Part shown: positions 1 to 64,000 of the stretch, piece after piece
Layout: each line of letters opens with the position of its first letter
Numbering within the stretch: position 1 is the first letter of the stretch
NCBI GenBank assembly: GCA_905233945.1
Contig: CAJOFY010000013.1
Span: forward strand, 1-64,000
Length of the DNA stretch: 64,000 nucleotides
DNA from: an uncultured bacterium
Lineage (GTDB): Bacteria; UBP6; UBA1177
Direction of reading: 5' to 3'
Made by a program: the position numbers and the translations under genes
The notes under the pieces: generated by a model
The model's database searches: none
What the model was told of the DNA's origin: nothing
Seen by the model: the letters and a program-made list of their open reading frames with translations, nothing else

Positions 1-1
1 T

Positions 2-115
2 CAGACAGAAGACACAGCTGACGGCGATTCCGCAGCTCCCGCAACCGATTCAGAAGCTCCTGCTGAAAACAAAGAAGAAAGCAAATCCGACGGCTGTTCG
101 ATGCTGTTTATCTAA
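2..115 (+). CDS. C-terminal end of a protein with an acidic/Ala-rich tail ending GCSMLFI (5' partial)
   Basis: Only the last 37 codons are inside the window, read in the frame starting at base 2 and ending with TAA at 113-115. The visible part is rich in Ala, Glu, Asp and Ser, a low-complexity linker of the kind seen in surface proteins, and finishes with SDGCSMLFI. A Gly-Cys followed by a short hydrophobic stretch resembles the start of bacterial C-terminal sorting signals, but the usual membrane segment and basic end are absent. Two further copies of the tail-coding DNA occur near 7003 and 10413. Product unknown. Confidence 0.5.
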   Translation, partial: QTEDTADGDSAAPATDSEAPAENKEESKSDGCSMLFI

Positions 116-118
116 AAA
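83..118 (+). repeat. GCSMLF tail repeat, copy 1
   Basis: DNA coding for SDGCSMLFI plus the stop codon. It recurs almost unchanged at 7003-7037 and, shortened, at 10413-10437. Similarity to copy 2 continues for roughly a dozen bases past the stop codon. Here it is the genuine end of a reading frame, so this is the best candidate for the parental arrangement. Confidence 0.6.
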
Positions 119-251
119 TTTCTTTTTCTGGTTTGTTTTTTTAACTTTACCGGCATTTTTGCGATTTATGCAGATATTTATTGAAAAAAAATGTTGCAAA
201 AAGTCCTAGTCCATGTAGATAAAAAAAGAGTGTTCTTTCTAAATTGAGCAA

Positions 252-830
252 AAGTTTGCAAACATCGAAAAAGGGGGAACGGTAAACTTCCAGATCGGTC
301 CCGTTCCTGCATACCTTTCATTCGGGATGATTTTCAGAGCAGGATTGCGTTATGGTGTTGATTATAATGCCGCATGGTTCCGCGGCTTGACATTGGGAGC
401 ATCAGCAGGGCCTTATCTTGTTGTAGGCGCATACCTTGAAGCCGGGATCGGGTTTGACTATTCCTGGATATCCTTTAAAATCGGTGTCGGAGGATCGATT
501 GATGTTTTTGAGTTTTATGCACCCCTTAAAGTTCAGGGACTGCTGAAACCTGCAATGGATTTAAATGGTTTGAACATGAAATTTTATCTGACAACAAGCC
601 TTGAACCTGAAATTTATCTGCTTGCCGGTAAAATTTATGTCAAAGCCTCCGGTAAAATCGGCATAGATCCCTTTGCAATCGGTTTCAACGTAAAGAAAAC
701 CATATTTGACTGGGATCCCTTAATAAAGAAGAAATTCAGAAATATCATACCGCTGAAACCGATTGAAATTGATCTGTTCTCAATAGGTCGAGGCATGAAG
801 GTGCTCGGCAATGATGTTTCAACGTTTTAA
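252..830 (+). pseudogene. 5'-truncated copy of the beta-rich cassette protein
   Basis: From base 252 the frame reads FANIEKGGTVNF and continues open to the TAA at 830. It matches the 3' two thirds of the longer copy at 3597-4676 with only a handful of amino-acid changes (for example KFRN for KFGN near the end). Homology begins abruptly at about 252 with no start codon or ribosome site. The first ATG (327) is internal to the homologous region. I therefore read this as a decayed duplicate rather than a 167-residue gene. The sequence is Gly- and aromatic-rich with alternating hydrophobic residues, suggesting beta structure. Family unknown. Confidence 0.6.
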
Positions 831-876
831 TCAATAATCAGCGTAAATGTTTAATAATTATCAAAAGGAGAAAGTT

Positions 877-2046
877 ATGAAGAAGAAATTATTCCTTATT
901 GCATTGCTGCTTGTGTTTGCACTGATTTCCTGCGGTGGCGATGAAGAAGAGGATGATTGGGGCAATGATGGCGATACACCAAGCGGCGGTGATGGTGGCA
1001 ATGGTGATAATGGTTTGGAGGAGTGGAAAATAAATTGGGGTGCAGAAGAAGAAAAGCCAAGTCAAACAAAAAGCATTATAATAGATAGCAATGATATAAT
1101 TTATGTTGCTGGAAATACTTATGGAAAACTGTATTCGGAAATGCAAGGTGAAAAAGATGTGTTTTTGGCAGCTTTCAATTCTAAAGGAAAAGAATTGTGG
1201 GGTATACAATTAGGGTCAAACAGTACAGAAACGGCTTTTGTTGGTTTAGCTGTAGATGAACAAAACAATCTATATATTGCAACAAAAAATAGTATCCAAG
1301 AAAAACATCTTATGAAATTTTCATCAGATGGAGTAAAAATATGGGATAAATCCTTAGAAGTTCAGGGAATTGCTGCTTTAGCTGTTGATGGTTCAGGCAA
1401 TATTTATGTCGGGACTTCTGAAACCTATGATATTTTGAAATTCTCACCTGACGGAGAAAAATTATCAACTTACAATTTTTATACTGCTCAAAATACCTAT
1501 AATGCAATAACAAAAATTATTGTTGATTCTGACGGAAACATATATGCTGGAGGTGCTACTTCAGAAAATTTATTTGCAACATTAACCAGTACGCAAGATT
1601 CTTTTTTGGTAAAAATTGCACCGAACGGAACTGTTCTGTGGGGTAAACAGTGGGGTGGAACTGCAAATTTCAATAATATTTCTAGTGTACTTGATATGTT
1701 AATTGATAGTGATAATAATCTTTATCTACCTGTGCCTTCAGAGCATGATTATGTATTGTTAAAAATTTCACCAACAGGGGATGATCTTTGGGAATCATCG
1801 AAATTAGACATTGGAGTTCCAGTATCCTTGTCATTAGACACATTAGATAAAATTTACATATGTGGGTCTAACAAAGTTTATAAATATTCTTCAGATGGGA
1901 AAAAAATTTGGAGTTGGGAAAACGATGAGCGATATGTTACTGTTCAAGGAATAGCTTCAGACAGTAAAAATAATATTTACGTTTTTGGCATAAAAGGTGG
2001 TAAAAATATTTACTTAATGAAAATTCCTGCATCGGCTATTAAGTAA
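877..2046 (+). CDS. Beta-propeller (SBBP-type) lipoprotein A
   Basis: Predicted outer-membrane or surface lipoprotein of 389 residues. The N-terminus MKKKLFLIALLL...ISC is a lipoprotein signal peptide with lipobox LISC, followed by a Gly/Asp/Asn-rich linker to about residue 45. The rest consists of repeated units with D(S/D)xxNIY, GGxT and LWGKQWG signatures, typical of SBBP beta-propeller repeats. The start at 877 is preceded by AAAGGAG; the upstream ATG at 847 has no ribosome site. The 5' flank and signal region are nearly identical to 4693-4785 upstream of lipoprotein C, while the propeller body is divergent. It lies between two fragments of another gene family. Ligand unknown. Confidence 0.75.
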   Translation: MKKKLFLIALLLVFALISCGGDEEEDDWGNDGDTPSGGDGGNGDNGLEEWKINWGAEEEKPSQTKSIIIDSNDIIYVAGNTYGKLYSEMQGEKDVFLAAFNSKGKELWGIQLGSNSTETAFVGLAVDEQNNLYIATKNSIQEKHLMKFSSDGVKIWDKSLEVQGIAALAVDGSGNIYVGTSETYDILKFSPDGEKLSTYNFYTAQNTYNAITKIIVDSDGNIYAGGATSENLFATLTSTQDSFLVKIAPNGTVLWGKQWGGTANFNNISSVLDMLIDSDNNLYLPVPSEHDYVLLKISPTGDDLWESSKLDIGVPVSLSLDTLDKIYICGSNKVYKYSSDGKKIWSWENDERYVTVQGIASDSKNNIYVFGIKGGKNIYLMKIPASAIK

Positions 2047-2056
2047 CGGAGTTTTT

Positions 2057-2386
2057 ATGAAATTTCCTATCGGATCACCCCTCAAAGTTCAGGGACTTTT
2101 GAAACCTGCAATGGATTTCGGAGGTTTGAACATGAAATTTTATCTGACAACAAGTCTTGAACCTGAGATATATCTTCTTGCAGGAAAGATTTATGTCAAA
2201 GCCTCTGGTAAAATCGGCATAGATCCATTTGCAATAGGTTTTTCAGTAAAGAAAACAATATTTGACTGGGATCCCTTAATAAAGAAAAAATTCGGAAATA
2301 TCATACCGCTGAAACCGATAGAACTTGATCTTTTCTCTATAGGTCGGGGAATGAAGGTGCTCGGCAATGATGTTTCAACGTTTTAA
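2057..2386 (+). pseudogene. Short C-terminal copy of the beta-rich cassette protein
   Basis: A 109-residue frame beginning MKFPIGSPLKVQG and then matching the last ~105 residues of the 3597-4676 product almost exactly, ending LGNDVSTF. CGGAG lies just upstream of its ATG, so it might still be translated after lipoprotein A, whose stop is 10 bp away. The first six residues are not homologous to the parent, so the fusion point is at about base 2075. Relic or minimal expressed cassette cannot be decided from sequence. Confidence 0.55.
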
Positions 2387-2430
2387 TCATTAAACAATAA
2401 AAATGCTTATTAATTTTTAAGGAGAAAAAC

Positions 2431-3573
2431 ATGAAGTTCTTTAAGTATTTATTTGTTCTATTGTCTTTAATCCTGATTGTTTCATGCGGCGGTGAGGATG
2501 AGAATAAGGATGAGAATAATGGTGCAAGCGGTGGAAAAAATAAAATATGGGAAATAAGTTGGGGAACAGATAATTGGGAACGACCTTTGTCAATTGCGGC
2601 ATCTGAAGAACTGGTTTTTGTCGGAGGAGAAACCAAGGGGAATTTGTATTCTGATTTATACGGAAAATTTGATGCTTTTTTATCAGTTTTTACTAATGAT
2701 GGAAAAGAGTTATGGGGAAAACAGTGGGGAACCAGCATAGATGATAGTATTAATTTGAGAGCTTTGATGTTGGATGAAAACCAAAATGTATATGGAGCAG
2801 TAGACACATGGCATAAAGGTTCGGGATCAATGATGGTAAAGTTTTCTCCTAACGGTGAGAAAATATGGGAAAATATTGTTGCAATAGATGCAGTTTCATT
2901 TATCGCGAAGGATGTTTTTGGCAATATTTATATTGCTGGCAATCACGGGGATATTTTAAAATACACAAAAGATGGAGAGGAACTTTGGAAGCATAATATT
3001 TCTACAGAGAATACAGAAGCTGAGATTAAATCTATAGTAGTAGACTCCCAAGGAAATATTTATGTCGGGGGAAGAACAAATGGAGATTTGTTTGAAGCTC
3101 TTTCCGGAAGTTATGATGCTTTTTTGGTGAAACTTAATCCTGATCTTGTTCATGTTTTTGAAAAACAGTGGGGAACAGGAAATAACAACGATTGGATTCA
3201 AGTTTCAGGATTAGCTGTAGACAATAACAATAATTTATATATTGCATCTAGTTCATCATCTGAAGAATCAGATATATTAGTGAAATATAGCCCAAATGGT
3301 GAAAAAATATGGGGACAAAATAATAAAGACGGCTCTTATTATTCAATTAATTCGATAAGCATAGATAATGAAAATATCATTTATCTCAGCTGTACCAATG
3401 GCGAAATTTATAAGTATAATCAGGACGGATTTCTGATTTGGAATTCAAAAGATATCGTAAAAGTAAATTGGGAAATCAAAGGTATGACATTAGATAATCA
3501 CCAAAATCTCTATTTAATAGGGGGAGAAAGCGATAATTACTTAATGAAAATACCAAAATCAGAAATGAAGTGA
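2431..3573 (+). CDS. Beta-propeller (SBBP-type) lipoprotein B
   Basis: Lipoprotein of 380 residues. The signal peptide MKFFKYLFVLLSLILIVSC has the lipobox IVSC, and a short Glu/Asp/Asn/Gly-rich linker follows. Propeller repeats with YDAFLVKL, GKQWG and NIYVGG motifs run through the mature protein, and it ends YLMKIPKSEMK, close to the YLMKIPASAIK end of lipoprotein A. AAGGAG precedes the ATG. Its stop codon overlaps a possible GTG start of the next ORF. It is a diverged paralogue of lipoproteins A and C. Confidence 0.75.
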   Translation: MKFFKYLFVLLSLILIVSCGGEDENKDENNGASGGKNKIWEISWGTDNWERPLSIAASEELVFVGGETKGNLYSDLYGKFDAFLSVFTNDGKELWGKQWGTSIDDSINLRALMLDENQNVYGAVDTWHKGSGSMMVKFSPNGEKIWENIVAIDAVSFIAKDVFGNIYIAGNHGDILKYTKDGEELWKHNISTENTEAEIKSIVVDSQGNIYVGGRTNGDLFEALSGSYDAFLVKLNPDLVHVFEKQWGTGNNNDWIQVSGLAVDNNNNLYIASSSSSEESDILVKYSPNGEKIWGQNNKDGSYYSINSISIDNENIIYLSCTNGEIYKYNQDGFLIWNSKDIVKVNWEIKGMTLDNHQNLYLIGGESDNYLMKIPKSEMK

Positions 3574-3596
3574 CAACTATTTTAACGAGCCAAAAC

Positions 3597-4676
3597 ATGC
3601 TTGACTTGATGAGTTATTCTAGCAATACTCAAACAACTTATTATTACTTCGGTAATCAACAATGGAATGAAGAGTTGGCAGATGATGTTGTCACTTACCT
3701 GAAATCCGGTCTTCACCTTTTCAGTTTTGATGCTGACCTTTTTGAAACCACATTTTATGTCACGACGCGCCTTCAGAAAGACAGATACGGCAGACTGATC
3801 GATCTTGAGCATGTAAATCCGAAGTCAAAAGAGGCTTTTGCCAGAAAATATGAAGGAAAGGTAGAAACTTTCAAGCCTTACACGAAATACTATTTCTTTG
3901 CGCAGAACATCAGCTTCGACGACCTGGCCGCTTCTGCCATTGAAAAAGGAAAAGAGGCTATGGAAGGACTTGTCAAAAAAGGCGTGGAAGCTGCTTCTGA
4001 CAAAATCGAAGACAAACTTGCCCAATACGCTGATGAAGTCAATGATCCCGACACCTTTAAAGAAAAGCTCGCAAAAGATCCGAAGCTGGAGGATTTGGAG
4101 TTTGCAAACATTGAAAAAGGGGGAACGGTCAATTTCCAGATCGGCCCCGTTCCGGCATACCTTTCATTCGGGATGGTTTTCCGTGCCGGTCTCAGATACG
4201 GCGTTGATTATAACGCAGCTTGGTTCCGCGGCTTGACATTGGGAGCATCAGCAGGGCCTTATCTTGTTGTAGGCGCATACCTTGAAGCTGGGATCGGGTT
4301 TGACTATTCCTGGATATCCTTTAAAATCGGTGTCGGAGGATCGATTGATGTCTTTGAGTTTTATGCACCCCTCAAAGTTCAGGGACTTTTGAAACCTGCA
4401 ATGGATTTCAACGGTTTGAATATGAAATTTTATCTGACAACAAGCCTTGAACCCGAAATTTACCTGCTTGCCGGTAAAATTTATGTGAAAGCCTCCGGTA
4501 AAATCGGCATAGATCCCTTTGCAATCGGTTTCAACGTAAAGAAAACAATATTTGACTGGGATCCCTTAATAAAGAAGAAATTCGGAAATATCATACCGTT
4601 GAAACCGATTGAACTTGATCTGTTCTCGATAGGTCGGGGCATGAAGGTGCTCGGCAATGATGTTTCAACGTTTTAA
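3597..4676 (+). CDS. Beta-rich cassette protein, longest copy
   Basis: A 359-residue product not recognised as a named family. An N-terminal part (about 1-100) carries the DADLFETTFYVTTR motif. A charged helical stretch (roughly 110-165, Lys/Glu/Asp/Ala-rich) follows, then a Gly/aromatic/Val-rich C-terminal part that looks all-beta and ends LGNDVSTF. No signal peptide is visible, so this could be the C-terminal piece of a once larger secreted protein. I chose ATG 3597 because the related fragment at 5870 starts at the equivalent codon; a GTG at 3570 overlapping the lipoprotein B stop is the alternative. The three other copies in 252-6052 are all shorter. Confidence 0.6.
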   Translation: MLDLMSYSSNTQTTYYYFGNQQWNEELADDVVTYLKSGLHLFSFDADLFETTFYVTTRLQKDRYGRLIDLEHVNPKSKEAFARKYEGKVETFKPYTKYYFFAQNISFDDLAASAIEKGKEAMEGLVKKGVEAASDKIEDKLAQYADEVNDPDTFKEKLAKDPKLEDLEFANIEKGGTVNFQIGPVPAYLSFGMVFRAGLRYGVDYNAAWFRGLTLGASAGPYLVVGAYLEAGIGFDYSWISFKIGVGGSIDVFEFYAPLKVQGLLKPAMDFNGLNMKFYLTTSLEPEIYLLAGKIYVKASGKIGIDPFAIGFNVKKTIFDWDPLIKKKFGNIIPLKPIELDLFSIGRGMKVLGNDVSTF

Positions 4677-4722
4677 CCAATAATCAGCGTAAATGTTTAA
4701 TAATTATCAAAAGGAGAAACTT

Positions 4723-5859
4723 ATGAAGAAGAAATTATTCTTTATTACATTATTGCTTGTATTTGCATTGGTTTCCTGCGGCGGTGAGAAAGATGATTAT
4801 GATGATATACCAAGTGGCGGAGGTGAAGGGAATGGCCAAGGCGACAATGATAATGAAGCAGAAGAATGGGAAATAAATTTAGAATACTCATATTTTCAAA
4901 AGTTTGTTGTTGATCAAAATGATATGATTTATGTATCCGGATTCACTTATGATAATTTATATGCTGATTTAAATGGAAAAAACGATCCTTTTTTTATTAG
5001 TTTAAATAAAAAAGGAGAAAAACTCTGGGGAAAACAATGGGGAGTCCCTGTGATTCATTCATCAAACAATAATGTTTCAGGAATATCTGTTGATTCTAAA
5101 GGAAATATCTATATTACTATTCTTGCCAACCCGTCCATTTTTAAATTTGCTTCGGATGGAACAAAAGTATGGGAAATTTTTCCAGAACTTAAAAATGGAG
5201 ATATTACAACTTTAGCACTTGACAAATCAGATAATATTTACATAGGAATTATAAGAGGAGAGGAAAATGATCCTAATATAATTAAATACTCTGCTGACGG
5301 AAAAAAATTACAAAGTTATAATATTTTAGGCGATTCATCATGTTCAATAAATACTTTGGCTATTGATTCGGAAGGAAATCTTTATGCTGGAGGTTCTACT
5401 TCAAAAAGTTTGTTCTCCGATAATGAAGGAGATACAGATGCTTTCTTGGTAAAGATGGCACCAGATGGAACAGAGCTTTGGGGAAAACAATGGGGAAGCA
5501 CAAAAAGTGATGGTGTAGAAACAATATTAATGGGAAAAGAGAACGATATTTTTGTTGCGTCCTATTCAAAAGATGATTCAATAGAGAGGCTTTTCAATTT
5601 TTCGCTAGATGGAAATAAGATTTGGGGAATAAATCAAAAATGCGATTCTATCACGATGTGCAATGACAACAATATCTACTGTGCAAAATCAGATCAAATT
5701 TACAAATATAACTCTTTGGGGGAATATTTAGGAACTTCTGCCACAAACTATGGACTTGGTTATTTTAAGCAATTAACTTGTGACAGCGAAAGAAATATTT
5801 ATGCAATAACATCAAATAATCGTACAGTCATTAAATTTTCTCATTCAGATTTTAAATAG
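4723..5859 (+). CDS. Beta-propeller (SBBP-type) lipoprotein C
   Basis: Lipoprotein of 378 residues with signal MKKKLFFITLLLVFALVSC (lipobox LVSC) and a Gly/Asp/Asn-rich linker, followed by repeated NIY, DAFLVKMAPDG and LWGKQWG propeller units. The start at 4723 follows AAAGGAG. The upstream 30 bp and signal sequence nearly duplicate those of lipoprotein A (847-940), showing recent duplication or conversion, while the mature domain is only distantly similar. Ten bases downstream begins a fragment of the cassette gene, repeating the lipoprotein-then-cassette order. Confidence 0.75.
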   Translation: MKKKLFFITLLLVFALVSCGGEKDDYDDIPSGGGEGNGQGDNDNEAEEWEINLEYSYFQKFVVDQNDMIYVSGFTYDNLYADLNGKNDPFFISLNKKGEKLWGKQWGVPVIHSSNNNVSGISVDSKGNIYITILANPSIFKFASDGTKVWEIFPELKNGDITTLALDKSDNIYIGIIRGEENDPNIIKYSADGKKLQSYNILGDSSCSINTLAIDSEGNLYAGGSTSKSLFSDNEGDTDAFLVKMAPDGTELWGKQWGSTKSDGVETILMGKENDIFVASYSKDDSIERLFNFSLDGNKIWGINQKCDSITMCNDNNIYCAKSDQIYKYNSLGEYLGTSATNYGLGYFKQLTCDSERNIYAITSNNRTVIKFSHSDFK

Positions 5860-5869
5860 CGGAGCCCCA

Positions 5870-6052
5870 ATGTTTGACCAGATGAGATGTTACGATAACA
5901 CTCAAACATATTATTCTTTCTGGAATAAAAATCTGGCAGATGATTTTCTTACTTACGGCGAAGTGTGCACCCATGTTTATTCCGGTCTTCACCTTTTCAC
6001 TTTTGATGCCGACCTTTTTGAAACCACATTTTATGTCACGACACGCCATTAG
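5870..6052 (+). pseudogene. N-terminal fragment of the beta-rich cassette gene
   Basis: A 60-codon frame with CGGAG before its ATG. It matches the first ~60 residues of the 3597 product (shared NTQT, LADD, SGLHLF and FDADLFETTFYVTTR) but stops at a TAG two codons after that block, where the parent continues into QKDRYG. It also contains a segment, TYGEVCTHVYSG, that is missing from the 3597 copy, so neither copy is a simple truncation of the other. It is probably non-functional. Confidence 0.6.
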
Positions 6053-6070
6053 CTTTTTGGGTAAATCCAA

Positions 6071-6094
6071 TTTTTTATAACACAGTATAAAAAA
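6071..6094. other. AT-only inverted repeat after the lipoprotein cassette
   Basis: Nine T/A bases (TTTTTTATA) are followed after six bases by their exact complement. The stem is weak but lies just past the last cassette fragment, so it could act as a terminator in either direction. The rest of the 6053-6226 gap shows nothing else I can name apart from a possible promoter, TTGACT at 6121 and TTTTAT at 6144. Confidence 0.3.
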
Positions 6095-6226
6095 TTTCTT
6101 TTCGAAACTTAAAATAATACTTGACTTTTTATCACAACAATTATTTTATGTTTTGTAAAAACTTGCTTTTTGGTTTGAAATGAAAAGCGGTAAGATGTGA
6201 TTTTGTAATTATTTAAAATCTTTTGA

Positions 6227-6255
6227 TTGCCTTTGATTGTTTTTTATGATATAAT
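6227..6255 (+). promoter_or_regulatory. Promoter of the toxin-antitoxin pair
   Basis: TTGCCT at 6227-6232, a 17-bp spacer, and a perfect TATAAT at 6250-6255. The expected transcription start near 6262 leaves a 22-nt leader containing GGAGG before the antitoxin ATG at 6284. Confidence 0.55.
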
Positions 6256-6283
6256 GAACAGACGGTTTTTTATGGAGGTAGTA

Positions 6284-6556
6284 ATGTCAACATCGTTTGT
6301 TCAGTTCAGAATGGAAGATTCCACGAAAGCGCAGGCACTTGTCGTTTGCGAGCAGCTGGGAATTGATCTTCCGACTTATTTGAGAATGTGCGTAACCAGA
6401 CTGGTGCGCGAAAACGGGATTCCTTTTTCGATGAAACTCGAAGAAAGCCGCGGTCTTGCCGCAATGAAAGCTGCAAGCAGGATCGCCGAGCAGAACGGAA
6501 ACAGCGAAATGACTCTTGACGAGATCAATACCGAAATAGCAGAGGCGCGGAAGTAG
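6284..6556 (+). CDS. RelB/DinJ-family antitoxin
   Basis: A 90-residue protein starting MSTSFVQFRMED. The N-terminal ribbon-helix-helix-like segment contains KAQALVVCEQLGID and LPTYLRMC, and the acidic C-terminus has TLDEINTEIAEARK, the arrangement of DinJ/RelB antitoxins. It should bind and neutralise the toxin encoded next and autoregulate the operon. The start at 6284 has GGAGG six bases upstream; earlier in-frame ATGs at 6227 and 6272 lack a ribosome site. Its stop TAG is immediately followed by the toxin ATG, so the two are translationally linked. Confidence 0.75.
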   Translation: MSTSFVQFRMEDSTKAQALVVCEQLGIDLPTYLRMCVTRLVRENGIPFSMKLEESRGLAAMKAASRIAEQNGNSEMTLDEINTEIAEARK

Positions 6557-6979
6557 ATGCATTACTATGCCGTGATAGACACGAATGTCGTTGTTTCGGC
6601 AATGCTGAAATGGCAGTCTCTGCCGGGAAACATTCTGGAACTTGTGTTTGACGGCATCATCATGCCTGTTTTTAATGACGAAATCCTTAGTGAATACCGC
6701 GAAGTTTTAAGCAGACCGAAATTCAATTTGAGCAATCAGATAATTGAGGATTTTGTTGGCAATATTGAAGAATTAGGCTTGTCAATAAAAGCAGCAACAC
6801 TTGATTTGGATTTTCCCGATCCGAAAGACCGTGTTTTTTACGAAATAACGATGGAAAGCAGAAAATCTGATGAAACTTATCTTGTGACGGGTAATATCAA
6901 ACATTTTCCTGCACAGTGTTTTGTTGTGACCCCGCGAGAAATGCTGGAAATCGTGCTGTCAAAAAACAATTCGCAGTAA
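6557..6979 (+). CDS. PIN-domain toxin (COG1569-type RNase)
   Basis: A 140-residue PIN-fold protein. The N-terminus MHYYAVIDTNVVVSAML carries the first catalytic Asp (D8) followed by TN. Further acidic residues appear in NDEILSEY, DFPDPKDR and the late DETYLVTGN, matching the metal-binding set of PIN ribonucleases. It probably cleaves RNA when not held by the antitoxin. It follows the antitoxin with no gap. Pairing a DinJ/RelB-type antitoxin with a PIN toxin rather than a RelE/YafQ toxin is a less usual combination. Confidence 0.8.
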   Translation: MHYYAVIDTNVVVSAMLKWQSLPGNILELVFDGIIMPVFNDEILSEYREVLSRPKFNLSNQIIEDFVGNIEELGLSIKAATLDLDFPDPKDRVFYEITMESRKSDETYLVTGNIKHFPAQCFVVTPREMLEIVLSKNNSQ

Positions 6980-7002
6980 TTTCAAGACAAGAAAGGAGAA
7001 TT

Positions 7003-7037
7003 AAATCCTACAGCTGTTCGATGCTGTTTATCTAAAA
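7003..7037 (+). repeat. GCSMLF tail repeat, copy 2 (orphan)
   Basis: Reads KSYSCSMLFI-stop in one frame and is nearly identical in DNA to bases 83-118, but no open frame leads into it. AAAGGAG at 6991-6997 has no following ATG. It lies between the PIN toxin and the next lipoprotein and looks like the stranded 3' end of a lost gene. Confidence 0.55.
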
Positions 7038-7096
7038 GTTTCTTTTTTCCTCATTTTCCTTATCATAATTCGTTCATTTGCGAAACGGAGGCTAAT

Positions 7097-8797
7097 ATGC
7101 GGAAACATTTGAGTTTATTTCTGGTGCTTTTGGGATTTGTTTTCATTTTATCCTGTTCATCATCCCAAAAACCTGCAAACGATTCTGACATCATTCCTGA
7201 TGCCGATGCCGCCGGCGGTGATGCGGAAATCCTTGCTGATGATTTTGATTCTCAAGATGCGGATATTATCGATGATAAAGACCAATCCGATGATTCTGAT
7301 TCTGAAAGCAACGACCCTTCTCAGGAAGAACCAGACAACGATTCCGGCTGTACGATTGTGGAAGGAGATCAGGATTACGAAAAACTATGGCTGACAGACG
7401 ACGACCCTTATGCCGACAGAGAGAATTTTCTCTATAAATATTACGGCGATTATGATGTAATCGCCGATGATCCGGAACAAGTCAGGGCTACTTTGTGGAA
7501 ATATCATTTTAGCAGCTATAATGGATGCAGAATCTATAATCAGTGTTCAAAATATGACATTCATCCTTACGAAGCATGTGCCGACAACTATCCGTTTGAG
7601 CCTATATTGATTGAAGATTATCCTAATCAGGATGACACAGTAGTAAAAAATGAAAACATTCTTAAAAACAAATGCGACGGCTTGATGACACCAGAACCAC
7701 GCTGGCGGAATGATTGGATTTACGGTCGTGATCCCAGATATTTTGCTAAAAACGGCAAAGCAGTTTTTACAATGGGTTCTTCTTATGCGTTTATGCCCGG
7801 TACTTTTGTATTTAATATTCAGACAAGACAACTTATAAAAATCGCTGCTAATGCTGCAAATTTGGATTTTAACGGAAAAATGGTTCTGATGTCGACCTAC
7901 AACAAATCTATAAATGACGATTCTCCGGATCTTCCCAACTACCAGATGCCTGTTCAGGAAATAATTTATTACGATATAGAAAAACATAAATACGGCTACG
8001 CGTGGTATGGAGAAAAGTTCTACGGAGTCAACTATATGGGATTGGGTGACACCTATGCCATGATGAGTTATCAGACAAAACCTGATGATTACGGTAAAAT
8101 GAAAGTTGTCTATACCAAAATAGGCGACTGGAAAAATTGGAAAGAACTGAAGAAATTTACAGATAACGGGCAAGATTGGGCAGCAGCGATTTATCCCAAT
8201 TTTTATGGCAGTCAGGTTGTTTTTTTGAACTATGATGTTGATGCAATTTTCTGTGACCTTGAAAAAGGAGATGACGGCTGTGTCAAAGTTTCCGATGAAA
8301 ACGAAAATGCATATTGGCCAAAAATGATAGATGACAGAAAAATCATTTATTTTTCAATCAGTTATGATGAGCAAAGCTCAGAATCACGTAAAATAATTCA
8401 AGCGGAATTAAATAAAGACGGAACAGTGAAAAGCAGAAGTATTTTGGTTAATGACAATAAAATCTCAGGAATACTGGATTTAAACAATGATTTCATACTT
8501 TACATGATAGAAAAAGGAAGAACTTCCAATGATCATCCAATATCAATGGTTTGTTACTACAGATTCTCTGATAAAAAATCTTTTTGTCTGGACAGCGATG
8601 ATGATATGGAGATCAGAAAAGATTATTCATATATTCCAGGTTACAGCAGATATTTGATTTATCAGCATTATTTTGATTATGTGCTGAGAGACATGGAGTG
8701 TTACTGCGACTATCATCCAGACAGATGTCCTTACAGCGATTACACGCCTAATCCGGATAATCCCAAAATTCCGGTGTGGAGGAAACAAGGGGAATGA
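7097..8797 (+). CDS. Asp/Ser-rich linker lipoprotein D
   Basis: A 566-residue lipoprotein. The signal MRKHLSLFLVLLGFVFILSC has the lipobox ILSC, followed by an Asp/Ser-rich linker (about residues 25-85) with repeated DSD and DAD units. The mature domain has Tyr/Trp-rich repeats suggesting a beta-propeller-like fold and a Cys-rich end with MECYCDYHPDRCP. CGGAGG precedes the ATG. It is a paralogue of the next gene: both share linker DNA and a C-terminal LRxMxCYC...CP signature. Function unknown; probably surface exposed. Confidence 0.7.
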   Translation: MRKHLSLFLVLLGFVFILSCSSSQKPANDSDIIPDADAAGGDAEILADDFDSQDADIIDDKDQSDDSDSESNDPSQEEPDNDSGCTIVEGDQDYEKLWLTDDDPYADRENFLYKYYGDYDVIADDPEQVRATLWKYHFSSYNGCRIYNQCSKYDIHPYEACADNYPFEPILIEDYPNQDDTVVKNENILKNKCDGLMTPEPRWRNDWIYGRDPRYFAKNGKAVFTMGSSYAFMPGTFVFNIQTRQLIKIAANAANLDFNGKMVLMSTYNKSINDDSPDLPNYQMPVQEIIYYDIEKHKYGYAWYGEKFYGVNYMGLGDTYAMMSYQTKPDDYGKMKVVYTKIGDWKNWKELKKFTDNGQDWAAAIYPNFYGSQVVFLNYDVDAIFCDLEKGDDGCVKVSDENENAYWPKMIDDRKIIYFSISYDEQSSESRKIIQAELNKDGTVKSRSILVNDNKISGILDLNNDFILYMIEKGRTSNDHPISMVCYYRFSDKKSFCLDSDDDMEIRKDYSYIPGYSRYLIYQHYFDYVLRDMECYCDYHPDRCPYSDYTPNPDNPKIPVWRKQGE

Positions 8798-8822
8798 AAG
8801 TAAACAACAAAAAGGAGAGAAA

Positions 8823-10373
8823 ATGAGAAAATTTACACTGATTTTTATCGTTTTTTGCTTATTTTTCTTTGTTTCCTGTTCTTCTTCAAAGTCTGGAAAC
8901 AACGCTGATGCCTTGCCTGATGCCGATGCAGACACTCAGGATTCTGAAACCATTGATGATGATTTTGATTCTCAAGATGCTGATATCATTGATGATAAAG
9001 ACCAATCCGATGATTCGGATTCCGATTCTGAAAAATCCGATTCGGACGAATGTCAGCCGCCTTTGAGTGAAGCTCCATTCCCTTATTACGATGCAAACGG
9101 CAAGATCACATTTTGCCGCCCCGGTTGTGACACACCGACCGAAAAAGATCCGCAGTGTGTCCACAATCTCTGGGATGAACAAAATGAAAAACTTTGTCAC
9201 GAATATCCCGAATACGCTTGCTGCGGAACTCCGTGCGTGTTGGAAAGCCTGAAACCTTGGACAAAGGATAAACTTGCTGAAGAATATCCGACCATTGCTG
9301 AAGTTGTTCCCATGCACAAGTGTGATTTGGCAATCAATCAGGTCAATTGGAACAATGACGGGACTAATGGTGTTGTCAAGTCATGGAACATGAGTGATGG
9401 AAAAATCGGTTTTTATTTTGCGCCTAACCCGACTCTTTCAGTAAAGGATTGGCCTGTAAAAACAAAATATGTGACTTATGACATAGCGACTCAGAAATAT
9501 TCTTTTGTCATTCCTGCACGAGGACAGGAACAGGCTTATCACAAAGGCAAAAGACTTGCCTTGATTTCTGATAAACGAAATCTTGACTTGAACAATTCAA
9601 GCATATTTTTGGCCTATATTGACGACAGCGGCAAAGTCGAAATCGTCTACGACAAAAAAGTCAAAAGCATTTCTTATGAACCTGCGCTCAATGAAAAATG
9701 GGCGTTTGTGAATCTTGTCGAAGCCGGAAATGAAAGAATGATGTATGCCAAAGTCGGCGAATGGAAGTGGACATCGCTTGGTGATGGTTTGGGATGGGAG
9801 CCCAATATCGTTGGCAATACTCTTGCACTTGTAGATGGTAATGTTAACGGTTGGATTTGTGATTTGAGCAAGTACCCGAAATCTTTATCAGATTGTAAAA
9901 AAGTGAACCGAGCTGAAGAACAAGTTAGAGGAATCAGGATAAACAGAGAAAATGAAAAGCAGTTCATCTATAATTCCAATTTTACAAAACTTGCCTATTT
10001 GGAATTAAAAGGAGATGAATTTTTCTACAAAGATTTGATTACTGATTTTACTGCTGAAACAGAACTTCATAAATATTCGCTCTGGGCATTGCAATTTAAA
10101 GGAAAGATCCTCCTTTTTGAAGAAGTCACCGATCTTAACAGTATCGGCGGAGGTCTTATCTGCTATTACCGTCTTGATAACAATAAGAAATATTGCATGA
10201 AAAAAATGGATGATGACAAAAGTTATTCGGATGGAACAACAGTATTTCCATATAGTTTTGGTGAGTTTGATTCACAAATGCTTTTGTATCAAACAAGAGA
10301 TTCAACATCTTTAATGTTAAGAAACATGCAATGTTACTGTCGGGAAGAGGGCGTCTGCCCGTTTGAGGAATAA
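8823..10373 (+). CDS. Asp/Ser-rich linker lipoprotein E, paralogue of D
   Basis: A 516-residue lipoprotein. The signal MRKFTLIFIVFCLFFFVSC has the lipobox FVSC, then a DADADTQDSE-type acidic linker. A Cys-rich segment (CRPGCDTPTEKDPQC, CCGTPC) follows, then a repeat-rich domain with WTSLGDGLGWEP and the terminal MQCYCREEGVCP. The start follows AAAGGAG, 25 bp after gene D ends, so the two are probably co-transcribed. The linker DNA at 8959-9034 is nearly identical to 7243-7312 in gene D although the rest of the proteins is diverged. Confidence 0.7.
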   Translation: MRKFTLIFIVFCLFFFVSCSSSKSGNNADALPDADADTQDSETIDDDFDSQDADIIDDKDQSDDSDSDSEKSDSDECQPPLSEAPFPYYDANGKITFCRPGCDTPTEKDPQCVHNLWDEQNEKLCHEYPEYACCGTPCVLESLKPWTKDKLAEEYPTIAEVVPMHKCDLAINQVNWNNDGTNGVVKSWNMSDGKIGFYFAPNPTLSVKDWPVKTKYVTYDIATQKYSFVIPARGQEQAYHKGKRLALISDKRNLDLNNSSIFLAYIDDSGKVEIVYDKKVKSISYEPALNEKWAFVNLVEAGNERMMYAKVGEWKWTSLGDGLGWEPNIVGNTLALVDGNVNGWICDLSKYPKSLSDCKKVNRAEEQVRGIRINRENEKQFIYNSNFTKLAYLELKGDEFFYKDLITDFTAETELHKYSLWALQFKGKILLFEEVTDLNSIGGGLICYYRLDNNKKYCMKKMDDDKSYSDGTTVFPYSFGEFDSQMLLYQTRDSTSLMLRNMQCYCREEGVCPFEE

Positions 10374-10412
10374 TCTTAAAAATGTGGGTTTAAATATGCC
10401 TTGTTTTCAAGT

Positions 10413-10437
10413 AATCCGACGGCTGTTCGATGCTTTT
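10413..10437 (+). repeat. GCSMLF tail repeat, copy 3 (partial orphan)
   Basis: Twenty-five bases reading SDGCSMLF, matching bases 84-109 with one internal mismatch, then diverging. An in-frame TAA directly precedes it, so it is not part of a gene. It sits between lipoprotein E and the minus-strand ORF6N gene. Confidence 0.5.
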
Positions 10438-10441
10438 CAGA

Positions 10442-10540
10442 CTATTTCGATTCCTCGTCTTCGTCAAAAACAGAGGCTTTTGTTTCGATAAGATGATCGT
10501 TGCCAAGGGCATTTGAAGGAGAAAAACAGGATTTGTTTTT
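10442..10540 (-). pseudogene. Short 3' gene remnant
   Basis: The minus strand, directly after the ORF6N stop, has an open stretch with no start codon that ends GNDHLIETKASVFDEDEESK and a TAG (complement of 10442-10444). The composition looks like a real protein C-terminus and it abuts GCSMLF copy 3. It may be debris from a rearrangement. Low confidence. Confidence 0.25.
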
Positions 10541-10543
10541 CGA

Positions 10544-11476
10544 TTACAATATTTTCATCAATCTTTCCAACAGATTAGCGATTGTTCCTGAGTCGTACCA
10601 CAATGAAATCCCGAAACATTTTTTCCCGGCATCTTTTATCGAGGCTCCGATATGATAAACAGTTTCACGATCTAATATAATGAATCTATCGTGGAATTCT
10701 GTTGTATATTTTACTGTCAGCGAGGGATATTGAGCGTTGAACTTCGCGATGTCGCGGTTTGTTACTTTACTATTTTCACGAGTAAGGATTTTTACATCAA
10801 CTTCTGAAATCTTTTTTGCCAGAAGATTCAAGGTTTCGATATCAATATAACCGTCAACTATAATGATTTCCTTTTTTGCTTTCTGAATTATGGAAATAAT
10901 CAGGCTGAAAGCATCGTATATCTGACCTTCGAAGAAAATTTTTTGTTCAGATTCCGAATGATTCTCGATATATTTAAAAACTTCGTTGAATTTTTCATCC
11001 GTGTTTTTCTGATATTCCAGTTGTTTGACTTCTATCTCGTTGACGCGGTTTAAAATCAAAGAATTTGTTGCCAGAAATTTCCTCATTTCGACAAAAGCTC
11101 TCATAATTGCGATGCTTACGACGATAGCGACATCACTCTGGAGTATTGCTGAGAGCATGGAAATTCCTTGTTCAGTGAATGCATAAGGCAGATATCGTCT
11201 GCCACCTCGCCCGACTGTATTTTTTGAAATGCCATTTTGGCATCTCAAAAATTCTTCTTCAGTAAGTTGGAAACAAAAATCTTGGGGAAAACGCTTCTGG
11301 TTTCTTTTTACAGCACGGTTTAAAGCACCTGTTTCAACCTGATAAAGCATGGCTAAATCCTGATCAAGCAGGACAGGCTTGTCTCTGATAACATAAATAA
11401 GTCCGCTTATTGTCGAGCTGCTGACCTCTATTTCATTTTTTCCAATTATTTCAAGTTGATTAGCTTTTTCTTCCAT
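10544..11476 (-). CDS. ORF6N-domain protein with C-terminal phospholipase D-like domain
   Basis: A 310-residue protein. Residues ~15-110 match the ORF6N domain (DLAMLYQVETGALNRAVKRN, FPQDFCFQLTEEE, RGGRRYLPYAFTEQG), a DNA-binding module common in phage and plasmid anti-repressor-like proteins. A helical linker follows. The C-terminal ~120 residues resemble a PLD-type nuclease half, with IIIVDGYID and HDRFIILD followed by HIGAS. The start at 11476 has GGAGG upstream; a longer frame from 11533 lacks one. It is a single gene with its own promoter. It could act in a mobile-element regulatory or defence role; no other phage genes are nearby. Confidence 0.7.
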   Translation of the reverse strand: MEEKANQLEIIGKNEIEVSSSTISGLIYVIRDKPVLLDQDLAMLYQVETGALNRAVKRNQKRFPQDFCFQLTEEEFLRCQNGISKNTVGRGGRRYLPYAFTEQGISMLSAILQSDVAIVVSIAIMRAFVEMRKFLATNSLILNRVNEIEVKQLEYQKNTDEKFNEVFKYIENHSESEQKIFFEGQIYDAFSLIISIIQKAKKEIIIVDGYIDIETLNLLAKKISEVDVKILTRENSKVTNRDIAKFNAQYPSLTVKYTTEFHDRFIILDRETVYHIGASIKDAGKKCFGISLWYDSGTIANLLERLMKIL

Positions 11477-11504
11477 GTTTTTTCTCCTCCAAATAAAACA
11501 CTTG

Positions 11505-11533
11505 ATTTTATCGGTATTTTTGAAAAATATCAA
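11505..11533 (-). promoter_or_regulatory. Promoter of the ORF6N gene
   Basis: On the minus strand TTGATA (11533-11528), a 17-bp spacer and TAAAAT (11510-11505) form a near-consensus sigma-70 promoter about 30 bp upstream of the ORF6N start codon. Confidence 0.6.
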
Positions 11534-11624
11534 ATTTAAATTGAATAAAAATTTAAATATTTTTGTGAAATATTAAAAACTTGCATAAAACAAGGCAAGA
11601 AATTTTTGTTTTGGGTCAGAAAAA

Positions 11625-11653
11625 TTGGCACTTTGTGTAACTAAATATATGAT
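11625..11653 (+). promoter_or_regulatory. Promoter of lipoprotein F
   Basis: TTGGCA at 11625-11630, a 17-bp spacer and TATGAT at 11648-11653, with the lipoprotein ATG at 11685 and GGAGG between. It is divergent from the ORF6N promoter about 90 bp away. Confidence 0.55.
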
Positions 11654-11684
11654 TGTTTGGTTTTTTAACTTTATGGAGGTTGTT

Positions 11685-12581
11685 ATGAAAAAATCGTTGT
11701 TATTGGCACTTGTTGCAGCACTTTTTCTTTTTGCTGCCTGCGGCGACAAGAAGGAGAGTGAAACGGAGCAGGAGCCGGGAAAAACCGACAGCGACATAGT
11801 GGAAAACCAGGAAACGGCGGATGAAGACAGTTCAAATACCGAGCCGACCGGTGATGCCGATGAAAATCAGGAAACAATTGATGAAGACGCGAGTCAGGAT
11901 AATCTGATCTGCACTCAGGAATCGAAGGAAACTCTCGGCGGAGAAGGATGCCGTTACCGTGTAAAAGACGACCCGACAAGATATGTCGAAATCAACTGCG
12001 GATGTGACTCTTTCAAAGTCGACAACATTGTCTGTGACGATGAGAACAAGTGCGTTCTTTCCGGAGAATGCGGTGAAGGCAGATGCTCTATTGAATTTCG
12101 TGATTATGACAAAGAACTTTTTGAAGCTTTTCCTTTGGAAAGAGAGATCATTGCAAAATCCAGCTTCGAGCCGACAGGGATCTGTTCTGTTGCAAGACTC
12201 AAAGACGGCACACTGTTAGCTGCTGTGAGAAACGGGACATGGATAAATGAACTTGCTCCGGAAATTAGAGCCGATTTGAAAATAATACCGACTTGTGAAA
12301 ACGTTTGTGTTGAAACGAACGAATCGTGGATGGATGAGCCTTATTACGATTATGTTTACTATCCTCCTGTAGAATTTACGATCGGGGAAAATGCGCCTGT
12401 GCTCGTAAGCAACGGTCAGGTCGTGGATTCTGAAGGTTACGAATATTATGTTTACGGCAGCAAAACCATAAGTCCTGATGATCCGGATCACAAACTTTAC
12501 CACAGGGAAGAGAGTGAAATGCCTGATCCGAATTACGGCATTTTTGATTTTGTTATAGTCAATACCAATGCTCTGAAATAA
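11685..12581 (+). CDS. Cys-containing lipoprotein F, unknown function
   Basis: A 298-residue lipoprotein. The signal MKKSLLLALVAALFLFAAC (lipobox FAAC) is followed by a Glu/Asp/Thr-rich linker with ENQET repeats to about residue 65. The mature domain has many Cys residues (CRYRV, CGCDSF, CVLSGECGEGRCS) that could form disulfides in the periplasm or at the surface. I do not recognise the family. The start has TGGAGG upstream; an in-frame ATG at 11625 falls inside the promoter and is rejected. Confidence 0.7.
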   Translation: MKKSLLLALVAALFLFAACGDKKESETEQEPGKTDSDIVENQETADEDSSNTEPTGDADENQETIDEDASQDNLICTQESKETLGGEGCRYRVKDDPTRYVEINCGCDSFKVDNIVCDDENKCVLSGECGEGRCSIEFRDYDKELFEAFPLEREIIAKSSFEPTGICSVARLKDGTLLAAVRNGTWINELAPEIRADLKIIPTCENVCVETNESWMDEPYYDYVYYPPVEFTIGENAPVLVSNGQVVDSEGYEYYVYGSKTISPDDPDHKLYHREESEMPDPNYGIFDFVIVNTNALK

Positions 12582-12722
12582 AAAGCAAAGCTGTTTCTCT
12601 GATTTTTAAGAAAAATATCGCGAAAAATGCTGTTAAAACTGGACAATATCGCGGAGTTGGTGTAGGAAAGCGCACTAAACGGGATTTATCCCGCGCATTA
12701 GTATTGTATAAGGAGATCTCAA
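12582..12722 (+). other. Leader region of the riboflavin operon
   Basis: This 141-bp region has a small perfect stem CGGGA-TTTA-TCCCG near 12679-12692 but none of the conserved elements of an FMN riboswitch that I could recognise. AAGGAG lies close to the ribBA start. No further feature seen. Confidence 0.3.
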
Positions 12723-13961
12723 GTGAGTGTTGATTCCGAAAATGTAAAAAAGAATGTTGAAAGAGCCGTCGAGCAGTTCAGAAACGGCGGGATCGTAATA
12801 GTTGTCGATGATGAAAACCGCGAGAATGAAGGCGATTTTGTTGTCGCGGCAGAAAAAATAACCCCTGAAACAGTCAATTTTATGATAAAGAACGGCCGCG
12901 GAGTTCTCTGCACGACGATAACCGAGGACCGCTGCAAGGCTTTAGGTCTTGAAATGCAGGTGAATAACAATACTTCGCTCCTCGGAACTCCTTTCACGGT
13001 AACAGTGGATCTGCTCGGCCACGGCTGCACGACAGGTGTTTCGATGTTTGACAGAGCTTCGACGATCCGTGCTCTGGCAGACGAATCGACCCGTCCCGAA
13101 GACCTGGGCAGGCCAGGTCACATCAATCCGCTTCGAGCAAGAAACGGCGGAGTTCTGGTGAGAGCCGGGCACACCGAAGCGACAGTAGATCTGGCGAAGC
13201 TCGCAGGGCTCAAACCGGCAGGCGCACTCATTGAGATAATCAACGACGACGGCACGATGGCAAGAATGCCGCAGCTTATCGAAATCGCCAAAAAGTATGA
13301 TTTCCCGATCCTTACGATAGAAAACATCATCGCTTACAGGCTTATGACCGAGTCTCTGATCGAGCAGGTCGCGGACGCGGTCCTTCCGACACGCTGGGGC
13401 GGTGAATTCAAAATCAAAGTTTTCCGCAACAAACTTGACGGTCTCGAGCACGTCGCTCTGATAAAAGGCGACATCGCCGACGGAAAACCGGTCCTCACGA
13501 GAGTACACTCGGAATGTCTTACCGGTGACGCTTTGGGAAGTATCCGCTGCGACTGCGGATACCAGCTTCAGAACGCTATGGAACTAATCAAGGCCGAGGG
13601 CAGGGGAGTCATCCTTTATCTGCGCCAGGAGGGCAGGGGAATAGGACTCGGAAACAAGATCAAGGCCTACCACCTTCAGGACGAAGGAATGGACACGGTC
13701 GAGGCGAATATCGCGCTCGGTTTCCCGGCTGACCTCAGGGATTACGGCATCGGTGCGCAGATCTTGTCGGAAATCGGCGTTGAAAAGATCAGACTTCTCA
13801 CCAATAATCCCAAGAAAATCAAAGGTTTGACCGGCTACGGACTTGAAATAACGGAGCATGTTCCGAATGTCTGCGGAGTGCAGAAAGAGAACAGAAAATA
13901 CCTTGAAACCAAACAAAACAAGATGGGACATACAATTTTCACGTCAGATAAAAAGAATTAA
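12723..13961 (+). CDS. ribBA: Bifunctional DHBP synthase / GTP cyclohydrolase II
   Basis: The 412-residue enzyme supplies both precursors of riboflavin: 3,4-dihydroxy-2-butanone 4-phosphate from ribulose 5-phosphate (N-terminal half) and the pyrimidine intermediate from GTP (C-terminal half). The RibB part has [10 protein letters not shown] at 29-38 and [11 protein letters not shown] near 133. The RibA part has SECLTGD with the zinc cysteines C265, C276 and C278, and RQEGRGIGL at 301-309. Length is normal for the fusion. A GTG start is used, with AAGGAG upstream. First gene of ribBA-ribH-nusB. Confidence 0.95.
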
Positions 13962-13975
13962 CAACGGAGATTGAA

Positions 13976-14440
13976 ATGGAAGTAAAAACTTTTTCAGGCG
14001 ATCTTAGTGCAAAAGGAAAAAAATTCGCAGTAATCGTTTCGAGATTCAACAGCCTTCTTTCGGAATCGCTTCTGAAAGGCGCGATCGACTGCCTCGAGCG
14101 TCACTATGCGGAAAGCGTTGAAGTTATCAAGGTTCCGGGCGCTTTCGAAATTCCTTTCGCAGCAAAAAAGGCGGCTCTTTCCAAAAAATACGACGCGATA
14201 GTTTGTCTCGGCGTCATAATCCGCGGCAGCACTCCGCACTTTGATTTCATCGCGGCCGAAACGAGCAAGGGAATCGCCCAGGCTTCGCTTGAAACAGGCG
14301 TTTACATGTCTTTCGGAGTCCTTACGGTCGATTCGATCGAGCAGGGGATCGAGAGAGCAGGAACAAAAGCCGGCAACAAAGGGTTCGACGCGGCGCTTGC
14401 GGCCATTGAAATGCTGAATTTGTCCGATAAATTGAAATAA
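13976..14440 (+). CDS. ribH: 6,7-dimethyl-8-ribityllumazine synthase
   Basis: The 154-residue enzyme condenses the butanone phosphate with the ribitylamino-pyrimidine made by the RibBA route. VSRFN near residue 21, GAFEIP at 55-60 and RGSTPHFDF with the catalytic-type His88 are hallmark segments. It begins 14 bp after ribBA behind CGGAG, so they are co-transcribed. Length is typical of the icosahedral-shell family. No ribD or ribE (riboflavin synthase) is in the window. Confidence 0.95.
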
Positions 14441-14453
14441 GCAGGAAAAAGTT

Positions 14454-14939
14454 ATGGGATTAAGAAGACGTTCAAGAGAAAAAACACTTCAGATTCTGTA
14501 CAGTCTCGAATTTAACAAAAATCAGACAATTAAGGAGGCTGTGGAATCGTATCTGACTTATTTCAATATCGCATCGATGAAATGGAGCGATAAAAGCGAA
14601 AACCAGACAACCGGCAACAACGAAGCCTCTGAAGAAGAGAGTGTTTTTATAACATATCTTCTGACTGCTGTAAGAAATAACATTCAGGAAATAGAAAGAC
14701 TCATTGAAGAGGCTGCGATAAACTGGAGAATCGAGCGCATCGCTCTCATTGAACGCAATATTCTCAGAATGTCGGTGGCAGAACTTATCGACGAGAACAA
14801 CGGAGTTCCCTTCAAGGCGACGATAAACGAAGCGATCGACATCGCCAAAAAATTCGGCAGCAAGGAATCAAGTTCGTTTGTAAACGGTATAATCAACAAA
14901 GTAGCTGATATTATTGACATTAAAAACAAAAAACTATGA
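14454..14939 (+). CDS. nusB: Transcription antitermination factor NusB
   Basis: A 161-residue all-helical protein that with NusE binds boxA RNA in rRNA antitermination. The N-terminus MGLRRRSREKTLQILYSLEF is the family signature, and NWRIERIALIERNILRMSVAEL plus ATINEAIDIAKKFG follow. A hydrophilic insertion rich in Ser/Asn/Glu (about residues 43-62) is unusual but sits in a known variable loop. The ribH-nusB order is widespread in bacteria. Confidence 0.92.
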   Translation: MGLRRRSREKTLQILYSLEFNKNQTIKEAVESYLTYFNIASMKWSDKSENQTTGNNEASEEESVFITYLLTAVRNNIQEIERLIEEAAINWRIERIALIERNILRMSVAELIDENNGVPFKATINEAIDIAKKFGSKESSSFVNGIINKVADIIDIKNKKL

Positions 14940-15883
14940 AACTCAACGGCGAAAGACTTGTTCCTTTTTGCACCGTAATACTCTCAAGAATCGACAAATA
15001 CGCAGGTTTGTCGGCTCAGATAAAAGAGTGGTGTGAAAGCGAATCTTTCAATCCTCAGGGCAAGGCTTATCTTGTGGATTGCGACAGAAACAAAGTGAAA
15101 ATGTTTTCCCTGGAAAATAAAAAAGCTGTAACATTTGAAGATGAATACTCATTTTTTGAGCTGATACGCTTTATTCAGAAGGCTAAACCTTCGTGCATAA
15201 TTGATTTCTGCAACAACGCGATGTCCAAAACAGTGGTATTTTTCTCTCATGCAGGCTGTGCAATCTGTCAAAAAAGTCTTTTTTCGCTGTTTTTTGCTGA
15301 GGCAGGATACAAAAAAGAGGCTTGCGGAGCGCTGAGAACGGCTGTCCCGTGCTTTTTCAACGATTCTGGAAAAGAGGACAGAAAGACAAATTATGCCGAT
15401 ATTCCGGCTGAATTTGCTGAGCAGACAGAAGAAGAAGTCGAAAAAGAGGAAAAGCTCGTAATTGATTTAGGCGGAATTCCCGAAAAGCCGGTCGGCAGGA
15501 TCCTGTGGGTTCCGAAAAGAACAACGGCACGCGGAATGTGGACCGATTTCAAAAATCTGACATATTACGCCGAAAAGGAAAATGTGCTGATCGATGTCCA
15601 TCTGAAAAACGAAAAAGCGAAAAAAAGGTTCGACAGCGTATTTTTCATCAAGGGACGAAAAATGGACCTCGACCGATACTTGACTCCGATTGTCTGTGAA
15701 AATCTCTCTGACGCGATTTTCGGAAGCCGCTCTCCGGAATACAAAAAAATTATTTTTTCTTTCGGAATGACATTTGAATTTCTAAAGACAAAATCTTTGC
15801 TCATACAAACAGGAAAGGAAAAATCCTCGGATAATTCGGCAAGATTGACCACAACAAAGAAAATAGGTAACTACCTGAAATGA
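14936..15883 (+). CDS. Conserved-looking hypothetical protein downstream of nusB
   Basis: A 315-residue soluble protein of unknown family, overlapping the nusB stop by 4 bp (ATGA) and hence translationally coupled. It has a Cys pair in HAGCAICQKS (near residue 105) that recalls a redox or metal site, an acidic EEEVEKEEK stretch mid-protein, and a C-terminal part with VPKRTTARGMW. No signal peptide or membrane segment. I cannot assign a function. Confidence 0.65.
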   Translation: MKLNGERLVPFCTVILSRIDKYAGLSAQIKEWCESESFNPQGKAYLVDCDRNKVKMFSLENKKAVTFEDEYSFFELIRFIQKAKPSCIIDFCNNAMSKTVVFFSHAGCAICQKSLFSLFFAEAGYKKEACGALRTAVPCFFNDSGKEDRKTNYADIPAEFAEQTEEEVEKEEKLVIDLGGIPEKPVGRILWVPKRTTARGMWTDFKNLTYYAEKENVLIDVHLKNEKAKKRFDSVFFIKGRKMDLDRYLTPIVCENLSDAIFGSRSPEYKKIIFSFGMTFEFLKTKSLLIQTGKEKSSDNSARLTTTKKIGNYLK

Positions 15884-15897
15884 TTTTTCTTTTTATA

Positions 15898-15926
15898 TTG
15901 ACAACTTCGCATAACATATATTATGT
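15898..15926 (+). promoter_or_regulatory. Promoter of the holB-ricT-tatD operon
   Basis: Perfect TTGACA at 15898-15903, a 17-bp spacer and TTATGT at 15921-15926. Initiation near 15933 leaves a very short leader and favours the second GTG (15948) as the start codon of the first gene. Confidence 0.55.
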
Positions 15927-15947
15927 AAACTAAAAAGGGTGAAAAAC

Positions 15948-16811
15948 GTGGTTTCGGCTCAGATTTCGGCGATCTCTGAAAAACTCATTTCATGCATTAA
16001 AAAAAACTCTCTGCCGCAGACGATCCTTTTTCATTCTCCTGCTCTCTCGAATATCGATGCATTGGTTTTATCGCTTGCGCCGAAACTGATAAAACCCAAA
16101 CGTTTTCTTGATAATGAAAAGTTTGCCTCACTTTGTTCAGCCGGACAGTTTCCTGACTTCATAAACGTTGTCAAAGGTGCGACCGGAACTATAAAAATCG
16201 AAGAAATTCACGCAGTTGAAGATGCCATTCAGTATGCTCCGTTTGAGTCTGAAAACCGCATTGTCTATTTCCGGGACGCCGCCGCGATGACTGTTCAGTC
16301 GCAGAACGCTCTCCTTAAAAAAATCGAGGAACCTCCGCAGCGCACTTTTTTCTTTTTGGCCGTAAACAAGCGAAATTCGATTCTCCCGACTGTTCTATCG
16401 CGTTCAGTCCCAATTTTCGTTCCTGGCGCAAATACGGAAGCCGGTTTTTCGGAACTGTTCGACCGTTTTCCTTTTCTGGCGGATTTGGTTTCAGAGCTGG
16501 GCAGCGATATTTTTACTGCCGAAAAAAACAGACTTGCCTACTTTTGTTCCAGCCTCGATTTTAATTCGATAACCAATATAAATAAAATATATGCCGAGAT
16601 AACAGATACAGATCTTCTGTCGAAGGAACTGCTCGGTTCTGTTCCGGCTGACAAAGCTGAATATCTGAAAAAAATGATTATAAAAATGAGGCTTGCCATT
16701 GTCGCATTCTGTGTAATGGAAAAGAATCCGGAAACAGCACGGCGAATAACTGTTTTTCTTTCGAACCAGCAGTATTTTTCACCGGACGCTTCAGTCTTCT
16801 TCACAATATAA
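15948..16811 (+). CDS. holB: DNA polymerase III delta-prime-like clamp-loader subunit
   Basis: A 287-residue AAA+ clamp-loader subunit expected to help load the beta sliding clamp. FPDFINVV, then KIEEIHAVEDA, AAAMTVQSQNALLKKIEEPP and LPTVLSRSVP are delta-prime/DnaX family landmarks. The N-terminus lacks a Walker A motif, which fits delta-prime rather than DnaX. The start is GTG 15948 (AAGGG upstream); a GTG at 15939 is possible but lies too close to the promoter. Association with ricT and tatD is classical. Confidence 0.85.
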   Translation: MVSAQISAISEKLISCIKKNSLPQTILFHSPALSNIDALVLSLAPKLIKPKRFLDNEKFASLCSAGQFPDFINVVKGATGTIKIEEIHAVEDAIQYAPFESENRIVYFRDAAAMTVQSQNALLKKIEEPPQRTFFFLAVNKRNSILPTVLSRSVPIFVPGANTEAGFSELFDRFPFLADLVSELGSDIFTAEKNRLAYFCSSLDFNSITNINKIYAEITDTDLLSKELLGSVPADKAEYLKKMIIKMRLAIVAFCVMEKNPETARRITVFLSNQQYFSPDASVFFTI

Positions 16812-16826
16812 ATCGGAGGATAACTT

Positions 16827-18182
16827 ATGGATAACAATAGAAAATTTACAAAACTCGACCGCAATCTCGATGTTTCCGAGGAAGAACTCAAGACCTTGCA
16901 GGAACTCGAACGGAACGACGACGGTTTCAAGGACGAGGAAAACACTAAATACAAGAAAGCCGGAAGCCCGATCGCACCGCTCGGTGGCGGCGACGCGCTT
17001 TATTTCGACTATACTGACGAATATCCCGCTTTCGAAGATGTCATCGCGATCCAGTTCCAGCCTGCCGGGAAAGTTTACTGGTACTTTTATCCGGCACAGA
17101 AAAATCCCGGAAACGAGCTAAAACAGGGCGACATTATTGTTGCATACAGCGAGCGCGGAATGGAACTTGCGAAGGTTCTGAACAAAAGCATGGACGATTA
17201 CAAGCGCCAGAACAAGATAAATTTCATCAAAAACGGCTTCGTCAGAAAGGCGGAAGCTGCCGATTTTGAGCGCGAGAAACAGCTTGAAATCAAGGCACAG
17301 TCGGCAAAAGAAGTCATTCTCCGCGTCAACAAAGAGCTCGGAATCAAGATGAAAATCATAAAAGTGAAATACACTCTCGACGACACGAAGGCGATTTTTT
17401 ACTTTTCTGCAAACGGCAGAGTCGACTTCCGCGAGCTCATCAAACGCCTTGCCTACGAGCTGAAACGCCGCATTGAAATGCGTCAGATCGGTGTCCGCGA
17501 CACGACAAAAATCATGGGCGGGCTCGGTCCTTGCGGACGGACTCTCTGCTGCCGCAAGCACATGCACAACTTCATTCCGGTTTCGATAAAAATGGCGAAA
17601 GACCAGAATTTCAGCCTCAATCCTAACAAAATTTCCGGCATCTGCGGACGTCTTTTCTGCTGTCTGGGCTACGAAAACGCGACTTACGAAGAGCTCAGAA
17701 AGGATTATCCTCTGGAGGAAACGGCTATTCTCGACAGGTCTTCGAACCGCAAAGGCTACGTTAAAAAAGTGAACGCCATCGGTCAGAATATCACGGTTTT
17801 CTTCCCCGAAAACGCCGAGAAAAAAGAGAAAGCCGAGGAAAAAACATTCCCGAAATCGGCTCTTGAATTCAATAACGGCTGGTTCATAAACCTGCCGCAG
17901 AGCGAACAGAACAGCCATGATCTTGACAATATCACGCCGATCGTCGCCAAGGAAAAAGAGCTTCTGAGGGAGTCGTCTAATCCTGAAGAAAATCAGGAAA
18001 AAGCCGAAAGGCCGGAAAGACCGCAGAATCCGAACAATAAGAAACCTGCCCCGAAAGATTCTTCTAACCCCAATAATCCAAACGCTAAAAGGAATCCGAA
18101 CTGGCACGGCAACAAGAAAAATTTCAGAAAATTCCCGCCCAGAAAAGAGAACAAGGAAAATCAGGATACAAATAAGGAATAA
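16827..18182 (+). CDS. ricT: PSP1-domain protein, RicT/YaaT-like
   Basis: A 451-residue protein. The PSP1 core spans roughly 70-300, with GDIIVAYSERGMELAKV and IEMRQIGVRD. Conserved cysteines C236, C241, C242 and C273, C278, C279 in GPCGRTLCC and GICGRLFCC are the set that binds Fe-S clusters in the B. subtilis Ric complex, which promotes mRNA maturation. The C-terminal ~75 residues are a Pro/Asn/Lys-rich low-complexity tail, absent from shorter homologues and possibly RNA-binding. It lies between holB and tatD, the usual neighbourhood. Confidence 0.88.
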   Translation: MDNNRKFTKLDRNLDVSEEELKTLQELERNDDGFKDEENTKYKKAGSPIAPLGGGDALYFDYTDEYPAFEDVIAIQFQPAGKVYWYFYPAQKNPGNELKQGDIIVAYSERGMELAKVLNKSMDDYKRQNKINFIKNGFVRKAEAADFEREKQLEIKAQSAKEVILRVNKELGIKMKIIKVKYTLDDTKAIFYFSANGRVDFRELIKRLAYELKRRIEMRQIGVRDTTKIMGGLGPCGRTLCCRKHMHNFIPVSIKMAKDQNFSLNPNKISGICGRLFCCLGYENATYEELRKDYPLEETAILDRSSNRKGYVKKVNAIGQNITVFFPENAEKKEKAEEKTFPKSALEFNNGWFINLPQSEQNSHDLDNITPIVAKEKELLRESSNPEENQEKAERPERPQNPNNKKPAPKDSSNPNNPNAKRNPNWHGNKKNFRKFPPRKENKENQDTNKE

Positions 18183-18190
18183 TAAACAAA

Positions 18191-18973
18191 ATGTTTATTG
18201 ACACTCACGCACATATTTTTATGACAGTTACCGAAAGAGGTATCTCTCTGGAGAATATAATTTCGGAACTCCATGAAAATCAGGTCGATACGGTGGTTGA
18301 CATCTGCGGAAGCGAACACGAATTGGAGTATCACAAAAGTGTTGAAGAAACGTTTCTAAAAAACAACATAAATTTCTACGCTGCGGCTGGAATCCACCCT
18401 CAAGAATCGTCAAATTTTATTGATTCGGATATTTCATGGATCGCAAAAAACAAGAAAAATATTATCGCTGTAGGCGAAGTCGGATTAGATTTTTTCTACG
18501 ACTTTTCTCCGAAAGAAATTCAGTTGAAGATGCTTCGAACCATGATCGAGCAAACTATAGAACTTCAAAAACCCATTTTAATTCACGGAAGATGCGGCGA
18601 AGCTCTGATTTTTGACATGCTCAACGAATATGGTTTTGATGATAAAAAGGTGCTTTTTCACTGCTATACAGGGGATCTTGAAACAGCGGAAAAAATACTG
18701 AAAAAAGGGTGGAATGTCTCGTTTTCGGGAATTCTGACTTTTAAGAAATCTGCCGATGTCCTTGAAATATTCAATCACACAAGTATAAACAATATGTTTT
18801 TTGAAACCGACTCGCCTTTCCTCGCTCCGGTGCCGTTTCGCGGAAAACCGAACACTCCGGGGAAAGTCAGATACGTTTATGACTTCGCGGCCAATCTTTT
18901 AAATATGAAACAAGCTGACCTGGCCAAACAAGTTATGGAAAATTTCAACAAATTTTTTAATTTAAACATTTAA
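18191..18973 (+). CDS. tatD: TatD-family metal-dependent hydrolase
   Basis: A 260-residue TIM-barrel amidohydrolase-like nuclease. Metal ligands are visible in DTHAHIF near the N-terminus (HxH), GEVGLDFFY, ILIHGRCG, HCYTG and ETDSPFLAP, all in the standard order and spacing. Members act as 3'-5' DNases or RNases or in D-Tyr-tRNA-related quality control; the exact substrate cannot be set here. It starts 8 bp after ricT, and its TAA shares a base with the next ATG. Confidence 0.9.
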   Translation: MFIDTHAHIFMTVTERGISLENIISELHENQVDTVVDICGSEHELEYHKSVEETFLKNNINFYAAAGIHPQESSNFIDSDISWIAKNKKNIIAVGEVGLDFFYDFSPKEIQLKMLRTMIEQTIELQKPILIHGRCGEALIFDMLNEYGFDDKKVLFHCYTGDLETAEKILKKGWNVSFSGILTFKKSADVLEIFNHTSINNMFFETDSPFLAPVPFRGKPNTPGKVRYVYDFAANLLNMKQADLAKQVMENFNKFFNLNI

Positions 18974-19986
18974 TGCAGAAAACAGCGGCTTTTACAACAA
19001 CGATCCCTGTTGAGGTCGTTCTGGCATCAGGATACAGACCGTTAGATCTGAACAACATTTTTGTCTCAGACTCGAACCCCTCATCTCTTGTCGAAAAAGC
19101 TGAATTTTCGGGTTTTGCGGGAAGTTCCTGTGCATGGATCAAAGGGCTTTATTCAGTTCTGGTCTCTCCGGAACACAACAAGAATATCGACGTTTTCATT
19201 GCCGTAACCGAAGGAGACTGCTCGAACGCAAAGGTTTTGGAGCAGATCGTGGCGGCAGAAACCGGGATCAGGACTTTTATCTTCAACTTCCCCTACTTCC
19301 GTGAAATCGACAAAATACGCAGTGAAATCAGCCGTTTTGCCGAATTTATGGGAACTGACTACGCATCGTGCGTCCGAACCTGGAAAGAACTTTCATCTCT
19401 CAGACGCAAACTGAAGATCATAGACGAAACCTCATACATCTATCCAGGCAGCGTGACAGGCGAAGAAAACCACCTTTTCCTTGTTTCATCATCCGATTTC
19501 TGCGGCGACCCAATTGAATATGAGGCAAAAGCAGATGATTTTATTGAAGAATTGGAACGCAGAAAACGTTTTGCAGACCCGTCACGCAAAAAAATAGCAT
19601 ACCTCGGAGTTCCGCCGATCGTTCCCGTCCATGCATTCCTCGAAGAAAGGAACGCGACAGTCGTCTACAACGAGATCCAGCGCGAATTCGCAATGCTCGA
19701 CGAATATCCGACGATCGAAGAGCAGTACACAAACTACACCTACCCCTACTCCGCTTCGTTCCGCTTCGAAAAGGCGATTGCCGAAATCAAAAAGCGCAAC
19801 GTCGACGGCATAATCCACTACGTCCAGTCCTTCTGCCACAGACAACTCGAGGACATAATCCTCCGCAGACTCCTTGAAAGCAAAGGACTCAATATCCCGC
19901 TTCTGACTTTGGAATTCGACAAACCTTCAAACAAAATCGACGCCAGAGTCGCGACAAGGATCGAAGCCTTTTTGGAAACGATTTAA
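18973..19986 (+). CDS. 2-hydroxyacyl-CoA dehydratase D-component-like protein
   Basis: A 337-residue protein. TTIPVEVVLASGYRPLDLNNIF, FAGSSCAWIKGLY and IIHYVQSFCHRQLED recall the HgdB/BadD/FldC superfamily, whose members hold a [4Fe-4S] cluster and act with an ATP-dependent activator. Cys residues lie in SSCAW and SFCH. Only one subunit and no activator are encoded nearby, so it may be one of the stand-alone family members of unknown substrate. It overlaps the tatD stop by one base and so belongs to the holB operon. Confidence 0.65.
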   Translation: MQKTAAFTTTIPVEVVLASGYRPLDLNNIFVSDSNPSSLVEKAEFSGFAGSSCAWIKGLYSVLVSPEHNKNIDVFIAVTEGDCSNAKVLEQIVAAETGIRTFIFNFPYFREIDKIRSEISRFAEFMGTDYASCVRTWKELSSLRRKLKIIDETSYIYPGSVTGEENHLFLVSSSDFCGDPIEYEAKADDFIEELERRKRFADPSRKKIAYLGVPPIVPVHAFLEERNATVVYNEIQREFAMLDEYPTIEEQYTNYTYPYSASFRFEKAIAEIKKRNVDGIIHYVQSFCHRQLEDIILRRLLESKGLNIPLLTLEFDKPSNKIDARVATRIEAFLETI

Positions 19987-19994
19987 GATTGTTA

Positions 19995-22232
19995 CTACTT
20001 CTTTTCCAAAAATTTCGGTCTAAAAATGATGCAGATTGAAGGAAGAAGAACCATTGAACCGACAAGGCATACCGCAATACTGAGAACTATCAGAGCTCCG
20101 AAATAGCGTATCGGCAGGAACGAACTTATAAGCAGGATTACAAAGCCGACCATGACGCTGACGGCGTTGAAAATGATTCCGCGGCCTGTCGTCTGAAGTG
20201 TGTGACGGACTGCTTCAGTCGTGTCGGCGTGCTTCTGCATTTCGATTTTGTAGCGCCACAGGAAGTGGATCGTGTAATCGACCCCTACTCCAATTACTAT
20301 CGATGAAATGAGTGCTGTCGCGATATCGAGAGTGACTCCTGTGAATCCCATGACTCCGAACATGAGGACAAGCGAAACTCCAAGCGGAACGCCTGCAATG
20401 ATTCCGGCAACAATCGATTTGAAAAGGATCATGACGAGAATCGAGACAGAAATAAACGAAAGGAGGAGCGATATGATCTGGCCGTCGATAACGCTGTCGA
20501 TAAGATCCTTGAACATTACTCCCGAACCTGTGATTTCGGTAAAAACCGGCTCGTTTTCAATCAGTTTCTGCGTGTCGATGACCACTTTTTTTATTGTTTC
20601 GCTGCTTTCGCTTTTTAACTGAACGATTATCTGAGCCTGCGTGAAATCGGGATTTACAAGTTTGGTGAGCTCGTCGGGATCGGCCATTTCATTGTATTTC
20701 GTAAGGAAAAAATCGACCGCGTTTTTAGTTTCGGGAATTTCGCCGAAGCCTTTCTCTCCAGGCTGGTAAGCCCCTTTCGTAACGAGTTTTATAAGTTTTG
20801 CGATTGAAAGCGTGTTTCCGACATTCGGGTTCTTATTTATTATCTGCTCTACTTTATCAATTTTTTTAAGGACTTGCGGATCTTTAATGTCGGCTTTGAC
20901 ATTTACGCTTATTATCTGCGAGCCGCCGAAGTTGTCGTTTATGAGCTGAGATGCTATCTGTGCCGGATGCCCTTTCGGATAGTAGCTTGCAAGGTTGGAA
21001 TCGACTACGATTTTAGGAATCCCGAAGGCCATGACAGCAGTCAGAACAATGCTTGCCACCAGAAGTGTTTTCGGATGTTTCGAGACAAAATTCGCAATAT
21101 TTACAAGGAGTTTTTCTGTAGCCGGACGTTTTTCCCTGTTTATTACCGGAGCAGGAACCTTCATCATCGAAAGAACTGCCGGAATAAAGAAAATGCTCGC
21201 AAAAAGAGCAAACGAAATACCTATCGAGGAAAGAATTCCGAGCTGAGCCGCGGGAACGACCGTGTGGGTCATCAGGCAGAGCATTCCGGCGATTGTCGTG
21301 ACACCTGTCAGAATTACAGGAACCGACATGTCGGAAAATACCGCTTTTGCAAGTTCTTCTCCGCTTTTCTGACCGCCGGCTTCCATATTGTGAAGCTGAT
21401 AGCGGCTGATTATGTGGATTCCGTAACCATTGGCTACTGCAATGAGAATAACCGGAAGAATTATCGTGACAGTCGTCATCTGCCAGCCAAGAAGCGGCAC
21501 GAGCCCCATCGAAACGACAATCGACATTATAACGACCGAAAACGGCAGGAAAACGCCGCGAAGCTGCTTGAAGCTGATGAAAAGAATTCCGAGCATGATG
21601 AGAAGTCCGAGCGGCATGAAAACGGCCATATCTTTCGGAACGTCTTCTGAAATATGCTCCTTGATTACCGGAAGACCGCCCAGAGTGACTTTGCCCGGCC
21701 CTTCGACTTTTGCCACGGTTTCACGGATTTCTCTTGTAATTTCAAGACCTTTCCCATTGTTTTTCATTCTGACAAGAACAGCTGCGGCAGTGAAGTCGTC
21801 GTTGATCAGAGTGCGCATGACCATGTCGTTGCCTTTGAGCATTTTGCGGAGTTCCTCGCGCTGTGCAAGCTCTTCCGGAGTTCCCTCGGCAGGCTTTTCG
21901 TCTGCAAAAGGATCGTCGTCGACCATCGGAATCGAGTTTACTTTTTCAATATCCTTGATTTCCTTCAGAGCGTCGCTTATCGCATTTATCTGCGCAAGAA
22001 CAGAGGGCCTGAGAATATCCTTGTCCTCTACCACGACAAAAACGATTTCCATTCCGCCGAATTTTTCCTCAAGTTCTTTTAAGTGAACTCTCAGATGGTC
22101 CGGCAGCATGTTTTCGACATCGGGATCGACCGAGCTGTCCTTCAGCGGAATCGCCATGAGAACAGTGAAAATTATGAATACAGTGATTATAAGCACTCTG
22201 AATTTTATAACCGAATCAGCCAGATTTTTCAT
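19995..22232 (-). CDS. RND/MMPL-family exporter
   Basis: A 745-residue inner-membrane protein. One N-terminal membrane helix is followed by a large periplasmic domain (about 30-210), then five helices, a second single helix near 390, a second periplasmic domain and five more helices, giving the duplicated RND architecture. Intramembrane motifs include VANGYGIHIISRYQ and VGVDYTIHFLWRY. It is shorter than AcrB-type pumps and resembles the MMPL/HpnN group that moves lipids or other hydrophobic compounds. The gene is monocistronic and convergent with the holB operon. Confidence 0.8.
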   Translation of the reverse strand: MKNLADSVIKFRVLIITVFIIFTVLMAIPLKDSSVDPDVENMLPDHLRVHLKELEEKFGGMEIVFVVVEDKDILRPSVLAQINAISDALKEIKDIEKVNSIPMVDDDPFADEKPAEGTPEELAQREELRKMLKGNDMVMRTLINDDFTAAAVLVRMKNNGKGLEITREIRETVAKVEGPGKVTLGGLPVIKEHISEDVPKDMAVFMPLGLLIMLGILFISFKQLRGVFLPFSVVIMSIVVSMGLVPLLGWQMTTVTIILPVILIAVANGYGIHIISRYQLHNMEAGGQKSGEELAKAVFSDMSVPVILTGVTTIAGMLCLMTHTVVPAAQLGILSSIGISFALFASIFFIPAVLSMMKVPAPVINREKRPATEKLLVNIANFVSKHPKTLLVASIVLTAVMAFGIPKIVVDSNLASYYPKGHPAQIASQLINDNFGGSQIISVNVKADIKDPQVLKKIDKVEQIINKNPNVGNTLSIAKLIKLVTKGAYQPGEKGFGEIPETKNAVDFFLTKYNEMADPDELTKLVNPDFTQAQIIVQLKSESSETIKKVVIDTQKLIENEPVFTEITGSGVMFKDLIDSVIDGQIISLLLSFISVSILVMILFKSIVAGIIAGVPLGVSLVLMFGVMGFTGVTLDIATALISSIVIGVGVDYTIHFLWRYKIEMQKHADTTEAVRHTLQTTGRGIIFNAVSVMVGFVILLISSFLPIRYFGALIVLSIAVCLVGSMVLLPSICIIFRPKFLEKK

Positions 22233-22336
22233 ATCAACCCCTATAATACATAAGTTATAAACAACTTCTTTCGGACGCTTTTTACCGAAGCTCGGTTACA
22301 AATTCAAGTAAATCAAAAAAAAAATTCATATTTTTG

Positions 22337-22364
22337 TTGCATTCTAAATGATTCTGATTATATT
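22337..22364 (+). promoter_or_regulatory. tRNA promoter
   Basis: TTGCAT at 22337-22342, 16 bp, then TATATT at 22359-22364, ending 13 bp before the mature tRNA 5' end. Confidence 0.65.
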
Positions 22365-22377
22365 AGTTGCGCTTTGC

Positions 22378-22453
22378 GGGCCTATAGCTCAGTTGGTAGA
22401 GCCCCCGGCTCATAACCGGATGGTCAGAGGTTCGAACCCTCTTGGGCCCACCA
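22378..22453 (+). tRNA. tRNA with CAU anticodon (elongator Met, or Ile2 if modified)
   Basis: A 76-nt cloverleaf with encoded CCA. The acceptor GGGCCTA pairs with TGGGCCC, the D stem is GCTC/GAGC, the anticodon loop is CTCATAA with CAT at 22411-22413, and the T arm contains TTCGAAC between AGAGG and CCTCT. The first base pair is G-C, so it lacks the mispaired first position of a bacterial initiator. The outermost anticodon-stem pair (22404/22420) is a C-A mismatch. CAU can also be read as Ile after lysidine modification, and sequence alone does not separate the two. Confidence 0.93.
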
Positions 22454-22501
22454 CTTTTTTGTGGATTTGCTGTTTATTTACAAATTTCACGGCATAGATT
22501 T

Positions 22502-22538
22502 AAAAAAGCACTTGTTCAAAACAAGTGCTTTTTTTTTG
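22502..22538 (+). terminator. Intrinsic terminator after the tRNA
   Basis: A long perfect stem, GCACTTGTT paired with AACAAGTGC around a 3-base CAA loop, is flanked by six A on the left and an unbroken T run on the right. This is a strong rho-independent terminator that could also work on the minus strand. Confidence 0.85.
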
Positions 22539-22561
22539 CTTTTTAACTGATGGAGGCGACC

Positions 22562-23347
22562 TTGCTTGAAGAATTGAAAAAATTGGTAAATCTGCAGAAT
22601 GTTGACTCGGAAATCTTTAAACTCGAGGAAGAGCTGGATATTCTGCCGGACCAGAATGACGCTCTTGAAAAACAGATTGTGGAAAAGGAAAACAAAATCA
22701 AAGAACTCAAAAACGCCATTGATATTCAAGTCGGCGAAAAAGAGAAAAGGGACGAGATTTTCAAGAAGGGAGATGAAAAACTCAGAACAATAACCGGCAA
22801 GCAGTCGGCAATAAGAAACAAAGAAGAATACAACGCTCTTCTCAGGGAAATAGACAACATCAAAAGATTCAACCGCGATCTCGGTGACGAAATAGAGGAA
22901 ATCAACAAGGAAATACAGGCAAAAACAAACGAGCTTAAAGAAACTGAAAAAGTATTCAATGAAGAAATCAAAGGTTTCAGAACGCAGATCGATCTCAATA
23001 ACCGCAGAATGGACGAACTCGAAGAAACCATTGACAAGCTTTATATAAAAAGAGATGAGCTCACAAAGAATATCAGACCTTCGATATTCAATAAATACGA
23101 GAGAATCCTCGAAAAATCCCATGACGGCAAGGCTATTGCCATCGTGGAATACAGAAAAGAAAAAGAAAAAGACTCGGCAACGGCATACGGGCTGTGCCTC
23201 GGCTGCAATATGAAACTGCCGCCTGAGCTTTACAACATGGTTCTCCGTGCAGTCAGAATCGAAGTCTGCCCGAACTGCCAGTGCATACTTATTCCCGGCG
23301 AGAACCACACAGACCATTCGAAAACAGATTCCGAAGAGGAAAAATAG
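22562..23347 (+). CDS. Coiled-coil protein with C4 zinc ribbon (COG1579)
   Basis: A 261-residue protein. A long heptad-rich Glu/Lys/Asn coiled coil (about 10-180) is followed by a four-cysteine zinc ribbon with CLGCNMKLPPE and CPNCQCIL. Members of this family are widespread and probably bind nucleic acid or a partner complex; the role is unclear. I prefer TTG 22562 because GGAGG lies 5 bases upstream; ATG 22550 lacks a ribosome site and overlaps that element. The RNase P RNA follows within 20 bp, an arrangement seen in other proteobacterial-type genomes. Confidence 0.82.
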   Translation: MLEELKKLVNLQNVDSEIFKLEEELDILPDQNDALEKQIVEKENKIKELKNAIDIQVGEKEKRDEIFKKGDEKLRTITGKQSAIRNKEEYNALLREIDNIKRFNRDLGDEIEEINKEIQAKTNELKETEKVFNEEIKGFRTQIDLNNRRMDELEETIDKLYIKRDELTKNIRPSIFNKYERILEKSHDGKAIAIVEYRKEKEKDSATAYGLCLGCNMKLPPELYNMVLRAVRIEVCPNCQCILIPGENHTDHSKTDSEEEK

Positions 23348-23361
23348 TTCTTTTACTTGTG

Positions 23362-23712
23362 AAAAAGCAGCACTTCCAGTCGCTGATTTATCAGAGGAAA
23401 GTCCGGACTCCAGAGGGCTGAGGGCTGGCTAACGGCCAGGAGCAGCGATGTTACGGAAAGTGCAGCAGAAAATAAACTACCCGGTTCATCCGGGAAAAGG
23501 TGAAAAGGCGGGGCAAGAGCCCACCGGGGTCACGGCGACGCGGCCCGCATGGCAAACCCCCCTCGGAGCAAGGTCTAATAGAAATGCCATCTGCCGCGGC
23601 AGATAAGGATCGCCCGTCCGACGCATTCGGGTTGACCGCTTGAGATTGCAGGCAACTGTAATTCCAGATGAATGACTGGTTAAAACAGAATCCGGCTTAT
23701 GTGCTGCTTTTT
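23362..23712 (+). ncRNA. rnpB: RNase P RNA (class A)
   Basis: This is the catalytic RNA that matures tRNA 5' ends. The ends pair to form P1 (AAAAAGCAGCAC with GTGCTGCTTTTT). The invariant core AGAGGAAAGTCCGGACTCC lies at 23393, followed by ACGGCCAG, GTGAAAAGGCGGGGC and AATAGAAATG-type segments. The class A L15 element GGTTGACCGCTTGAG and the closing GAATCCGGCTTAT are also present. About 350 nt is normal. A weak AT stem with T residues follows at 23717-23740. Confidence 0.95.
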
Positions 23713-23764
23713 CTCCACTTTTTTCAGAAAAGTTCTTTAGTTTATCAACTTTGAGGAGGCTTAA

Positions 23765-25075
23765 ATGTCTTCAAGAGATCACTGGGGAAACAAACTTGGT
23801 TTTATTTTAGCGGCTGTCGGAAGTGCCGTCGGACTCGGAAACATCTGGAAATTTCCCTATGTCGTCGGCAAAAACGGCGGCGGTGCGTTCATACTGATTT
23901 ATCTTGCGTGCATAATTCTTGTGGGAATTCCGATACTTATCACCGAAATCTACATCGGAAAAAAGAGCCAGCTCAATCCTGTCGGAGCTTTCAGATTTTT
24001 CCAGAAAGGAAAAGTTCCCTTTTCGCCCATAGGATATGCCGGAGTTTTGTGCGGAATCATAATTCTTTCGTATTATTCGGTAATTACAGGCTGGATCTGC
24101 CATTATCTTATGCTCAGTTTCCGCGGATTTTCCGGAACTGAAACCGAAATCAGCACGATTTTCGACAATCTGAACGCGACTCCGTGGCTCAATGTCGCGT
24201 GGCACACTTTTGTAATGGTCACTGTCATGCTGATCCTTATGAAAGGCGTTATGAAAGGTATAGAAAAGGCGAGCAAGATCCTAATGCCGACTCTCGGAAT
24301 CCTTCTTCTCGTCCTTGTCTGCTACTCACTGACTCTCGACGGAATGAAAGATGCATGGCATTTCCTCACCTACCCCGATTTTTCAAAAGTAACCGGCGGA
24401 TCGCTGCTTGAAGCTCTCGGAACTTCATTTTTTACCCTTTCGCTTGGAATGGGGGCGATGATAACTTACGGCAGCTACCTCAAAGGCGACGTAAATATCA
24501 CGAAATCGGCAGTCCAGATCGCTTCGGTAGATACGCTTATCGCTTTTCTGGCAGGGCTTGTTATCTTCCCGATAGTCTTTTCCAACGGGCTTGAACCGAG
24601 CGCAGGTCCGGGACTCATTTTCAAAACCCTTCCCGTCCTTTTCGCGAAAATGCCGGGCGGTCATTTTGTTTCGGTACTTTTCTTCGCTCTCGTCCTTTTC
24701 GCCGCGATAACAAGCGCTATTTCTCTTCTCGAAGTCGCGGTTTCGTTTGTAGTTGATGAATACAAGTTCTCAAGAATAAAAGCGATTCTGATAATGGGAA
24801 CAGTAATCTGGGCACTCGGGATTCTTTCCGCAGTCTCATCCTGGAATGTCGGCGGAGTTCCTTTTCTCGATATTTTCGACAAAATCTCATCCTGCTATAT
24901 GCTTCCGCTCGGAGGTCTCGGCACGGCTCTAGTTTTCGCCTGGGCGATATCAACAGAGCAGAAATATGCGGAAATCGGCTCGAAACCGATTCATAAAATA
25001 CTTCTTTTCGCTGCAAAATATGTAGCTCCGCTGCTTTTGTTGGTTATTTTCCTTAAAGAAATCGGGCTATTCTAA
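23765..25075 (+). CDS. Sodium-dependent neurotransmitter:sodium symporter (NSS/SNF) family transporter
   Basis: A 436-residue inner-membrane protein with about 11 helices. The first helix has GSAVGLGNIWKFPYV, the unwound Na+/substrate-binding region of LeuT-type transporters, followed by NGGGAF. SLGMGAMITYGSYL (helix 6-7 region) and FFALVLFAAITSAISLLEV (helix 8) are also typical. It probably imports an amino acid with Na+. GAGGAGG precedes the ATG. It is convergent with, and overlaps by 4 bp, the exporter gene on the other strand. Confidence 0.9.
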   Translation: MSSRDHWGNKLGFILAAVGSAVGLGNIWKFPYVVGKNGGGAFILIYLACIILVGIPILITEIYIGKKSQLNPVGAFRFFQKGKVPFSPIGYAGVLCGIIILSYYSVITGWICHYLMLSFRGFSGTETEISTIFDNLNATPWLNVAWHTFVMVTVMLILMKGVMKGIEKASKILMPTLGILLLVLVCYSLTLDGMKDAWHFLTYPDFSKVTGGSLLEALGTSFFTLSLGMGAMITYGSYLKGDVNITKSAVQIASVDTLIAFLAGLVIFPIVFSNGLEPSAGPGLIFKTLPVLFAKMPGGHFVSVLFFALVLFAAITSAISLLEVAVSFVVDEYKFSRIKAILIMGTVIWALGILSAVSSWNVGGVPFLDIFDKISSCYMLPLGGLGTALVFAWAISTEQKYAEIGSKPIHKILLFAAKYVAPLLLLVIFLKEIGLF

Positions 25076-27525
25076 GATATTTTATCCGATTTTTTTCTGA
25101 GATTCTCAATCCACTTTATTATCACCGGGAAAAATACCAGATTTACCAGAGTCACCATGATTATTCCGATTGAAGCCATGATTCCTATTGACTGCAAGCC
25201 TTTGTGTTTGGCAAGCGCGACACTGCCGAAACCGACCAAAGTCGTGAGTGACGAATAGAAAACGGAGCCGCCCGTGTTTTTGAGGTTTTCAATCATTTTG
25301 TCAGGCGCGGAGCGGTAACGGTAATAGATGTGAATCGCCGAATCTATGCCTGTTCCGATGACTGTCGGAATGATTATCATATTGAAAACATTGAATTTTA
25401 TGCCGCAGCAGACTGCTATGAGAATCATCCACAGAATACCGGCTGCAAGCGGAAGGAAAACGACGAATGCGTTTATAAACGACCGGTAAAGAAGCACGAG
25501 AACGATGAAAACCGAGCAGAAGGCGAAGACAATCGCGAGAGGAACATGGTATTCTATTACCTTTTTGATTTCAGAAAGGAGCATGTAAGAGCCTAACAAC
25601 CTGTAATTATTGATGTTTCCGCGAATTGTGCCGAACTCGTCGATTATTGTCATAACATCGTTGACATCAGACTTGTTGCCGCCTAAAGCGATCATTATGA
25701 ATCTGTCGGAAGAGCCGTCTTTCAGCGAAAGTTTATCCATGATCCAGTCTGGAAGTTTCTCCTTTTCCATAACGGATGAAACTTCAAGATAAGGCTTGAA
25801 TTCCTTGTTGTATTTCTCAATTTCGGCATCACTGAAAAGATTTATTTTTCTTTCGATCAACCGCTTTATATCTTTAATGATTTTGATTTTTTCCTCCTGG
25901 TCTTCAGGCAGAAAGGTGTAAATCGAAATCAAATCCTTGAGTTCAATCGAAGTTGATTTTTCAGCTCTCATTTTTGCAAGAGCTCTTGTCGCGTCCTCAG
26001 TTTCTTCCGCTGAATTTGTAACGATGAACGAAGGAAGACCGGTTGAAATCGCGTCTGTTTTAGCCTTTTTCTGGGCATTACGGTAGTGGTTTGTAATGCT
26101 TTCGTCATACTTCCCGGGAAAACTCAGATTGTCGAAATTGTACTCTATTTTTCCGAATTTCACCGAAACCGCCGCCAGCGCTGTCACAATTAAGAAAACA
26201 GCGAAAACTATTGAAGATTTCTGCGACAAAGCGGTATAGACCGAAGCCAGAAAATCGGTTGTCCTCGCCTTTATCCGCAAAGGTTTCATCCTGTCGAAAA
26301 AGAAAACGATTGCCGGGAAAAAAATCATGATCGCGAGAAAAGATGTCGAAACGCCGAGAGCCGCCGCCAGACCGAAATCGGAAAAACCTTTAAAATCGAT
26401 CATAATCAGCGAGAAAAACGCCGCAACGGTCGTTATCGCGCCGCAGAAAATCGAAGGCATAACACCAGGCATCGACTGCATCAGAGCTTCTTCGGTATTT
26501 GCCGTTTTTTCAACCTGCTCGCTGAATCTTCCCAGAAGATGTATCGAAAAATCGATTCCCAGACCGTAGAGAATCGTGAACGAAAACGCCGAAATGATAT
26601 TGAAGCCGCCGACAAAGAACTGCATAGCCGAAATCGCGCTCAAGACTCCTGATGAAAGAGGAAAAAAGACGATGAGAAGTGCACGAAGCGATCTGAAATA
26701 AAAGATTATCGTGAGCGAAAGAAGGACGATACATATCGCCAGAGTCGAAAAAACATCGTTGTAAATCGCAGTCATTTCACGCAGTTTGTTGCGGAAAAGT
26801 CCGCCAGCCTCAACTTCGACGCCGAGTTTTTCCGGCTGGACTTTGGCAATCGCTTTTTCAAGCAGATCGACGATTTTCTTGCTGTCTGCCACATTGGTTT
26901 CGCCGCCTGCAGGACGCACTTTCATCGCGATGTAAGTCCCGTTTTCGACTTCGTAGAATTTCTCCATTTTGTATTTTGCGCGGTAGCTTTCGGCCTTTTC
27001 GAGAACTTCGTCCATTTTGGAAGTCAGACTTCCGGAGTCTTCGTCTTTTTCCGAATTATTTCCCTCCCCAGCATCTGATCCGCCGTCGAGAGCAAGTTCT
27101 TTTTCGACCGCTTTTGCGATCTGCTTCTGAACCTCCCCTTTTATTTTCTGAAGTTCATCGACTGATGCAAAAAGAAGAGCGTTTTTTTCCAGATATTCGA
27201 CATCCCTGTCAAATTCCACAAACCTGACAAGCGGATTCCCGTCGATTTTTTCCTTGACGAGCCGCAGAGCCTCGATGTTTTTTTCGCGGTCTGAAGAATG
27301 TGCAACGACAAGGACAGTCGAGTAACTTCCGACAATATCCTCCATTTTTTCAAGTTCGATAACCATTTCGTTGTCGCCTTTGAAAAGAGCGCGGAGGTCT
27401 GTGTCGATTTTCAGATTATTTTTGATGTAGAACAGTTCCAGAGCCGTTACAACGGCAAGACACACTATCATAAGCCAGGTGTGCTTTGCAGAAAAACTTA
27501 TGAATTTTTTATAGAAATTGTTCAA
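25072..27525 (-). CDS. RND/MMPL-family exporter, larger paralogue
   Basis: An 817-residue protein with duplicated RND topology. The first helix (about 17-35) is followed by a long, charged periplasmic domain with Glu/Lys-rich coiled segments, then helices with FTILYGLGIDFSIHLLGRF and, in the second half, VIGTGIDSAIHIYYRYR. The GxGxDxxxHxxxR pattern is the MMPL intramembrane proton-relay region. It ends in a basic tail. The upstream def gene is 15 bp away on the same strand; the substrate is unknown. Confidence 0.8.
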   Translation of the reverse strand: MNNFYKKFISFSAKHTWLMIVCLAVVTALELFYIKNNLKIDTDLRALFKGDNEMVIELEKMEDIVGSYSTVLVVAHSSDREKNIEALRLVKEKIDGNPLVRFVEFDRDVEYLEKNALLFASVDELQKIKGEVQKQIAKAVEKELALDGGSDAGEGNNSEKDEDSGSLTSKMDEVLEKAESYRAKYKMEKFYEVENGTYIAMKVRPAGGETNVADSKKIVDLLEKAIAKVQPEKLGVEVEAGGLFRNKLREMTAIYNDVFSTLAICIVLLSLTIIFYFRSLRALLIVFFPLSSGVLSAISAMQFFVGGFNIISAFSFTILYGLGIDFSIHLLGRFSEQVEKTANTEEALMQSMPGVMPSIFCGAITTVAAFFSLIMIDFKGFSDFGLAAALGVSTSFLAIMIFFPAIVFFFDRMKPLRIKARTTDFLASVYTALSQKSSIVFAVFLIVTALAAVSVKFGKIEYNFDNLSFPGKYDESITNHYRNAQKKAKTDAISTGLPSFIVTNSAEETEDATRALAKMRAEKSTSIELKDLISIYTFLPEDQEEKIKIIKDIKRLIERKINLFSDAEIEKYNKEFKPYLEVSSVMEKEKLPDWIMDKLSLKDGSSDRFIMIALGGNKSDVNDVMTIIDEFGTIRGNINNYRLLGSYMLLSEIKKVIEYHVPLAIVFAFCSVFIVLVLLYRSFINAFVVFLPLAAGILWMILIAVCCGIKFNVFNMIIIPTVIGTGIDSAIHIYYRYRSAPDKMIENLKNTGGSVFYSSLTTLVGFGSVALAKHKGLQSIGIMASIGIIMVTLVNLVFFPVIIKWIENLRKKSDKIS

Positions 27526-27540
27526 AAGAACCCCGCTTTG

Positions 27541-28131
27541 CTATTGTTTGCCGTAAAGTTCCGTTTCTGTTTTCGAGCCGTTTTCGCGGACGGCGCCGAG
27601 AAATTTTTTGACTTTTTTGAGAGCGATGCCGCGTTTGAGAGAGCTGATTTTGTCGATGAAAAGAACTCCGTCGAGATGGTCGTTTTCATGCTGGATTGCG
27701 ACAGCCGTAAGTCCCGATGCCTTGATTTCCTGAGGATTTCCGTCAATATCGAAATACCTGCAGACGATTTTTTCGGCACGCTCGACATCGGCATTGTATT
27801 TCGGAACGCTGAGACACCCTTCGCCGTACATTATTTTTCCCTCTTTCTCAATAATTTCGGGATTTATGAAGGCGACTGGACGGAATTCCGCGCTTTTCGG
27901 CTTTTCGCCGTTTTCCTCAGCCTTTACAAAATCCAGGTAGCCGAAATCTATGACAAAAATCCGCAGTGAAACACCTACCTGCGGCCCTGCTATGCCGAGA
28001 CCGTCGGCAGCACGCATCGTGTCAGCCATATTTGTTGCAAGTTCTTTGAGTTCCCCGTTAAATTCGGTGACTTCTTTCGCCTTTTCGCGCAGAATTTTGT
28101 CACCGACAGTCGATATATGCAGAAGCGTCAT
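27541..28131 (-). CDS. def: Peptide deformylase
   Basis: A 196-residue metalloenzyme that removes the N-formyl group from nascent proteins. All three motifs are present: GLGIAGPQ at 44-51, EGCLS at 104-108 with the metal ligand C106, and QHENDH at 147-152 with H148, E149 and H152. Motif 1 has Gly where the family usually has Ala (GxGLAAPQ). AGGAGAAATC lies before the ATG. It sits between ychF and the exporter, all on the minus strand. Confidence 0.92.
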   Translation of the reverse strand: MTLLHISTVGDKILREKAKEVTEFNGELKELATNMADTMRAADGLGIAGPQVGVSLRIFVIDFGYLDFVKAEENGEKPKSAEFRPVAFINPEIIEKEGKIMYGEGCLSVPKYNADVERAEKIVCRYFDIDGNPQEIKASGLTAVAIQHENDHLDGVLFIDKISSLKRGIALKKVKKFLGAVRENGSKTETELYGKQ

Positions 28132-28139
28132 GATTTCTC

Positions 28140-29162
28140 CTAAACATTGAATCTGAAATTGATAATATCGCCGTCTTTAACGACATACTCCTTTCCTTCA
28201 AGTCTGTAGGCCGCCGCTTTCTTGCACTCGGCTTCACTTCCGTACTTGATGAAATCGTCAAAGTGGACGACTTCGGCACGGATAAAGCCGCGCTGGATGT
28301 CGGAGTGGATTTTTCCCGCAGCGTAAAGAGCCGGAGTGCCGTTCTTGATCGGCCATGCGCGGACTTCGTCGCTTCCGGCGGTGAGGAATGAAATCAGTCC
28401 TAGTGCCGCATAAGCGCTTTTTATGAAGCGGACCGAAGCACTTTCAGAAAGGCCGTAATCCTTCAGAAATTCAGCCTGTTCTTCCGGCGAGAGCTCCGAA
28501 AGCTCGACTTCAAGCGGCGCGCTGACGCAGAAATATGAGATTCCGTCTGCCGAAAGCTGCTTTGCAAGCGCTTCGGTAACACCCTGCTCCCCTTCCGGCT
28601 GGTTAAGAAGAACGATTATTTTTTTCAGCGAAAGGAAATTATAGTTTGCAATAAGCTCCATTTCTTCCGGTGAAACTGTGTCGGGGGCAGGAAATTCGCC
28701 GTTTTCAAAAAGATCGCGCAGCCTTTGAAGGATTTTAAGCTCGGGCGGATTTTTCTTTTCCTTCATTTCGCGCTCGAGACGCTTTTCTATCACAACGAAA
28801 TCCGTAAGTATCATATCTTCCTTGATTTTTTTGTATTCCGAAGCGGCATCTGCCGGGTCTGAAGTCATCAAAGAATCAAAATTTCTGAGAACCATAATCA
28901 GAAGGTCGGCTTTCTGGATCAGATTTTTCACTTTTGCCGGAACAGCCGTCTCTTTTGAAGGCGGAACTGTGTAGTCGCTGAGAACGAACTCGCTGTATGT
29001 TTTCTTTTTAGGACTGTAAATTTCGGCCAGTCTGTCAATTCTTTCGTCCGGAACTTTTATCGTTCCGACGGTTTCCTCTTTTTTTCCGCTTTCGATTCCG
29101 GTCAAAGCCTGAAACACAGTGCTTTTTCCCGAAAAAGGCAATCCAATCAAAGCTGCTTTCAT
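28140..29162 (-). CDS. ychF: YchF/Ola1-type P-loop NTPase
   Basis: A 340-residue OBG-family protein. The P loop GLPFSGKST is at 7-15, and NQPE occupies the G4 position, where YchF proteins have NxxE and favour ATP over GTP. The C-terminal TGS domain contains GFIRAEVV and ends in a short hydrophobic strand. A family-typical stretch, RSDIQRGFIRAEVV-like, is present as HSDIQRGFIRAEVV. It is about 20 residues shorter than E. coli YchF. The ATG at 29162 has AGAGGTG upstream; GTG 29171 is possible. It associates with ribosomes and stress responses in other bacteria. Confidence 0.82.
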   Translation of the reverse strand: MKAALIGLPFSGKSTVFQALTGIESGKKEETVGTIKVPDERIDRLAEIYSPKKKTYSEFVLSDYTVPPSKETAVPAKVKNLIQKADLLIMVLRNFDSLMTSDPADAASEYKKIKEDMILTDFVVIEKRLEREMKEKKNPPELKILQRLRDLFENGEFPAPDTVSPEEMELIANYNFLSLKKIIVLLNQPEGEQGVTEALAKQLSADGISYFCVSAPLEVELSELSPEEQAEFLKDYGLSESASVRFIKSAYAALGLISFLTAGSDEVRAWPIKNGTPALYAAGKIHSDIQRGFIRAEVVHFDDFIKYGSEAECKKAAAYRLEGKEYVVKDGDIINFRFNV

Positions 29163-29178
29163 TCTATTCACCTCTAAA

Positions 29179-29895
29179 TTATTTGATTTTAAAGTCGGGT
29201 TTGATCGTCAGAACCCTTGACTCGTTCTTTTCAGGAACAAACAGAATCCTGCTTCCGTTTTTAAGAAAAATCAGCGGAAGGTAAGCCATGTTTTCCGCAT
29301 TTGAAGGATCGACCACGCCGTTTTTCATTTTATACAGATGCTCGATCCTGTACTTTCCGTAAAGTTTGGCAAAAGCACCTCCTTTCGCCCTCTGCTGTAT
29401 TTTTACGGAAACAACAATCCTCTCATGCTTCTCGTCAAAGGCGACATTTTCGACAGAGGCTTCGATATATTCATCTTTATCTGAAATTTCGCCGCTTTTT
29501 TTAACGAACATATCGGAATTCCCGGATGCCGTCTGACGTTTTGCCGTGGTTTCGGAAACATTGAGATCTATATTCTTCAAGGATTCAAAAAGGCTGTTTA
29601 TGGTCGTTGTCGGAAAAAAGAGTTCGTTCCCGAGAATCTCGATACTGAGATCCGGAATTTTTGAAAGCATCTCCTTTCTGAGTTCGTACAGTTTTACGCC
29701 GTCGGCAACTTTGACCAGAACTCCGCCGTTTTTGGCTGTCCAGGACTGTGCAACCATAGGAAGCCACGAACCGTCAACGCTTTTCAGAATGAAAGGCTGG
29801 GCGAAAACATTGGAAAAAAACAGCAGAATAAAAACGGCAGCTGCGATTCCGGAAAAAGAAAAGAGACTATTTTTTTGATTTCTTATGCTTTTCAT
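29179..29895 (-). CDS. Secreted protein of unknown family
   Basis: A 238-residue exported protein. From the chosen start (MKSIRNQKNSLF) a positively charged N-terminus precedes the hydrophobic segment GIAAAVFILLFFSNVFA, with a likely signal-peptidase I cut after FAQ or SNVFA. The mature part is mixed alpha/beta with no Cys and no motif I know. The coding region begins inside the 3' end of lgt (29 bp overlap), so start choice is uncertain (29907 and 29961 are alternatives). Confidence 0.6.
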   Translation of the reverse strand: MKSIRNQKNSLFSFSGIAAAVFILLFFSNVFAQPFILKSVDGSWLPMVAQSWTAKNGGVLVKVADGVKLYELRKEMLSKIPDLSIEILGNELFFPTTTINSLFESLKNIDLNVSETTAKRQTASGNSDMFVKKSGEISDKDEYIEASVENVAFDEKHERIVVSVKIQQRAKGGAFAKLYGKYRIEHLYKMKNGVVDPSNAENMAYLPLIFLKNGSRILFVPEKNESRVLTIKPDFKIK

Positions 29896-30772
29896 TTGGC
29901 TTTTCATCCGCCTTTGCCTCCGGTCTGGGTTGCTTTTTGTGAAAATAATAGAGGACTGCAAATCCGAAAATTATGAACGGAATACTGAGATACTGTCCCA
30001 TCGTAAGCCCTTCTTCAAACACCTGATATTCCTTGATAAATTCGATGCAGAACCTGAATGAGAAGTAAAGAATCAGGAAGAGTGCGGTGTAAAGTCCCGA
30101 TTTCCGGTGATCTTTGCGTACGAACGAGACGACAAGCATGATTATCAGAATAACGAACGCGCCGAAAGCCTCGTAAAGCTGCGAAGGATGACGCACAGGC
30201 CAGTAATTTACCAGACATTCCATCTTTGAAATGTCGCAGTGACCGCTTGCTGCGTTTATCGCGAGCTTCATGTCGTCAGGATTTCTCAAAAACTTGAAAC
30301 CCCAGGGAACTGTCGTGATTTTGCCTACGATTTCGCTGTTGAAAAAGTTGCCCAGACGAACGAATGTAGCTCCCATGATACCTGGAAAAACGACGCCGTC
30401 GGCAAGATCTGTGAACGAAAGTTTATATTTTCTTGAGATACAGATAACCGCGACAATCAAACCTATCGTCGCACCGTGGCTTGCAATACCGCCCTTGTAA
30501 ACTTTGAGGATTTCAAGAGGATTGCTGAAATAGTAAGACGGCTCGTAAAAAATGCAGTGGACAAGACGCGCACCGATAACTGTCGCGACAACGCCCCAGA
30601 TCAGAAGGTCGTCGGCAACTTTGTCGGGAAAACCGTATTTTCTGTAGATTCTGCGGGCCAGATAAAAACCGATGAGAATGGCCGAAGCGAACAAAATCCC
30701 GTAATATCTGAGCTGCAGCGGCCCGATATTAGCGATAATCGGATCAATATTCCATATGATGTAATCGTTCAT
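29867..30772 (-). CDS. lgt: Prolipoprotein diacylglyceryl transferase
   Basis: A 301-residue integral membrane enzyme that moves diacylglycerol from phosphatidylglycerol to the lipobox cysteine, the first step in maturing the many lipoproteins in this window. LQLRYYGILFA at the N-terminus, GGIASHGATIG, RLGNFFNSEIVG and HPSQLYEAF are signature segments, including the essential His and Arg. There are seven hydrophobic helices. The end is a Lys-rich cytoplasmic tail with KPNEKHKKSKK. Confidence 0.93.
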   Translation of the reverse strand: MNDYIIWNIDPIIANIGPLQLRYYGILFASAILIGFYLARRIYRKYGFPDKVADDLLIWGVVATVIGARLVHCIFYEPSYYFSNPLEILKVYKGGIASHGATIGLIVAVICISRKYKLSFTDLADGVVFPGIMGATFVRLGNFFNSEIVGKITTVPWGFKFLRNPDDMKLAINAASGHCDISKMECLVNYWPVRHPSQLYEAFGAFVILIIMLVVSFVRKDHRKSGLYTALFLILYFSFRFCIEFIKEYQVFEEGLTMGQYLSIPFIIFGFAVLYYFHKKQPRPEAKADEKPNEKHKKSKK

Positions 30773-30800
30773 AATAACAAGAAAACTCCAGCTGAATCAA

Positions 30801-31943
30801 TTAGTTAAGCGGCTCGACATTGAAAAGCAGCTTTGCCTTTATGCTTGCTTCGAGAGTTCCTTCAGGCTTGATTGCCTGCGGATAGAAAATGTAGTAGCTC
30901 TTTATTCCGAGCTGGAAATCAAGGTGCTTTATCGCGTGCTGGAGAATATCCTTTCCCTCGTAGGTGTAGATGAGATTCATGATCTGTTCTGAAGAATACG
31001 CGTCGTTATCAGTCTCGAAAACGCCTATAAGATATTTTTCCTTTGTTTTTCCTTCACTTTCTTCGGTCGATGAGTTGTCGGCAACCGTCGCAGTGAAATA
31101 ATCTTCCGGTTTTCCGTTTTCGTCGACACCTATATATTTGCAGATTTTGAGATCGTCGCCGTCAACGCACGGTGTAACTCCGTCTTCGCGGAAAGGATCC
31201 ATAGCCTGTGCATAAAGCTCTGCTTTAAATCTGAAAGCGTTGTTGCCGGCAACGTTGTTCGGCGGATTTTTAATTGTGAAAGAGAGCTCGTTCAAAGTCG
31301 CCGAGTAAATTTTGTTGAGGTATTTTTTATATTTTTTGAGGTCTTTCTGCTCTGCCATTTTTATCTGCATCGGCCTGTTTTCCTGAACGACTCTGAGGAA
31401 AAGACAGGTTTCATCCGATTTTGTGCGGCATCTTTCGATCTCAGAGGATCTCTCTGATTCCGAAAGAGCGCAGAAACCGGAAATGTTTTCCAGCACCATG
31501 AAAGCTCCGCTTGCCTCGTCCTTGTCGGTAAAATCAGATGCCTCGAAATCGCAGATCGAGAATTTCATTTCCTCTTTCTGAAGGTCTTCGATATTGGGAA
31601 TCCGGTAGGAAAATTCCTTTACGACAGTCTCGCCGGAAATGAGCTTGAGGACATCGTCAGTCATAAACTGCGGATATTCGGTTATCTCAGCTCCCGGGAT
31701 GTCAAACTCCCTGAAGAGATTGTTCGTTACGGTCAGAACCTCCTTGTTGAAAATGGTTTCGACACCTCTGAGACCTTCGGTTATCTCGATTTTGTAGGTC
31801 GAAGGACTCGCGTCGCTGTTTCCGTTCTCATCAAAAGGATAGTCGATCGAAATCGGAATAAGCATGAATTCCGAACACGACGTAACCAAAGCCGCGAAAA
31901 GAACCGCACAAAGCATAAATGTGATTTTGCTAAAGATTTTCAT
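30801..31943 (-). CDS. Lipoprotein of unknown family
   Basis: A 380-residue lipoprotein. The signal MKIFSKITFMLCAVLFAALVTSC has the lipobox VTSC. The mature part has no low-complexity linker, contains scattered Cys, and looks mainly beta, ending with ASIKAKLLFNVEPLN. Not recognised. It overlaps the 3' end of prfB by 14 bp and probably shares its transcript, with lgt 28 bp downstream. Confidence 0.65.
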   Translation of the reverse strand: MKIFSKITFMLCAVLFAALVTSCSEFMLIPISIDYPFDENGNSDASPSTYKIEITEGLRGVETIFNKEVLTVTNNLFREFDIPGAEITEYPQFMTDDVLKLISGETVVKEFSYRIPNIEDLQKEEMKFSICDFEASDFTDKDEASGAFMVLENISGFCALSESERSSEIERCRTKSDETCLFLRVVQENRPMQIKMAEQKDLKKYKKYLNKIYSATLNELSFTIKNPPNNVAGNNAFRFKAELYAQAMDPFREDGVTPCVDGDDLKICKYIGVDENGKPEDYFTATVADNSSTEESEGKTKEKYLIGVFETDNDAYSSEQIMNLIYTYEGKDILQHAIKHLDFQLGIKSYYIFYPQAIKPEGTLEASIKAKLLFNVEPLN

Positions 31944-33054
31944 TACCTGCCCCTTCTTTAAGTAAATAATCTTCCATAAATTCGTCTAAAATAGGTTCGC
32001 CGTCAAGCACCGCATCGGCGTTTCCGGTTTCAAAATCGGTTCTGTGATCCTTGACCATTTTGTAAGGATGCAGAACATAGCTTCTTATCTGGCTTCCGAA
32101 ATCGATTCCTTTCTTCTGTTTTTCAATTTCGGAAGACTCCTCCTGTTTTTTCTCAAGTTCGAACTCGTAAAGGCGCGATTTTAAAATTTTCATCGCCGTA
32201 GCCTTGTTTTTGTGCTGGCTTCTGTCGTTCTGGCACTGAACGACGATTCCTGTCGGAATGTGGGTTATCCTTATCGCGGAATCGGTTTTGTTGACATGCT
32301 GACCGCCGGCACCGCCTGAACGGTAGGTGTCGATTTTCAGATCCTTTTCGTCGATTTCAATCTCAATCGAATCGTCGATTTCCGGAGTGACAAAAACGCT
32401 TGCAAACGAAGTGTGCCGCCGTTTGTTTGCGTCGAACGGACTGATTCTGACAAGCCTGTGGACGCCGATTTCAGCCTTGAGGTAGCCGTAAGCGTAGTCG
32501 CCTTCCGCGATGAAAGTGATGTTTTTTATCGCGGTTGCGTCATCACCGGTAATTTTATCAATGATTTCAATGCTGTAACCTTTACGCTCGCACCATCTCG
32601 AATACATTCTCGAAAGCATCACGGCCCAGTCCTGCGACTCTCTGCCGCCCGCACCTGCGTTTATGCTGACGATTGCGTTCATAAGGTCGGTTTTACCGCC
32701 GAGCATCTTCTGGAATTCGATTCTGCCGACAAGCTCGTCTATCCGGGAAAGCATCACTTCAACCTCGCCTTCAAGCGAAGAATCGTCGTCAATAAGTTCT
32801 TTCGCAACACTCAGTTCTTCGATTTCCGATTCCAGTTTGGAATAAAGCTCGAGATTGTTCTCAAGAACCCGTTTTTCCTTGTTCAGAGCCGCCATTTTAG
32901 CGGTGTCAGACCAGATTTCAGGCAGATCGAGCTGTTTTTTCAGCTCCTCAAGACGTTCCCTTTTGGAATTTATCGAAAGCGACTCGAAAAATATTTTCGA
33001 TTTCTGCTCAAGCTCGGCAAGTTTCTGTTCCAGATCTTTAGAAGTCAACGGCAT
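31930..33054 (-). CDS. prfB: Peptide chain release factor 2
   Basis: A 374-residue class-I release factor that recognises UAA and UGA stop codons. The catalytic SGGAGGQHVNKTDSA with the GGQ tripeptide, RISPFDANKRRHTSF and QSRDQHKNKATA-like segments are present. The reading frame is continuous through the N-terminal region that in most species contains an in-frame UGA and a programmed +1 shift, so that autoregulation is absent here. ATG 33054 is chosen; GTG 33066 overlaps the end of the upstream gene. It lies downstream of the SurA-like lipoprotein gene. Confidence 0.93.
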   Translation of the reverse strand: MPLTSKDLEQKLAELEQKSKIFFESLSINSKRERLEELKKQLDLPEIWSDTAKMAALNKEKRVLENNLELYSKLESEIEELSVAKELIDDDSSLEGEVEVMLSRIDELVGRIEFQKMLGGKTDLMNAIVSINAGAGGRESQDWAVMLSRMYSRWCERKGYSIEIIDKITGDDATAIKNITFIAEGDYAYGYLKAEIGVHRLVRISPFDANKRRHTSFASVFVTPEIDDSIEIEIDEKDLKIDTYRSGGAGGQHVNKTDSAIRITHIPTGIVVQCQNDRSQHKNKATAMKILKSRLYEFELEKKQEESSEIEKQKKGIDFGSQIRSYVLHPYKMVKDHRTDFETGNADAVLDGEPILDEFMEDYLLKEGAGNENL

Positions 33055-33056
33055 TT

Positions 33057-33896
33057 CTATTTCCACCCGAGATTTTCAACGTTTATTTTTGCACCGTATT
33101 CAGTCATCATCCTGTCGCGGTAATTATCCCACTTTTCAGTACCGTATTTCGCAATCAGCTCCTCAACAATCAGCGGATAAGCCAGATTGAAACTCAAGTG
33201 TCTCTTATAGGCGAAACCGGCGATCTCGATTATTGTATAAAAGTTCTCGCTGTCAAGATAAGGACCGAGTATTTCGCCCGGAAAACTCGCCATAACGTCG
33301 TTTTTCCACGTCTCCCCCATCACGTCGGCGCTGAAAAGTCCCCAGTCACCGTTGTTTCTCGCCAGGATTTCATCATCGGAACGGCTCGCGGAAAGTATTC
33401 TGATACTTGCGCCGTTACGAAGCTGCTGAGCAATTTCGTCGGCCTTTTTTTTGCTCGAGACTCTTACGGCGTAAAGGCGGTAGAGTTTGTCGCGGAGGAA
33501 CTTATCCTTGTTTTCGATGTAATACTGCCGCACTGTCTCGTCGTCTATCGCATAAACTTCGCGCTTTGTCCTGCCGTTCATGTATTCGACAATCGTTTTG
33601 CGCTTAAAGTCCTCTATTTTGTTTCGGATTTCCGGAATTTCATCCACCCCCTCGCTCTTTCCCATTTCGTAAAGAAACTTTTCGGAAAGTTCCCTGAAAA
33701 GATAATTCTTTCTCATTTCTTCGGAGTCTGACACATTGTTCTGACGCAGCCAGAGATTGTATTTCAGCTTGAAATCTGAAACGGATACGACATCGCCCTT
33801 GAAAACATAAACCACCGAATCGTCCTTCAAATTTCCGCATGAAAACACGAAAAAGGCGAAAAACACCGTAATTGCAAACAAAAAAACGCGATCCAT
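33057..33896 (-). CDS. SurA/PrsA-like peptidyl-prolyl isomerase lipoprotein
   Basis: A 279-residue protein. The signal MDRVFLFAITVFFAFFVFSC has the lipobox VFSC. A SurA_N-like helical region (about 30-120) is followed by a parvulin-type segment (about 130-230) with LYRLYAVRVSSKKKADEIAQQL and NNGDWGLFSADVM, where GDWGLF is the typical rotamase strand. It probably chaperones exported or outer-membrane proteins. The prfB start overlaps or closely follows its stop. GGAGG precedes the ATG. Confidence 0.75.
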   Translation of the reverse strand: MDRVFLFAITVFFAFFVFSCGNLKDDSVVYVFKGDVVSVSDFKLKYNLWLRQNNVSDSEEMRKNYLFRELSEKFLYEMGKSEGVDEIPEIRNKIEDFKRKTIVEYMNGRTKREVYAIDDETVRQYYIENKDKFLRDKLYRLYAVRVSSKKKADEIAQQLRNGASIRILSASRSDDEILARNNGDWGLFSADVMGETWKNDVMASFPGEILGPYLDSENFYTIIEIAGFAYKRHLSFNLAYPLIVEELIAKYGTEKWDNYRDRMMTEYGAKINVENLGWK

Positions 33897-33962
33897 AAAA
33901 CCTCCGAAGCGCAGTTATTTTACTCATGCCGCTGTTTATTACAATTAAATTAAGGAAATTTT

Positions 33963-33990
33963 TTGACTATCGGCTTTTCACTACTAAAAT
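33963..33990 (+). promoter_or_regulatory. Promoter of the rlmB-rnc operon
   Basis: TTGACT at 33963-33968, a 16-bp spacer and TAAAAT at 33985-33990, about 34 bp upstream of the rlmB start. Confidence 0.6.
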
Positions 33991-34023
33991 CGCCCGGAAA
34001 AAAGTTTTTTGGAGAAGTTTTCT

Positions 34024-34755
34024 ATGGCAAAATCATCGATCGAATATGTTTACGGCATAAATTCATGCTTTGAAGTCATCCGCGGAGGCAAAAGAAAGAT
34101 TTATCAGGCTTATCTCAACGAAAAATCACAGAACAATGCCAGAATAAAGAAACTTGCCGAATTTATTGAGAAAAAGGAGATCAAACTCGAATGGGTCCCG
34201 CGCGAAAGGCTTAATCAGCTTTCGGGTTCGACCGACAACCAGGGCGCAGTAATCCGCGCTTCTGTCTACAAATACGCGGAACTTGACGAAATCATCGGCA
34301 AAAAACGCATACTTCTTTTCGACAACGTCGAGGATCCGCACAATGTCGGCGCGATTCTCAGAAGTGCCGAGATTTTCGGCTTCGACTCGATTCTGATGCC
34401 GGTGCGCGGTGTTCCCGAAATTTATCCGTCTGTCATCAAAGTGAGTGCCGGCGCGAGCGAGCATCTGAATATCGTCAGGGAATCGAGCTCGAATGTTTAT
34501 GTCAAAAATCTTCAGGAAAAACACGGATATACAGTCATTGCTCTTGACGGGGCCGGCAAAAGTTCTTTTGAAGACGTCAAGGCTGTAAACCCCGAAAAAA
34601 TACTTCTCGTGATCGGCGGAGAAGACAAATCTGTCGGCCAGTACATTCTGAACTGCGCCGATTTTGTAGTCGCAATCCGGCAGTTCGGGAAGATAAATTC
34701 GCTCAACGCATCCGTCGCTGCAAGCATCGCAATGTTCGCTCTGGGAGGTAAATAA
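34024..34755 (+). CDS. rlmB: SpoU-family RNA 2'-O-methyltransferase (RlmB-like)
   Basis: A 243-residue knotted (SPOUT) methyltransferase expected to methylate ribose in 23S rRNA. VYGINSCFEVI at the N-terminus is the substrate-binding domain entry. The catalytic domain carries DPHNVGAILRSAEIFG, LLVIGGEDKSVG and INSLNASVAASIA, the three SpoU motifs. ATG 34024 follows GGAG; TTG 34009 overlaps that element. Its TAA overlaps the rnc ATG by one base. Confidence 0.9.
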   Translation: MAKSSIEYVYGINSCFEVIRGGKRKIYQAYLNEKSQNNARIKKLAEFIEKKEIKLEWVPRERLNQLSGSTDNQGAVIRASVYKYAELDEIIGKKRILLFDNVEDPHNVGAILRSAEIFGFDSILMPVRGVPEIYPSVIKVSAGASEHLNIVRESSSNVYVKNLQEKHGYTVIALDGAGKSSFEDVKAVNPEKILLVIGGEDKSVGQYILNCADFVVAIRQFGKINSLNASVAASIAMFALGGK

Positions 34756-35465
34756 TGTCACTGCTCGATAAAACTTTTGTTGCAGAACTCGAAAAAAAAC
34801 TCAACTATAAATTTGCAGATCTGGAACTTCTGGAAACGGCTTTCACTCACCCGAGCGCAGAAACGGCTGAAAAAGGCAAAAATTACCAGCGGCTCGAATT
34901 TCTGGGTGACGCAGTCGTTGAACTCGCTGTATCACGTCTGCTTTACAAAACTTTTCCGGAAGCCGAGGAAGGCAAACTTTCAAAAGCGCGCAGCAATCTG
35001 ATCGACGAACAGGGTCTGGCATACAACGCAAAAGGACTTGAACTCGGTTCTCTGATAATTCTGGGCAAAGGCGAAGAAAAAATGTTCGGACGGGAAAAGG
35101 ATTCTATTCTCGCCGACGTATTCGAGTCACTTATGGCGGTGATTTTTCTTGAAGCTGGCTGGATGACGGTTTTACGCATAATCACAGAGATTTTCACTCC
35201 GCTCATCGACGCTTCGCCCGACATTGTCGATCTTCTCGACCACATAAACCGCGACTACAAATCACGCCTTCAGGAAATCGCGCAGGAACTCGCCCTACCC
35301 GTCCCCACTTACACCGTTGCAGGAAAAACCGGGCCAGAGCACGACCTTCTTTTTGTGATAGAATGTTCGTCGATGGGATTCACTTCAAAAGGCTACGGCA
35401 GGAACAAAAAAGCTGCCGAGCAGGACGCTGCCATGAAAATCCTCAAGGAAATGAGGGTGTTGTAG
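34755..35465 (+). CDS. rnc: Ribonuclease III
   Basis: A 236-residue double-strand-specific endoribonuclease that processes rRNA precursors and structured mRNAs. The catalytic signature YQRLEFLGDAVVELAVS is present, with DSILADVFESLMAVIFLEAGW further on supplying the remaining metal ligands. A C-terminal double-stranded RNA-binding domain (about 163-232) has DYKSRLQEIAQ and ends GRNKKAAEQDAAMKIL. It is translationally coupled to rlmB and convergent with tyrS. Confidence 0.95.
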   Translation: MSLLDKTFVAELEKKLNYKFADLELLETAFTHPSAETAEKGKNYQRLEFLGDAVVELAVSRLLYKTFPEAEEGKLSKARSNLIDEQGLAYNAKGLELGSLIILGKGEEKMFGREKDSILADVFESLMAVIFLEAGWMTVLRIITEIFTPLIDASPDIVDLLDHINRDYKSRLQEIAQELALPVPTYTVAGKTGPEHDLLFVIECSSMGFTSKGYGRNKKAAEQDAAMKILKEMRVL

Positions 35466-35470
35466 CTGAT

Positions 35471-36748
35471 TTACCCTTTCGTTATAAGGTGATAGTTTTT
35501 CTTGCCGCAGCGCAGTACAAGCATTGATCCGTGAAGAAGATCAGCCGTTTTTATCATCATGTCGGCATTGTCTGCTTTTTCGTTGTTGATGTAGCAGCCG
35601 CCCTGCGCGATCATAGCTCTTGCCTTGCCTTTCGAAGGCTGCATCTTTGTTAGGACAAGCAGATCTGTGATATTTACACCGTTTTCAAAGTCGTTTGCCG
35701 GAACAGTTGTCGAAGGAACATCCTTGAAAATACTGAGAAGGTCTTTTTCACTGAGTCCGTGGAGATCTCCGCCGAAAAGTGCAGCGCTCGCCGCCTGTGC
35801 GCTTTTGAGCCCTTCTTCGCCGTGCATGATACGCGTCGCTTCGGTCGCAAGAAGGATCTGAGCTTTTCTCAAATGCGGCTCTTTCTTGTGCTCTTCGACA
35901 ACTTTTTCGATCTCGTCAACATCCAGAAATGTGAATATTTTCAGCATCTTTTCAACATCTTCGTCGGTAACATTGATCCAGTACTGGTAGTATTGGTAAG
36001 GTGAAGTTTTTTCGGCGTCAAGCCAGACAGCATTGCCTGCGCTCTTGCCGAATTTTTCGCCTGTCGAAGTCGTCATAAGCGGGAAAGTCATTCCGAAAGC
36101 CTTGCCTGCGTCGTCTGGATTCATTCTTCTGATGAGCTCAAGTCCCGCCGTGATGTTTCCCCACTGGTCGTTTCCGCCGAATTGGACCGAGCAGCCTTTC
36201 TCCTTGAAAAGATGAAGGAAATCGTGGGCCTGAAGAGTCATGTAGCTGAACTCGGTGAAGGAAATGCCGTTTTCCGAAGCGATCCTTGTTTTGACCGAAT
36301 CTTTTGTCAGCATGTAGTTGATCGTGAAGAATTTGCCGACTTCGCGCAGCCAGTCAAGGATCGACATATTCGCCGTCCAGTCGTAGTTGTTGACTATCTC
36401 AGCGGGATTTTCGCCGTCGAATTTGAGAACAGTCCCCATCTGCTTTTTTATAGCTTCGACGTTTTCCTTAACCTTTTCAATGGTTTGCAGGTTTCTTTCG
36501 GTCGATCTTCCACTCGGATCACCTATCATTCCGGTTGCACCGCCGACAAGTGCGAGAACTTTGTTTCCGCACCTCTGAAAATGCGCCAGCCCCATGATCG
36601 GAACAAGGTTTCCGATGTGAAGACTGTTTGCCGTCGGGTCGAAACCGCAATAGACCGTGACTTTGTTATTCTTCAAATGCTCAACTATTCCTTCATCCGT
36701 GACCTGCGCGATGAAACCGCGTCTTTTAAGTTCGTCAAAAACAGACAT
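35471..36748 (-). CDS. tyrS: Tyrosyl-tRNA synthetase
   Basis: A 425-residue class-I synthetase. The HIGH-type motif is in TANSLHIGNLVPIMGL, QFGGNDQWGNITAG binds tyrosine, and the KMSKS-like site is KFGKSAGNAVWLD. The C-terminal S4-like RNA-binding domain contains KMQPSKGKARAMIAQGG. The ATG at 36748 has GGAG upstream; an in-frame extension further 5' runs through gltX and is rejected. It follows gltX by 11 bp. Confidence 0.95.
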   Translation of the reverse strand: MSVFDELKRRGFIAQVTDEGIVEHLKNNKVTVYCGFDPTANSLHIGNLVPIMGLAHFQRCGNKVLALVGGATGMIGDPSGRSTERNLQTIEKVKENVEAIKKQMGTVLKFDGENPAEIVNNYDWTANMSILDWLREVGKFFTINYMLTKDSVKTRIASENGISFTEFSYMTLQAHDFLHLFKEKGCSVQFGGNDQWGNITAGLELIRRMNPDDAGKAFGMTFPLMTTSTGEKFGKSAGNAVWLDAEKTSPYQYYQYWINVTDEDVEKMLKIFTFLDVDEIEKVVEEHKKEPHLRKAQILLATEATRIMHGEEGLKSAQAASAALFGGDLHGLSEKDLLSIFKDVPSTTVPANDFENGVNITDLLVLTKMQPSKGKARAMIAQGGCYINNEKADNADMMIKTADLLHGSMLVLRCGKKNYHLITKG

Positions 36749-36759
36749 TTTCAACTCCA

Positions 36760-38226
36760 TTACTGCTGTTGAAGAAGTTCGATTCCCTTGTCTATTCTTC
36801 TCAAGGAATCCTCTTTTCCGATTATTGCCGCGATGTCGCTTCCGCCGCCGGGAGTAAGCTCTTTGCCGCTGAGCGCGACACGCATAGACCAGAGCAGAAC
36901 TTTTTTGTTTATCCCCGCTTTTTCTGCGATATCGACAACTTTGTAGTAAAGTTTCTCGTGGTCCCAATCCTCGAATTTTTCAAGTTCAGGCTTGAGGAGA
37001 AGCAGCGCCTGAAGCGAATTTTCCTTATCGGTCTTCATCTTTTTGTTGATGTAGAGATCAGCCGAGTATTCAGGCAGTTTGTCAACGAAATCAAGCTGCG
37101 GGATCACATCGCTGAAGTATTCCGTCCTCTTGTGAAGCCCTGCCGCGATAACGTCGAAGTTGACATCTTCGCGTTTTACCGCCTGTTTGATGAAAGGCAT
37201 CGCGTGCTTCAAAAACTCGTCCTGGGACATTGCGCGGATATATTCGCTGTTGAGCCAGCGAAGCTTTACTTCGTCGAAAATGGCGGGTGATTTGCCGATT
37301 CCGCTGATATCGAAAGCCTCGATAAGTTCAGGCAGAGTGAATATCTCGCGGTCGTTTCCGGGGTTCCAGCCCAAAAGCGCGACATAATTCAGAAGCGCGT
37401 CTTTTAAGCAGCCTTTGTTGATGAAATCGGCGTAGCTCGCGTCTCCGTCACGCTTTGAAAGTTTGCGCTGAGCGTCCCTCATAACGGGTGAAACGTGGAC
37501 GTAGTGCGGTTTTTCCCAGCCGAAAGCATCGTAAAGGAGGTTATATTTCGGGGTCGAGATCAAGTATTCGCTTCCGCGGACGACGTGGGTTATCCCCATA
37601 AGGTGATCGTCAACTACGTTTGCGAAGTTATAAGTCGGATAACCATCTGATTTTATTAAGATCAAATCATCCATAGTCGAATTTTCGACTTCGATGTCGC
37701 CGTAAACTTCGTCGTGGAATGAAGTAGTTCCCGAATCAGGCATTTTCTGTCTGATTACATAAGGGATCCCGGCATCGAGATTCTTCTGGATCTCTTCTTT
37801 CGAAAGGCTGAGGCAGTGTCTGTCGTATTTCGTCTGCTCATGGTTCTCCTCGCAGTGTTTGCGAAGGTCGTCAAGACGCTCTTTCGTGCAGAAGCAGCGG
37901 TAAGCATACCCTTTTTCGATAAGCTCTTCAGCATATTTCATGTATATTCCTGCAGCCATTCTCTCGCTCTGGACATACGGGCCGAAATCGCCGCCTACAT
38001 CGGGACCTTCGTCGTGGTCGAGCCCTGTCTCCTCCAATGTTCTGTAAATCAGGTCAACAGCGCCTTCAATTTTCCTTTCCTGATCGGTATCCTCAATTCT
38101 GAGAACGAATGTTCCGTGATTTTTTCTTGCGATAAGCCATGCGTAAAGAGCCGTTCTCAAGTTTCCGACATGCATGTACCCGGTCGGACTCGGAGCGAAT
38201 CTTGTTCTCACCTTTTCACTGCTCAT
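36760..38226 (-). CDS. gltX: Glutamyl-tRNA synthetase
   Basis: A 488-residue class-I synthetase. RTRFAPSPTGYMHVGNLRTAL holds the HIGH-type site (HVGN), RIEDTDQER follows, and KLSKRDGDASY is the KMSKS-type site. A zinc-binding-like CFCTKERLDDLRKHC region is present. The start at 38226 has TCTCCT (AGGAGA) next to it. It may be discriminating or non-discriminating; no gatCAB or glnS is in the window to decide. Confidence 0.95.
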   Translation of the reverse strand: MSSEKVRTRFAPSPTGYMHVGNLRTALYAWLIARKNHGTFVLRIEDTDQERKIEGAVDLIYRTLEETGLDHDEGPDVGGDFGPYVQSERMAAGIYMKYAEELIEKGYAYRCFCTKERLDDLRKHCEENHEQTKYDRHCLSLSKEEIQKNLDAGIPYVIRQKMPDSGTTSFHDEVYGDIEVENSTMDDLILIKSDGYPTYNFANVVDDHLMGITHVVRGSEYLISTPKYNLLYDAFGWEKPHYVHVSPVMRDAQRKLSKRDGDASYADFINKGCLKDALLNYVALLGWNPGNDREIFTLPELIEAFDISGIGKSPAIFDEVKLRWLNSEYIRAMSQDEFLKHAMPFIKQAVKREDVNFDVIAAGLHKRTEYFSDVIPQLDFVDKLPEYSADLYINKKMKTDKENSLQALLLLKPELEKFEDWDHEKLYYKVVDIAEKAGINKKVLLWSMRVALSGKELTPGGGSDIAAIIGKEDSLRRIDKGIELLQQQ

Positions 38227-38293
38227 AAAATTCTCCTGTAAAATCAAACAGTTGTCAAAAGAGCTACTTTTGTAACAAAAACAAAAGCGCAAT

Positions 38294-38299
38294 ATTATA
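38294..38299 (-). promoter_or_regulatory. Possible -10 element for gltX-tyrS
   Basis: On the minus strand a perfect TATAAT lies about 70 bp upstream of gltX. The matching -35 is poor (TCGCAT at 16 bp). Low-confidence promoter. Confidence 0.35.
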
Positions 38300-38388
38300 C
38301 TCAAATTTTAATAAAATGCGAGATAAAAATCAGAACGCGCCATAATCATGATCTCACTCTGAAATATTCAATTAAATCTTGCATAACA

Positions 38389-38416
38389 AAAGAACTTCTA
38401 TATCATTTCGCGGCTA
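38389..38416 (+). promoter_or_regulatory. Promoter of the large TPR-like gene
   Basis: TTGCAT at 38389-38394, a 16-bp spacer and TATCAT at 38411-38416, 24 bp before the chosen ATG. Confidence 0.5.
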
Positions 38417-38439
38417 TATATTAAATGTTGGAGGTTTCG

Positions 38440-41400
38440 ATGGAAAAAATCGTAGTTGCAAACGATTCGACTCTTGAAAACATGCCTGTCAGTTTCAGGC
38501 ACATTCTGCCGGAAAGCGCAAAAATTGCGGCAAGCCCCGCCTTCATGCCTCTTGAAAGTCTGACTGGGCACATTCCGGAGAAATTTTTTCCGTCGGCTCT
38601 GACGTCTCTATCCGTTGCCGATGCTCTTGCGGAACTTAAAGGCGGGGATGAGCTCGAACTGTTTTTTATGATACTTTTAGGAGACTTGTCGGATGGAGAC
38701 GTATCAGGTCACGTCTCTACAAATGAACTGCTGGATAAAATAAAGGCGGCAAAAGAATTTATAAGCAAAGATAATTATCTGAATTTATTGGTCTTTCTGC
38801 TGGCTAAATCCGGAAACGCCGACAGCGGGATTTTAAACGAAATCAAAGAGAACCTGACGGAATCAGATCCGGTAACGGAACTGCTTTTATCCTTTTACGA
38901 CGAATCTCCGCGTGAAATCGCCGATACAAAAGCGAAAGAATCGCTCTGCGCAGCTTTTTTCGAGGCAATAAAGGCCGAGAAATCGGGTGACTATTCAAAA
39001 GCCTTCTCTCTCATGCAGCTCGTTTTCGAGGAATCGGACCTCCATCCTTTCATTTTTGAAATACTGAAATTCTACATAATGCAGTACAGCGGCATACCGG
39101 ACGAAAAAATCGCGCGTTTCACAAAAACTGTTACCGAAAGTCCCCTTCCCGTCTCGTTCACGACAGTCAAATTCGTCGAGTTCTGCTACTATTACAAAAA
39201 CAACATCGAGGACAAACTGGAAGAAACCGCCGAGACTCTTGCCGAAAACACCGATTCCGTTTTTATTCTGAACATCATAGCGCCGGTTCTTTACAAGTAT
39301 AAAAAATGGGATCTTGTCGGAAAATTTTACAAACTTTCGTCAAAAAAGACTTTCGGCGCTGAAAAGACAATGTATCTGGAGCTCCTTGCCGACCTTTATG
39401 AAAACAAACTGGAACTGCCTGATTTCGCTGCGGAAATATATAGAAGTACGGCTGAGGAGGATCCGGTAAACTGCACTGTTTCACTTTCAAAAGCAGCCGA
39501 AATATACGAGGATACGGAATCCTGGGACAAACTTTCGGAACTTTTCATCATGATGGCCGAAAGAGAGAACGACCCTCTGATTCAGGCCGTATATTTTTCA
39601 AAAGCTGGTGGAATTTTTCTCCGCAGACTGAACAATCCGGAGAAAGCGGCTGAATTTTTTGAAAAAAGCCTCTCCGCTCATTATTCGTTTGAAACAGCGA
39701 GAATGCTCGCCGGAATATGTGCCGGAACAAAAAACTACGGGCGTTATACTGAACTTCTGATTTCGGAACTTGAAAACACTCCGGAAGATAACGGAAAAAT
39801 CAGAATACTCCGGAAACTGGCCGGATGCAGTACAGGCAGCACGGAAAATTCTGAGGAAGCCGAAAAATATCTTCTTGAAATTCTCAGGATTTCTCCGAAA
39901 GATATCGAATCTGTGCAAAAATTGGGAAAAATTTATTACAACACAAAAAACTGGGAAAAACTGACTGAAATAAACTTTAAAGAAATTGATCTTTCCAGGG
40001 ATATTTCCGAAATCGCCGGCCTTTACTACAAAAACGGCGTTATTTTTTACGAAAACATCAAAGATCTGACACGCGCGACTGAATGTTTCAGGGAACTTCT
40101 TGAAATAATTCCCGAACATCTCCCCTCCCTCCTCTATCTTGAAAAAATCTATTCAAAAACAAAAGACCGGGCAGGAATCAGCTTTGTCCTTGGAGAAATC
40201 GCCGACATCATTCAGACACCGTCGTCAAAAGCAGGACTTTCATATCTCACCAAACTCGCAATGATTTCGAGAGACACCGGAAAGACTGCTCAGGCCGGCA
40301 AAATTTTTGCCGGAATACTGAAAAACAATCCGGAAAACATCATAGCTAAAGAAAATCTGCGAATGGCATCAGGGAAGGCAGACTTTACTAATATTGAAAC
40401 AGAATCTATCGATTACAACGAATACAATTTTGAGCTCTTTATAGAATATATAAAACAAAGCAATTCATCTTTTATGACTGACGAGATTCTTAAAAGAGAA
40501 GCGCCGTCATTTTGGAAGGAACTTTACTTTTTATACAAAGAAGGCGTTTACGAAAAATTGGAAGCATCCGCCGGCGACAAGGAGGATTTCATCCTTTCAC
40601 TCCTTCGCAAAGAGTTTTCGATAGATGTTCTGGTTAAGAATCCGACCAAAAAAGTTGCTTTGATGTTCCTTGCCGGAGAATACATAAAGGCCGACTTTTT
40701 TGACGGTGTTTCGATTATTTTGGACTACTACCTGAAATTCGAACCGAAAAACAAGCGGAAAATCTGGTCATTATTTTTTAAAGGCTGCCAGAATCCGTCT
40801 CTCGAAGACGACCTGGAAGAACTGCTTACGACCATCTCCGACAAAGATACTTACGACATTATAAGAGAAATTTTAGAGCGGATCTACATTGAAAACAAGG
40901 ATTTCAACACTGCATTTTTTATCAGATCACTCACTTTCCAGAAAATGGAAGACACTGATGAAAAATGCCGCTTTATTGACGAAACAATATCTCTTATGGG
41001 AGAAAATATTTCTCCGGAACGTCTTATGTATTTATACAGAGAACGTATCAGATTAACAACTTATGAAAATTCAGACTCTTTTCTAAAAACTTATGAAAAT
41101 CCTCTGACGGAGATCGGTGCTGAAACACTTCTTGTACCCATTTACGAACAAAAATGGGAAAAGGAAAAAGAGAGAACTTCAGGTGAAAAACTCCTTAAAA
41201 TTTATATGAAGAAAAAAGATACCGGACACGCCGTACCAGTTGCCGAAGAGCTTTTCAATATGAACAGGAGCGTTGAATCGCTGGAAAATTATATTGAAAC
41301 ACTCAAAGAACTCGACAGGACCGATGCGGCTGTAAAACTGATAAAGCATGAACTTGCCTCCTCTTCCGGCGAAGAAACGGAAAACAAGCTGAAAACAATG

Positions 41401-42432
41401 CTTTTCGACATACTAACGGAAACCGAAAACATTGAGGAAGCCTCTGAATTTTTCGGAAATTCAGAAGAAGAAAAAGCAAAAATCAACGAAAAAATAGAAG
41501 AATACATCGCCGAAGGCAAGTATGAAAACGCCGAAAAAACCATAAGAACATTTATTTCGGATCCCTTTGAACAAACGGTTTTCTTCGCAAAAACGGCTCG
41601 GAGCCGGAATGATACAGAAAAGGAAAACGAGCTTCTGGCCTCAATAATGTTCGAGGCAGTTTCAAGAAAAGTCCCCTATCCTCTCTCCAGACTCACGGAA
41701 CTCAACAAAAAAAATATAAGACTTTCGCTTTTTCTGGAGAAATCTCTTGAATTTATCGGCGGGAAAAGTGATTCGGCGCACGATTCCTTTCCCCGTATAT
41801 TTGCAATTGAAAAAGAAAAAATCTTTGATTTTGCCGGTTTCAACGAAAAAGATGAATTTCTGGGTGAATTTATAAAAATCATTTCTTCGATACCGAAAAG
41901 AACAAAAATAACGGCAAAGCCGCTCCACTCGAACAGACATAGAATCCTGACTCAGCTTGTTGAATATATTAAGCTCACCTGCAACTTTGAAGAGCTGGAA
42001 GGTTTATGGGATGAAGAAAGCACGGTTCCCTGCAAAGCAGTTGTTTCGCAGGTTCCCTACATAATTTTCGGCCCTGAATCATTGAATATGGATTTTGAAA
42101 AGCTGAAATTCACGGCTCTGCGGGAAGCTTTCCTTATTTCATCCGGCCTTGAATCAGCGTCGCCGGAATTTGCGGAAAAAATCGCTTCAATGCTCAGATT
42201 TACCGGCAAAGAAAAAATCCAGTTCGTAAAAAGTGTCCGCCAGTCATTCCAGAACCGGACGATTGAACTTATTAAACTGCTTGAAAACACTGATGTTTCC
42301 GAAATACAATCATTTTTCCGCAAGCTGCGTGAAGCTGCATTCTGGCATGCCTTCGGTCTCGTTCCGGACATGAACGGAGCGGGCGGCATCGCTATCGACA
42401 GAATTGAAAAATTTGTCAGCAGATATTTCTGA
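38440..42432 (+). CDS. Large TPR-like repeat protein (1330 residues)
   Basis: A very long, almost wholly helical soluble protein without signal peptide. Tandem degenerate tetratricopeptide-like units are visible, for example NPEKAAEFFEKSLSAHYSFE, DLTRATECFRELLEIIPEHLP and KTAQAGKIFAGILKNNPENI. The Glu/Lys content is high. Such solenoids usually scaffold protein complexes. The last ~150 residues (SMLRFTGKEKIQFVKSVRQS onward) look less repetitive and could be a separate domain. ATG 38440 has GGAGG at ideal distance. It stands alone, between gltX and the FKBP gene. No specific partner can be named. Confidence 0.75.
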   Translation: MEKIVVANDSTLENMPVSFRHILPESAKIAASPAFMPLESLTGHIPEKFFPSALTSLSVADALAELKGGDELELFFMILLGDLSDGDVSGHVSTNELLDKIKAAKEFISKDNYLNLLVFLLAKSGNADSGILNEIKENLTESDPVTELLLSFYDESPREIADTKAKESLCAAFFEAIKAEKSGDYSKAFSLMQLVFEESDLHPFIFEILKFYIMQYSGIPDEKIARFTKTVTESPLPVSFTTVKFVEFCYYYKNNIEDKLEETAETLAENTDSVFILNIIAPVLYKYKKWDLVGKFYKLSSKKTFGAEKTMYLELLADLYENKLELPDFAAEIYRSTAEEDPVNCTVSLSKAAEIYEDTESWDKLSELFIMMAERENDPLIQAVYFSKAGGIFLRRLNNPEKAAEFFEKSLSAHYSFETARMLAGICAGTKNYGRYTELLISELENTPEDNGKIRILRKLAGCSTGSTENSEEAEKYLLEILRISPKDIESVQKLGKIYYNTKNWEKLTEINFKEIDLSRDISEIAGLYYKNGVIFYENIKDLTRATECFRELLEIIPEHLPSLLYLEKIYSKTKDRAGISFVLGEIADIIQTPSSKAGLSYLTKLAMISRDTGKTAQAGKIFAGILKNNPENIIAKENLRMASGKADFTNIETESIDYNEYNFELFIEYIKQSNSSFMTDEILKREAPSFWKELYFLYKEGVYEKLEASAGDKEDFILSLLRKEFSIDVLVKNPTKKVALMFLAGEYIKADFFDGVSIILDYYLKFEPKNKRKIWSLFFKGCQNPSLEDDLEELLTTISDKDTYDIIREILERIYIENKDFNTAFFIRSLTFQKMEDTDEKCRFIDETISLMGENISPERLMYLYRERIRLTTYENSDSFLKTYENPLTEIGAETLLVPIYEQKWEKEKERTSGEKLLKIYMKKKDTGHAVPVAEELFNMNRSVESLENYIETLKELDRTDAAVKLIKHELASSSGEETENKLKTMLFDILTETENIEEASEFFGNSEEEKAKINEKIEEYIAEGKYENAEKTIRTFISDPFEQTVFFAKTARSRNDTEKENELLASIMFEAVSRKVPYPLSRLTELNKKNIRLSLFLEKSLEFIGGKSDSAHDSFPRIFAIEKEKIFDFAGFNEKDEFLGEFIKIISSIPKRTKITAKPLHSNRHRILTQLVEYIKLTCNFEELEGLWDEESTVPCKAVVSQVPYIIFGPESLNMDFEKLKFTALREAFLISSGLESASPEFAEKIASMLRFTGKEKIQFVKSVRQSFQNRTIELIKLLENTDVSEIQSFFRKLREAAFWHAFGLVPDMNGAGGIAIDRIEKFVSRYF

Positions 42433-42481
42433 TTGCAACTTCTGAGTTTCGGAAAAAATTTCTGCAAAAGCATCTGTGAAT

Positions 42482-42509
42482 TTGCTTTTCATATAAATAT
42501 TGCTAACAT
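42482..42509 (+). promoter_or_regulatory. Candidate promoter of the FKBP gene
   Basis: TTGCTT at 42482-42487, 16 bp, TAACAT at 42504-42509; the start codon is 40 bp downstream. Confidence 0.4.
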
Positions 42510-42548
42510 TTCCGGCTTTGTTTTTTTAACCGTTTTTTAGGAGGAAAA

Positions 42549-43292
42549 ATGAAAAAGGTTATCTGCTGCATGATTATGGCCGTTTCAATGTTTTTCTGCG
42601 CGTGCGGAAACTGCGGAAACAATGCCCTAAACGAAATCACGAAGGAAAAAATCGAGTCAAACAAACAGGTTAAGTACGGCTACGCGTTAGGCAGCGATGT
42701 CGGCAACAACTTTAAGAAACAGAAATTTGATTTTGATGTAGATGCTTTTCTTGCAGGTTTCAAAACCGCTTTCACAGGCGCTGAATCAAAAATGACAGAA
42801 GAGGAAATCTCAACCGCTCTTCAGGAATTCCAGACTGAAATGATTACGAAAATAGCCGAAGAAAGAGCTAAACAGGCTACCGAGAACAAGGCTGCCGGCG
42901 AGAAATTCCTTGCCGAAAACAAGACTAAAGAAGGAGTAAAAACCACTGAATCAGGTCTTCAGTACATCGTTGAAAAAGAAGGCGAAGGCGAAAGCCCGGC
43001 TGCTGAAGATACAGTCGAAGTCCACTACCGCGGAACACTTCTCGACGGAACCGAATTCGACAGCTCCTACAAACGCGGCGAGACGGCAAAATTCCCCCTC
43101 AACAGAGTCATCAAAGGCTGGACTGAAGGCGTTCAGCTTATGAAGAAAGGCGCTAAATACAAATTCTTCATCCCGTCGGAACTCGCTTACGGCGAAAACG
43201 GTGCCGGCGCAACGATCGGACCGAACTCTGCACTCATTTTTGAAGTCGAACTTATCTCGTTTGAAAAAGCTAATAAAGCTGAAGAAAAATAA
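42549..43292 (+). CDS. FKBP-type peptidyl-prolyl cis-trans isomerase lipoprotein
   Basis: A 247-residue protein. The signal MKKVICCMIMAVSMFFCAC has the lipobox FCAC. An N-terminal FKBP dimerisation-type helical region (about 30-120) is followed by the FKBP domain (about 140-240) with VEVHYRGTLLDGTEFDSSY, GWTEGVQLMKKG and PSELAYGENGAG. It resembles FkpA/Mip proteins that fold exported proteins. TAGGAGG precedes the ATG. It is convergent with the ABC transporter genes. Confidence 0.9.
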   Translation: MKKVICCMIMAVSMFFCACGNCGNNALNEITKEKIESNKQVKYGYALGSDVGNNFKKQKFDFDVDAFLAGFKTAFTGAESKMTEEEISTALQEFQTEMITKIAEERAKQATENKAAGEKFLAENKTKEGVKTTESGLQYIVEKEGEGESPAAEDTVEVHYRGTLLDGTEFDSSYKRGETAKFPLNRVIKGWTEGVQLMKKGAKYKFFIPSELAYGENGAGATIGPNSALIFEVELISFEKANKAEEK

Positions 43293-43307
43293 CTATCCGA
43301 TAAAATT

Positions 43308-44084
43308 CTACGAACTGCTTCCGTTTACATAACCGAGAACGATCTCTTTCAAAGTCGCTTTCCTGCCGATTTCATCTTCTGTTTCGACGAGTCTTTCATC
43401 GACAACCGGCCCTATGACCCTGAAATCGGGTGAAATCGTCGTCGCTCCGGGAAAAAGCCTGTGCGAGGAAAGGAGTCTGCTCGCTTCGTCCGAAACAACG
43501 ATGCTTCCGTTATTTATAACAGAAAGATACTGTACAACAGGCTCGAATTCCGTTATGTCCTGAGTGGCGACAATCACCGTTCTGCCGTTTTCAGCCGATT
43601 CACGCAGCAAATCCATAAATTCCGGCTTCATTTCAGCGGCAACGTGCTGGAGCGGCTCGTCAAAAATCAGGATTCCGGCACCGCTCGCAAAAACAAGCGA
43701 ATCACTTAACCGGTTTTTCACGTCCTGCGACATGGAAGAAATCCTGGCGTTCCACTCTATGCCGTTTTTTGAAAGAAGCGATTTGAACTTTTCCGCGTCG
43801 AAACCGGGATACATAAGAGCCCAAACAGCTGTAAGATCGGAAAAGCTGAAGTTTTGGAAAATATCGGCGTTTCCGTCGGAATATGCTGCCGAACGCCTGT
43901 TTTTCGCAGCAATTCTGCCCGAATCAGGTTTCAGTTCGCCCGAAAGAAGCCTGAGAAGAATCGTTTTTCCTGAGCCGGCGGGGCCTGCAAGTACAGAAAC
44001 GGCAGATTCGGGAAATTCAAGGCTCACACTGTCAACGACTCTATTTTTTTTGAAAATTTTCGTCACTTTTTCAAGCGTCACCAT
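43308..44084 (-). CDS. ABC transporter ATPase with degenerate signature
   Basis: A 258-residue ABC ATPase. Walker A GPAGSGKT lies near residue 34, and Walker B is GILIFDEPLQ. The usual LSGGQ signature is replaced by a degenerate MSQDVKNRL, and the switch His after Walker B appears as Gln (VATQDI). An ~65-residue C-terminal extension follows. The next gene encodes its membrane partner, overlapping by 7 bp, so this is a small exporter-like system of unknown substrate. Confidence 0.75.
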   Translation of the reverse strand: MVTLEKVTKIFKKNRVVDSVSLEFPESAVSVLAGPAGSGKTILLRLLSGELKPDSGRIAAKNRRSAAYSDGNADIFQNFSFSDLTAVWALMYPGFDAEKFKSLLSKNGIEWNARISSMSQDVKNRLSDSLVFASGAGILIFDEPLQHVAAEMKPEFMDLLRESAENGRTVIVATQDITEFEPVVQYLSVINNGSIVVSDEASRLLSSHRLFPGATTISPDFRVIGPVVDERLVETEDEIGRKATLKEIVLGYVNGSSS

Positions 44085-44656
44085 CTTTCCCTCCTTCCGA
44101 AAACAAAAAGAAGGAATGAAATTACAAGCACGGCAAGTGCCGCAAGCAGTGAAAGCGGCTGATTCTGCTGATAGAGAGGACTGTATTGCGATACAAAATC
44201 GTAAACACCCGGCGCGATGAAAGATGAAAGGAGGTCAAAAGCAAGGATAAGCATCGGAATTATCATGATCTTCCCTATTTTCAGCGCGTTCACCGTCATT
44301 ATGCCGAAATAAAAAGCATAAAAAATGAAACAGTTCAGAAAGTCGGGAGAACCGCTTCTGCCAAAAAGAGCGCGGTCAATGGTAGTAGCGAAAAAAATCA
44401 GCGAAAAACCGAATAAAAACGAATAGATGAATATTTCACTCCTTGAAAACGGAAGCGAAAGGAGAAGTTTTATGTCTCTCCCTGATATTGTTGCCGGAAG
44501 AAGCCGCATGGCCAGAATAAAAATGAAAAAAAACTTGATCGGTCCGGGAATAACAAGAGCTGTAAAAAGAATGGCGGCATCTTTTTTATTTGCAGTCGTA
44601 ATATAGATCAAAAACGCTTCCAGATGTCTGAAAAGCGACAAGCCGAAAAGATTCAT
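44078..44656 (-). CDS. ABC transporter membrane subunit (putative)
   Basis: A 192-residue integral membrane protein with about five hydrophobic helices and a basic end (GRRERW). LLPATISGRDIKLLLSLPFSRSEIFIY resembles the cytoplasmic coupling segment of ABC-2 type permeases. ATG 44656 follows AGGTGA; GTG 44659 is an alternative. It forms an operon with the downstream ATPase gene. The small size suggests a half-permease acting as a dimer. Confidence 0.6.
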   Translation of the reverse strand: MNLFGLSLFRHLEAFLIYITTANKKDAAILFTALVIPGPIKFFFIFILAMRLLPATISGRDIKLLLSLPFSRSEIFIYSFLFGFSLIFFATTIDRALFGRSGSPDFLNCFIFYAFYFGIMTVNALKIGKIMIIPMLILAFDLLSSFIAPGVYDFVSQYSPLYQQNQPLSLLAALAVLVISFLLFVFGRRERW

Positions 44657-44773
44657 CACTCACCTGAACAAAACAAAAAAACGGCTGATTATTGCCGCGG
44701 AAAAAAACTAAATCAAGAAAAGAACATTTTTCTGCGGTTTAAATCAGTTAAAAGTTGCAAAAAATTAAAAAAC

Positions 44774-44814
44774 CGGCAAAATACTGCCGCTTAATTCCTT
44801 TTAATTAAGGAATT
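44774..44814 (+). promoter_or_regulatory. Tandem inverted repeats upstream of glmS
   Basis: CGGCA/TGCCG (44774-44778 and 44785-44789) is followed by AATTCCTT/AAGGAATT (44793-44800 and 44807-44814). An extended -10-like TGTTATAGT follows at 44836-44844, just before the ribosome site. These could be an operator or a leader structure; no glmS ribozyme core was recognised in this gap of about 200 bp. Confidence 0.35.
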
Positions 44815-44858
44815 CGGATTTGAATTGTTGTTTTATGTTATAGTTTAGGAGAAATTTT

Positions 44859-47402
44859 ATGTGCGGAGTTGTTTCAATCGTCTATGCCGGCGATATTGTC
44901 AATTTGGGAAACGAAGCGTCGAATCTGCTGAAAAAACTTGAATACCGCGGCTATGATTCAACAGGTGCGGCATTCATAAAAAAAGACGGTTCGGTTGCTT
45001 TGAGAAAAAAAGTCGGAGCACCTTCAAAAGTTGTCGAACAGCTTGAACTTGCAAAATACAGCGGATTTAAATTCATCGGTCAGGTCCGCTGGGCGACTTA
45101 CGGCGCAGTCACAGACGTAAATGCGCAGCCGCATGAAGTCAACTGCCTCGTCCACATGGTCGGAGCTCACAACGGCAACGTCAGCAACACTGACAAGCTC
45201 AAGGTTTTCCTCAATGAAAACGGGCACAACGTCCTTTCCGACAACGACGGAGAGATGGTCGTCCACCTTGTCGAGCACTTTTACGCCGCTCTCACCGCAA
45301 AGAAAGCACCGGCAACCACCGACGACAAAATAGCCGTTATGATAAAAGCTATCAGAAAAGCTCAGAAAATGATCGAAGGAAGTTACGCAGCGTGCGTTAC
45401 GCTTCCTGAAATTCCCGGTGTTTTCGCGATCAAGGCAGGTTCTTCGCTCTATGCAGGCAAAGGCTCTGACGCTTCCGGCAACTTCATCGTCGTTTCGAGC
45501 GACCTCACTTCGATTCTTTCCAAAACACGCTTTCTCATTCCGATGTCGGAAGGCGAAGGAATATATTTCGACAGCGAAAACTACAAACTTTTCTCGCTGA
45601 CTGAAAACCGCGAATGGGTTCCGAAGCTTAGCAGAAGCAGGCTCAACATCGCCGACATCCAGCTCCAGCCGAAATATCACTTCTTCATGGAGCAGGAAAT
45701 CTACTCGTCGCCGAAAAACATCGAAAATATGATGCTTTACTATTTCAATTCAAAAGAGGAAAAGGATCTTTACTCCGTTTTCGAGGAGAACTGCGACAAT
45801 GCCCGCGAAATCCTCTACTCTCTCCTCGCCCTCTACGATCTTTACGACAGAAGCGAGCTTTCGACCGAGTTCGAGAAAATCCGCAACGTTCCTGTTTTCA
45901 GGGAAATTTTTGAAAAAACCAAAAAATTTGCTCCTAAGCCGCAGCATTTTGTCTTCCGTTCAGAGGAAAAAACGCTTCTTGAAGAGCTTAACGGCATTGA
46001 CGACAACTATTTCCAGGAACTATGGCTCATCGACTCGATGCTCATCTGGAAAAAGAAAAGAATGATCATAAGATTCCGTGACAGACTTGTCTCGGCTCTC
46101 AAAGCTACAAAGAAAAACGGCGGCAGGATTTTCCTCATTGCAAGCGGAACTTCATATCATGCTTCACTCACCGGCGCATATTTCTTCAACAATATGTCGG
46201 ATATTTCGCTTATCACCTCCAATCCTGGCGCTTTCAGGTCATGTTACATCAATTCGCTTTCCGACAAAGACATCATCATCGGTGTCAGCCAGAGCGGTGA
46301 AACGAAAGATCTGGTCGATATTTTCAACGAAATCAGAAAAACGAGCGAAAAAATCACTCTCATTACGATCGTAAACAACGAAAATTCGACTCTGCCGCAG
46401 GAAAAAAGCGACTTTTACCTTCCGATTATGTGCGGTTCCGAAATCGCGGTCGCTGCGACAAAATCGTTCATCAGCCAGATTGCCCTTTTCTACATTCTTG
46501 CGGCACTGATCAAAAACAGCGAGGACAAGGTTCTCAGCAACCTGGGCAAAATCAAATACTTTATGGATTTCACTCTTAAAAACATCGATGTTCCGGTTGC
46601 AGACGTTGCTTACAAACTTTTCATGAAGCCTTCGATCCACATTCTGGGAACTTCACTCACTGGCGTCGCAAAGGAAGGCGCTCTTAAAATCAGGGAAGTC
46701 GTTCTCAACCACACCGAAGGCTACGATGCAGCTGAATTCAAGCACGGCCCGAACACGATTCTCGGCAAAAACACGATTTATTCACTCACCGACATGGAAA
46801 AACTGCTCGGTCGCCTCATTGAAATGAGCGAAAAGATGTTCTCAAAGGGCTTCTTCTCCGAAAAAGAAGGCAATTCCGAGATAATCAGAAATGTCATCAA
46901 CATGACGAAAAACCTTAAATTCCGCAGAATGAACGAGGATTTTGTTGAAAAATCGTTCGCTTCATCCGAGGAGCGCGCCCTAACGAAGCAGATTGCCGAT
47001 CTCTTCAACGAAAGCGTTGACATTGAAGAATACTTCTCAAATTATCCCCTTGTTTTCGTATGCCCGCCTGATGACAGAGACAAACGAATCACGATTTCGC
47101 AGATTCACACCCATAAGATCCGCGGCGCGGACATCGTTCTCATTGCGGAAGACGATGAAGACCTCAAGAATGCAGCTCTCGGTGTTCCGGCGAGCGCGGA
47201 AAACTACTGGGCTAAAGTCATCGAGCTTCCGAGAACGGGCGACAAGAACATTTTCGTTTTTGAAGCGGCAGTTGTCCTCCAGCTTCTCGCACTCAAGATG
47301 AGCGTTGCCAAAATGAAATATCTCAACCGTTCCGAAATCCAGAACCACGGTGTTCACCCCGATGTTCCGAAAAACGTCAGCAAATCAATAACTGTCGATT
47401 AA
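44859..47402 (+). CDS. glmS: Enlarged GlmS-like glutamine:fructose-6-phosphate aminotransferase
   Basis: An 847-residue protein against ~610 in typical GlmS. The enzyme makes glucosamine 6-phosphate for cell-wall precursors. MCGVV supplies the N-terminal nucleophile Cys of the class II glutaminase, YRGYDSTGAA and GQVRWATYG follow, then two SIS domains with IASGTSYHASL, SQSGETKDL and EFKHGPNT, and the end PKNVSKSITVD. Extra material lies between the glutaminase and first SIS domain (about residues 285-400) and after EFKHGP (roughly 640-770). Homologous regions bracket both, so these are insertions. TTAGGAG precedes the ATG. Confidence 0.85.
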   Translation: MCGVVSIVYAGDIVNLGNEASNLLKKLEYRGYDSTGAAFIKKDGSVALRKKVGAPSKVVEQLELAKYSGFKFIGQVRWATYGAVTDVNAQPHEVNCLVHMVGAHNGNVSNTDKLKVFLNENGHNVLSDNDGEMVVHLVEHFYAALTAKKAPATTDDKIAVMIKAIRKAQKMIEGSYAACVTLPEIPGVFAIKAGSSLYAGKGSDASGNFIVVSSDLTSILSKTRFLIPMSEGEGIYFDSENYKLFSLTENREWVPKLSRSRLNIADIQLQPKYHFFMEQEIYSSPKNIENMMLYYFNSKEEKDLYSVFEENCDNAREILYSLLALYDLYDRSELSTEFEKIRNVPVFREIFEKTKKFAPKPQHFVFRSEEKTLLEELNGIDDNYFQELWLIDSMLIWKKKRMIIRFRDRLVSALKATKKNGGRIFLIASGTSYHASLTGAYFFNNMSDISLITSNPGAFRSCYINSLSDKDIIIGVSQSGETKDLVDIFNEIRKTSEKITLITIVNNENSTLPQEKSDFYLPIMCGSEIAVAATKSFISQIALFYILAALIKNSEDKVLSNLGKIKYFMDFTLKNIDVPVADVAYKLFMKPSIHILGTSLTGVAKEGALKIREVVLNHTEGYDAAEFKHGPNTILGKNTIYSLTDMEKLLGRLIEMSEKMFSKGFFSEKEGNSEIIRNVINMTKNLKFRRMNEDFVEKSFASSEERALTKQIADLFNESVDIEEYFSNYPLVFVCPPDDRDKRITISQIHTHKIRGADIVLIAEDDEDLKNAALGVPASAENYWAKVIELPRTGDKNIFVFEAAVVLQLLALKMSVAKMKYLNRSEIQNHGVHPDVPKNVSKSITVD

Positions 47403-47417
47403 GTTCGTTCTTGTCGA

Positions 47418-47482
47418 CGCCGCCCAATCTTTTTCGTTATAACGGTATTCCGGTATAACGGTATACCGACACAGGGCGGCGA
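47418..47482. repeat. GC-clamped inverted repeat with nested GGTAT units
   Basis: CGCCGCCC (47418-47425) pairs with GGGCGGCG (47475-47482). The 49-base interior holds the palindrome CGTTATAACG (47435-47444), several GGTAT units and GGTATACC (47461-47468). It lies between convergent glmS and the MopE-like gene. It may be an extragenic palindromic repeat or a bidirectional transcription barrier. Confidence 0.5.
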
Positions 47483-47513
47483 ATCGATAATACCGATAAT
47501 AACGATAAAAAAA

Positions 47514-47539
47514 TGCCGCCGTTATAAAACGGCGGCATC
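47514..47539 (-). terminator. Intrinsic terminator of the ileS/MopE-like operon
   Basis: An 11-bp GC-rich stem (ATGCCGCCGTT with its complement) and a 4-base loop. On the minus strand it is followed by a run of T residues, so it ends transcripts coming from the lipoprotein gene that stops at 47578. Confidence 0.75.
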
Positions 47540-47577
47540 AAAATTTTCAGGATTTTAGAGATTGGATTTTATCGATT

Positions 47578-49512
47578 TTACCAGTCAGTATAAGAAGACG
47601 GAAAACCTTCGTTTATTATGGTATCATTGGGCGCAAGCTCGCACTGATCTTTTTCAGGATGTTCAGGATCTTCGCCGAGCCATGTTACTTCAACAACTTT
47701 CCAGGAGTCGTGATTGTTAAATTCTTTTGTATTGTCATTGTAAGTAAAACCGCCGTCAGCAGTTTGTATTCCGCCGAAAGTAGCCATTGGTGTTCCGCCG
47801 CAGTATATATTTACGACAGGACGGGAAACGTTCTCTGATCCTGAATAATGATATACCAACACTTTAAAAGCATCTCCTACATTAGGATTGTCCAGGTTGA
47901 TATTTTCCGGTTTCAGCCCTTGACCACGGTTATCAAGGTCAAGCCTCGGGTTCGGCATCGATTTTTCAGCGCCGTTGTCGTTTGGATCGGAATTTATTGT
48001 ATTTCCATAGTTCCAAGAAGGAGATGTTCCTGAATATGTCCTGCTGGTATCGCAATTACGCCAATAACATTCCGAGCTATTATCCCAAGCTGTCGTCACA
48101 TCGTTTTTACCCATGTGAAGATCGACGTCAATTGTTTTGGCTGTGTCCCAGCAGAGCTCGACTCTGAGACCGTCGGATTCAACTTTGAGAGGCCAGTTGC
48201 ACACAAGCGGATCCTCGCCTTCGCGTGTTACCTTGAGATTAAGGTTGTAAGTTCCCGAAAGCATAAATTTTACTTTGAACTGAGAAAGTCCGACTCCGCT
48301 GACAACAGCTGACTCAGCTCCATCTCCTGCAAGGTCCGCCTCTGTCTTTGCCCCTTTTGTCTTAAAACTGGTTGTGTTAAGAACTATATCGCAGGCGCCT
48401 TTCGTCAAAGTCCATTCCCACTTTACATTGTCTGCATCTTTATATTCATTTTCAGGATCATAAATCTTTTTTCCGTCGATTATTTTTTCTACAAAAGGTT
48501 TTGCCGTTCCGATGTCATAGGTGCAGTCGATTTTCGGCGAGCAGCAGAGACCTTCATCCGCGCATCCGTTGCAGTTGTCATCGGTCTTGTTGCAGATATC
48601 TTTCGTGGGCTTTATGTCACCGATACAGTCACTGTCGCCCCAGTCTCCTTTCAAAGCTCTTGTTGAGGGAACTTTGCAAGTCATTGTACCGTCATGGCAT
48701 GTTCCGATTCCTCTGTTTGCAGGTTTTCCTGAGAAACAAGACTGCGTTGTTCCCGGTGTGCACGGACAGCCTTCATCGATTTTGCCGTCGCAGTCGTCAT
48801 CCTGACCGTTGCAAAGATTTGCCTCCGCTTCGCTTGTCATTGCAGGTTTGCAGCCGTCATTCTCTATGAGACCGGGACCTACGCAGACAGTGTCACAATG
48901 TTCGACATCGCTGTCATCTATTTCTTCATCAGTGTCTTCATTTTCAACAGGAGTTCCACCCGTGCATATATCGTCCTTTCCGTTATCGATCATACCGTCG
49001 CAGTCATCGTCGATTCCGTTGCTGCAAAGATCGCCGGTTTCTGTAACAGGAAGGACTTCGCCTTCACAGCGGCCCCATGATCCGTCTTCCTTGCATGCTC
49101 TTATCGAAGCCTTGCACTGGCCGACATTTTCTGTTCCTGCCGGACCCTGATATTCACATTTCTGCGTATCTCCGAGTTCACATGGACCCGTTATCGGTTT
49201 GTCATCGGCATTCGTCGAATCACTGTCGCTGTCACTGTCATTTGTCTCTGAATCGCTGTCAGAAGAACCTGAATTACCGCCTTCCGAACCGCCGTTTCCG
49301 CCGTCAGGAAACTCTCCGCCGCTACCGCCTTCACCGGAACCGCCTTCACCGGGTTTAACGCATCTTCCTCCGGAACATGTCTGGCCGAGCGGACAATCGA
49401 AACTGGTTTCGCAGCTTTCGCCTGAACTTTCACCGTTGTTGCCTCCGCCACCGCAGGAAACAAAAAGAAATCCTGCAAAACAGCAGAGCATAAGAACAAA
49501 AAGTTTTCTCAT
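47578..49512 (-). CDS. MopE-like lipoprotein with Asp/Cys metal-binding-type repeats
   Basis: A 644-residue lipoprotein. The signal MRKLFVLMLCCFAGFLFVSC has the lipobox FVSC, then a Gly/Ser-rich linker with GEGGSGEGG and a DSDSDS tract. A CPLGQTCSGGRC element and at least three CNGxDDDCDG-type repeats (CSNGIDDDCDGMID, CNGQDDDCDGKIDEGC, CNKTDDNCNGCADEG), as in MopE-type proteins of Myxococcota, follow. The C-terminal ~270 residues form a separate beta-rich domain with WDTAKTIDVDLHMG. The repeats probably bind calcium. AGGAGG precedes ATG 49512. It follows ileS by 22 bp. Confidence 0.8.
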   Translation of the reverse strand: MRKLFVLMLCCFAGFLFVSCGGGGNNGESSGESCETSFDCPLGQTCSGGRCVKPGEGGSGEGGSGGEFPDGGNGGSEGGNSGSSDSDSETNDSDSDSDSTNADDKPITGPCELGDTQKCEYQGPAGTENVGQCKASIRACKEDGSWGRCEGEVLPVTETGDLCSNGIDDDCDGMIDNGKDDICTGGTPVENEDTDEEIDDSDVEHCDTVCVGPGLIENDGCKPAMTSEAEANLCNGQDDDCDGKIDEGCPCTPGTTQSCFSGKPANRGIGTCHDGTMTCKVPSTRALKGDWGDSDCIGDIKPTKDICNKTDDNCNGCADEGLCCSPKIDCTYDIGTAKPFVEKIIDGKKIYDPENEYKDADNVKWEWTLTKGACDIVLNTTSFKTKGAKTEADLAGDGAESAVVSGVGLSQFKVKFMLSGTYNLNLKVTREGEDPLVCNWPLKVESDGLRVELCWDTAKTIDVDLHMGKNDVTTAWDNSSECYWRNCDTSRTYSGTSPSWNYGNTINSDPNDNGAEKSMPNPRLDLDNRGQGLKPENINLDNPNVGDAFKVLVYHYSGSENVSRPVVNIYCGGTPMATFGGIQTADGGFTYNDNTKEFNNHDSWKVVEVTWLGEDPEHPEKDQCELAPNDTIINEGFPSSYTDW

Positions 49513-49534
49513 AAAACCCTCCTTTTTCAGGAAC

Positions 49535-52291
49535 CTACTTGACCGCTTCATAGCAGCTTTCGCAGATTCCGGTTATTTCATCACTATAATCATGAAGTTT
49601 TCTCTTCTTCCAGCAGCGCGGGCATTTTTCGCCTTCAGCCGTTTTTACGCCGATCCATAGATCCATATCCTCGACTTTCTCAAGTCCTTCCGCAGAAGCC
49701 GCTTTCTTGAACTCGGAAACTATGAAAATCGATTCAAGGTTGTCGAGTTCGCTGTCGAGAACAGGATTGTTTTCGTAGTAAATCTGGACACTTGCATCGA
49801 GCGAATGACCGATGGTCTTGTCTGCGCGGAGAACTTCGAGCTTCTTCTGGACAGCATTTTTCGCGTCAAGGACTGTCTGCCACGATTCGAGGAATTTCGC
49901 GTCATCGTCGTTGAAATTTGATTCCGGGAACTGCTCAAGGAAAACGCTTTCCTTCTTAGCACCCTTCAAGTATCCGTAAGCCTCTTCGCAGGTGAAACTG
50001 AGGATCGGCGCGAGTGCTTTGACAACGTCAGAAAGTATCGAGTAAACGACACTTTGCGTCATTCTGCGTCTCTTATCGTCGGCACGCATCGTGTAACGGT
50101 CCTTGATGATGTCGAGGTAAATTGCGCTCATCGGGATAGTGAAGAAATCGAGCATTTCGTGGTGGACGCGGTGGAACTCGTAGTTTTCGTAGTATTCGCG
50201 GATGTCTTTGAGTCTTTCCTGCCAGGTGAGATAAGCCCATCTGTCAAGCGAAGTAAGCTCTTCTTTCTTGAAGCTCATCGTTTCTGGGTCGAAATCGTTG
50301 ACGAAACCGAACATGAATCTGATCGTGTTTCTGATCTTTCTGTATGCCGTAGCGCAGCTTTCGATGATCGAATCGCCGATCCTGTTGTCGTCGCTGTAGT
50401 CTTCGCAAGCGACCCAGAGCCTCAGGATTTCTGCGCCGTATTTGTTGATCTTGACCTGCGGATCGATGAAGTTGCCTTTGCTCTTCGAGATCTTTTCACC
50501 CTTCTCGTCAACAATGAATCCGTGCGTGATGAGGTTTTTGTAAGGAGCTTTTCCGTTGATGAGAACGCTCATTTTAAGCGAGGACTGGAACCATCCGCGG
50601 TGCTGGTCGCTTCCTTCGAGGTAAAGGTCAGCCGGATATTCGAAACCTCTCTTTCCGTCAAGAACTTTCGCCCAGCTTACGCCGCTGTCGAACCATACGT
50701 CAAGGATATCGTTTTCCTTGCTGATGTGTGTGCCGCCGCATTTCGGGCATTTGAAGCCTGCGGGAAGGAATTCCGCAGCGGTCTTGTCGTGCCATACCTG
50801 GATTCCTTTCTCGGAAATCTCGTCAGCAACTTTGTGCGCGATCGCCGCATCGACGATCTTTTCGCCGCAGTCATCGCAGGAGAACGCGATTATCGGAACG
50901 CCCCAGCTTCTCTGACGCGAAATGCACCAGTTCGGAGCTTTTTCAAGCATCGGGACGATTCTCTTTCTTCCCCACTCCGGGAACATGCGGACTTTCGCGA
51001 TTTCGTCGAGGCATTTCTTGCGAAGTCCCGTGTCGTCCATCGAAATGAACCACTGTTCTGTCGCTCTGAAAATGACCGGTTTGTGGCATCTCCAGCAGTG
51101 CGGATAGCTGTGGTCGATCATTTCACCCGGCTTGTTGAGAAGGTATCCTGTGTTGTAAAGGTATTCCGTGATGACTGGATTTGCCTTGAAAACGTGCATT
51201 CCGCCGATTACGGGGATATTTTCGTCGATGATTCCGCTTCCGTTGACTGGAGCGTAAGGCTCAAGACCGTATCTGAGACCGGTGACATAGTCGTCAGCGC
51301 CGTGTCCCGGAGCGGTGTGAACGCAGCCTGTACCTGCATCGGCAGTGACATAGTCTGCATAAACGATTATCGATTCGCGGTCGATAAACGGATGTTTCGC
51401 CTTCATTCCTTCAAATCTCATCGCGTCGAATTCCGCGACAACTTCAGGATTTTCGGCTCTGACAGCATGGACGAACGAATCTTTGAGAACGCTTGCGACG
51501 ATGAAAACTTCGCCGTTGTATTTTACTGCCGAATATTTGAATTCGGGGTTAAGAGCGATCGCAAGGTTTGCCGGAAGAGTCCACGGAGTCGTTGTCCAGA
51601 TAACGAAGTTCACCTTCTCCCCTTCAAGCTCCTCTAGTTTGTCGATAAGGGGAAATTTTACATAAATAGAAGGCGACTGATGGTTGTCGTATTCAATCTC
51701 AGCTTCTGCAAGCGCAGTTTCGCAGCTCGTGCACCAGTAAACCGGCTTTTTCGCCTTGAAAAGCGCGCCAGATTCAACGACTTTCGCAAACTGATGAGCG
51801 ATGCAGCCTTCGTATTTCGGATCGAGAGTAATATACGGATGATCCCAGTCAGCCAGGACGCCGATGCGTTTGAAGCCTTCACGCTGGGTGTTTACCCAGT
51901 TCATCGCGAACTTCTTGCACTCTTCCAGGAACTGGCTTTTCGTCATCTCCTTGCGCTTCGAACCGAGCTTTTCTGCCGTTTTGAGCTCGATCGGAAGACC
52001 GTGGCAGTCCCAGCCGGGAATAAGGGCAGTGTAAAGCCCCGTCATATTTTTGAATTTTACGACAAAATCTTTGAGAGTTTTATTGAGAATATGACCGTTG
52101 TGCAGATTTCCGTTGGCATAAGGCGGGCCGTCGTGAAGGACGAACGTCGGTTTTCCTTCATTCTGCTCCAGAATTTTGGAATAGATTTTATTTTCTTCCC
52201 ATTTTTTCAAAATTTCGACTTCCTTTACCGGAAGGTTCGCCTTCATCGGGAAATCGGTCTGCGGCAGATTTAGCGTTTTGCTGTAATCCAT
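49535..52291 (-). CDS. ileS: Isoleucyl-tRNA synthetase
   Basis: A 918-residue class-I synthetase. The HIGH site is in GPPYANGNLHNGHILNK, followed by the editing domain with TTPWTLPANLAIAL, the KMSKS site as KGEKISKSKGNF, and a C-terminal zinc ribbon CPRCWKKRKLHDY...CESC. Length is typical. The start is ATG 52291 (MDYSKTLNLPQ); the upstream in-frame ATG at 52306 is also possible. It probably shares its transcript with the MopE-like lipoprotein gene. Confidence 0.95.
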   Translation of the reverse strand: MDYSKTLNLPQTDFPMKANLPVKEVEILKKWEENKIYSKILEQNEGKPTFVLHDGPPYANGNLHNGHILNKTLKDFVVKFKNMTGLYTALIPGWDCHGLPIELKTAEKLGSKRKEMTKSQFLEECKKFAMNWVNTQREGFKRIGVLADWDHPYITLDPKYEGCIAHQFAKVVESGALFKAKKPVYWCTSCETALAEAEIEYDNHQSPSIYVKFPLIDKLEELEGEKVNFVIWTTTPWTLPANLAIALNPEFKYSAVKYNGEVFIVASVLKDSFVHAVRAENPEVVAEFDAMRFEGMKAKHPFIDRESIIVYADYVTADAGTGCVHTAPGHGADDYVTGLRYGLEPYAPVNGSGIIDENIPVIGGMHVFKANPVITEYLYNTGYLLNKPGEMIDHSYPHCWRCHKPVIFRATEQWFISMDDTGLRKKCLDEIAKVRMFPEWGRKRIVPMLEKAPNWCISRQRSWGVPIIAFSCDDCGEKIVDAAIAHKVADEISEKGIQVWHDKTAAEFLPAGFKCPKCGGTHISKENDILDVWFDSGVSWAKVLDGKRGFEYPADLYLEGSDQHRGWFQSSLKMSVLINGKAPYKNLITHGFIVDEKGEKISKSKGNFIDPQVKINKYGAEILRLWVACEDYSDDNRIGDSIIESCATAYRKIRNTIRFMFGFVNDFDPETMSFKKEELTSLDRWAYLTWQERLKDIREYYENYEFHRVHHEMLDFFTIPMSAIYLDIIKDRYTMRADDKRRRMTQSVVYSILSDVVKALAPILSFTCEEAYGYLKGAKKESVFLEQFPESNFNDDDAKFLESWQTVLDAKNAVQKKLEVLRADKTIGHSLDASVQIYYENNPVLDSELDNLESIFIVSEFKKAASAEGLEKVEDMDLWIGVKTAEGEKCPRCWKKRKLHDYSDEITGICESCYEAVK

Positions 52292-52334
52292 AATAAGTAA
52301 CTCCATATTAAATAAGCAAAAATAAAAACGTGGA

Positions 52335-52362
52335 ATATTAGTCTTTTTCCTTACAAAGTCAA
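52335..52362 (-). promoter_or_regulatory. Promoter of ileS
   Basis: On the minus strand TTGACT (52362-52357), a 16-bp spacer and TAATAT (52340-52335), about 45 bp upstream of the start codon. Confidence 0.6.
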
Positions 52363-52560
52363 GGCTTCATGGCTGTTTGAGAGGGTTGCTATACAGAAAC
52401 TGGACACAAAAATGGTCAGTTCATGAAATTCGTGCTTTTTTTAGAAGTTTTTTCAAAAAAAAATAGTTGTATAAAAATTTTTTCAAAAATTTCGGAAAAA
52501 TTGTTGATTATTTGCTTTAAATCAGTGTTATTGATGAGGTTTAAGAATACGGAGAGATGT

Positions 52561-53226
52561 ATGAAAGTCGCACAGCTCACGATGAAAGATGTAAAACTCA
52601 TGGATTCTGAAATCCATAAAATGCGCGGATTTATCGGAAATATGTTTGAAAAATATGACCTTATCCACAATCACGGTCAAAATGGTTTTATTTACCGCTA
52701 TCCGCTTATTCAGTTCAAGACAGTTGACAAAAGCCCGATAATCCTGGCGATCGGAGAAGACGCAATAAAAATTTTCGGCGAAATATTTATGACGCTCGAC
52801 CATCTTGATATCGAAGGAAAATATATTCCGATAAATGAAAAGGAACTCACCGTCGCTGACTACCCTTTCGGAATATCTGAAAATACGATTACTTATGAAT
52901 TTATTCATTCATGGATTGCGCTGAATCAAAAGAATTACCCTGAATATCAGGCACTTGAAACTGTTAAAGAAAAGAGGGAAATGCTTTCGAGAATACTTGC
53001 CGGCAATCTGATTTCCATGTCAAAAGGGCTCGGCTATACCGTTCCAGCAAGAATCGAAGCTGAAACGACGCTCTATTCAATCAAAACCACACTCAAGAGA
53101 GTTGAAGTGATCGGATTTATAGGCTCTTTCAGAACAAATTTTGAAATTCCGGACTTTTTCGGCATCGGCAAAAGCGTAAGCCGCGGATTTGGAACGGTGA
53201 AAAGAATAAATAAGGAGGGGAAATGA
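52561..53226 (+). CDS. cas6: CRISPR-associated endoribonuclease Cas6
   Basis: A 221-residue RAMP-fold protein that cuts the pre-crRNA within each repeat, leaving an 8-nt 5' handle. The C-terminal glycine-rich loop FFGIGKSVSRGFGTVKR is the family hallmark, and NHGQNGFIYRYPLIQF is an early RAMP strand. ATG 52561 has GGAG upstream; an open extension to 52423 is AT-rich, lacks a ribosome site and is not included. It overlaps cas8b by 4 bp (ATGA). First gene of the operon. A convincing promoter was not found in the 250-bp gap upstream. Confidence 0.85.
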   Translation: MKVAQLTMKDVKLMDSEIHKMRGFIGNMFEKYDLIHNHGQNGFIYRYPLIQFKTVDKSPIILAIGEDAIKIFGEIFMTLDHLDIEGKYIPINEKELTVADYPFGISENTITYEFIHSWIALNQKNYPEYQALETVKEKREMLSRILAGNLISMSKGLGYTVPARIEAETTLYSIKTTLKRVEVIGFIGSFRTNFEIPDFFGIGKSVSRGFGTVKRINKEGK

Positions 53227-55130
53227 TAAACTACTTTAAAACATTGGGCGAAAGTATTTTGCTAAAAGACGGCTTCTGCAATGACCTGCCAGAAACAGAA
53301 AAGAAAAGGAAGCTTCTGAATTATATGACTTATATGCCTGATGAATCAAAATCTGAGTCAAGAGCTTTGGCTCTGTGTTTTGACACGGAAAAAGAAGAAT
53401 TCTGGTTTGAACTTGATAAAGAATGTACTCCCGAAAATAATGAATACTTTTTCGCTTTTCAACTTGCTTCGTCGCCAAACGCGACAAAGCAGCTGCTCTC
53501 TTTCAACTACAATGATTTTTCTGTTTTCTATAGTGGTGAACCGTTCTATAATCTTAAGGAAAATAAAAAGAAAATACCGCTGTCAGACAAATTCAAAGGG
53601 ATAGTAAATAAAATCATTGACATCTTTTATATAAAACAAGACAAGTTCGGTATACTGAATCCAGAAAAATTGAGGTCAAAACAAAAAGAAAAACTTCCGG
53701 AAAACAAAGATTTATCAACCCAATACAAAGATTTTATAAAGAAAGAATTCCTTCCTTCCAAAGATGCTAAGATTCCAATAATATTAGTAAAAATAAACGG
53801 CAAAACAATAATGGAAGATCCGGATCTAAAGGATACCTACATTGAAGTTGTCTGGAATACATTCATGAAAGGTGAAAAAAAAGATTTCACCCAAGCAAAA
53901 TGCTATCTTTGTGCTCAAAACAAAGCAGTTGTAAAAGAAGTAAATTTCCCTTTTATGAAATTTTACGGCACAACCAACGGCTTATTTTTTGAAGACATTA
54001 AACCTTCCAACAGCCATAAATCTTTTGCAGTTTGTGAAGATTGCAACAACGAAGTGCTTGTAGGAATGTCTTTCACAGAAAGAAAATTGAGAGACAGAAT
54101 ATTCGGCATTGATGTTCTGATCATACCTAAACTTGAAACAGTGCAGCCTGACTTTCAGAAAAAGAACTGGAGAAAGGTGGTAAAACTTCTGAAAAATGAA
54201 AAGACTAACGATTTTGATTCTCTCACTGAAGTAAAAAAGCTTTTAAATACTGCTGAAAAGGAAAACTGTTCATTTGATCTGCTGTTTTATGAAAAAATTA
54301 AAGCAAATTTTGCTGTTCTCAAACTTATCGCAGACGTTGAATACAGAGATTTACTTAAAAAGATGAGTCTTTTCGAGGATATTAACGAGGAATATGGTTT
54401 AAAAACTCTCAAATACCCATCCCCTATTGACTGGAAATTTATCAGATACGCTCTCTTTCCGAAACCACCTAAAGCAAAAGAACCTAAAATTTACAGGAAA
54501 GATTTTCTTGAACTTCTCAGTTCTTTCATAAACGGCAATTCTGTTGATTATACAGATTTAATCAACAAATTCACAGACATTTGGCAAGACAATTTCAATA
54601 GTGACAAAATTGACTATTTATCGCCTTTGAAAATGAGTTTTGTATTAGGAATATTTAATAAAACAAGTAACTTATCAGGAGTAACAAAAATGGAAGGAAA
54701 CGCTTTGACAAAAATTGCTAACGACCGTTACAATGAATTTTTTGAAAAACACGCTGAAATTTACGGGAACAATTATTTCAGACAGGGCTTGTTTCTTTTG
54801 GGAACAGTAATCAACGGTATTTTGTACAAACAAAAAGGAAAGTCTTCCAACTTTCTTCAAAAGTTGAATTTTAAAGGGATCATGCCAAGAAGAATTCCTG
54901 AACTTACGGCTTCTGTCCTTGAGTACGCAAAAATTTATAATGTCTACGAGGAAGCAGGAATTTGGGGGAACATATTTGACAGAATACAAGGCATCGAAAA
55001 CTCAAAACTCTCACCTTCTGAAGTTCTTTTCTATATTCTCTCCGGAATTTCTTTCAGCAAATACGAAGGCTTTATAAGAGGAACAGAAACCGAAGAAAAT
55101 CAAGAAGGAGAAAACGATGACAACGAATAA
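53223..55130 (+). CDS. cas8b: Type I-B Cascade large subunit Cas8b (Csh1/TM1802-like)
   Basis: A 635-residue large subunit expected to recognise the PAM and recruit Cas3. A four-Cys zinc-finger-like site is formed by C227-C230 (CYLC) and C271-C274 (CEDC), a feature of Csh1/TM1802-type Cas8 proteins. The C-terminal half (EVLFYILSGISFSKYEGFIRG) is helical. It is coupled to cas6 and overlaps the possible first start of cas7. The family is fast-evolving, so the subtype call rests also on neighbouring genes. Confidence 0.8.
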   Translation: MINYFKTLGESILLKDGFCNDLPETEKKRKLLNYMTYMPDESKSESRALALCFDTEKEEFWFELDKECTPENNEYFFAFQLASSPNATKQLLSFNYNDFSVFYSGEPFYNLKENKKKIPLSDKFKGIVNKIIDIFYIKQDKFGILNPEKLRSKQKEKLPENKDLSTQYKDFIKKEFLPSKDAKIPIILVKINGKTIMEDPDLKDTYIEVVWNTFMKGEKKDFTQAKCYLCAQNKAVVKEVNFPFMKFYGTTNGLFFEDIKPSNSHKSFAVCEDCNNEVLVGMSFTERKLRDRIFGIDVLIIPKLETVQPDFQKKNWRKVVKLLKNEKTNDFDSLTEVKKLLNTAEKENCSFDLLFYEKIKANFAVLKLIADVEYRDLLKKMSLFEDINEEYGLKTLKYPSPIDWKFIRYALFPKPPKAKEPKIYRKDFLELLSSFINGNSVDYTDLINKFTDIWQDNFNSDKIDYLSPLKMSFVLGIFNKTSNLSGVTKMEGNALTKIANDRYNEFFEKHAEIYGNNYFRQGLFLLGTVINGILYKQKGKSSNFLQKLNFKGIMPRRIPELTASVLEYAKIYNVYEEAGIWGNIFDRIQGIENSKLSPSEVLFYILSGISFSKYEGFIRGTETEENQEGENDDNE

Positions 55131-55176
55131 TAGTGGAACTTTAGATATTTTTTCAACAGACAAAAAGGAGAAAACC

Positions 55177-56016
55177 ATGAACAACAGCGAAATTCTTTTT
55201 ATTTACGATGCAAAAATGACAAATCCGAACGGAGACTTCGACAACGAAAACAAACCGAGAATGGATTACGACACAGAAAGAAATTTAGTCAGCGATGTGC
55301 GCCTTAAACGCTATCTCAGAGATTACTTTGAAACCAATCTTGGAGAAGAAATTTTTGTAACTGAAAAAGCAAAAGACGCAAAAGACAGAAAAGAACAACT
55401 GAAAAAAATCAATAAAAATTATACTGATCTTTTGGATGTCAGAATGTTCGGAGCAGTATTTGCGGCTGAAGGTGGGAATGATCATTTGACAGGTCCGATT
55501 CAGTTCAACTGGGGTTATTCTCTCAACAAAGTCCAGCTCTGCGAATCTTCTTCTATCACTTCAAGTTTCAGCTCCGGTGAAGGCATAGGGCATGATTACA
55601 GGGTGAAATATTCTCTTATAGCTTTTAACGGAAGCATAAACGGTTCTGCAGCAAACGAGACCAAACTGTCTGATGGCGACATAAAAATTTTTGATGAAGC
55701 TATGCTTAAAGCTATTCCTGCAAACAGAACCCGCTCAAAAATCAACCAGTTTCCGAGACTCTACATGAGAATCGAAATGAAAGACAACCAGACCTTTATG
55801 AAAGATCTGAGGGAATACGTGAAATTCATTCCTTTAATCGACGAATACAAAATAGAAACCTTAGAAAATTACGAGCTTAACATTTCTGAATTAGTTGAAT
55901 ATATCAATAAATTCAACGACAAAATAGAAAAGATAGTTTGTTGGAAAGATGACAAAATCAAGATCACAGGTTGGGAAAAACTGCCTAAAACAGCAGAATT
56001 GAACATTCTTCAATAA
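55177..56016 (+). CDS. cas7: Cascade backbone subunit Cas7 (Csh2 type)
   Basis: A 279-residue RAMP protein that polymerises along the crRNA. The start MNNSEILFIYDAKMTNPNGD followed by ENKPRMDYDTERNLVSDVRLKR is the Csh2 signature, and MFGAVFA and GPIQFNWGYSLNKV are in the thumb/palm region. I chose ATG 55177 on family alignment. A second ATG at 55117, overlapping the cas8b stop and with its own AAGGAG, would add 20 residues. Both have good ribosome sites. Confidence 0.88.
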   Translation: MNNSEILFIYDAKMTNPNGDFDNENKPRMDYDTERNLVSDVRLKRYLRDYFETNLGEEIFVTEKAKDAKDRKEQLKKINKNYTDLLDVRMFGAVFAAEGGNDHLTGPIQFNWGYSLNKVQLCESSSITSSFSSGEGIGHDYRVKYSLIAFNGSINGSAANETKLSDGDIKIFDEAMLKAIPANRTRSKINQFPRLYMRIEMKDNQTFMKDLREYVKFIPLIDEYKIETLENYELNISELVEYINKFNDKIEKIVCWKDDKIKITGWEKLPKTAELNILQ

Positions 56017-56026
56017 GGAGATTCGC

Positions 56027-56773
56027 ATGAAAAATCTTAAGAGAGCGATCTCTTTTGAGCTTTGCGGCAAATTTGCACAATTCAAAAAGTTTTATACAAA
56101 TTCCTCATCCCTGACCTATCTGATTCCGACGAGAACAACTATTATCGGGATTTTGGCTTCTATTATGAAAATGCCGAGAGACAGTTATTATAAAACTTTC
56201 AGCGAAGAAGAATTCGGAATAGCAGTCAAAATTTCCACCGGCTGTAAAATAAGAAAGCAAATTCAGACCATGAATTATCTGCAATCTCCAGGATCCAGCA
56301 AACAACACAGCCAATGCAAACTTGAAATGTTATTTCCTGAAACGTTGGGTGATTTGATTTCTTATAAAATTTATGTCGGAGCTTTTTCAGATGATTCACT
56401 GAAAGTATTGAACGAACTATCAGAAAAGATCTTTTCCGGTGATTTCGGATACGGAATTTATTTAGGACAGAGGCAATTCGGAGGCAACATCTCGAATTTA
56501 AAAGTTTTTGAAGAAAACGAACTCGTTTTTATGGAAGAATCCAATTCGCTTGATTCGGCATCCATCCTTGAAGATGCAAATATAAATCTTGATATTGACA
56601 CAAGAATAGTAACAGATCAGATGCCGACAAACATGGAAGAAGACTCCGGTAAAAACAAAGGCCGCAAACTCGGTACAATAAAAAGGATCGTCTACGAAAA
56701 AACAGGAAAGACACTACACGGGAATTTCAAGAACTGTTGGCTGATAGGAACAGAAACGATCTCATTTCTATAA
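56027..56773 (+). CDS. cas5: Cascade subunit Cas5 (type I-B)
   Basis: A 248-residue RAMP protein that caps the 5' handle of the crRNA in Cascade. AISFELCGKFAQFKKFYTNSS followed by YLIPTRTTIIGILASIM is the Cas5 N-terminal signature, and GDFGYGIYLGQRQFGGNI follows. AAGGAG lies before the ATG, 10 bp after cas7. It ends 8 bp before the preferred cas3 start. Confidence 0.88.
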   Translation: MKNLKRAISFELCGKFAQFKKFYTNSSSLTYLIPTRTTIIGILASIMKMPRDSYYKTFSEEEFGIAVKISTGCKIRKQIQTMNYLQSPGSSKQHSQCKLEMLFPETLGDLISYKIYVGAFSDDSLKVLNELSEKIFSGDFGYGIYLGQRQFGGNISNLKVFEENELVFMEESNSLDSASILEDANINLDIDTRIVTDQMPTNMEEDSGKNKGRKLGTIKRIVYEKTGKTLHGNFKNCWLIGTETISFL

Positions 56774-56781
56774 GGAAAATT

Positions 56782-59238
56782 ATGACAGCGACCAAACTTA
56801 TTTCACATCCGGCAGAAGGCAATGTAAAAGAAAAAACTCTTAAAGAACATCTTTGCAATGTCGCTGAAAAATCAAGAGAAACCATTCTTAAAATGAGACT
56901 TAACCTTTCCATTCTAAAAAAGGAAGATTTGGCTCAAATATCTTTTACTATCGGAATGCTACACGATTTCGGGAAAGCGACTTCATATTTTCAGGATTAT
57001 ATCAGAAACATCAGGGGCGGAGACAATTACACTAGACATGGTTTTGTTTCCGCTCTTGTTACTTACTATGCGATAGAAAAGTGCCTTGATCTTGAAGATT
57101 CCGATTTAAAAAGAAAGTTTCAGGCTATCGCCTACCTCATTGTCAAAAAACATCACGGCAATCTCGAAACTATAAAAAGCTCAGATGACGATGAATCTTT
57201 GAAAACAAGCATAGATGTCGCAAAAAAACAGTTGAAAAATATTGAGCAAAATCACAAATCTGCTGTTTCTGAAATATACCAAGAATGCGTCATTCCTATT
57301 TTTGACATTATCAATGCCATAGATTTTGAAGAATTTTCCGATTTTTTGGACAATGATGCTGAAGACATTTTCGATCCCGATGACGACAAAATCGAGCAAG
57401 ATAAAAATATTGAGCTTTTCTTTATTGCAAACCTGCTTTTTTCTGTTTTGATTGATTGTGACAAAAAGGATGCAGCCAGACTTGACGATTCTTATTTTGA
57501 AGGAAATCTTGAAGAACCAGAGAACGATATTTTTGCATATATTGCACATCTGAGAAAACAAAATCCCGAGAAATTTTCGCAGGAAATCCCGATAAATAGA
57601 ATCAGAACCGAATTTTTGGAAGAAATCTCGGCAAACGACAAAATAACTCCTGAAAATCACTTTTACACAATCACGGCACCTACAGGAATAGGAAAAACTT
57701 TCGGCTGCCTAGCATTCGCCAACAAATTAAAAAATCTGCTGCCTAAAGGGGAAGGAAGAATTATCTATGCCCTGCCCTACACTTCCATTATTGACCAGAA
57801 TTACGATGAATTTAAAAGAATTATTGAATTTAACAAAAAAGAGCTTTTTGAAAAAAGACCGGAAAGATATCTGCTGAAGCACCATCATCTTACTTTTGGT
57901 AAGATCGAAAACAGAACCGATGAAGATGATTATTCCTACAAATCGTATCTTGATGACAAACTTTTTGTGGAATCATGGGAATCTTCAATGATTGTAACCA
58001 CTTTTGTACAATTTTTTCATACTATGATTGGATTCCGGAACAAATTTCTTAAAAAATTCCACAACATAGTAAATTCCATCGTCATTTTGGACGAAGTACA
58101 GAACGTAGACCCCAACTATTATCGTTTACTTAAAAGAACCTTGAAAATTCTTGGAGAAAAATTCAATATTTATTTTCTGCTGATAACCGCAACCCAGCCG
58201 GAAATACTTGAAGATCCGATAGATTTAATTGATGCGTCGAAGTATATGAAAAATGAACTTTTCAACCGCGTCAGAATGTCATACGACCATGACACAAAAA
58301 ATGTGGAAGAGTTCTACCTCAACTTTGCTGAATCCTTTGAAGGGAAAAACTGTCTTATAGTTTTCAACACGCGCAAAGCTGCAATCGAAACCTATAAATA
58401 TTTATCCGAAAATATGAGAGGATATGAGTTTTTCTGTTTGACGACATATCTCATACCGAAAGACAGAAAGGAAAAAATTGAAGAAATCAAAAACAAAGTG
58501 AAAAGTCATGAGAAACTCATCGTAATTTCGACCCAAATGATTGAAGCCGGTGTTGATGTAAGTTTTGAATCCGTATTTCGTGATCTCGGACCTTTTGACT
58601 CTATTGTTCAGGTTGCCGGAAGGTGCAACCGCAGCGGAGAATACGGAATTCTTGGCGGCAGTATGACCCTACTGTCGTTAGGCACAAGCAATAATGTTTA
58701 CGATAAATTTTTAATACAAGCGGCTGACAAGGTGCTTCAGAATACAGAATATTCGAGTTCCGATTTTTATCAGTTATCAAAAGAATATTTCAGCAAATTT
58801 GATTATGAAGCAAAAAGCAGAAAATTACTTAAAGCTATTTGGCAATTAAATTATGACAGTCATATAAAAGACCAGACACCTGTATCCGAATTCAAATTGA
58901 TCGAAGATGATTATTCAGACACCTCTGTTTATATGCTCACCAACAAAGAATCTGATGAAAATATGCAGAAACTGTTGGAATTGATTTATGAAATAAAAGA
59001 AAATCCTACGGATAAAGATAACAACAAAAAGCTGCTTGAAATTGAAATACTGAAAGGTTTTCTTAAAAATTACCAGCTTAATTTGAGAGAAAAGGAAATC
59101 ACTCCTTATAATCACCTGATTGAGAACAAAGAGAGCTTTTATCAGTATGTCTCATTTAAAAATATTGCCGAAATCTATAATAAAAAGATTGGCTTTCTAA
59201 AAAAAACTAAAGAAGAATCAGGGGTTATTCAACTATAA
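56782..59238 (+). CDS. cas3: Cas3 helicase-nuclease
   Basis: An 818-residue effector that unwinds and degrades target DNA after Cascade binding. The N-terminal HD nuclease has HDFGKAT with H61-D62, H86 and KKHHGN near 124. The superfamily 2 helicase has Walker A TAPTGIGKT near 298, the DEVQ box (VILDEVQ) near 434, VFNTRKAA and QVAGRCNRSG near 610. HD and helicase are fused in the usual order. ATG 56782 is preferred; an in-frame ATG at 56737 lies inside cas5. It overlaps cas4 by one base (TAATG). Confidence 0.92.
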   Translation: MTATKLISHPAEGNVKEKTLKEHLCNVAEKSRETILKMRLNLSILKKEDLAQISFTIGMLHDFGKATSYFQDYIRNIRGGDNYTRHGFVSALVTYYAIEKCLDLEDSDLKRKFQAIAYLIVKKHHGNLETIKSSDDDESLKTSIDVAKKQLKNIEQNHKSAVSEIYQECVIPIFDIINAIDFEEFSDFLDNDAEDIFDPDDDKIEQDKNIELFFIANLLFSVLIDCDKKDAARLDDSYFEGNLEEPENDIFAYIAHLRKQNPEKFSQEIPINRIRTEFLEEISANDKITPENHFYTITAPTGIGKTFGCLAFANKLKNLLPKGEGRIIYALPYTSIIDQNYDEFKRIIEFNKKELFEKRPERYLLKHHHLTFGKIENRTDEDDYSYKSYLDDKLFVESWESSMIVTTFVQFFHTMIGFRNKFLKKFHNIVNSIVILDEVQNVDPNYYRLLKRTLKILGEKFNIYFLLITATQPEILEDPIDLIDASKYMKNELFNRVRMSYDHDTKNVEEFYLNFAESFEGKNCLIVFNTRKAAIETYKYLSENMRGYEFFCLTTYLIPKDRKEKIEEIKNKVKSHEKLIVISTQMIEAGVDVSFESVFRDLGPFDSIVQVAGRCNRSGEYGILGGSMTLLSLGTSNNVYDKFLIQAADKVLQNTEYSSSDFYQLSKEYFSKFDYEAKSRKLLKAIWQLNYDSHIKDQTPVSEFKLIEDDYSDTSVYMLTNKESDENMQKLLELIYEIKENPTDKDNNKKLLEIEILKGFLKNYQLNLREKEITPYNHLIENKESFYQYVSFKNIAEIYNKKIGFLKKTKEESGVIQL

Positions 59239-59819
59239 TGTGTATCTTAGTAAAACCTTCGGATTTACTGCAATATTTATATTGTCCAAGATTCATCTAC
59301 TTTTTTCATTCACTCGAAATTCCGGAACATCAGGAAAAACGCTACAAAGTTCAGGTCGGGCGAGAAATCCATGAGGAAAAAACCCAGATCAACAAGGATT
59401 ATCTCCGCAAAAAAATCGGAGCAACCGCCAAAGAGCAGGAAGTCTATCTTTCAAGCGAAAAATACCATCTGAAGGGAATCGTCGATGAAGTTCTTACTTT
59501 GAATGACGGAACAATGGCTCCGCTTGACTATAAATTTGCGGAATATTCCGACCATCTTTTTTCAACCTACAAATATCAGTCGCTCTGTTACGCCCTGCTG
59601 ATAGAGGAAAATTACGGAAAAAAAGTTGATCGCGGATTTTTGGTCTACACCCGTTCAAACAACAAACTGGTCACTCTCGAATTTACTGATGAAGACAGAG
59701 CTCAACTAATTGATATAATTAAAGAAATAGTTTTGATTATGAATACGGGATTTTATCCTAAAAAAACCAGAAACACCGCAAGATGCGGAGACTGCACATA
59801 CAGGAATATTTGCGTGTAA
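59238..59819 (+). CDS. cas4: Cas4 exonuclease
   Basis: A 193-residue RecB-like nuclease that helps choose PAM-adjacent, correctly oriented prespacers. Catalytic residues are in GREIHEE, GIVDEVL and PLDYKFAEY with YKYQSLCYALLI after. Fe-S cysteines are C16 and the C-terminal C183, C186 and C192 (CGDCTYRNIC). It is a stand-alone Cas4, coupled to cas3 by a shared base, and directly precedes cas1. Confidence 0.9.
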   Translation: MCILVKPSDLLQYLYCPRFIYFFHSLEIPEHQEKRYKVQVGREIHEEKTQINKDYLRKKIGATAKEQEVYLSSEKYHLKGIVDEVLTLNDGTMAPLDYKFAEYSDHLFSTYKYQSLCYALLIEENYGKKVDRGFLVYTRSNNKLVTLEFTDEDRAQLIDIIKEIVLIMNTGFYPKKTRNTARCGDCTYRNICV

Positions 59820-59826
59820 GGGAAAA

Positions 59827-60828
59827 ATGCAGCTTGTAATAAATTCAAAAGGTGCCTATATCAGAAAGCGCGGCGAATGTTTTGAAGTCACTGTCGATGA
59901 AAAAAAGAGCGAGATTTCAGCTTCAAAAGTCCAGTCAATTCTGATAACGACAGCGGTTCTGATTTCGACAGACGCGATCCTGCTTGCCTACGAAAACAAT
60001 ATCGACATTGTGTTTCTCGACAAATTCGGAAACCCTTTTTCAAGAATCTGGCACTCGAAATTCGGTTCAACAGCTTTGATAAGAAGACGGCAGCTTGAAC
60101 TTTCACAATCAAAGGAAGGTGTTGAAATCGTTAAGGAATGGATATGCGAGAAAATAGAATCACAGATTTCACTGCTTGAAAAACTTGCCCGCACCCGAGA
60201 AAACAAAAAAGAGATGATTGAAACAGCTGTCATCGCAATTTCCGAACAAAAATCGAAGCTTTCAGCCGTCAAAGCTGATTCGACCGACGAAGTACGCAAC
60301 ACGATCATGGCTTATGAAGGAGCTGCCAGCAGAATATATTTTGAAACTATTGCTGAAATTGTTCCGCCGCAATACAAATTCGACGGAAGAAGCAGGAATC
60401 CTGCGCAGGACTACTTCAATGCCTTTTTGAACTACGGTTACGGCATTTTATACGGCAGAGTCGAGAGAGCCTGCGTGATTTCAGGCCTGGATCCCTACTC
60501 CGGATTTCTTCACACGGATAACTACGGCAAAAAATCATTCGTGTTTGATATTATTGAACTTTTCAGACACCATGTCGATGAAATAGTTATAAAATTATTC
60601 TCAAAAAGGATGATAAAACAGGAAATGTGCCGCGAAATAAAAAACGGATTCACGCTCGAAAAAGAAGGAAAACAGCTGATTGTCGGTGAATTCAACAAAG
60701 AAATGGAAGAAACTATCCGTTACCGCGGACGGAACATTAAAAAATGCAACGTGATAGAATTCGAGTGCCACAGAATAGCCAACAAATTCATAGGAGAAAG
60801 CCGCGATGCTGACATGGTTGGTATATGA
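59827..60828 (+). CDS. cas1: Cas1 integrase
   Basis: The 333-residue integrase inserts new spacers at the leader end of the array. Metal ligands are E164 (AYEGAASRIYFE), H229 (SGFLHTDNYG) and D241 (FVFDIIELFRH), in standard spacing. The N-terminal beta domain contains ISTDAILLAYENNIDIVFLD. No reverse-transcriptase or Cas6 fusion. It overlaps cas2 by 23 bp. Confidence 0.95.
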   Translation: MQLVINSKGAYIRKRGECFEVTVDEKKSEISASKVQSILITTAVLISTDAILLAYENNIDIVFLDKFGNPFSRIWHSKFGSTALIRRRQLELSQSKEGVEIVKEWICEKIESQISLLEKLARTRENKKEMIETAVIAISEQKSKLSAVKADSTDEVRNTIMAYEGAASRIYFETIAEIVPPQYKFDGRSRNPAQDYFNAFLNYGYGILYGRVERACVISGLDPYSGFLHTDNYGKKSFVFDIIELFRHHVDEIVIKLFSKRMIKQEMCREIKNGFTLEKEGKQLIVGEFNKEMEETIRYRGRNIKKCNVIEFECHRIANKFIGESRDADMVGI

Positions 60829-61096
60829 CATATCCGACGACAAAAAGAGAAACAATGTCGTCCGCGCCTGCAAAGATGCAGGGCTTTACCGCGTTCAGAA
60901 GAGCGTTTTTCTTGGCGACATCGAACGCAGCCGACTCGATGAACTTTACTTGAAATGCGCAGATATTATTGATAAAAACATTGATTCACTTTACATTTTC
61001 CCGATGTGTAAGGAAGATTTTCAGCGTGTCAAAACCGCAGGAAACGCCTTTGACAAAAAGTTGGTAAGTGACGAAATTCTATCAATGTTTTTTTAA
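60806..61096 (+). CDS. cas2: Cas2 adaptation protein
   Basis: The 96-residue ferredoxin-fold partner of Cas1. MLTWLVYDIS with D8, then KRNNVVRACKDAGLYRVQKSV and SLYIFPMC are the family pattern. It ends 237 bp before the first CRISPR repeat. Adaptation and interference genes are thus in one continuous run with the array. Confidence 0.93.
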   Translation: MLTWLVYDISDDKKRNNVVRACKDAGLYRVQKSVFLGDIERSRLDELYLKCADIIDKNIDSLYIFPMCKEDFQRVKTAGNAFDKKLVSDEILSMFF

Positions 61097-61333
61097 GGCA
61101 CGCTCTTTGACAACTGAGTAATAGAAATTGACTGAATCTGGTGTTTTTATAGCCACTTTCGACTAAATTTAAACTAACACACTGGAATCATTAAGTAACT
61201 CAAACACAAAAACCTGTAAAGCAGCACAAAAAAACTTGATTTCAACAAGATTTTTGCTAAAAAAGAGCGTTTTTCCGTTCATCAAAAACCGAGCTAAGCA
61301 CTTAATATCATTTTATATATTAAGAAAGATTGG
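61097..61333 (+). promoter_or_regulatory. CRISPR leader
   Basis: An AT-rich 237-bp non-coding stretch between cas2 and the first repeat. GCTCTTTGACAAC lies at 61102-61114, close to the CTTTGACA element often seen in leaders. CTTAATAT (61301-61308) and its complement ATATTAAG (61317-61324) form an inverted repeat nine bases before repeat 1, and TATATT within it could be a -10. A CTTG/CAAG stem lies further upstream near 61235. Confidence 0.7.
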
Positions 61334-61556
61334 GTCATTAGGCTAAATCCATGAAAACAAGGGTTGAAACTGAAAGATGGCAAAGTGTTATTTGTTGTAA
61401 GTTCGGAGTCATTAGGCTAAATCCATGAAAACAAGGGTTGAAACACAAGATTGTTTTTGACTGCAATAAGGCCTTTCAGGCCTGTCATTAGGCTAAATCC
61501 ATGAAAACAAGGGTTGAAACCAGATTGAGTATGAAGGAATCGCAAGCGAAGGAACT

Positions 61557-61583
61557 GTCATTAGGCTAAATCCATGAAAACAA
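61557..61583 (+). repeat. Truncated CRISPR repeat 4
   Basis: The first 27 nt of the repeat, ending AAAACAA; the final GGGTTGAAAC is missing. The following spacer 4 is 38 nt, a normal length. The lost segment holds the handle and the expected Cas6 cut site. Confidence 0.9.
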
Positions 61584-61985
61584 ACTGTATCGGCTCCCAT
61601 CTGTGTATTGCCGCCCATAGTGTCATTAGGCTAAATCCATGAAAACAAGGGTTGAAACTAATGTCAAAATCATACTCATCATAATTCCATGCTGGTCATT
61701 AGGCTAAATCCATGAAAACAAGGGTTGAAACAGTAATCCGGATCGGCAAGCAGTGCGAGATCTGCGAGTCATTAGGCTAAATCCATGAAAACAAGGGTTG
61801 AAACTGATTTTGCAAATAATCCTGGAAAAGTTTTATTGCCGTCATTAGGCTAAATCCATGAAAACAAGGGTTGAAACACACGTTTGCAAATTTCAACGGC
61901 GAGCCCGACATCGTCATTAGGCTAAATCCATGAAAACAAGGGTTGAAACCAGATTGAGTATGAAGGAATCGCAAGCGAAGGAACT

Positions 61986-62012
61986 GTCATTAGGCTAAAT
62001 CCATGAAAACAA
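61986..62012 (+). repeat. Truncated CRISPR repeat 10
   Basis: The same 27-nt form as repeat 4, again directly after the cagattgag spacer. Here the next spacer is only 25 nt (62013-62037) and unrelated to spacer 4. Confidence 0.9.
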
Positions 62013-64000
62013 CCTAAAGGTCAAGTTCCTTGGTATAGTCATTAGGCTAAATCCATGAAAACAAGGGTTGAAACTCATTTTTATGAAATTGGAAAAAGAA
62101 GCAGTGCTTGTCATTAGGCTAAATCCATGAAAACAAGGGTTGAAACAGACAAATGGCAAAGTGTTATCTGTTGCAAGTTAGGGAAGGTCATTAGGCTAAA
62201 TCCATGAAAACAAGGGTTGAAACCTTTCTTTTGAAAGAAGGGTAAACTCGTTCCCATTCCGTCATTAGGCTAAATCCATGAAAACAAGGGTTGAAACTCC
62301 AGCAGTTCAAACGTATCGCACGTGGTTTCAAAGTCATTAGGCTAAATCCATGAAAACAAGGGTTGAAACATAAATCAAATCCATCGAGATCTTCTCTGAA
62401 AAGAAGGGTCATTAGGCTAAATCCATGAAAACAAGGGTTGAAACTTTATTATCTTCGAGAATTTCTATCTCGCATATATTTGTCATTAGGCTAAATCCAT
62501 GAAAACAAGGGTTGAAACTTAATTTGTTTTACGCCATATGCTGTTTCGATTTTGGGTCATTAGGCTAAATCCATGAAAACAAGGGTTGAAACATAAATTT
62601 CTATAAGGCGGCGTCAGATGCGAAAAAGGTCATTAGGCTAAATCCATGAAAACAAGGGTTGAAACTTTCCATACATTTCAAGCGTATAAATCATGTTTCC
62701 GAGTCATTAGGCTAAATCCATGAAAACAAGGGTTGAAACACACTTTTGCAAATTTCAACGGCGAGCCCGACATCGTCATTAGGCTAAATCCATGAAAACA
62801 AGGGTTGAAACTAAAATTGACCCAGATTATCGCCTTCTTCTCTCCGAGAGGTCATTAGGCTAAATCCATGAAAACAAGGGTTGAAACTACAAGACAGCTT
62901 TGCAGGCACGGTTCGCCTTGCACAGTCATTAGGCTAAATCCATGAAAACAAGGGTTGAAACTTTCGTAAGCCCATTTTTCAAACTCTGCCTGAGCTACTT
63001 GTCATTAGGCTAAATCCATGAAAACAAGGGTTGAAACTAGACGGACCCATCTATTGCGCTGACTTCAATAATGCCTTGTCATTAGGCTAAATCCATGAAA
63101 ACAAGGGTTGAAACTAGATTTCAACGTAATCTACAATTACAGAATGCGCGGTCATTAGGCTAAATCCATGAAAACAAGGGTTGAAACTTTTTCTTCGACA
63201 AAACCGTATTGACCGCAGGCATAAGTCATTAGGCTAAATCCATGAAAACAAGGGTTGAAACTTTTACAAATTTTGCTTTTTGTTTTTCTGACCATCTAGT
63301 CATTAGGCTAAATCCATGAAAACAAGGGTTGAAACCTCAGGCTGAAAAAATTTATTTGCAAATAGCAGATATAGTCATTAGGCTAAATCCATGAAAACAA
63401 GGGTTGAAACCGTGTCCGCACCCATCTGAGTATTAGTGCCCATCGGCGGTCATTAGGCTAAATCCATGAAAACAAGGGTTGAAACATTATTATCTGAATT
63501 GAAAATATGCCAACTAAAAGAGGTCATTAGGCTAAATCCATGAAAACAAGGGTTGAAACTCGATAACAATACGGGCTTTGTTTACGTTGCAATATAGTCA
63601 TTAGGCTAAATCCATGAAAACAAGGGTTGAAACTGCCTTCGAGTGATTTTTTTAAGCGCGTGTCAGAAAAGGTCATTAGGCTAAATCCATGAAAACAAGG
63701 GTTGAAACTTTATCATTCTGTAATGCGCTTTGTCTGCGGTGTAAAGGTCATTAGGCTAAATCCATGAAAACAAGGGTTGAAACTGCAGTAGTGCGATTCT
63801 CTGCTTGTGTATTTCACCCGGTCATTAGGCTAAATCCATGAAAACAAGGGTTGAAACCATGAGTGAGAATTTCCTCGGACGGTTTTAAACGATGGTCATT
63901 AGGCTAAATCCATGAAAACAAGGGTTGAAACAAAAGTTTTCCCAATGTCCATGCGTCACTTGTTATAAAGGTCATTAGGCTAAATCCATGAAAACAAGGG

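Follow-up and report, generated by a model that had tools for sequence, protein, structure and literature searches.

Two spacers of one CRISPR array in an uncultured bacterium, spacers 4 and 29, are probably two separate captures, made at different times from the same PAM-defined site in a conserved gene of two diverged relatives of one invader, itself probably a phage. This reading comes from sequence comparison within the window (the whole stretch of 64,000 nucleotides that was analysed), in which the similarity of the two spacers and the bias of their differences towards silent codon changes are not expected by chance.

The array adjoins a complete type I-B cas operon

A CRISPR array occupies the end of the window, immediately after a complete type I-B cas operon (order cas6-8-7-5-3-4-1-2). 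Pfam and TIGR profiles revealed Cas8b (Csh1/TM1802) together with Cas7, Cas5, Cas3 and Cas6, as type I-B calls for, with the Cas5h and Csh1 models matching below their cut-off, and the adaptation genes cas4-cas1-cas2 (59238-61096) sit beside the array, which starts at 61334.

52423..53226, plus strand: cas6b (Pfam PF17262/PF17955)
53223..55130, plus strand: cas8b, TM1802/Csh1-like (PF09484 above cut-off; TIGR02556/TIGR02591 below cut-off)
55117..56016, plus strand: cas7, Csh2 (TIGR02590 above its cut-off)
56027..56773, plus strand: cas5b (PF09704; TIGR02593 above cut-off; TIGR02592 with E 1.1e-20, below cut-off)
56737..59238, plus strand: cas3, HD and helicase (TIGR01587 and TIGR01596 above cut-off)
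59238..59819, plus strand: cas4 (TIGR00372)
59827..60828, plus strand: cas1 (TIGR00287)
60806..61096, plus strand: cas2 (TIGR01573)
61097..61333, plus strand: presumed leader, by position only, between cas2 and the first repeat
61334..64000, plus strand: CRISPR array, leader side at cas2, running past the window to C13:64744

As a whole the array comprises 47 repeats of 37 bases and 46 spacers, the first repeat beginning 237 bases after cas2. The full 37-nt repeat reads GTCATTAGGCTAAATCCATGAAAACAAGGGTTGAAAC, and a 27-nt core is identical in all 47 repeats. We assigned the leader to the cas2 side because the last repeat, at the end far from cas2, is degenerate (GGGTTCAAC) and because the repeat has GTTGAAAC as its 3' end, the usual kind of 5' handle in type I-B crRNAs. 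With the leader at cas2 and the repeat end serving as 5' handle, each spacer, as printed, therefore begins at its PAM and seed side.

Spacers 4 and 29 are homologous and differ mostly at silent positions

The first-pass annotation had proposed that spacers 4 and 29 target one conserved peptide on the antisense strand. We recovered both spacers as first annotated, at 61584-61621 (spacer 4, raw boundary) and 63411-63448 (spacer 29), and their reverse complements translate into the peptides that had been claimed. The start of spacer 4 nevertheless needed correction. The repeat before it continues after its 27 bases with ACTGTATC, whereas a full repeat ends in GGGTTGAAAC; if the 8 bases GGGTTGAA were lost, the AC at 61584-61585 still belongs to the repeat as its terminal dinucleotide, and spacer 4 therefore occupies 61586-61621. 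So corrected, it is 36 nt or 12 codons long and has the same first target base as spacer 29, while the raw boundary shifts it by two bases relative to spacer 29; the common start of the two spacers thus depends on giving this AC to truncated repeat 4.

61557..61585, plus strand: truncated repeat 4, the first 27 nt (to 61583) followed by AC, 8 nt short of the full 37-nt repeat
61586..61621, minus strand: spacer 4 (corrected start; raw boundary 61584), antisense reading TMGGNTQMGADT
63411..63448, minus strand: spacer 29, antisense reading PMGTNTQMGADT

With the corrected boundary the two spacers are identical at 26 of 36 bases, in register and at offset 0, and the antisense frame has 5 silent and 2 replacing codon differences. 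Within MGxNTQMGADT a recount upheld the earlier tally of five silent changes among six differing codons (ACA/ACT, GGA/GGT, GCC/GCG, GAT/GAC and ACA/ACG), the residue-changing pair being GGC/ACT. The local alignment score of 18 exceeds the maximum of 14 obtained when the two spacers were shuffled 20,000 times (0/20,000 reach it), which places their homology beyond chance, and in an array-wide control the best pair of 60 shuffled arrays scored at most 17. When ten substitutions were placed at random, 103 of 20,000 trials (0.5%) left a frame open and altered no more than two of its residues. On the opposite strand, the sole comparable frame is interrupted by a stop in spacer 29. The shared peptide is short, at 12 residues, and its frame is read from two sequences.

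Other repeated spacers share the PAM-side start

The array holds further related spacers. Spacers 3 and 9 are identical, and two additional pairs are not:

61371..61407, minus strand: spacer 1, homologous to spacer 12, antisense reading PNLQQITLCHLS
62147..62186, minus strand: spacer 12, antisense reading (F)PNLQQITLCHLS
61878..61912, plus strand: spacer 8, one mismatch to spacer 20 (base 5), sense reading TFANFNGEPDI
62740..62774, plus strand: spacer 20, sense reading TFANFNGEPDI

Spacers 1 and 12 are identical at 30 of 37 bases, at offset 0. Their antisense frame PNLQQITLCHLS keeps 12 of 12 residues across 5 silent codon changes, a degree of conservation found in 2 of 20,000 trials of random substitution placement, while the sense frame (ERWQSVICCKFG/DKWQSVICCKLG) keeps 9 of 12 residues and changes 3. 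The contrast that the first-pass annotation had drawn between an antisense pair 4/29 and a sense pair 1/12 accordingly does not hold, as the best-conserved frame of 1/12 is antisense too; judging by their codon patterns, each of the two pairs probably lies antisense to its gene. Spacers 8 and 20 are identical at 34 of 35 bases, at offset 0, and their single difference is silent in the sense frame, one change having no statistical weight. The mismatch falls at spacer position 5, within the presumed seed; this pair could have arisen when the host re-captured an escape mutant, or by copying followed by a single mutation. A further candidate, pair 2/24 (score 14, offset 9), was dropped, scores of at least 14 being reached in 13 of 60 shuffled arrays.

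All three non-identical pairs thus begin at the same PAM-side base (for 4/29 with the corrected boundary), and in two of the three the lengths differ at the far end (37/40 nt for 1/12 and 36/38 nt for 4/29). A copied spacer normally retains both ends. The combination of a fixed start with a variable far end therefore favours PAM-anchored capture, which copying within the array does not predict. In addition, the younger member of every repeated pair (spacers 1, 3, 4 and 8) is among the 8 leader-proximal spacers, a clustering with P about 0.006 under random pairing in a post hoc calculation. The first-pass view of 4/29 as separate captures from diverged homologues, as for 1/12, is partly supported, in that one conserved site, mostly silent divergence and a shared PAM-side start (4/29, 1/12, 8/20) are all present; the target itself was not located.

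Alternative origins of the pair

Next to spacer 4 the array is irregular. Repeats 4 and 10 (61557-61583 and 61986-62012) stop after the same 27 bases, each behind one of the identical spacers 3 and 9, and the stretch common to both sites is exactly 100 nt long (61484-61583 = 61913-62012).

61521..61556, plus strand: spacer 3, identical to spacer 9
61950..61985, plus strand: spacer 9, identical to spacer 3
61986..62012, plus strand: truncated repeat 10, 27 nt, followed by remnant spacer 10
62013-62037: spacer 10, a 25-nt remnant after truncated repeat 10

This arrangement could be an assembly junction or a slippage deletion, and the region adjoining spacer 4 may be misassembled. If the assembly had merged two host strains that had each taken a spacer of their own from one phage family, spacers 4 and 29 would never have stood in one array. 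The junction-like 100-nt stretch fits such a merger, and one of its truncated repeats directly precedes spacer 4. We nevertheless consider a merger unlikely: spacer 29 lies within an intact stretch, the genome is 99.7% complete with 0.38% contamination, and neither pair 1/12 nor pair 8/20 adjoins the junctions. A merger would, in any case, leave spacers 4 and 29 as separate captures from homologous sites.

Alternatively, slippage or recombination of a repeat-spacer unit inside the array, followed by mutation, might have made spacer 4 from spacer 29 or the reverse. In the SpacerPlacer survey, 695 of the 805 candidates were put down to duplication, the process from which repeated spacers usually stem, and re-acquisition of identical spacers is rare by comparison (PMC11472070); copying could explain both the identical pair 3/9 and the pair 8/20 with its one-base difference. 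For 4/29, however, we regard it as very unlikely. The ten differences in 36 bases cluster at silent sites of one frame, and such clustering requires protein-level selection, to which spacers are not subject, so copying cannot explain the silent bias; mostly silent divergence at one coding site therefore speaks for two relatives of one invader and not for an intra-array copy. Moreover, all 47 repeat cores are identical, so decay of the array has not gone that far, and the far ends are unequal in length. Finally, it is extremely improbable that spacers 4 and 29 are unrelated and their peptide a coincidence among the many pairs and frames inspected, for although so short a motif did give one exact pattern match by chance, neither the pairwise nor the array-wide shuffles reached the observed score and two other pairs of the same array behave alike.

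Searches for the targeted gene

As the first-pass annotation had suggested, we looked for NTQMGADT in phages and for a PAM common to both protospacers. Exact degenerate patterns for NTQMGADT and MGxNTQMGA had no match in IMG/VR, and a tblastn search of phages with the two peptides gave no protospacer. One pattern run on GTDB contigs gave a single match, the N-terminus of an archaeal trehalose-6-phosphate synthase without the MGx, which we attribute to chance. Similarity searches with the spacer DNA likewise located no protospacer from which a PAM could be read: blastn gave no protospacer for 45 spacers in 50,697 phage records, no credible target for most spacers in the host genome and 27 other genomes of its phylum, no self-target in the host genome, and no credible target in plasmids for a subset of spacers. 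Literally, this is the outcome that the first-pass annotation had named as refuting its proposal, the lack of a coding match in any related mobile element; we do not count it as a refutation, since absence from such sequence collections is common for environmental CRISPR arrays.

Patterns for spacers 8/20, 1/12 and 3/9 matched only one locus in IMG/VR (L110), an antisense reading within a large phage ORF that we ascribe to chance, and patterns for 8/20 and 1/12 across the host phylum gave no target that we accepted. A near-match to the sense frame of 1/12, CQVINCCKLG, occurs in five genomes of the same genus (L028-L031, L033); these matches differ by 3 bases and presumably belong to a conserved host gene.

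The relaxed pattern MGxNTQMG had five matches in IMG/VR. Four were set aside: two lie in very short readings, and a tape-measure-like protein and an unclassified protein account for one each. The fifth (L039) is on a Mu-like phage contig, in a phrog_6911 protein with MGENTQMGEG. In related phages the phrog_6911 gene follows a neck or tail gene; it is encoded by 61 contigs, 37 of which we aligned with the L039 protein. In this alignment a glutamine is nearly invariant and N-x-Q-[LM]-G, common to the spacer peptide, recurs. The fit of the peptide to the family, computed without the L039 lead sequence and without a valine that possibly derives from the repeat, gave a post hoc shuffle P of about 0.01 for that position and of 0.08-0.17 when the whole family was considered. 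This weak motif sharing makes phrog_6911, a phage neck/tail family, only a lead as the putative target.

Separately, three same-genus genomes carry Phage_tail_S (Mu gpG family) genes that score above the Pfam cut-off (L106 in G026, L108 in G019 and L109 in G014). In G026 the gene stands beside a portal-like gene, and gp36/gp37-like genes (L040) lie about 7 kb off. These loci suggest Mu-like prophages; no spacer matches them.

A proposed course of events and its relation to known systems

On the basis of the observed homology, silent bias, shared start base and complete I-B cas set, we propose that spacer 29, farther from the leader, would be the older capture. A relative of the invader, presumably a phage, that had drifted at silent positions, including within the seed, would have entered the host later, and Cas1, Cas2 and Cas4 would have excised a spacer at the same presumed PAM again, yielding spacer 4. 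Imperfect matching to the older spacer 29 may have aided the new capture by priming; perhaps priming did help, and the array order, from which the order in time is presumed, is consistent with it. A wider reading, in which the array systematically refreshes its memory, newer spacers re-capturing protospacers whose older spacers had been outdated by seed mutation and mismatched recognition steering adaptation to the same PAM, appears quite unlikely to us.

Comparable behaviour is documented, and the pair 4/29 is a clear, clean instance of it, not a new kind. In Legionella pneumophila, the same or overlapping spacers within individual arrays have been read as repeated invasion by related elements (PMC5071653), and here, too, several spacers of one array would sample the same sequence from related invaders. 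There, however, the recurrent element LME-1 was identified, whereas here the searches located no target; the two spacers here diverge mainly by silent codon changes and begin at the same PAM-side base. In Thermus, partially overlapping spacers were similarly acquired independently from one locus (PMC6452258), but between arrays or systems of sequenced genomes and not inside one array. Primed or interference-driven acquisition (PMC5059440) resembles our proposal in concerning type I systems that add new spacers against an element which an older spacer already matches in part; priming is known to yield many diverse spacers near the primed site, whereas we propose re-capture at the same site, and priming is not visible in sequence.

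The array by itself thus reveals a history of encounters between an uncultured host and a diverging invader family, down to the frame in which an invader gene is translated. To find the invader in new viromes, MG[GT]NTQMGADT, PNLQQITLCHLS and TFANFNGEPDI can serve as peptide handles, and ATGGGNNNNAAYACNCARATGGGNGCNGAYAC is likewise a spacer-peptide query for metagenomes and viromes.
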